Notes under the pieces: generated by a model
What the model saw: the letters and a program-made list of their open reading frames with translations, nothing else
Databases searched by the model: none
What the model was told of the DNA's origin: nothing
Made by a program: the position numbers and the translations under genes
Virus record (IMG/VR): IMGVR_UViG_3300006332_000020
Coordinates: 1 to 22,119 of that record
Source of the DNA: a virus
Strand: one strand, 5' to 3'
Length of the DNA stretch: 22,119 nucleotides
Part shown: positions 1 through 22,119 of the stretch, in pieces
How positions within the stretch are numbered: the stretch's first letter is position 1
Layout: every line of letters starts with the position of its first letter

Positions 1-705
1 ATTACAGGTGGTCAAGGTATTGATCCTAGAATGGACTTGATTAGAGGCCGTACTCCTATGGCTGATGACTGGACTCCTCCCGGTGATTTACAATCTAGAC
101 TAGATTACTTGCAAGGACAGCAAGCAAAAAGCAATAAGGCTCTGAAGAAAGTTTTAATGCAAGGTGCTATCCTAAAGGCTCATAATCCTAGATCAAAAGA
201 TACTTATGTAAAGGATGCTTTAGCATATCTTAAAGCAGACGCATTAGAAAAAAATGATGTTCGTCAGGCTAAGATTATTGAAGCCATTAAGAATAAAGAC
301 GGCACTCTACCTGATGACTCTAAGGTTATATACGACAGAATTATTAGGGCAGGTGGTGATCCTGCATACGCATCAGAGATAAGTGGTCATCAACTTCAGA
401 TTGAAAAGACTCAGGCTGAAGCCGCCGCAGATTATATGCGTGGTCAGCCTAAATTAACTGACAGATACAGCAAAGACCAACTAATGATGATGGAACTTAA
501 ACAGGCGTATGATGCTGGAGATCAGCAGAACGCTATCAATCAACTTGCTTACTATATTAAGGCAGGTCTTGTTAAGGTTCCTGAATTGTACTCAGGGTTT
601 GAGGTTAAATCTGATGCAGACCTTCAGACTATGGCCGCTCAAATGTTGCAAGGGTTGGATGGCACTGCTGTAATGACAGAGGATGAAATAGTAATTAAGG
701 ACTAA
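1..705 (+). CDS. Hypothetical phage virion-associated protein, 5'-truncated by the window edge
   Basis: The frame is open from base 1 with no stop before the first ATG at 31, so the gene most likely begins upstream and only its C-terminal 234 codons are visible. The product is hydrophilic and helical, rich in Lys, Asp, Gln and Ala, with no signal peptide, membrane segment or recognisable catalytic motif. The C-terminal half contains a helical stretch rich in Tyr, Asp and Gln. Its stop overlaps the ATG of the next gene by one base (TAATG), which suggests translational coupling to the 1,215-residue virion-type protein. By position it is probably a structural or ejection-related protein, but that is inferred from context only. 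Confidence 0.7.
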   Translation: MTGGQGIDPRMDLIRGRTPMADDWTPPGDLQSRLDYLQGQQAKSNKALKKVLMQGAILKAHNPRSKDTYVKDALAYLKADALEKNDVRQAKIIEAIKNKDGTLPDDSKVIYDRIIRAGGDPAYASEISGHQLQIEKTQAEAAADYMRGQPKLTDRYSKDQLMMMELKQAYDAGDQQNAINQLAYYIKAGLVKVPELYSGFEVKSDADLQTMAAQMLQGLDGTAVMTEDEIVIKD

Positions 706-3700
706 TGCCCGATATTAAATTTGATTTTCGTGGTAAAGAGTTTACCGCTCAAGTACCCGACTCATTCCTTCAACGCCCCAAGGTAGAACAGCAAAGGCTT
801 CTACTAAATAACCTTAAGAAAAAGTACGATACTAAAATACCAGAAAGAGGTAGTGACGAGAAAGGTGTATTAGATTATCTTGCTTTGCTTGAGCGTCCTT
901 CACAGGCTTTAAAGGTAGGAGCAAGGGAGAGTAAACTAGGCAGTGATATATACTCTGCGCTAGGTGGTGTAGACTTGACCCCAAATGAAGGATTGTTCCA
1001 AGGCATGAAGTCTGGATGGCTTGGTGAGGATGAGGTTAGAACTCAGGATATGCTTCCTGATAATCTTAGCCCATTCACTAAAGGTGTGCTAGGTTTTGCA
1101 GGTGATGTTGCTACTGATCCTCTTACTTGGTTTGCTCCGGGTATTGTCAGAGGTACTGGCGCTCTTATTAAAGGAGCGGGAGAAAAGACTGGTGCTACAC
1201 CTGTTCTTAAACGAGCAGGTAAAAAGGTTATGGATGCTAAGTTTGGTAAGAATGACATAGGTATACCAGACCTTGCTAGATTGTTTAATGTGCCTGTTGG
1301 AAAATCTAAAGAAGCAAAAGGCGTTCTTGATGAAGGAAGAGATTTTAGAGCGCAACTTCAAAAAGAAATGGTTGAGTCTACTGCTCCTTTGTCTCAATAC
1401 TTTACTGCTAGAGCAAGACAGTTAGATGTATCAGAAGACGAAATTAAAAAAGTATTTGCTAACGAGGCTCAACGCGCAAGAACTACAAGGGACGGTATAA
1501 AGTACGATCCTAATATGGAGAATCCTAGCGAGGCATACATATATGATGATGGCTCTCTTACTCCATTAACAAACGTATCTATGCAAGGGCGTAAAGTTCT
1601 TGGAGATGAAGGCGTTGATATGCTTGATGAGTGGGAGCGTATGGGTAACAGGTTGTATGAGTTGTCCGTTATACATGGTCAGCCTTTAAATCGTGTATTG
1701 AATAAAGGTTACTTTCCCGGCGTTCTATCGTCTGATGGACGTAAGTATTTACAGATGGGTGGAGATAAATTCTTAGAAGGCGTGGATGAATTTGGTCAGC
1801 CTATATTTAAAGCCGGATATAAAAAAGAAAGAACGGTTCTTAATAGAAAGACTGTTGAAGAAGCCAATTTAGACTATGAGCAAGCAATGGCGGCTACATT
1901 TGCAAGTCATGGAGTAAGACCTAATCCTCTTGATAAACCTTATGAGTTTTTCCAAAGCGATCCTGTAGCGGCAATGACTATGCGTTGGGATAGGCAGAAC
2001 AACGCACTGCAAAACAAATGGGCTATTGATGAAATCTCTGACAGCCCTAGAGTAACAGGTCTTATGCCACAGGCAGGAGTTATGGCTAAAGGCGGGTCAG
2101 CAGATGACGCTTATGACTGGTCTAAAGCGGGACATAGAAGAGAGTTCAATAAAGAAACTAATGAGTGGGAGTACATTGAAGATAAAATAAACGGCGCTAA
2201 ACAGGATGGGTGGGCTAGAAGAACCTTTAGAAAAGAGGACGGCAAGACAGACTACCAAGCGTGGGTTAGGTTTATGGATGACCAGCCGTTTAAAAGAGAA
2301 AAGGAAATTGGATTCTGGGTACGCAGAGGATTAGATGAGGATGGAGTTCCTGATGGAACTTGGGTCAGAAAGAAACAAAATCCTATCTTAGAAGAAGGCT
2401 TTGAAAGAAGCAGAGGACAGCCTAAATATATTGAAGAAACTGTTGACCCAGAAGAACTTGGTTGGGCAGAGGTTAAAGGAATACCAAGACGCACTGTACC
2501 TGAAGATGTGCTAGACACTGAATGGAAAAACGTATACGCAGAGCAAATGCGTTTAAGAGGTTATGGTGTTTCAGATGTTCGCCCTAGAATGTTAGAGTCA
2601 GGCTCTAAAAAATATATAAAAGCAACGTCTGAATCTAAAAAGATTGCGGATCAGGCTAGGGCTGTTGCAAAGGAGAATGGATCAGAAATATTCATGGCTC
2701 CTAAACAGATCAAGCGGCAGGTAGAAGATGTGCTTAGTCTAATGCGTGGTGACATTGCTTCAGAAAAAGAAATTAAAAAGTTTTTTCAGTTCTATGATGA
2801 AATACAAAACTCATGGAAGGCTTGGACTCTCGGTGTTCGTCCTGCTTACCACACTCGTAATGCCGTGGGTAACATTTTTAATGCTTATGTTATATCTGGT
2901 CTTGGAGTAAACATACCAGAGGCAATAGATATATTTACAGGCGCGGCTAAACTCCAGTATTACGCTAGGTTTAACGGAAGTGATATAGCAAGACAGAAGT
3001 TTATTGATGATATTGGTGGAGGCAAAGGCTTGTTTTATAAAGTCCCACCTAAGATATCAGAAAAGGAATGGAACGCTCCTAACTGGATGGATACTGGATA
3101 CTCTATGAGAGAGGTTGTAGAAGCCGCTAGGAACAAAGGAATTACAGCGGGTCACTATAGGGCTGATAACATTAGGGCGCTTGAGGCTCAACAGGAGGCC
3201 GCTAGAGGACAAGGTTCTGCATTAAGGAGAAGAGTAGGAGCAGAGAACCCAGCAGTACAGGCTGGTTTTGCTCTTGGTGGTACTATAGAAGGTAACTCAA
3301 GATACGCTGTATTTATCCATACTCTCCGTCAGATGAAAAAGAATCCTAATAAACTTAAAGAGTATGAAGGTCAACTGTTCAAGACAAAAGAACAGATTGA
3401 TCCTGTAACTGGTAAGCCTGTAGTTATTAGAGATGTTGCCAATACTAATGACCGCAAGTTTGAGATAGCCTCCCTTGAGGTAAAAAAATCTCAGTTCGAT
3501 TACACTGATGTATCAAAGTTTGAGAGAGATGTTCTTAAAAGGTTTATGCCTTTCTACACTTGGACTCGTAAGAACATACCTGCCCAACTCAAAAGCCTTG
3601 TACTTAATCCACAAAGAGCAGAGAAACTAGCCATTGCCAAGCAACAGTTTGAGCATGAGACTGGAGACTTAGACTACTCTGATTACGGTGCGTTCTGGGG

Positions 3701-4352
3701 TGAGCGTGTTCCTGTATTCTTAGGTCAAGAGTCAGAAGGAGTTATCAAAGCGTTTACTTTGTTGAACGTAGTTCCTATGGCAGACCTTCAGCGTATGATT
3801 AAACCCGGACCATTACTTGCTGAAATGGGAACTCCTTTAATCAAGGCTCCGCTTGAGATACTTGCTAACTACGATACATTTAGAAAGAGCAAGATAGCCA
3901 AGCAACCTATGTTTACTGGTGAGTCCAAAGACTTTCTTGGTGTATCATTACCTCCTAGACTACATCACTTAGCACAGGTGTTGGTTCCTTTGACTGAGAT
4001 CAACAGGCTTAATCCTGCTGGTGTATTCGGTGAGAGGATGAAGGATGATCTGGGTAGGCTACAATCTACCAGAGCATACGGTGGAATGGGAGCGTTGCGT
4101 GAGAATACTATCGACGCTCCTGAAGTAGCAAGGTGGGTAAGGTTCTTCTCTGGTGGCACAGTATACGATGTGGATTTGGACAGGCATCGTTACATTATGA
4201 ATAAGAACCTGAAGAAAGATATTGCCGCGCTAAAAGGTGCAATCAAATGGGCCGCTCGTAACAGTCAGAACGATAGAGTTAAAGTATTGTATGAACTATT
4301 AGAGCAGGTACAACGTCAGGAGATAACAGACCCAATGGGACAGAGATCATGA
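705..4352 (+). CDS. Very large putative virion protein (internal/DNA-ejection type)
   Basis: This is the largest gene in the window at 1,215 residues. No enzyme motif is recognised. Three stretches look familiar from large structural proteins of marine short-tailed phages: a segment rich in Gly, Asp and Pro with DPLTWF near residues 140-150, a segment RPAYHTRNAVGN near 710-722, and MPFYTWTRKNIP near 948-959. The central third is charged and rich in Trp and Glu. The protein begins with a compact domain (residues 1-45) resembling the short N-terminal domains on phage inner-capsid proteins. It is coupled by TAATG to the gene before and by ATGA to the secreted protein after. A role as an internal virion or ejection protein is inferred from size, context and remembered similarity. 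A tail-associated protein is the main alternative. Confidence 0.72.
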   Translation: MPDIKFDFRGKEFTAQVPDSFLQRPKVEQQRLLLNNLKKKYDTKIPERGSDEKGVLDYLALLERPSQALKVGARESKLGSDIYSALGGVDLTPNEGLFQGMKSGWLGEDEVRTQDMLPDNLSPFTKGVLGFAGDVATDPLTWFAPGIVRGTGALIKGAGEKTGATPVLKRAGKKVMDAKFGKNDIGIPDLARLFNVPVGKSKEAKGVLDEGRDFRAQLQKEMVESTAPLSQYFTARARQLDVSEDEIKKVFANEAQRARTTRDGIKYDPNMENPSEAYIYDDGSLTPLTNVSMQGRKVLGDEGVDMLDEWERMGNRLYELSVIHGQPLNRVLNKGYFPGVLSSDGRKYLQMGGDKFLEGVDEFGQPIFKAGYKKERTVLNRKTVEEANLDYEQAMAATFASHGVRPNPLDKPYEFFQSDPVAAMTMRWDRQNNALQNKWAIDEISDSPRVTGLMPQAGVMAKGGSADDAYDWSKAGHRREFNKETNEWEYIEDKINGAKQDGWARRTFRKEDGKTDYQAWVRFMDDQPFKREKEIGFWVRRGLDEDGVPDGTWVRKKQNPILEEGFERSRGQPKYIEETVDPEELGWAEVKGIPRRTVPEDVLDTEWKNVYAEQMRLRGYGVSDVRPRMLESGSKKYIKATSESKKIADQARAVAKENGSEIFMAPKQIKRQVEDVLSLMRGDIASEKEIKKFFQFYDEIQNSWKAWTLGVRPAYHTRNAVGNIFNAYVISGLGVNIPEAIDIFTGAAKLQYYARFNGSDIARQKFIDDIGGGKGLFYKVPPKISEKEWNAPNWMDTGYSMREVVEAARNKGITAGHYRADNIRALEAQQEAARGQGSALRRRVGAENPAVQAGFALGGTIEGNSRYAVFIHTLRQMKKNPNKLKEYEGQLFKTKEQIDPVTGKPVVIRDVANTNDRKFEIASLEVKKSQFDYTDVSKFERDVLKRFMPFYTWTRKNIPAQLKSLVLNPQRAEKLAIAKQQFEHETGDLDYSDYGAFWGERVPVFLGQESEGVIKAFTLLNVVPMADLQRMIKPGPLLAEMGTPLIKAPLEILANYDTFRKSKIAKQPMFTGESKDFLGVSLPPRLHHLAQVLVPLTEINRLNPAGVFGERMKDDLGRLQSTRAYGGMGALRENTIDAPEVARWVRFFSGGTVYDVDLDRHRYIMNKNLKKDIAALKGAIKWAARNSQNDRVKVLYELLEQVQRQEITDPMGQRS

Positions 4353-4732
4353 AGAAACTATTACTAGCATTAGCCTTAGTTGTATCTCCTGTTTCAGCAG
4401 ATAACTCATCTCCGCCACCTGATATGTTTCATCAGACCGTTCCTTTCTCTTTATATTGTGTAAATAGTTTTGAGAGAATGATTGAGATTATGCACGATGA
4501 CTTTAGAGAAGTTCCTCTTCTAATGTCACATATGAGCGAGATTAGCACTGTAATTGTTTTTACCAACAAAGATAAAACAACATCTACTTATGTTGGCGCT
4601 AAAGTAGATAAGCAAGGCAACGAAGAAGTGTGTATATTGTGGAGCGGAAAGTCAGAAGAAGGCTTATCGTTTTCGTTAAATCCAAATCCAGTATTTCCAG
4701 AGCCTTTAAAGAAGGAAGGAGCCGAACTGTAA
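4349..4732 (+). CDS. Small secreted (periplasmic) protein of unknown function
   Basis: The product has 127 residues and begins with a clear Sec-type signal peptide: Lys-Lys at positions 2-3, a Leu/Ala/Val core at 4-12, and a likely cleavage site after VSA at residue 17. The mature part is about 110 residues with two cysteines (near 37 and 94) that could form a disulphide, and has the look of a small beta-rich domain. The ATG overlaps the stop of the preceding gene as ATGA, and the stop overlaps the next ATG as TAATG. It sits between the large virion protein and a set of membrane proteins, so a role at the envelope during entry or lysis is possible. I do not recognise the family. Confidence 0.75.
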   Translation: MKKLLLALALVVSPVSADNSSPPPDMFHQTVPFSLYCVNSFERMIEIMHDDFREVPLLMSHMSEISTVIVFTNKDKTTSTYVGAKVDKQGNEEVCILWSGKSEEGLSFSLNPNPVFPEPLKKEGAEL

Positions 4733-4944
4733 TGGAGCCGTCTATCATGGTAGATGCCCTTATGGGCATTATATTATTCCTTGGTGGATGGTTAGTTAAA
4801 AGAATTTTCTCACAAATAGACAGGTTACACGCTAGAGTTACAGACCTTGCAACTCAGACTGTTAGTAGGCAGGAACTAGACACCCACATAGATAGAATAC
4901 TTGACCGCATAGATACACTAGAGCAAAGACTGTTAAACAAATGA
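4732..4944 (+). CDS. Single-span membrane protein with coiled-coil tail (holin-like candidate)
   Basis: The start is placed at the ATG at 4732, not at the upstream in-frame ATG at 4630. The 4732 start overlaps the previous stop (TAATG) and follows a strong ribosome-binding site (AAGGAAGGAG, ending at 4720), whereas the longer form would run through the preceding gene. The product is 70 residues: one hydrophobic span at about 6-22 containing MGIILFLGGWLV, then Lys-Arg, then a heptad-like amphipathic helix to the C-terminus (IDRLHARVTDL, then IDTLEQRLLNK). Small one-span proteins of this shape in a late operon are often holins or spanin partners. No diagnostic motif separates these, so the function is inferred from topology. 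Confidence 0.72.
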   Translation: MEPSIMVDALMGIILFLGGWLVKRIFSQIDRLHARVTDLATQTVSRQELDTHIDRILDRIDTLEQRLLNK

Positions 4945-5369
4945 GCGACCTTGAAGTATCTGATAAGACTAGCGTAGGGCTACCTTTAAGGAACTTAATA
5001 GGTCTTGCTAGTGCTGTGGCTATAGGTACATGGGCTTGGTTTGGTCTACAGGAAAGGCTTAATGTCCTTGAAACTAATCAAATTCTAATGCAGAAGTCAG
5101 TAGAACAGAACGAAAATTTTAGAATCAAGTGGCCTCGGGGAGAGTTAGGAGCGCTCCCAGCGGATGCTGAACAGTTCATGTTGCTTGAACATCTGGCCTC
5201 TGAGTTTGATAAGTTACAAGGTATTATAGAAACAGGTAAGGCTCCATACGATCAGCAACAGGCTCTTACATTAGATTTTTTTAAGCAACGTATCGAGAAC
5301 CTTGAGCGTCATGTTGAAGTGTTAAAAGATAAGACTTCTGAAATGAAAGCAAATAATGGAGTACATTAA
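4941..5369 (+). CDS. Single-span membrane protein, unknown
   Basis: The product has 142 residues. A short acidic N-terminus precedes one membrane span at about 17-36 (Leu, Ala, Gly, Trp-rich), followed by a helical external or periplasmic domain. That domain carries a distinctive WPRGELGALPADAEQFM segment at 64-80 and ends in a coiled-coil-like stretch at 115-135. It overlaps the upstream gene by ATGA and the downstream gene by TAATG, so it is part of the same translationally coupled block of envelope proteins. Topology (N-in, C-out) with a helical external domain resembles i-spanins and some superinfection-exclusion proteins. Neither is demonstrated here and I do not recognise the family. 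Confidence 0.7.
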   Translation: MSDLEVSDKTSVGLPLRNLIGLASAVAIGTWAWFGLQERLNVLETNQILMQKSVEQNENFRIKWPRGELGALPADAEQFMLLEHLASEFDKLQGIIETGKAPYDQQQALTLDFFKQRIENLERHVEVLKDKTSEMKANNGVH

Positions 5370-5617
5370 TGCAACTAAGTATGATTGTTCTTGTGCTTTA
5401 TTTGAACGGTTCTGTTATTGAGTTTATGGGCCACCACGAAACAGGTAGCGGATGGGAGCGCATGGGAATGGCAGGATGTTTGCAGATGAAGCGAACATTA
5501 AAAAGAAATGGTTGGAAGGACAACCTTGACGGCACTACTAGGTACGCTTGTGAAAAGCGTAAAGTAGAACTTAGAACTAACTGGGAAGGAAACGAGGTAG
5601 TAGCATCAATAAAATGA
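5369..5617 (+). CDS. Small protein with hydrophobic N-terminus, unknown
   Basis: This 82-residue protein has a short hydrophobic N-terminus (residues 1-20, including MIVLVLYL) that could be a weak signal or anchor. It is followed by a basic, Trp- and Cys-containing region with Cys at 37 and 60. The start is fixed by the TAATG junction with the preceding gene, and the end by the ATGA junction with the DUF6356 gene. The reverse strand carries an open frame through the same bases, but the coupling of this frame to both neighbours favours the plus-strand reading. Function unknown. Confidence 0.6.
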   Translation: MQLSMIVLVLYLNGSVIEFMGHHETGSGWERMGMAGCLQMKRTLKRNGWKDNLDGTTRYACEKRKVELRTNWEGNEVVASIK

Positions 5618-5796
5618 AACACTTAAAGGAACAGAATGAAACGTATATGCAACACTTACGAAAAGCAATGTACTTTGCTGGCTGTCTGTTGGTTGGGAGT
5701 CTGTGCGCTTTCGCTCATGCTCTTGTTCCATGCGTTTTAACCAAGACAACCACTAACTTAATTAAACATATACAAACAAAATTGGGAGGAGAATGA
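5614..5796 (+). CDS. DUF6356 family small membrane protein
   Basis: This 60-residue protein matches the pattern I associate with DUF6356 proteins of Proteobacteria: an N-terminal ETYxxHxxxA block (residues 9-18), a hydrophobic central segment (20-38), an invariant-looking His-Ala-Leu-x-Pro at 35-39, and a C-terminal Thr-rich then Lys-rich helix. Family function is not known. It begins by ATGA overlap with the previous gene. Its stop codon (TGA at 5794-5796) is in the same reading frame as the downstream Fe-S carrier gene, separated from that gene's TTG start by only two codons. The family call rests on memory of the pattern, not on a search. Confidence 0.68.
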   Translation: MKHLKEQNETYMQHLRKAMYFAGCLLVGSLCAFAHALVPCVLTKTTTNLIKHIQTKLGGE

Positions 5797-5802
5797 ACCA
5801 CA

Positions 5803-6114
5803 TTGATCGTAACTCAGAAAGCACAGGATCAACTAAAACATTTGCTAAAGGATGGAGAAGTTTTAGAAATAGGTTTAAAAGGTGGTGGATGCAATGGCCT
5901 TATTGTTACTCTAGAGAAGACGATCTCGACAGGCACTACCCAACTGAGCATTGGCGACAACACCAGATTCGCAGATCAGATGTCGCAGACATACTTACAA
6001 GGCGGTAGCCTTGACTACGAAGACACAGGATTTTCTAAGACGTTTGTGGTTCACCCAAGTGAAGGTACAAGAAGATGCGGATGTGGTAATAGCATCGCTC
6101 TTCCAGAAGTGTAA
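5803..6114 (+). CDS. A-type iron-sulfur cluster carrier (IscA/ErpA/HesB-like)
   Basis: The 103-residue product has the length and cysteine pattern of A-type Fe-S carriers: Cys30 in GGGCNG, then Cys92 and Cys94 in a CGCG motif after a GFSKTFVV strand. In known IscA/ErpA proteins these three cysteines bind an iron or Fe-S cluster and pass it to apo-proteins. The start is a TTG at 5803, because the in-frame codon at 5794-5796 is the previous gene's stop and no ATG lies in this frame before the conserved domain. A GGGAGGAG ribosome-binding site (5784-5791) lies about 11 bases upstream. The neighbours are envelope proteins, so the client is not obvious. Phage-encoded HesB-like proteins are known from marine phages. 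Confidence 0.88.
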   Translation: MIVTQKAQDQLKHLLKDGEVLEIGLKGGGCNGLIVTLEKTISTGTTQLSIGDNTRFADQMSQTYLQGGSLDYEDTGFSKTFVVHPSEGTRRCGCGNSIALPEV

Positions 6115-6141
6115 CAACTTTAAAGTTTTTAGGAGATAAGG

Positions 6142-6237
6142 ATGAAAGAGAAATGGAAAGCATTACCAAAGAAAACAAAGATGTGGATTCTAATTGGCGT
6201 GGCCGTATTTATCGTAGCCTCTGCTATCTGGGGATAG
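6142..6237 (+). CDS. 31-residue single-span membrane peptide
   Basis: The ATG at 6142 is preceded by an excellent ribosome-binding site (AGGAG at 6131-6135, six bases before the start). The peptide has a basic N-terminus with six lysines in the first 13 residues, then one hydrophobic span at about 14-30 (WILIGVAVFIVASAIW). This is a typical N-in small membrane protein. It is almost completely overlapped by the start of the lipoprotein-like gene in another frame. Its place in a late operon among envelope genes suggests a lysis-related role (small holin or regulator), which is inference from topology alone. Confidence 0.7.
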   Translation: MKEKWKALPKKTKMWILIGVAVFIVASAIWG

Positions 6238-6599
6238 CGCTAGGAGTTATAGGATGCGGAACGATCAAGAAAGCGGGAGTAGTAGCGACAGCGGCAGGGA
6301 CGGGTGCCGTTGCGGGGACTGTACTCAGTGGGGGTGTGATTGCACCTATAGCGGGAAGCATGACAAGTGCCTTTGTGGCAGATGTGGTGACGGAGGTGAC
6401 GGGTTCGTCCCGCACTACTATGGATAGTGGCTCCTGCGCTCCTGATAACTTCTGGAGTTTGCTTGGCTCCATGGCTGAGATGGGCGGTTGGTTGCTCATT
6501 CTCGTAGTTATTATTCCCATGGTACTTGGATGGTTTTTACCCGGACCTGTTAAGATGAAAGGCAGAGAACCTAAACATCCTAACCCACTTATGAGATGA
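6153..6599 (+). CDS. Lipoprotein-like protein with glycine-zipper segment and C-terminal membrane span
   Basis: The product has up to 148 residues. A basic stretch (WRGRIYR) and hydrophobic core lead to a lipobox-like V-I-G-C ending at Cys35, which would be lipidated by the Lsp pathway. Residues 42-80 are an Ala/Gly/Val-rich glycine-zipper region, and residues 111-130 are a strong membrane span followed by a basic tail. The ATG at 6153 has only a weak ribosome-binding site and lies inside the 31-residue peptide gene in a different frame, so the true start is uncertain. No other ATG, GTG or TTG lies in this frame before the lipobox. Codons in the 6250-6430 part end in G or C far more often than in neighbouring genes. 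It ends in an ATGA overlap with the hydrolase-like gene. Confidence 0.6.
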   Translation: MESITKENKDVDSNWRGRIYRSLCYLGIALGVIGCGTIKKAGVVATAAGTGAVAGTVLSGGVIAPIAGSMTSAFVADVVTEVTGSSRTTMDSGSCAPDNFWSLLGSMAEMGGWLLILVVIIPMVLGWFLPGPVKMKGREPKHPNPLMR

Positions 6600-7633
6600 A
6601 AGAATATATAAAGGACTGTCTCAAATCTTTCAGTGGTGTGCTTTTATATGTGTGTGTATTATTTTGTATAATATACGCATCAATAGCACAATCTGACATT
6701 TACGGATCAAGAGCAAGTTTTCTTTTGCACAATGATCTGCGTAACTGGATGAGTCTATCGTATCTATCTACTAGTGTAGATGATGCATGGCGTAGTAGAG
6801 TAGAGAACGCTCTTATTAATCAAGGTGACACGCATATCTATATCTATTCTCAGAATGGAGATGACGGCATCGGAAATGTTTCGCCTCAATCCGATTGGGA
6901 ACTTAGATTAGATCACCTTAACAGTAGAGGTTTGCGTCCTGTTATGTGGTTGATGGCTGATGACTCTCCTAATCTAGCATCTAAGCCTCTCTCCTATCAT
7001 AAGTCTCATAACTCTGAGATGGTTCAGAGGTTTGATGACAAGGTAGACGGTTATGTTATTGGGTTAGAAGTAGATGAGTATTGGTCAGCGGCACAAGTCA
7101 GAGAGATGGTTGCCGATCTAAAGACCAAGACAAACAAGCCTGTTGGTGTGCATCTTACTCCCGGTATCAAGCCGGGATACCTTGATAACGCTGATATAAT
7201 ATATCTGCAAACTGGTTTTAACTTAAATGAATCTCAGTTTAGAGCAAAAGTAACTGAGGCTCTGTCTCTTGGCAAACCTGTGATAGTTTCAGAATATCAT
7301 ATGGATTCTTCCTCAACTGTTGCAAAAAGATATGGAGATATTGCGTGCAAAATGGGAGCCGTAGGTACTGGAAACGGAAGGAACGTCCATCCGTGTGGTC
7401 AAAGAGAAACCGCTTTGAAGAAACAGTGGTACAAGGAATACGAGAAGGAGATGTTTGGTATTGGTGCCGCACTGGTTACGCTCTATGCGGTTTCAAGGTA
7501 CGACCTTCCTCTTACTATGAGAGCGACAGAAGACTTCTACCAGATTGGACTTCAGAAGCAGATAGAAAATCATACGGTTGGGATTGAATACGGTAACATG
7601 AGGTCTATGCTAACATATGGATTCAGATTCTAA
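6596..7633 (+). CDS. Membrane-anchored TIM-barrel glycoside-hydrolase-like protein
   Basis: The 345-residue product has a hydrophobic anchor or uncleaved signal at about 13-31, then a region to about 265 with the rhythm of a beta/alpha barrel. Visible strand ends include IYIYSQNGDD, PVMWLMADD, GYVIGLEVDEYW, PVGVHLTPG, IIYLQTG and PVIVSEYH. Glu158 or Glu161 (in GLEVDEYW) and Glu233 (in VSEYH) sit where the acid/base and nucleophile lie in many clan A glycosidases, which makes a carbohydrate- or peptidoglycan-cleaving role plausible. The C-terminus ends YGFRF with a final Phe, as in many outer-membrane beta strands. It starts by ATGA overlap. It could be the phage's lytic enzyme, since no standard endolysin is seen, but this is unproven. 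Confidence 0.62.
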   Translation: MKEYIKDCLKSFSGVLLYVCVLFCIIYASIAQSDIYGSRASFLLHNDLRNWMSLSYLSTSVDDAWRSRVENALINQGDTHIYIYSQNGDDGIGNVSPQSDWELRLDHLNSRGLRPVMWLMADDSPNLASKPLSYHKSHNSEMVQRFDDKVDGYVIGLEVDEYWSAAQVREMVADLKTKTNKPVGVHLTPGIKPGYLDNADIIYLQTGFNLNESQFRAKVTEALSLGKPVIVSEYHMDSSSTVAKRYGDIACKMGAVGTGNGRNVHPCGQRETALKKQWYKEYEKEMFGIGAALVTLYAVSRYDLPLTMRATEDFYQIGLQKQIENHTVGIEYGNMRSMLTYGFRF

Positions 7634-7898
7634 ACAATTAGTTATAGTCGAGTGGCGTGACATCATGCAGACCAGTGGGTGGGAGTCTCACGATGAGGTT
7701 GACTGTCCTGTTATCAGATCAGTAGGATGGTTGATACCTCAAGACGACCCAAAGACTATAAAGATATGCAACACTCTAGCACCTGAAAACTTTGACGAAA
7801 CCAAAGAAGATAAAGAGTACGGCATTACTGCTTTCCCTAAAGGATGCGTCACTAGACTAGAGTTTCTTTCTTGTGAGGTTAGAAACATAATCGACTAG
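7617..7898 (+). CDS. Small conserved phage protein of unknown function
   Basis: This 93-residue protein has features I recall from a widespread family of small phage proteins: an opening IVEWRD motif at 10-15, a VGWLI motif at 36-40, an IKICNTL motif near 48-54, and a YGITAFPKGCV motif near 68-78. Family function is unknown. It begins inside the last 17 bases of the hydrolase-like gene in another frame and is the last plus-strand gene before the strand switch. Its 3' end overlaps the 3' end of the minus-strand gene by 42 bases, with no terminator hairpin visible between the converging units. Confidence 0.7.
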   Translation: MDSDSKQLVIVEWRDIMQTSGWESHDEVDCPVIRSVGWLIPQDDPKTIKICNTLAPENFDETKEDKEYGITAFPKGCVTRLEFLSCEVRNIID

Positions 7899-8150
7899 GT
7901 TAATGCCTGTCTTCTCTCTGAACACATCCTCCCACCGTTTACCGCTAGGTGCTTTTGCTCCAAGGTTTTCCCAGCAGAACTTGGCAAACATCCTAGTCTT
8001 CTTCTTCTCCCATTCTTTCTCTAACGCCACGGCATCTTTATCAGGGTAGGCTACGTTGGTCCACGTTGTTATCCGCTCTGCCTTTTTAATTTTGCCGTAG
8101 GCACTTTTCTCTTGGAGAGCCTTGCTGTCTTTAGGCTTCTTCCATTTCAT
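7857..8150 (-). CDS. Small basic protein, unknown (last gene of the minus-strand module)
   Basis: This 97-residue, Lys-rich protein is highly charged (KWKKPKDSK at the start, RKK near the end), with aromatic residues scattered through a helical central region. A nucleic-acid-binding role is possible but no motif is recognised. Its start overlaps the phosphoesterase stop as ATGA, with AGAGGAAA upstream as ribosome-binding site. It is the distal gene of the minus-strand module and its stop lies inside the convergent plus-strand gene. Confidence 0.62.
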   Translation of the reverse strand: MKWKKPKDSKALQEKSAYGKIKKAERITTWTNVAYPDKDAVALEKEWEKKKTRMFAKFCWENLGAKAPSGKRWEDVFREKTGINLVDYVSNLTRKKL

Positions 8151-8899
8151 TTTCCTCTAATGCTCCGTTGTGTAATGGCTCGGATGCTGTTATAGTATCC
8201 TTCTCCATCTAAACCTTCAAGCATAATCAGTCCTCTCCACCATTGGTATTCAGTATCCTTGCACCAAGTTTCACGGTAATCAGGATGTGAATAGCAACCC
8301 GCCGATAATCCAAATATCTTCTGGCCGTCAGGCCGTGTCTGTTCTGAATGATTGTATAGATGTGAGTGTCCTTGCACAGCGGAGCAGTGTAACTTAGACA
8401 CAAGAGCATGACCTATATGCACTGAACTAATAGGTCTGCCAGCCACACCAGATGTAAAGTAATGACTGAATGTTATTCCTTTGATCGTAACACTCTTCTT
8501 GAATGGCGTAACATTCCAACCAAACTTCTCATACTGCAAGTCCTCAATACCTATAGCACCATCCAGTTCAGGTGTAGAGTTTACGGCTCTATCTATCCTG
8601 TCCTCATGGTTGCCTAGTGTCATGTAGAACTTAGGCTTGTATCCTCGCGCCTTTCTAATGGGCGCAAACATCTTCTCCTGTGCGTCAATAACAGCGGCCA
8701 CATCCTTCTTATATCTCTTGCCTTCAAATCCCTTAGTACCTTTATCATACATGGATAGGCTAGGCATATCAGCCATGTCACCAATACATACTACAATGTC
8801 TGGTCTGGACTTAACAATGAACCTGCCTAAATCCGTAAACCTTTTATTGTCGTAGTCTGGGTGAGCGTGTGGATCACCAATAACTAATAGGTTACTCAT
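8147..8899 (-). CDS. Calcineurin-like metallophosphoesterase
   Basis: The 250-residue product carries the full metallophosphoesterase signature in order: D-x-H (Asp9, His11 in GDPHAH), GD (Gly40-Asp41), GNHE (Asn97, His98), a lone His near 146, and GHSH at 177-180. These residues bind two metal ions in the family. The spacing matches single-domain phage phosphoesterases, which hydrolyse phosphomonoesters or diesters. The natural substrate of this one (nucleotide, DNA end or protein phosphate) cannot be read from the sequence. It overlaps the upstream gene by ATGA and sits downstream of the exonuclease gene, so nucleotide or DNA end processing is a reasonable guess. Confidence 0.9.
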   Translation of the reverse strand: MSNLLVIGDPHAHPDYDNKRFTDLGRFIVKSRPDIVVCIGDMADMPSLSMYDKGTKGFEGKRYKKDVAAVIDAQEKMFAPIRKARGYKPKFYMTLGNHEDRIDRAVNSTPELDGAIGIEDLQYEKFGWNVTPFKKSVTIKGITFSHYFTSGVAGRPISSVHIGHALVSKLHCSAVQGHSHLYNHSEQTRPDGQKIFGLSAGCYSHPDYRETWCKDTEYQWWRGLIMLEGLDGEGYYNSIRAITQRSIRGK

Positions 8900-9153
8900 G
8901 TGTCTGGTCCTCTAGTATCTAGACTAAATTTATATATGCTTGCTGATGGTAAGTCTTCCTTGAATCCATCTGTTACTTTACGCCACAACTGTTCTTCCCA
9001 TATAGTTTTAGAATCTTTCTGCATCTCTTCCATTACAGTAATTGCTACCTCTGGGTCTGCTAACTCATGGTTCTTGGCTATGTTCATAGCCCATATTAAT
9101 GCTTGAGCATGGGTTACTATTAAACCTAGCACATCTTCTTGGTCCTCATACAA
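8896..9153 (-). CDS. Small helical protein, unknown; TTG start
   Basis: I place the start at the TTG at 9153-9151. An AGGAGG ribosome-binding site (9165-9160) lies six bases before it, and the TTG overlaps the end of the exonuclease gene by only 8 bases. The upstream in-frame ATG at 9237 would create a 92-base overlap and has no such signal. The 85-residue product is helical, with a Trp/Glu-rich centre and no recognised motif. It lies between the exonuclease and phosphoesterase genes in a tightly coupled run, so it may assist either of them. Function unknown. Confidence 0.65.
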   Translation of the reverse strand: MYEDQEDVLGLIVTHAQALIWAMNIAKNHELADPEVAITVMEEMQKDSKTIWEEQLWRKVTDGFKEDLPSASIYKFSLDTRGPDT

Positions 9154-9811
9154 TGTCGGCCTCCTTGATTCTAAGAGAACTCCACTGTCGAAGTTCCATA
9201 CATTTAACAAAGGTTTTGAAGTGATCCTTTGGTTCAAATACTTTCTGCTGATATAGCCCGGTCTCTTTATCTAACCGCAGTATCATCCCCAAAGGCCACT
9301 GTCTCAAACCATCAATCCTCTTGATTGCTTGGGCGTATGCCGTTACCTGTAGGTGGTATGGCTTGTAGATTTTCTTGGACGTTTTGAAATCTATTACGCA
9401 AACACGACCGTTAATCTTTGCCACTGCATCCACAGTCCCAGCATATTTAAACCTATCACAGTATATCTTACGCTCTGCATCTAACCATTCTGGATTCAAT
9501 TCGTCTCGCCATTCATCGAAAGCGTCTATAGAATTGCAAGAGCCTTCATTCTTTACTGATAGATAACCTTCTCCTTTTATAATACTCTCAATATTTTTGT
9601 GAGTTTCGTTACCTATCTCTAAAGCCTCATCAGTAATGCGGCGATACTCTTCCTCACCCACACCTACAGCCCACTCAGTCAGGTTCTTAGGGAAGCAAGC
9701 GTCTACAATCCTAGTAACCGATGGGACTTTCACTCCCTCAACCTTATAGGAGTGAGCATCCTCATCGTAATCTAGGTTGTACTCTTTACCGTTCTTATAA
9801 GTTATAAACAT
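9146..9811 (-). CDS. PD-(D/E)XK exonuclease, RecB/Cas4-like
   Basis: The 221-residue product shows the core motifs of the RecB-type nuclease superfamily in order: His71 in GNETH, Glu113 in DAERKIY, Asp128 in GTVDAV, Asp141-x-Lys143 in VIDFKTSK, and the trailing Gln155-x3-Tyr159 in HLQVTAYAQA. In the family, His, the two Asp and Lys bind metal and catalyse phosphodiester hydrolysis. Proteins of this size in phage recombination modules act as DNA end-resecting exonucleases. Its start is fixed by a TAATG overlap with the SSB-tail-like gene. The phage neighbourhood and lack of a Cas operon argue against a CRISPR role. Confidence 0.88.
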   Translation of the reverse strand: MFITYKNGKEYNLDYDEDAHSYKVEGVKVPSVTRIVDACFPKNLTEWAVGVGEEEYRRITDEALEIGNETHKNIESIIKGEGYLSVKNEGSCNSIDAFDEWRDELNPEWLDAERKIYCDRFKYAGTVDAVAKINGRVCVIDFKTSKKIYKPYHLQVTAYAQAIKRIDGLRQWPLGMILRLDKETGLYQQKVFEPKDHFKTFVKCMELRQWSSLRIKEADIV

Positions 9812-10083
9812 TAGTCATCCCATGGAATGTCATTAACGCCTTTATAGTTTTTAGTTGGTCCAGCACTCTTAGGCTTATCATTATACGCCGCTTGCATAGC
9901 CTTGAACTTTAACTTACGGTAAGGCTTACCTGCTTTGGATACGTTATCGTATATGTTTACCCAATACATCTGCCCATCTACCATTGCTTTGCCTGACCAC
10001 GGAGCCATCCAATCTTCCGTCAACTGGTCAGCAGGTACTTCAAACACAACACCATCCATATCTTTCTGCTCATAATCGCTCAT
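9811..10083 (-). CDS. Small protein with SSB-like acidic C-terminal tip
   Basis: This 90-residue protein has a beta-rich centre (DGQMYWVNIYDN, then KPYRKLKFKAM) with the aromatic and basic residues expected of a surface that touches nucleic acid. A Pro/Lys-rich linker leads to a C-terminus containing DIPWDD. That tail resembles the DDIPF-type tip through which bacterial single-strand-binding proteins recruit partners, though here two Asp follow the aromatic residue. The gene is directly upstream of the RecB-like exonuclease and joined to it by TAATG. An SSB-like or exonuclease-accessory role is inferred; the length is too short for a classic full SSB with linker. Confidence 0.6.
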   Translation of the reverse strand: MSDYEQKDMDGVVFEVPADQLTEDWMAPWSGKAMVDGQMYWVNIYDNVSKAGKPYRKLKFKAMQAAYNDKPKSAGPTKNYKGVNDIPWDD

Positions 10084-10397
10084 TACTTTCTCCTGTTAGC
10101 GCTTACGGTTCGCCAGATATCTACCTCTCTCTGCCAAGATTCTCTTCTGGCATGAAGAACCTCGTATTCTACCATAGCATCCTTCAGATTATCAGTGAAC
10201 TTCTTATAATCTTCAGACGCATAAGCCATCGACTCTCTCTCTGCTACAGTACCAGATGTATTTAAGAAAGCCTTTGCCTTTATAAGTTTAGTCATATGCG
10301 GAGCCATCTTAACATAAGCAGATAGCGTACCATACTCCTCATCACTGTCAGTCAAAGCGTTGTGTGCCGCTTCTGCTTTGTCATCATCAGTAATCAT
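10083..10397 (-). CDS. Helical phage protein of recombination/replication modules, unknown
   Basis: This 104-residue, highly charged, all-helical protein belongs to a pattern I recall in many phage replication clusters: an N-terminal DSDEEYGTLSAYVK segment (17-30), a central GTVAERESMAYASEDYKKF block (49-67), and a C-terminal WQREVDIWRTVSANRR block (88-103). Its function is not known to me. It is coupled to the HNH nuclease gene (ATGA) and to the SSB-tail-like gene (TAATG), so it probably works with them on DNA. Confidence 0.65.
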   Translation of the reverse strand: MITDDDKAEAAHNALTDSDEEYGTLSAYVKMAPHMTKLIKAKAFLNTSGTVAERESMAYASEDYKKFTDNLKDAMVEYEVLHARRESWQREVDIWRTVSANRRK

Positions 10398-10696
10398 TTG
10401 AATGTAAACCTCCGTTGTTTAAATGCTTCTTTCAATGTACTAAATATATACACCAGTTGCTCTGAATCCATGCCTCCCTCATGTACTTTAGTATGGCAAG
10501 TATAACACATAGGCATCGTCAACCAATCATCTACCTTTACTGACATGCCTCCACCTCTAATGTTATGAGGTAACAACTTACTCTTTAGATGATGGGCGAC
10601 CACAGTACCATCCTCCGTACCACAGTTGGCGCATGGTAATGTAGCCACCCAATCAGTGTACTTCTTCTGCTTCCATCTGATATCTTTTTCTAGCAT
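10394..10696 (-). CDS. Ref-like (DUF968-type) HNH zinc-finger nuclease
   Basis: The 100-residue product has two paired metal ligand sets, C22-x2-C25 and C64-x2-C67-H68 with H72, around an Ala-His-His motif (34-36). This is the arrangement of Ref-type HNH proteins, including the phage P1 recombination enhancement function, a RecA-dependent nuclease. The His-His pair would supply the catalytic His. Length and motif order match short phage members without the long N-terminal DNA-binding arm of P1 Ref. The ATG overlaps the stop of the 39-residue membrane peptide gene (TAATG). Its place among recombination genes supports a DNA-nicking role. Confidence 0.78.
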   Translation of the reverse strand: MLEKDIRWKQKKYTDWVATLPCANCGTEDGTVVAHHLKSKLLPHNIRGGGMSVKVDDWLTMPMCYTCHTKVHEGGMDSEQLVYIFSTLKEAFKQRRFTFK

Positions 10697-10815
10697 TAAC
10701 TAATTCCACCAACATAAAATAACCAGAAAAGAATAAAGCAATGACCTACAAAACGATAAATAGGTATAGCGGCAACAAGCGCTATTACTAAATACCACAA
10801 ACACCGCTCAGACAT
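10696..10815 (-). CDS. 39-residue hydrophobic membrane peptide overlapping the reductase 3' end
   Basis: Reading the minus strand, a GGAGGAA ribosome-binding site stands two bases before an ATG at 10815-10813 (distance to the core AGGAGG is within the usual range). The frame runs 39 codons to a TAA that overlaps the ATG of the HNH nuclease. The peptide is MSERC followed by an almost uninterrupted hydrophobic stretch of about 30 residues broken by an Arg and a His, so it would form one long or two short membrane spans. Its first 28 bases encode the last residues of the reductase in another frame. Placement between two well-supported genes, with coupling at both ends, argues that it is real. 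Function unknown. Confidence 0.68.
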   Translation of the reverse strand: MSERCLWYLVIALVAAIPIYRFVGHCFILFWLFYVGGIS

Positions 10816-12473
10816 TGTTCCTCCGAATTATCTTCATAGATTACACCACGTTTAGCATGAGCCTCTTCGTAAGGTACTGATGTGATAGGCTGTCCTCCTC
10901 TAGCACTATCAGGATAGACGGTCAATCCTCTTAGTCCCGGCCCATACTTTTTAATTACCTGTGCAAACTCAGCAACCTTATCCTCATTGTTAAGTTCACT
11001 ACCCCAAGCAGGAAGGTTCAACGTGGAACTAATCGCATGGTCTACATACTTCTGTAGTTCATACTGGAATTTAACTCTACGCTCTGGCTCAGATGCTAGA
11101 TCAACAGCAGACTCAATCTTATTAGGATCAATGCCTGTATCTATGAGCGCCTGCGCTGTACCGTCAACGACAAACTGATGTTTCCATTTGGTTCCGTCAG
11201 ACAAGTACCTTCTGCGATATGCAACGGCGTAGATAGGTTCCACTCCAGAGGTGGTCCCGGCCAAAATGCTGATGGTGCCTGTTGGAGCGATTGCTCTATA
11301 TCCTTTAGGATATTCGAGCATAAATCTATAGCAATGATCGTCTGCCGCTTCTTTGCTGTACTTTTCATATGCTTTCATCCATTGTTTTAATTCATCAACC
11401 ATTTCATATTTGTATCCACGTTGCAATAACCATTCGTGCATACCCATAAGACCTAACCCAATACGACTGTTCTTCTGCCTGATTTCATACACCTTCTTGT
11501 AAGGTAGGTGCGCCCTCATCAGACCACATACTAGAAACTTAGCACCGAGCGCAACCACATCTTCAAATTCATCCAGAGTCTTAACATTAGCAAGGTTAAC
11601 ACTGCCCAGATTACATACATCTGAATCATCTTCGCTCGTAATTTCCGTACAAGCATTTCGTAAAGTCTCATTCTGTTTCTCTCCAAAGTTAAATGAGAAT
11701 CCCGGCTCACCTGTCATCATGGCTTGCCTTACATTTTCCATAAACGTACTGTTAATAGGATTCTTTAACCAAGCATCGTCATAGTTCAATGATATGTTCA
11801 TCATATCTAACGGTGCAGGAAAGTTAAAGTCTGCCTGTTTAAGTTCCGCTAATGTGGTATTACCAACGCTCATCTCATGCCAGTTCTTAGCATGAAGAAG
11901 TTTCCATGCGTCCTCATGTTGCCAGTTCATACTGCCATACAGTGCAGACCTACGGCTACCACCCTGCATTACATTCCTACCTACCTCATTCAAGGTATAC
12001 AATAATGGGATTGGACCTGACGCTACGCCACCCGTCCTTCTTAACTGACGGCCAGACGGTCTAGCCCTAGAGATATCAACACCTATGCCACCACCTGTCA
12101 TCAGACAAGTCATGGCTCTCTCTGTAACGCCAGCCCACTCCTCTCTGGTATCTTCTTCAAGCCTCAATAGATAGCAGTTGTTATAGAATCGCGCCTCTCT
12201 ACCTGCATACCATAAGTATCTACCTCCCGGCATGAACTTGAACTCACTAATATAATTGATAAGCCTGTCTCGTTCTGACTTCTCCATGAGCGGAGTCTTC
12301 AGTCCATTGAAGTCTCCACACACAGAGTTGACAACTGAGTGAGCCTTATCCTCCCATGTTTCGTAGGGATTTGAGGCATACTTCTGTTTGAAGATAGCCT
12401 CTCCCAATTCTGTTTTAAATGTCACGGTATCTATACGCTCCACATACTTTGTTTTCCCAATCCCAAACGTCAC
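10788..12473 (-). CDS. nrdJ: Class II (adenosylcobalamin-dependent) ribonucleotide reductase
   Basis: The 561-residue product reduces ribonucleotides to deoxyribonucleotides. Key residues are visible: Cys100 in YNNCYL and Cys287 in DVCNLGSVNL as the active-site redox pair, Asn273-x-Cys275-x-Glu277 as the radical-generating catalytic triad, APTGT at 396-400, and a C-terminal C554-x4-C559 pair that would be re-reduced by thioredoxin-like donors. No NrdB partner and no ATP-cone are seen, and the closing SGVCGI is typical of B12-dependent enzymes. The start is uncertain: the long form begins with GTG at 12473 and overlaps the upstream gene by 59 bases, while a GTG at 12425 would overlap by only 11. 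It needs cobalamin from the host or environment. Confidence 0.93.
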   Translation of the reverse strand: MTFGIGKTKYVERIDTVTFKTELGEAIFKQKYASNPYETWEDKAHSVVNSVCGDFNGLKTPLMEKSERDRLINYISEFKFMPGGRYLWYAGREARFYNNCYLLRLEEDTREEWAGVTERAMTCLMTGGGIGVDISRARPSGRQLRRTGGVASGPIPLLYTLNEVGRNVMQGGSRRSALYGSMNWQHEDAWKLLHAKNWHEMSVGNTTLAELKQADFNFPAPLDMMNISLNYDDAWLKNPINSTFMENVRQAMMTGEPGFSFNFGEKQNETLRNACTEITSEDDSDVCNLGSVNLANVKTLDEFEDVVALGAKFLVCGLMRAHLPYKKVYEIRQKNSRIGLGLMGMHEWLLQRGYKYEMVDELKQWMKAYEKYSKEAADDHCYRFMLEYPKGYRAIAPTGTISILAGTTSGVEPIYAVAYRRRYLSDGTKWKHQFVVDGTAQALIDTGIDPNKIESAVDLASEPERRVKFQYELQKYVDHAISSTLNLPAWGSELNNEDKVAEFAQVIKKYGPGLRGLTVYPDSARGGQPITSVPYEEAHAKRGVIYEDNSEEQCLSGVCGI

Positions 12474-12684
12474 CTACTTTTGGCATCGCACTGTTCTCTT
12501 TCTCTCTATCGTATTGCCATGCTTTGTTAGCGAAGTCTTTATACGATGAGTAGAATACATCGCCATCACACTCAGCAAATTCGTTAGCAAAACCAAGAGC
12601 CGATTCTGCCAAGTCGTGCTTTGCTTTGTTTAGTTCTGCTTGATCGTACTCTTTTTCTTTTGCGTTTTTCTTTCTTACATTCAT
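12415..12684 (-). CDS. Small charged protein, unknown, upstream of nrdJ
   Basis: This 89-residue hydrophilic protein starts with a Lys/Arg/Glu-rich helix (RKKNAKEKEYDQAELNKAKH) and continues with aromatic residues and two cysteines (near 39 and 81). No family is recognised. Its ATG overlaps the previous gene's stop as ATGA. Its 3' end overlaps the annotated start of the reductase, leaving the reductase start open. Position suggests co-expression with the reductase, but nothing in the sequence indicates a redox-partner role. Confidence 0.6.
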   Translation of the reverse strand: MNVRKKNAKEKEYDQAELNKAKHDLAESALGFANEFAECDGDVFYSSYKDFANKAWQYDREKENSAMPKVGDVWDWENKVCGAYRYRDI

Positions 12685-13076
12685 GCGACTTTCTCCTTGA
12701 AGTCATCTGATTCATCTTCACCAAACACACCGAACTTATAGAATCCTGTTGTCTTAAGTATCACCCTAGACAATGCACGTTTCTCTGCCATTGCTACAGG
12801 ATAGGGCTGCTTTGTATTAGCAGGTGACGCTTCTCCATACGACTCCATCTTTAGATCACCTTTAGTAGCAGTTGCTTTCACTACCACAAACTCTGGATTA
12901 ACTGACTCCAGTTCATACGACACATCAATATCATTATGGTATTGTATCTTCTCAATACCACTACGGGTTATGATAGTTAATGCCTTGCTACCGAACTTAA
13001 GTTCATGGGTGTCCTCGCCTTTGACGAGTCCATTCTCTATGAACAACTCTCTTAATACTTCGTTCTTAGTTTTCAC
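12681..13076 (-). CDS. Putative single-strand annealing/recombination protein-like (unproven)
   Basis: This 131-residue protein starts at GTG 13076, with GGAGG seven bases upstream and a GTGA overlap with the preceding stop. An N-terminal helix (1-18) is followed by beta-rich segments (25-75) and then a conserved-looking block at 82-122: EASPANTKQPYP, AMAEKRALSRVI, then GVFGEDE. The AE-x-RA-x-R core and the following GFY/GED resemble a motif shared by phage annealing proteins of the Rad52-like group and by several unclassified phage proteins. With a resolvase and a RecB-like exonuclease in the same operon, an annealase role fits, but the length is short and the assignment is inference. Confidence 0.5.
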   Translation of the reverse strand: MKTKNEVLRELFIENGLVKGEDTHELKFGSKALTIITRSGIEKIQYHNDIDVSYELESVNPEFVVVKATATKGDLKMESYGEASPANTKQPYPVAMAEKRALSRVILKTTGFYKFGVFGEDESDDFKEKVA

Positions 13077-13372
13077 TTTGAACCTCCATAAGAATCTTCA
13101 AACTCTTTTAACTTATCCGTAATCTTCTCATCATCTACCTTGATCCATGAGTAGGATGATCCATCATCAGGATCAGGATACACACACTTCAACTTCACAG
13201 TCTTCTGTTCTACTGCTATCTTAATTGCTCCTTCCTCTGGCCGTCTGGCTTCTGCTATTGCCTCACTCCAACTAGATGCTGGAACGAATATATCTTTTAT
13301 GCTTAAAGAACCATGCACTGCATCAATAACACTGTTTGCAAATTCTACCATATCAGTTTTCTTGTATGGATT
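13073..13372 (-). CDS. Hypothetical early protein, unknown
   Basis: The start chosen is the ATG at 13372, eight bases after an AAGGAG ribosome-binding site and overlapping the resolvase gene by 20 bases. A longer form starting at 13414 lacks this signal. The 99-residue acidic product has a helical N-terminus (DMVEFANSVIDAVHG), a central strand region with VKLKCVYPDPDDG and SYSWIKVDD, and a Glu/Asp-rich helical end. No catalytic pattern is seen. The gene is coupled to the annealing-candidate gene downstream. Function unknown. Confidence 0.62.
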   Translation of the reverse strand, partial: NPYKKTDMVEFANSVIDAVHGSLSIKDIFVPASSWSEAIAEARRPEEGAIKIAVEQKTVKLKCVYPDPDDGSSYSWIKVDDEKITDKLKEFEDSYGGSK

Positions 13373-13652
13373 CATCTGTGATCTCCTTAAAGTCTTTGAT
13401 CTTAAGTATAACATAACTATCTTCGTACTTCATCTGCTTCTCATGCAGTACAACTATTGGTACTCTATGTTCTGCCTCTAGCACAGCCTGACCCATAGCA
13501 TCATGTATCCAGTCAGGTAACTTCTTCCTGTGCTTTACCTCAATGCTCCACTTGTCATGCTCTACATCACGACGAGACTCACCGTTGCAACCTGTTCGCA
13601 CACCACCCAAGATACTAGCGATGGTGCGCTCACAGTGTTTCCAAGTTGTCAA
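13353..13652 (-). CDS. Holliday junction resolvase-like PD-(D/E)XK protein
   Basis: The 99-residue product has the layout of small Hjc-type resolvases: an N-terminal helix with Glu8 (CERTIASIL), a Gly/Arg loop (GGVRTGCNGESRRD) with Asp29, then Glu38-x-Lys40 in WSIEVKHRK, and a helix with Gln55 (DAMGQA) followed by the strand PIVVLHE. In the family these residues coordinate metal and cleave four-way DNA junctions. The only sensible start is the TTG at 13652, which overlaps the upstream stop as TTGA. No strong ribosome-binding site is seen, so translation probably depends on coupling. Other PD-(D/E)XK DNA nucleases are possible. Confidence 0.75.
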   Translation of the reverse strand: MTTWKHCERTIASILGGVRTGCNGESRRDVEHDKWSIEVKHRKKLPDWIHDAMGQAVLEAEHRVPIVVLHEKQMKYEDSYVILKIKDFKEITDESIQEN

Positions 13653-13948
13653 GCGGCTAATGCCCGACGACGAGCGTGGTTATGAGCCTGTACTGCTCGG
13701 GTACTCCAGCGGCAGTTATCCGGGCCATAATTATCGTCAACGTCAATACGATCAAGGAAAGTATTTTCAAATCTCTCTCCCATATCTTCCAAGAATGTAG
13801 CGAAGTCGTGCCATTCAGGTTCAACTGCAATACCTTTACCACCAAAGTTCTCAAAGCCAATCTGATTACGGTTATAACAACGCTCCATCATCTTACGCCA
13901 TGAGTTATAGGTGGGAGTACGACCATCTTTGCTGTGTCCATGTAACAT
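13649..13948 (-). CDS. HNH/AP2-associated phage DNA-binding protein
   Basis: This 99-residue protein matches a pattern common in phages and often annotated as HNH or AP2-associated: GRTPTYNSWRKMMERCYN (9-26), FENFGGKGIAVEPEWHDF (32-49), a FLEDMGER block (52-59), then LDRIDVDDNYGPDNCRWST (65-83) and a basic tail. The LDRID-x3-NY-x2-x2-NCRW element is the hallmark. Such proteins are thought to bind or nick DNA and are frequently mobile genes. The start ATG at 13948 follows AGGAA at good spacing. It is joined to the resolvase gene by a 4-base overlap, so it seems well integrated into the operon. Confidence 0.75.
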   Translation of the reverse strand: MLHGHSKDGRTPTYNSWRKMMERCYNRNQIGFENFGGKGIAVEPEWHDFATFLEDMGERFENTFLDRIDVDDNYGPDNCRWSTRAVQAHNHARRRALAA

Positions 13949-13949
13949 T

Positions 13950-14198
13950 TTAAGTTCCTATAAATGATTTTGATTCGGCGAATTTCCTACATCTCTTACC
14001 CCAATCTTCAGAGGACTCGCCTTTTTTCCTCCAAAGATTCAGACCTTTAAGCCTAGCCCTGTGTATATCTAGGAATGGTATGTCTTCTCCCTCAATATAC
14101 TGAGTGCTAAACCTAACGGCCCAACATCTATCACACATCGGAAACGGATTTAGTTGTGTCGCTTCCTTGTGGGTGCAGTCTTGACAGTTTATTCGCAT
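13950..14198 (-). CDS. Small zinc-ribbon-like protein, unknown
   Basis: The 82-residue product begins with two CxxC knuckles (Cys5, Cys8, Cys22, Cys25), spaced as in a short zinc ribbon. It is followed by a region with paired acidic residues and a C-terminal basic helical part (LWRKKGESSEDWGKRCRKF). The ATG at 14198 has AAGGA eight bases upstream, and the gene overlaps the end of the previous gene by 68 bases in another frame. A nucleic-acid or protein-binding role is likely from the knuckles. No family is recognised. Confidence 0.65.
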   Translation of the reverse strand: MRINCQDCTHKEATQLNPFPMCDRCWAVRFSTQYIEGEDIPFLDIHRARLKGLNLWRKKGESSEDWGKRCRKFAESKSFIGT

Positions 14199-14748
14199 CT
14201 AATATTTCCTTCTTTTGTCTAGCCATTTCATCACGCCACTCCTGCATTGTCTGTTTCATTACTATATGTTCCTCTATAGGCGTCACTAACGGATTGTCTT
14301 CTATAGGAGGCAGTAAGGAATACACTGGACGCTTCTTAACCTTACGAAAGTAGTGGTTAATAGGCTCACCTTTCTCTTCTGTAAGCGTGAGTCCTCGCGT
14401 AACACTAAACCCTAGTCCTCCTGTACGTTTACCATAGTCATCAGCAACAGCCTGATCTAATGCCTTACTTACTATCTCAATAGAGATTTCAGTTTGATGT
14501 GGTGTCTGCCTCTCTGGTCCTGACACTGACTGAAGATAGAAGTATACATTAAACAGTTTCTTCTTAGCATCTTCAAGGTCTTCAGATTTTAAATACTTTA
14601 ACTCATTGATTCTTTCAATGTAACCAAGGCATCTAGTCTTGTACACCTCAATAGGTATGCTGTCAGATTTGTTACTGTCATACTGAACCTTCTTCATTAG
14701 CGTCAATCCCTTCCTGACAATACGATCCAGTAAGAAATTAGTCGTCAT
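14131..14748 (-). CDS. Hypothetical protein heading the 7857-14748 minus-strand block
   Basis: This 205-residue, charged, mostly helical protein has no recognised motif. Residues 30-75 look amphipathic (CLGYIERINELKYLKSEDL), 125-145 are basic (FRKVKKR), and the C-terminal third is rich in Glu, Gln and Met. The ATG at 14748 follows a good AGAGGAGAAAGG ribosome-binding site. It is the first minus-strand gene below the short divergent intergenic region at 14749-14872, so it may mark the start of a separate transcript. Function unknown. Confidence 0.68.
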   Translation of the reverse strand: MTTNFLLDRIVRKGLTLMKKVQYDSNKSDSIPIEVYKTRCLGYIERINELKYLKSEDLEDAKKKLFNVYFYLQSVSGPERQTPHQTEISIEIVSKALDQAVADDYGKRTGGLGFSVTRGLTLTEEKGEPINHYFRKVKKRPVYSLLPPIEDNPLVTPIEEHIVMKQTMQEWRDEMARQKKEILDANKLSRLHPQGSDTTKSVSDV

Positions 14749-14872
14749 CTATATACCTTTCTCCTCTAAGTTGTTGTTATTTTAGGAGATTATACCATAC
14801 GTTTTGCCTATATAATAGGTATATAAATCAATGACTTAGCCTTTAAAGGTAGTTAAGTAGAGGAAAATTTGT
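14749..14872. promoter_or_regulatory. Divergent control region with back-to-back TATAAT elements
   Basis: This is the intergenic space between the minus-strand gene at 14748 and the plus-strand basic-protein gene at 14873. A TATAAT on the plus strand lies at 14811-14816 and a TATAAT on the minus strand (ATTATA on plus) at 14789-14794, facing outward. The -35 elements are weak, so activator or phage-modified recognition is possible. CCTATATAATAGG around 14808-14820 is a small inverted repeat, and CCTTTAAAGG at 14840-14849 is a perfect palindrome that could be an operator. Sites are proposed from consensus by eye. Confidence 0.4.
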
Positions 14873-15022
14873 ATGGAACTTAACCACAAGGCTCAAGCCA
14901 AGTTCAAACGACAGCAGAAACGCAACCTAGTAGCCAAGCATCACAAACCCAAGGCTCACTATCACAAACCTAGAACAGCGTACAAGCGTGTGAAGTTTGA
15001 CCATCACTTAGAGACTGATTGA
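14873..15022 (+). CDS. 49-residue highly basic protein on the opposite strand
   Basis: The ATG at 14873 follows AGAGGAAAA at normal spacing. The 49-residue product is almost entirely Lys, Arg, His and Gln (KAQAKFKRQQKRNLVAKHH at 6-24), ending with a short acidic tip. It resembles the tiny basic proteins found in many phage early regions, which are presumed to bind nucleic acid. It is encoded against the direction of its neighbours and its last 19 bases overlap the 3' end of the ArdC-like gene. It probably has its own promoter in the upstream gap. Too short for a firm family call. Confidence 0.68.
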   Translation: MELNHKAQAKFKRQQKRNLVAKHHKPKAHYHKPRTAYKRVKFDHHLETD

Positions 15023-15933
15023 TCCAGACCAGCCAGCATTTGGAATCCCTTACTTGCTTCAGCGGCGGCACTGAATAGGAATGATGTATCATCCTTCAGT
15101 TTAGTCAGCCATGTCTGGAGATACTGTGTATGCTGTAGTTTCTCAAGCGGTATGCCTACATATTGGCAGGTCATAGCCGCTCCCAACTCAGCAACCAGTT
15201 CCTCATAAGCATAAGCCGCATCACCAAACCTGCTACCACGCTTCCTGTCTAGCCTGTGCTTGGCTCCTGTAGCATGGACACCTTCATGTGCCTTGGTTGA
15301 TTCACGCTCATGCTCACAGGTAAATGCGCTGTCATTAGGTAGCCCTATCGTGTCATCCATCGGACGGTAGAACGCCATGTCACCACCACGATGAACGCCT
15401 CCCTTTAGATTCAGGTTGGTAAGGTACTTATCTATCTCAGTCTTGGGATCGAAGTCATCACCCATAGCAACCTTAACCTCTGGTAGTTCGTGACCACATG
15501 ACACAATCTGTTCACGGTTCCAGACCTTATAAGTCTTGGCTAATGGCATCATCTTTTCCTTGCCTGTATCCTTATCATTAATCTTAATAGGCTTCCAGAA
15601 TAGAATGTTTCTGCCCTCAAGGAACACCTCTTTAGATAGAGGCATATCAGAACCAGTGAGTTTCTTTATCTGATTCAGCGTGTAGTAATCAGGCGACTCA
15701 TAACTAACCAACAAGTTAAGCAGGAACCAGTTACATCCATTGTAAGGACGCTTAGATACTCCGTTCATAGCCATCACAGGCTGAAGAGTATTGGTTGTAC
15801 CGTCATCTTTCCAAGGTCTAAACCAAGGATTCCATGGTGCAGGTAGCCCTGCCTCAATGGCTTTCTTATACTCCGTAAGGTTAGCAACGACAGAATCCCT
15901 TACCTCATTCGCTATCTTGTCAGGTACTTTCAT
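15004..15933 (-). CDS. ArdC-like zincin domain protein (putative antirestriction)
   Basis: The 309-residue product has the two-part layout of ArdC: an N-terminal domain (about 1-150) with PWFRPW, the PYNGCNWFLLN segment and an FWKPIK strand typical of the ssDNA-binding half, and a C-terminal zincin-like domain. In the latter, His216-Glu217-x2-His220 (HEGVH) and downstream Glu244-Glu245 with Glu249 (YEELVAELGAA) form the expected metal site, with His226 close by. Plasmid ArdC proteins protect incoming DNA from restriction. For the phage version this role is inferred. AGGAG precedes the ATG. Its stop lies inside the antisense basic-protein gene. Confidence 0.85.
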   Translation of the reverse strand: MKVPDKIANEVRDSVVANLTEYKKAIEAGLPAPWNPWFRPWKDDGTTNTLQPVMAMNGVSKRPYNGCNWFLLNLLVSYESPDYYTLNQIKKLTGSDMPLSKEVFLEGRNILFWKPIKINDKDTGKEKMMPLAKTYKVWNREQIVSCGHELPEVKVAMGDDFDPKTEIDKYLTNLNLKGGVHRGGDMAFYRPMDDTIGLPNDSAFTCEHERESTKAHEGVHATGAKHRLDRKRGSRFGDAAYAYEELVAELGAAMTCQYVGIPLEKLQHTQYLQTWLTKLKDDTSFLFSAAAEASKGFQMLAGLDQSVSK

Positions 15934-15934
15934 A

Positions 15935-16177
15935 TCAATCTCCTAAGTAGGGTATTAATTGACTCTCACTTAACTGTAAATCACGAAACAACTCCTTACT
16001 AGACAGCCAGAACACAGGCTCTAACGCAGTCTCCATATCATCAGCAGATATAGGCTCCATTGTAATCTCATCAAGACGCATCCATATAAGTTGACTGTCA
16101 TCAAAGATAAGATCACTTACATACACTGTGCCATATCCTTCAATGTCCCATGATTCAAGCGAGTACGGATCATACAT
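15935..16177 (-). CDS. Small acidic protein, unknown
   Basis: I place the start at the ATG at 16177, one base after the upstream stop and seven bases after GGGAG. A longer in-frame form from 16213 would overlap the upstream gene without a clear signal. The 80-residue product is acidic with several Trp and Tyr, and no motif is recognised. It lies directly upstream of the ArdC-like gene and is likely co-translated with it. Function unknown. Confidence 0.58.
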   Translation of the reverse strand: MYDPYSLESWDIEGYGTVYVSDLIFDDSQLIWMRLDEITMEPISADDMETALEPVFWLSSKELFRDLQLSESQLIPYLGD

Positions 16178-16178
16178 A

Positions 16179-16415
16179 TTATTGCTCCCAATCTTGATTG
16201 TTAGTTGTCTCAATGTACCAGTTAAGATGCTCAGATATTAGGCTACTAATTTGATCTGCTTCTGATAAACTAAACTCAGATAGTATCCATGCTACTGTAT
16301 CTCTAACATCTTTTTTCATAGCAACCTGTACTTCCAGTGCCTCAATCCTTTTCTCTAATTTAGATTTCAAGGTTGATCTCCTTGGTGTGTTGTAACCGTC
16401 AAGATTTGCGCTCAT
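16179..16415 (-). CDS. Small coiled-coil-like protein, unknown
   Basis: This 78-residue protein has a helical centre with heptad-like spacing (LKSKLEKRIEALEVQVAMKK at about 16-35), followed by a second helix with Trp43 and an acidic, Gln/Asn-rich end. This suggests a small oligomer. Its start overlaps the HTH gene's stop (TAATG). No enzymatic residues are evident. It may partner the HTH protein encoded just upstream, but that is only a neighbourhood argument. Confidence 0.58.
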   Translation of the reverse strand: MSANLDGYNTPRRSTLKSKLEKRIEALEVQVAMKKDVRDTVAWILSEFSLSEADQISSLISEHLNWYIETTNNQDWEQ

Positions 16416-16747
16416 TATCTTTCTCTCCTATCAGATGGATGGATTTTAGGCCAGTATAACTCAGGCTCTGGGTAATATGTATCCCAGAATTCATCTAGTT
16501 CTCCCGGTTCTTTACCATACTTATGTCGCCTATCTACAATGGGATAGACCACATCAGGTATCCTAAAGTATTTACCACTGTTTACATTCTGTATTGTAGC
16601 ATAAGACACATCAAACATCTCGGCAATAGCCTTGTAACTTGTGCCTTCCCTTAACTCAACGTAGATTTCTTCTACTTTATCTTCGTCCAGTTTTGCAGAC
16701 AAAGACTTGAAAGACTTAGGTTGTTTCTGTCCTTTAAAGAATTTCAT
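16415..16747 (-). CDS. Helix-turn-helix DNA-binding protein, putative early regulator
   Basis: The 110-residue product contains a clear HTH at about 38-60: YKAIAEMFDVSYATIQNVNSGK, with the turn at Phe-Asp-Val and a recognition helix ending in NVNSGK. Such a helix is common in resolvase-like and sigma-like HTH domains and in phage HTH proteins that resemble homing-endonuclease tails. A basic N-terminus (residues 1-20) precedes it, and an acidic, Pro/Tyr-rich region follows. It is the only obvious DNA-binding regulator candidate in the window, so the palindromes in the control regions are candidate targets. TAATG and ATGA-type overlaps flank it. Confidence 0.72.
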   Translation of the reverse strand: MKFFKGQKQPKSFKSLSAKLDEDKVEEIYVELREGTSYKAIAEMFDVSYATIQNVNSGKYFRIPDVVYPIVDRRHKYGKEPGELDEFWDTYYPEPELYWPKIHPSDRRER

Positions 16748-16965
16748 TATTGCTCCATCTCTGCTAACTTATTAAACTCTTCATGCCATCCACCCGGATC
16801 AAACAGTATATTATGCAACTGATCTGCCAGACTTAACATATCTTCATGAGTAAAGTGCCGGTGTACAAAAATATACTCATCTAATCCCATTCTTTTACCC
16901 AAAGCCTCTAACTCTCTCTTAGTATAAGAGTCAAGCAAGTTATCAATCATCTCTGTTCTAGTCAT
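16747..16965 (-). CDS. Small helical protein, unknown
   Basis: The start is set at the ATG at 16965 rather than the GTG at 16968, because GGAG lies seven bases before this ATG and the ATG overlaps the upstream TGA. The 72-residue product is helical, rich in Leu, Glu and His, with a YIFVHRHFTHEDML segment at about 31-44. Nothing in it points to a function. It is one of a run of tiny co-directional early genes. Confidence 0.58.
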   Translation of the reverse strand: MTRTEMIDNLLDSYTKRELEALGKRMGLDEYIFVHRHFTHEDMLSLADQLHNILFDPGGWHEEFNKLAEMEQ

Positions 16966-17135
16966 CACGTTTCTCCTATGTCAGTGAAGGATTCATCTCC
17001 ATTATAGTATAGATCATCCCACTTATCCATTGCAGATTCTTTGCCACAATCCGGGTGATAATACCTGAAGTCTTTGGTCATACCTGCTTCAGAATTATCC
17101 TCAACATACTGATTACAATGTATACATAAAGGCAT
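16965..17135 (-). CDS. 56-residue small protein with a CxxC-HxxC zinc knuckle
   Basis: On the minus strand an ATG at 17135 opens a 56-codon frame ending in a TGA that overlaps the next gene's ATG. The product has Cys4-x2-Cys7 and His27-x2-Cys30, a zinc-knuckle ligand pattern, with an acidic Asp/Tyr-rich C-terminal half. A GAGG sequence lies upstream at acceptable spacing. It follows another Cys-rich tiny gene, with only three bases between them. Short length limits certainty, but the ligand pattern and tight packing support it being real. Confidence 0.58.
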   Translation of the reverse strand: MPLCIHCNQYVEDNSEAGMTKDFRYYHPDCGKESAMDKWDDLYYNGDESFTDIGET

Positions 17136-17138
17136 GCC

Positions 17139-17297
17139 TCAATCCTCGTATTGCCAGTTATATAAATCTTCATACCCGCAGGCTTCAATACGCAATTCAT
17201 CGTAACACTCTTCGCATATTGGATAACCTACCTGCATACTACAGAATTTATGGACAGGTTCATCCTCTCTATAACAACGGTTACATTCATCAGACAT
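17139..17297 (-). CDS. 52-residue Cys-rich zinc-ribbon-like protein
   Basis: An ATG at 17297, eight bases after AAAGGA, opens a 52-codon frame. The product has Cys5-x2-Cys8, Cys19, Cys28-x2-Cys31 and Cys40. The two CxxC pairs about 20 residues apart look like a compact zinc ribbon. It is very acidic between the knuckles. It lies between the 68-residue gene and the 56-residue zinc-knuckle gene. Tiny zinc proteins of this kind in phage early regions often bind host proteins or nucleic acid, but the role here is unknown. Confidence 0.6.
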   Translation of the reverse strand: MSDECNRCYREDEPVHKFCSMQVGYPICEECYDELRIEACGYEDLYNWQYED

Positions 17298-17309
17298 CAC
17301 GTTTTTCCT

Positions 17310-17516
17310 TTAGAATAAGCCAGCAAATCCCATTGCCGTAGTATGATTCGGCTCTTGGAGAATGTCAACCACGACACTCTCAACCATTTCTACTGGATAC
17401 AAATCCCAATCAGAACCAGTACACATCTCAGCAAAGTCCTTTAACTCCTGAGTTGTAAGCGTAGAAACATACGATTTGATAGCGGAATCTCTAACAGCCT
17501 TAACTTCTTTCATCAT
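17310..17516 (-). CDS. Small helical early protein, first gene after the control region
   Basis: The 68-residue product starts at an ATG-ATG pair, with AAGGAG seven bases upstream. It is helical, with a TLTTQELKDFAEMCTG segment at 19-34 and a Val-rich stretch (VESVVVDIL) at 45-53. No family is recognised. It is the promoter-proximal gene of the 15004-17516 block, downstream of the non-coding control region at 17517-17721, so it is likely expressed first. Confidence 0.6.
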   Translation of the reverse strand: MMKEVKAVRDSAIKSYVSTLTTQELKDFAEMCTGSDWDLYPVEMVESVVVDILQEPNHTTAMGFAGLF

Positions 17517-17721
17517 TACTTTTCTCCTTGTTAAATAGTTAACCTATTAACCGTTACTTTTCCTTTAAATACAATCACTTATATTCAAAGGAAAGTTAAC
17601 CTTTCGCGCCTCAATAACTTCAGTCATTTTCCCAAGGCCGTTGCCGTTTCTTGCCGTTACGAGTGAGCGCCAGCGAACGAGAAAATTTTATGCGACTTGT
17701 CGCATCCTTTAACGGCCGAGC
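17517..17721. promoter_or_regulatory. Non-coding control region upstream of the minus-strand early block
   Basis: About 205 bases separate the terminator from the first gene of the 15004-17516 block. The part near the gene is AT-rich with repeated TTAACC/GGTTAA words and probably holds the early promoter, but no strong -35/-10 pair stands out. A TAAAAT on the minus strand (17690-17685) is one weak -10 candidate. GCCGTT occurs three times close together (17637, 17643, 17653), iteron-like. A perfect hairpin, ATGCGACTTGTCGCAT, lies at 17690-17705. Confidence 0.4.
17690..17705. repeat. Hairpin copy 1: GCGACTTGTCGC element
   Basis: A perfect 6-bp stem (ATGCGA with TCGCAT) closes a CTTG loop. The 12-base core GCGACTTGTCGC recurs exactly at 18792-18803 with a different flanking base pair. 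A 12-base identity 1.1 kb apart inside compact phage DNA is more likely shared function (operator or RNA hairpin) than chance. Confidence 0.6.
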
Positions 17722-17756
17722 AAAAAAAGGGAGCCGAGGCCGAAGCCCCGACTCCC
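17722..17756 (-). terminator. Rho-independent terminator of the 17764-18417 gene
   Basis: Read on the minus strand, GGGAGTCGGGGC pairs with GCCTCGGCTCCC around a TTCG loop (12 pairs, two of them G-T), followed directly by seven T residues. This is a textbook intrinsic terminator. It begins eight bases after the gene's stop codon and separates that gene from the rest of the minus-strand module. Confidence 0.92.
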
Positions 17757-17763
17757 ATGCCTG

Positions 17764-18417
17764 TTAGATGATCAGGAGTTTCAGTAGTTTGCAGTCACCT
17801 AAACTGGCGACAAGACCTCTACTCTTACGCTGTCGATCAACCGCCTTCTTAGCGAAGCCACTCAGTTTCACCTTGAACGCATCAGGTAAAGGCACTGGCT
17901 GTGCATTAGCAACCATAGCCTCGACAATGAAGATCAATTCCGATCCGAGTTCTTCAAACTCTGAGCAATTATCCTTATGCTCCTCTTCAAGACACTCTAG
18001 AACAAAGGCTTCAGCCTCCGCTTCAGTCTTGAACTCGTCTCGGACTTCGCCGACCAACTCTGCGATATCTTTCTTACTCGGCGGTGTGAAGTCCATCTTC
18101 ACCAGATACTCCAGAGATTTTTCCAAGGTCGGCTTCGGCAAATTCAGAGACTGGATAATAAAAGCGTACTTATTCAGTTCTTCCCAAGGATTATACTCCT
18201 CAGTCTTTCCAGACTGGTCAAGAAGCCAATCCTCCATCTCTGTATTTACCGAATCTTCCCATTCGGCTCTGCTATCCACAGTTGGCTCGACCTGCGGGAC
18301 TACATACCGCTTCGCTATGCTCTTGGCATATCCGAGGGCAGAGCAATTTGCAGAGCCTTGGGCGCTGAAACCAACCATATACTTCACTTCCAACAGTTTA
18401 GATAATGTATCTTGCAT
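17764..18417 (-). CDS. Isolated early protein of unknown function with its own terminator
   Basis: The start is set at the ATG at 18417, eight bases after AGGAG. The frame is open further upstream to 18561, but that part runs through hairpin-rich non-coding sequence and has no signal. The 217-residue product is acidic in the middle (TEAEAEAFVLECLEEEHKDN), helical, and ends in a basic segment (FAKKAVDRQRKSRG) before a hydrophobic tail. No motif is recognised. Its base composition looks more GC-rich than the genes on either side. It is the gene nearest to the structured region, runs divergently from the late operon, and has a private terminator, which suggests separate and perhaps abundant or immediate expression. 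Confidence 0.68.
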   Translation of the reverse strand: MQDTLSKLLEVKYMVGFSAQGSANCSALGYAKSIAKRYVVPQVEPTVDSRAEWEDSVNTEMEDWLLDQSGKTEEYNPWEELNKYAFIIQSLNLPKPTLEKSLEYLVKMDFTPPSKKDIAELVGEVRDEFKTEAEAEAFVLECLEEEHKDNCSEFEELGSELIFIVEAMVANAQPVPLPDAFKVKLSGFAKKAVDRQRKSRGLVASLGDCKLLKLLII

Positions 18418-18501
18418 TTTAGATTCTCCTAGAATCATATTTAGTAGACTGAATTGCCTACACCTTTTCTTTCCAGCAGGTAAAGACTGAGTAGTCAAGA
18501 C

Positions 18502-18522
18502 CGAGGCTGTTGTATCGCCTCG
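18502..18522. repeat. Loop-repeat hairpin 1 (loop TGTTGTATC)
   Basis: A perfect 6-bp stem (CGAGGC with GCCTCG) closes the 9-base loop TGTTGTATC. The same loop recurs in hairpins at 19113-19131 and 19152-19168, while the stem sequences differ. It lies at the tip of the nested helical domain at 18464-18582. Confidence 0.65.
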
Positions 18523-18789
18523 CCTTGGGTAGTCTTTACTTCTCAGGCTACCTGCTATCATTATCGAGCGCGGAAAAGAAAGAAGATCGGAGAGTGCCGT
18601 ATCGTTTTCTCCGCATCTTCGTGCAATTAACCGGAACCCTTAAGGGCTTGTCCCGTAGGGTTTCGATCTGATTAGCGAGGCAGAGTAGGCAAGTTAGTTA
18701 GTTGTTATAAACCAGATAGCAGTCCCGAGCCGCATCCGGCGAAGACTGCTTCCCTTGGGCACGGATCGCAGGTAGCCGTTAGTAAAAAG

Positions 18790-18805
18790 AGGCGACTTGT
18801 CGCCT
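18790..18805. repeat. Hairpin copy 2: GCGACTTGTCGC element
   Basis: AGGCGA pairs with TCGCCT around CTTG, extended by a G-T pair (18789 with 18806). The 12-base core is identical to the hairpin at 17690-17705, with the outer pair changed from T-A to G-C. That change preserves pairing. Confidence 0.6.
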
Positions 18806-18998
18806 TCCAGTGTAATCTCGTAGAGCCGTATCCGGCTCAGAGATTAGGCGTAGAAGGATTGGCGTTTGTTCGCCACATCCTGTCCGAGAACCTAGCCGTC
18901 ACGCGAGAGGCAAGAACCTCTGGTTCGGCCGGAGGCGAGCCTTTAGGCGGTTAAAAAGAGTCGAAGAGCATTATCCGCTGTTCGGAAAGTTATCGCGG

Positions 18999-19028
18999 TT
19001 GACCTATTACTTTAAGAATTCCTATGAT
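18999..19028 (+). promoter_or_regulatory. Sigma70-like promoter candidate, plus strand
   Basis: TTGACC (18999-19004) and TATGAT (19023-19028) each match 5 of 6 consensus bases, with an 18-base spacer. Transcription would start near 19035 and run through two loop-repeat hairpins into the 502-residue gene and terS/terL. It is the best consensus promoter I found in the window, and the likeliest late-operon promoter. Confidence 0.5.
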
Positions 19029-19112
19029 ACAATCATATGATTCACATAGAGAGATATAGTTCTTTCTGTCTCTTGTCGTTGCGTTAGGGATTGAAGCCCT
19101 TTAGGGTGAAGA

Positions 19113-19131
19113 CTCGCTGTTGTATCGCGAG
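19113..19131. repeat. Loop-repeat hairpin 2 (loop TGTTGTATC)
   Basis: CTCGC pairs with GCGAG around the 9-base loop TGTTGTATC, which is identical to the loop at 18508-18516. An outer helix, GTGAA (19106-19110) with TTCAC (19138-19142), encloses it. Confidence 0.65.
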
Positions 19132-19151
19132 GCTGAATTCACGAAAGCCCG

Positions 19152-19168
19152 ACCCAGTTGTATCGGGT
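19152..19168. repeat. Loop-repeat hairpin 3 (loop AGTTGTATC)
   Basis: ACCC pairs with GGGT around the 9-base loop AGTTGTATC, which differs from copies 1 and 2 only in its first base. It lies 20 bases after hairpin 2, in the leader of the putative late transcript. Confidence 0.58.
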
Positions 19169-19320
19169 AACGCCCAGTTAGCCTTGGATGATGTCCTCCT
19201 CCCACACACACACGGACTCCTGAGCATCCACAGCGTTGATGAGACTCGGCTGTAATGCCTCGTCTCTCTCTTGATGGCTACTAGGGCATAGAATACATAT
19301 ATGGTAGTGATAAGGCTACC

Positions 19321-19419
19321 CCACCCCAAACAAAAAAATAATATATATATATGTTCTCCCCATACAGCGGTGGGTATTTAGAGCATTTATAAGAAAACAC
19401 TAATATTAGGAGTACACTG
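19321..19419. other. AT-rich leader before the late operon
   Basis: The stretch holds an A-run (19332-19338), an alternating TA run at about 19339-19352, and the perfect palindrome CTAATATTAG at 19400-19409, which ends next to the AGGAG ribosome-binding site of the 502-residue gene. A TTTATAAG at 19386-19393 is a weak promoter -10 candidate. No open reading frame is supported here. Confidence 0.45.
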
Positions 19420-20928
19420 ATGATTGGATTTGGCATGGATGGCAATGTTATGGGAGGACCGGGAGCCTTTGGTTCACCCGGAGCATTAAGTGGTGGAGGA
19501 GGCTGGGGTACTATTCCCGGACCTCTTGATAATATTGAAGACCCAGCCATTCAAGATGCTGTTGCTAGAGCAGTATTAGGAATTGACCAGTCTGGAAATC
19601 CACAGGATATTGGTCAGTCTATAGGAAACCTTGAACAAGCCCTGAACATGAGTATTAATCCGACTCTTGCGGTAACTAATCCGGCTCAGGCTTATAGAAA
19701 TATAGAGAACATAGCCACCCATCATCCACGAGGACCATTGGGAGCGGCTAGTCAAATAATGTCAGGATTTGTTCCCGGCCTTACACAAGGATATAATTTT
19801 AGTGAAGCATTAGGCAATATTATTGGAGGAAATATTGCTAACTTTCAAGATGATCCTTCTAAAAAGTCAATGCGACAGGCTATGGCTACAGATGTTATGA
19901 GCGGTTTATTGGGAAATCCTAACGCTATAAATATGAATGAGGCTATGGATTTTGCAACAGTAGCAAACTTTGTAAATCAAAATGACAAAAACACTTCTTT
20001 AAATTATGATGAAAATGGAAATTTAATTGGATTTACAGAGGCTCCTATAGAAAATTTTGGAGTAGGAACAACCGTAACCTTTGATGACGATACTCCTTAT
20101 GGTTATCAAGGTCCAGTATCCGTCCCTTTAATGGGCAATATTCCTTTGGGAGTTAATCCTTTAAGTCCTATCCTAGATGTTCTAGATAATATAGAACTTG
20201 AAGAATATCAGGATAATCCTAATCCTGCATTTCCTAATTTCCAAAACTTTATAAATAGAACATTTTTTAGTCAAGATAATAATGTAGAACCTTCTATAGA
20301 ATTATATGATCCTCCAACGCTAACCGATCCCGGCTCAACTTTAGATTTTAATAATCCCGGATACCAGTCAATATTTGAAGGAATTGAGGTTAATCCAGTT
20401 ATGGATTCAGACCTTGAAGGTGTAGAAGGCTTGATGGAGGCTGGAGGATTTTTGGGTGGTGGTAGCGGAGTAATTGGACCTGACTTTGACCAAGGAGCAG
20501 TATCACAAGAAGGTGGTGAAGCACTACAGGAAGCCATAGCCCAGAGAGTCGCAGAGACTATTATTGCACAACAGGCGGCAAGACAGGTAACTCCACAATC
20601 GAATAAAGTTACTATTCCAGTATCCAGCGGTCCTGATATTGTTATTGACGTTACGCCACCAGAGCCTGTAAGAAGTAGACCAGTACACCCAGAAGTAGAA
20701 CAAAGAAACCCAAGTGACTCTCCTATACGAATCGCGGCTAAGACAATAGCCAAACCAAAAGCATTTAAGAAACTGCCTAAGTTTGTTCAAAAATCATTAA
20801 GGCAAGGTAAAATTCCTGACGGTATGAAATCTTACCATAGTGATATGGTATCAGAATATCTTGCGCGTACCCGAGAACCAGTATGGCAACCGGGTTCAAA
20901 AGGTAGACCTGCGGATGCAACTAGATGA
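19420..20928 (+). CDS. Low-complexity putative virion or packaging-associated protein
   Basis: The 502-residue product starts with a Gly/Pro-rich disordered segment (about 8-35). A helical Ala/Asn-rich region follows (45-190), then a long acidic Asn/Pro/Asp-rich middle (195-340), a Gln/Ala helix near 370-392, a Pro-rich linker (415-440), and a Lys/Arg-rich C-terminus (445-502). AGGAG precedes the ATG at good spacing. Its stop overlaps terS as ATGA. The reverse strand carries long open frames here, which I treat as shadows because this frame has the ribosome-binding site and the coupling. Disordered ends with a basic tail suit a scaffold-like or DNA-contacting role, but no family is recognised. 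Confidence 0.7.
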   Translation: MIGFGMDGNVMGGPGAFGSPGALSGGGGWGTIPGPLDNIEDPAIQDAVARAVLGIDQSGNPQDIGQSIGNLEQALNMSINPTLAVTNPAQAYRNIENIATHHPRGPLGAASQIMSGFVPGLTQGYNFSEALGNIIGGNIANFQDDPSKKSMRQAMATDVMSGLLGNPNAINMNEAMDFATVANFVNQNDKNTSLNYDENGNLIGFTEAPIENFGVGTTVTFDDDTPYGYQGPVSVPLMGNIPLGVNPLSPILDVLDNIELEEYQDNPNPAFPNFQNFINRTFFSQDNNVEPSIELYDPPTLTDPGSTLDFNNPGYQSIFEGIEVNPVMDSDLEGVEGLMEAGGFLGGGSGVIGPDFDQGAVSQEGGEALQEAIAQRVAETIIAQQAARQVTPQSNKVTIPVSSGPDIVIDVTPPEPVRSRPVHPEVEQRNPSDSPIRIAAKTIAKPKAFKKLPKFVQKSLRQGKIPDGMKSYHSDMVSEYLARTREPVWQPGSKGRPADATR

Positions 20929-21296
20929 CAGAAAAACAAGACAAATTTATAGAAACATACGTCCTTACTGGTAACGCCACTAAAGCGGCTATCGCGGCTG
21001 GGTATTCTGAAAAGACTGCCAAAAGCAAAGGATACCAACTAAAGAACCAACTGCATCCTGAAATACAAAAGGAAGTGCAGAAGGTTATTGCTGATAAGAT
21101 TCCGGCCAGTCTTATGTGGTTGACCGACCTTGCGGAAAAGGCTGAGTCTGAATCTGTCAGATTGGGAGCCATTAAAGATATCCTTGACCGCGCTGGACTT
21201 AAACCAGTAGACAAGGTAGAAACCACCAACATCGACCAAATGAGTAAAGAAGAGATCATTCGGGAGTTAGAGGCACTTGAAAGGCTTAAGCACTGA
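20925..21296 (+). CDS. terS: Terminase small subunit
   Basis: The 123-residue product matches the Terminase_2-type small subunit: an N-terminal KQDKFIETYVLTGNATKAA (4-22) followed by IAAGYS and KTAKSKGYQL, which forms the DNA-binding HTH, then a helical oligomerisation region and an acidic C-terminus. Small terminases bind the packaging site and deliver it to the motor. The gene is joined to its upstream neighbour by ATGA and overlaps terL by 20 bases in another frame. Length is typical. Confidence 0.9.
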   Translation: MTEKQDKFIETYVLTGNATKAAIAAGYSEKTAKSKGYQLKNQLHPEIQKEVQKVIADKIPASLMWLTDLAEKAESESVRLGAIKDILDRAGLKPVDKVETTNIDQMSKEEIIRELEALERLKH

Positions 21297-22119
21297 ACAG
21301 TACCGTAAAGAGTTAGAATTAAAACAGGCTCTGAGAAGCCTTGTACGCTTCTCTCGCATTGACGAGTACGACCCTTACCCATACCAGCAGAAGTTCCATA
21401 AAACAGGCTCAGAGGCCAACCAGAGGCTTCTGATGGCGGCTAACCGTATTGGGAAGTCTTTTTCCGGTGCGGCAGAGATGAGTTACCATCTAACAGGTTT
21501 ATATCCTGACTGGTGGGAAGGCAGACGGTACGATAATCCCATCACCGCTTGGGCGGGTGGGGTTTCAAACGAAACAACTAGAGACATTGTACAATACGAA
21601 CTATTGGGTTCCCCAGATGATCCTGATGCGTTTGGGTCCGGTGCGATACCTAAAAGTAAAATTATAAAAACGGAACGTAAACCGGGTGTACCCAACGCAA
21701 AAAGTGTTGCTCTTATACAACACGTTACGGGCGGGAACTCTTCTTTACACTTCAAAGCCTATGAAATGGGTGTGGATAAGTGGCAGGGACGCAGTGTAGA
21801 CTGTATATGGCTTGACGAAGAACCATCAAGAGAGTTATATTCACAGGCTGTAACCCGAACACTGGACCGTAAAGGCATGGTTTACATGACATTTACACCA
21901 GAATCGGGCATGACTGAGACTGTTGCATCGTTTATGAACAACCTACAGCCCGGTCAATCCTTGACAAACGCTACTTGGGATGACGCTTCAGAGGCAATTA
22001 CCTCCATGAAAGGTAATTCAGGCCATCTAAATGAGTCTGTTATGGCACAGATTCTCTCCAGTTACTCCCCACATGAGAGAGAAATGAGGCGATATGGCCG
22101 TCCCAGCATTGGTTCCGGC
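21277..22119 (+). CDS. terL: Terminase large subunit, N-terminal part (cut by window edge)
   Basis: The frame is open to the window end (281 codons). An adenine-binding YPYQQKF motif (residues 34-40) is followed by Walker A ANRIGKS (55-61), Walker B CIWLDEE (176-182) and a coupling motif MTFTPESG (204-211): the complete ATPase signature of a DNA-packaging motor. The nuclease half lies beyond the window. A TAG at 21268-21270 blocks extension and the first ATG (21433) would remove the adenine motif, so the start is most likely the TTG at 21277, preceded by GGGAG and AGAGG. Confidence 0.9.
   Translation, partial: MKGLSTEQYRKELELKQALRSLVRFSRIDEYDPYPYQQKFHKTGSEANQRLLMAANRIGKSFSGAAEMSYHLTGLYPDWWEGRRYDNPITAWAGGVSNETTRDIVQYELLGSPDDPDAFGSGAIPKSKIIKTERKPGVPNAKSVALIQHVTGGNSSLHFKAYEMGVDKWQGRSVDCIWLDEEPSRELYSQAVTRTLDRKGMVYMTFTPESGMTETVASFMNNLQPGQSLTNATWDDASEAITSMKGNSGHLNESVMAQILSSYSPHEREMRRYGRPSIGSG

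Follow-up and report, generated by a model that had tools for sequence, protein, structure and literature searches.

A gene-free stretch of a 22,119-nt viral sequence (IMG/VR record IMGVR_UViG_3300006332_000020, hereafter the window) carries a 96-nt structured element, E, which belongs to a covarying family of plasmids and phages and is apparently a conserved element not previously described. The surrounding region is probably a phage genome end together with the entry region on its early side, rather than one RNA, with E acting on single-stranded DNA (ssDNA). The gap, from 18418 to 19419, contains no convincing gene and only short spurious open reading frames (ORFs), and a tRNA search of it found none. 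The reading that fits best is a mosaic, set between divergent early (minus-strand) and late (plus-strand) genes, of a terminus, a promoter, a conserved element and a lineage-specific hairpin array. The features are as follows.

15004 to 15933, minus strand: ArdC-type anti-restriction gene of the early module (Pfam ArdcN and MPTase-PolyVal; PHROGs anti-restriction protein)
17764 to 18417, minus strand: first early gene, 217 aa, of no known family, reading away from the gap (ORF list)
18464 to 18990, strand not assigned: hairpin array holding the bulk of the folding signal (z -8.7)
18477 to 18556, strand not assigned: long hairpin with cap TGTTGTATC, read from the sequence by eye
18999 to 19028, plus strand: predicted sigma-70-like promoter, TTGACC-18-TATGAT, reading right (promoter scan)
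19080 to 19175, plus strand: element E, 96 nt (model R1, 68 bits (68.2), E 2e-16)
19192/19193, no strand: predicted terminase cut GAT^GTCC, late-side genome end (contig starts and LUZ24/tf comparison)
about 19193 to 19374, no strand: putative direct terminal repeat of 182 bp with motif B (CACACACACACG) at one end and motif C (CTCCCCATACAGCGGTGGG) at the other
19420 to 20928, plus strand: first ORF of the late genes, 502 aa, which evolves fast among relatives (ORF list)
20925 to 21296, plus strand: terminase small subunit (PHROGs)
21286 to 22119, plus strand: terminase large subunit (TerL), incomplete at the window end, 49-56% identical to those of Baldr, Vibrio phages, tf and relatives

E was first seen through L053, a distant relative that has it when nearer ones do not. 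The core pattern taken from the window and L053 was used to search bacterial genomes, where it found 69 stretches, most of them alike far beyond the pattern. Model R1, built from 35 sequences with the window and L053 among them, matches the window over all 91 positions, scores 79 bits on L053 (a training sequence) and also matches outsiders that were not in the training set, namely F, plasmids L178-L182 and most IMG/VR hits. The consensus reads GCGTnAGGGATTGAAGCCC-GAA-GGGnnGAGAC-hairpin-GGCTC...CGAAAGCCCGnCC-hairpin-GGGnACGCCC. Part of the invariance in this consensus is built in, since the search itself picked the opening core and the alignment required CGAAAGCCC and the closing GCC segments; neither step selected the variable stems. 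The covariation score is 0.240, versus 0.058 for shuffled alignments and at most 0.081 with slid partners, 96.7% of cells are paired versus 85.2% after shuffling, and an alignment-free pairing count gives 95% versus 61%. Compensatory base changes occur in the stems of the family, and in the window two pairs of helix 4 are broken, off the consensus. The nested consensus is recovered more fully with DNA folding parameters than with RNA ones. E is absent from Rfam 15, and an Rfam search of representative E loci gave no match, HEARO included, which excludes a HEARO/IscB omega RNA. A literature search that largely covered papers outside subscription yielded no description of E as such and no occurrence of the core string. 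Within the first searched set of relatives, R1 matched only the window and L053, and later matches from the same lineage were L186 and L211. Most relatives keep the genome-end motifs and are without E, which is therefore optional.

The distribution of E is wide. One consensus query found it in 1536 of 72,556 plasmids, 1343 of these 1536 being conjugative, and the same query found none in 50,697 phage records. Where plasmids are annotated, the neighbours of E are leading-region genes (DUF932, SSB, StbABC, ParB, RadC), between which it occupies gene-free stretches. Its strand in plasmids is constant: all copies are on one strand in L176, L178, L180 and F, and in L183, whose leading region extends rightward from stb, all four are on the plus strand regardless of gene direction (stb and sprT face right, the other genes left). 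Since oriT usually lies beside stbA, E in plasmids would be on the transferred strand, as judged in L183 from that usual position rather than from a mapped nick. R1 finds two copies in the F plasmid, at 58091-58173 and 63479-63561 on the minus strand (66.6 and 53.9 bits), each 470 bases from the next annotated gene and within a 559-nt repeat (89% identity). These two copies fit the positions of Frpo2 and Frpo1, which have been described as 92% identical, about 5 kb apart and upstream of ygeA and ssb (PMC9849209). In IMG/VR, 30 contigs have the E core. Four of them (L192, L194, L208, L210) are Microviridae, as recognised by capsid or Rep families or by gene content, and have E on the coding (viral) strand; several others are tailed phages (L200, L202, L203, L212), with E at the early/late junction adjoining the terminase. 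Some double-stranded DNA (dsDNA) viral records, L190 (record G029), L185 and L196, have 4 to 9 copies on both strands, and such multicopy occurrence in some dsDNA-phage records weakens a strict strand rule. As the transferred strand of a plasmid and the genome of a microvirus are both ssDNA, we infer that E acts on ssDNA.

The anatomy around E in the window resembles that of plasmids. F and L180 show, along one strand, a gene start, then 0.5-1 kb of gene-free hairpin array (z -7.1 in L180), then E at the far end; the order in the window is likewise the early gene start at 18417, the array, and E at 19080-19175. Only E is homologous in sequence, and the rest is resemblance. E is on the plus strand with the early genes, including ArdC, on the minus strand at its left, as in plasmids, and the early end may be the one that enters first. 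ArdC is itself a typical gene of plasmid leading regions. A close parallel is offered by Frpo1/Frpo2 of F: both repeats contain E on the transferred strand, with about 470 nt separating it from the next annotated gene, and E lies at the far end of a gene-free hairpin array. The phage array shares no sequence with F outside E and has no promoter boxes in its stems. A search of the minus strand of 18300-19500 for a -35/-10 pair leading into the early genes found none, only 8-of-12 matches, which gives no ground for calling E in the window an Frpo promoter. Nor is E the Frpo hairpin itself: ColIb-P9, for which Frpo-like sites have been described, is without E, and the long hairpin of F lies elsewhere in the repeat. 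A further similarity is with the CUP elements of IncN leading regions: in one IncN plasmid an E-like copy (44.6 bits) lies between stbC and the next leading gene. CUP itself has been described as a promoter repeat with an ArdK site (PMC5371602). E also resembles the complementary-strand origins of ssDNA phages of the G4 type and the sso of rolling-circle plasmids and ICEs in being a structured, strand-specific site on a single-stranded form (PMC4595007). A G4-type origin was considered and set aside, R1 matching neither G4 nor phiX174.

We propose the following explanation for the region. The terminase would cut concatemers at GAY^RTC (19192/19193 in the window) and again at about 19374, close to where motif C ends, which would leave about 182 bp as a direct terminal repeat. 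E would then sit on the plus strand directly inside the repeat, on its early side, with the hairpin array between E and the first leftward early gene; in the window 17 nt lie between it and the inferred repeat, and its strand is the one with its 3' end at that genome end. The early end might become single-stranded by incomplete lagging-strand synthesis or 5' resection, which would expose E, and such exposure in a dsDNA phage is conjecture. Once single-stranded, E may act as a start site for the complementary strand or for early RNA, of the ssi or ssDNA-promoter type. The membership of E in its family, its covariation, its placement and its strand are observations, and the biochemical role, an ssDNA priming or promoter site, is suggested by them. 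A broader idea, which we advance tentatively and would not yet bet on, is that E is a general, uncatalogued ssDNA entry element of conjugative plasmids, ssDNA phages and dsDNA tailed phages that starts complementary-strand synthesis or very early transcription. If this is true, one recognisable 90-nt fold marks where invading replicons, F, Microviridae and marine tailed phages among them, first use ssDNA, and leading-region biology gains a searchable signature. E beside a terminal repeat would likewise point to a dsDNA phage whose early genome end passes through a functional single-stranded stage, leaving the puzzle of why such a phage keeps E beside its packaging end.

Two other explanations for E have to be weighed. 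First, E could function as RNA, in the leader of a late operon transcribed from the plus-strand promoter at 18999-19028, as a cis-regulatory or antitermination element. That site is the best of the promoter scan, in which the number of sites is no higher than in shuffles; it lies in a conserved promoter-like block (block A, 18993-19081) directly upstream of E, E is on the transcribed plus strand, and in the IncN plasmid L175 the next gene after E is close by and reads the same way. We nevertheless regard this possibility as unlikely, because block A is conserved without E in L004, L005, L010, L012 and L014, because the orientation of E in plasmids is constant whatever the direction of the neighbouring gene, and because in bacterial contigs the genes to the right of E mostly face against it (37 of 47, by rough ORF calling). 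Second, E could be a small palindromic element, mobile or selfish, which recombination has spread among plasmids and phages and which has no role for its host replicon. Several copies per replicon, patchy presence and a wide host range would fit such an element. This strikes us as improbable in view of the compensatory changes and near-invariant joining segments across very distant hosts, the fixed strand in plasmids and the repeated adjacency to leading or early genes. We retain a site acting on ssDNA as the preferred reading of E.

A genome end is also predicted next to E. Relatives were collected as 45 IMG/VR loci found through the terminase small subunit, and when their gaps were aligned only the right part proved conserved, as block A, motif B and motif C. 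Motif B, GAYRTCC-N-CACACACACACG, starts at 19190, and motif C, composed of CCCACCCC, an AT-rich run and CTCCCCATACAGCGGWGGG, extends to 19374. Four contigs (L003, L079, L051, L243) have the homologous base of motif B as their very first base, and a fifth (L007) starts one base earlier; these contigs are independent and divergent in sequence. The annotated terminal repeats of LUZ24 (184 bp) and tf (186 bp) start, in late orientation, with ...GGGAT^ATTCC and ...GGGAT^ATCTC, and a GAY^RTC site homologous to the LUZ24-type GGAT^AT start is present where the contigs begin. Across 29 distinct B-C segments the cut site is mostly GAT^RTC, GAC^RTC or TAT^ATC, often within a dyad GGAY^RTCC; the segments measure 112-340 bp (182 bp in the window) and have a variable interior. 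The dyad of the predicted cut site extends to perfect palindromes in L035 (GGACGTCC) and L053 (GGATATCC). The similarities to LUZ24 and tf comprise a location close to the terminase genes where the early and late modules diverge, the GGGAT^AT start, the repeat length and a related TerL, the nearest matches to the window's TerL coming from Baldr, Vibrio phages and the tf group. The differences are that the repeat is inferred in the window's group, ranges from about 112 to 340 bp among relatives, has a CA run after the cut and in the window adjoins E, which LUZ24 and the tf ends lack. Pelagibacter phage Baldr has both motifs upstream of its late genes. The left cut at 19192/19193 is thus well supported, its position being predicted from these comparisons, and 19193-19374 is a probable direct terminal repeat, of which the window, an assembled fragment, contains one copy. 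The right boundary near 19374 is suggested by similarity to LUZ24/tf and by length, no contig ending at motif C.

That the B-C segment is instead a late promoter or operator region is very improbable. It lies directly upstream of the late operon, is present once per contig and is AT-rich before motif C; but independent contigs start exactly at motif B, position and motif are identical to those of the annotated LUZ24/tf repeats, and the length stays near theirs while the interior varies. Motif C is not a repeated phage promoter, having one copy per contig. A pairing of the CCCCACCCC run with GGWGGG of motif C was also considered and dropped, since by eye relatives do not keep it. If the terminal repeat is accepted, the rule GAY^RTC ... 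CACACACACACG offers a simple way to locate the genome ends of this marine phage group from contigs. Two observations were made in other phages. In Baldr, an unannotated match to the terminase small subunit (L092 39020-39319) immediately precedes motifs B and C. For phages of the L064 and L069 type, a B-like motif (L064 8799-8819) and motif C (10462-10488) are separated by about 1.7 kb, which might be a longer terminal repeat.

The remainder of the gap is dominated by hairpins. The initial annotation, which had described dense hairpins in a gene-free stretch, was right on both counts. Folding of 18450-19330 gives z = -6.9 on the plus strand and -7.0 on the minus strand against shuffles, and the signal is unique to the gap within the window, 18464-19163 giving z = -7.6 when twelve other 700-nt windows give 0.3 to -2.0. 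The helices that it singled out are present in the minimum free energy structure, 18582-18620 with 12 pairs and one bulge and 18814-18845 with two stacked 6-bp stems. Because z is nearly equal on the two strands, folding alone can select neither a strand nor RNA over DNA; the plus strand proposed earlier is the informative one for the covarying 19080-19175. The signal is also uneven, falling from z = -8.7 in the array (18464-18990) to -3.4 at 19037-19192 and -0.55 at 19193-19374.

The proposal that the whole 0.86 kb is a divergent or new large ornate phage RNA of the GOLLD/ROOL type, working as RNA, hardly survives: the folding far stronger than in shuffles, the lack of genes and the promoter-like plus-strand site favour it, but no Rfam family matched the gap convincingly at gathering or permissive thresholds, close relatives have other sequence in place of the left 0.5 kb, the right part is a probable genome terminus and z is equal on both strands. 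The gap does resemble GOLLD, ROOL and HEARO in being gene-free, hairpin-rich and phage-borne; unlike them, it matches none of their covariance models and we found no common anatomy. What stands of the large structured element first envisaged is a conserved covarying structure confined to 19080-19175, where comparison of homologues gives a strong signal. The array itself offers no such comparison, since only two differences separate the window from L012 between 18565 and 19020.

The left array is lineage-specific. It is common to L012 (94%) and partly to L005, and unrelated sequence takes its place in L004, L010, L014 and L015. Neither a blastn search of the gap against phage records nor a comparison of the array with plasmids gave a match. 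The gaps of relatives are mostly without a dense array (z 0.15 in L004, -1.0 in L010, -1.7 in L014, 0.4 in L053), only L012 (z -4.0) and L015 (z -3.5) being clearly structured. The outer stem of the hairpin at 18477-18556 appears to be kept with different letters, GCAGGTA/TACCTGC in the window and GCATGG/CCATGC in L012 and L005, in a by-eye reading of a stem that the automatic alignment misplaces.

The genes that flank the gap complete the picture. The product of the first early gene has no PHROGs or Pfam match and a relative in L095 that is 91% identical, and the window also encodes a PD-(D/E)XK nuclease. Upstream of the early gene, at 18436-18463 on the minus strand, a motif GTGTAGGCAAT...GTCTAC is common to the window and the distant L059 and is perhaps an early operator. 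The ORFs between the putative terminus and the terminase small subunit (19420-20928 and its counterparts) are strongly divergent among close relatives, like a hypervariable cargo slot. Finally, a 9-nt hairpin loop, WGTTGTATC or a sequence differing from it by one letter, caps unrelated stems at 18506-18518, 19116-19128 and 19152-19165 in the window, as well as in relatives L015, L053 and L057 and, once in the opposite orientation, in L056.
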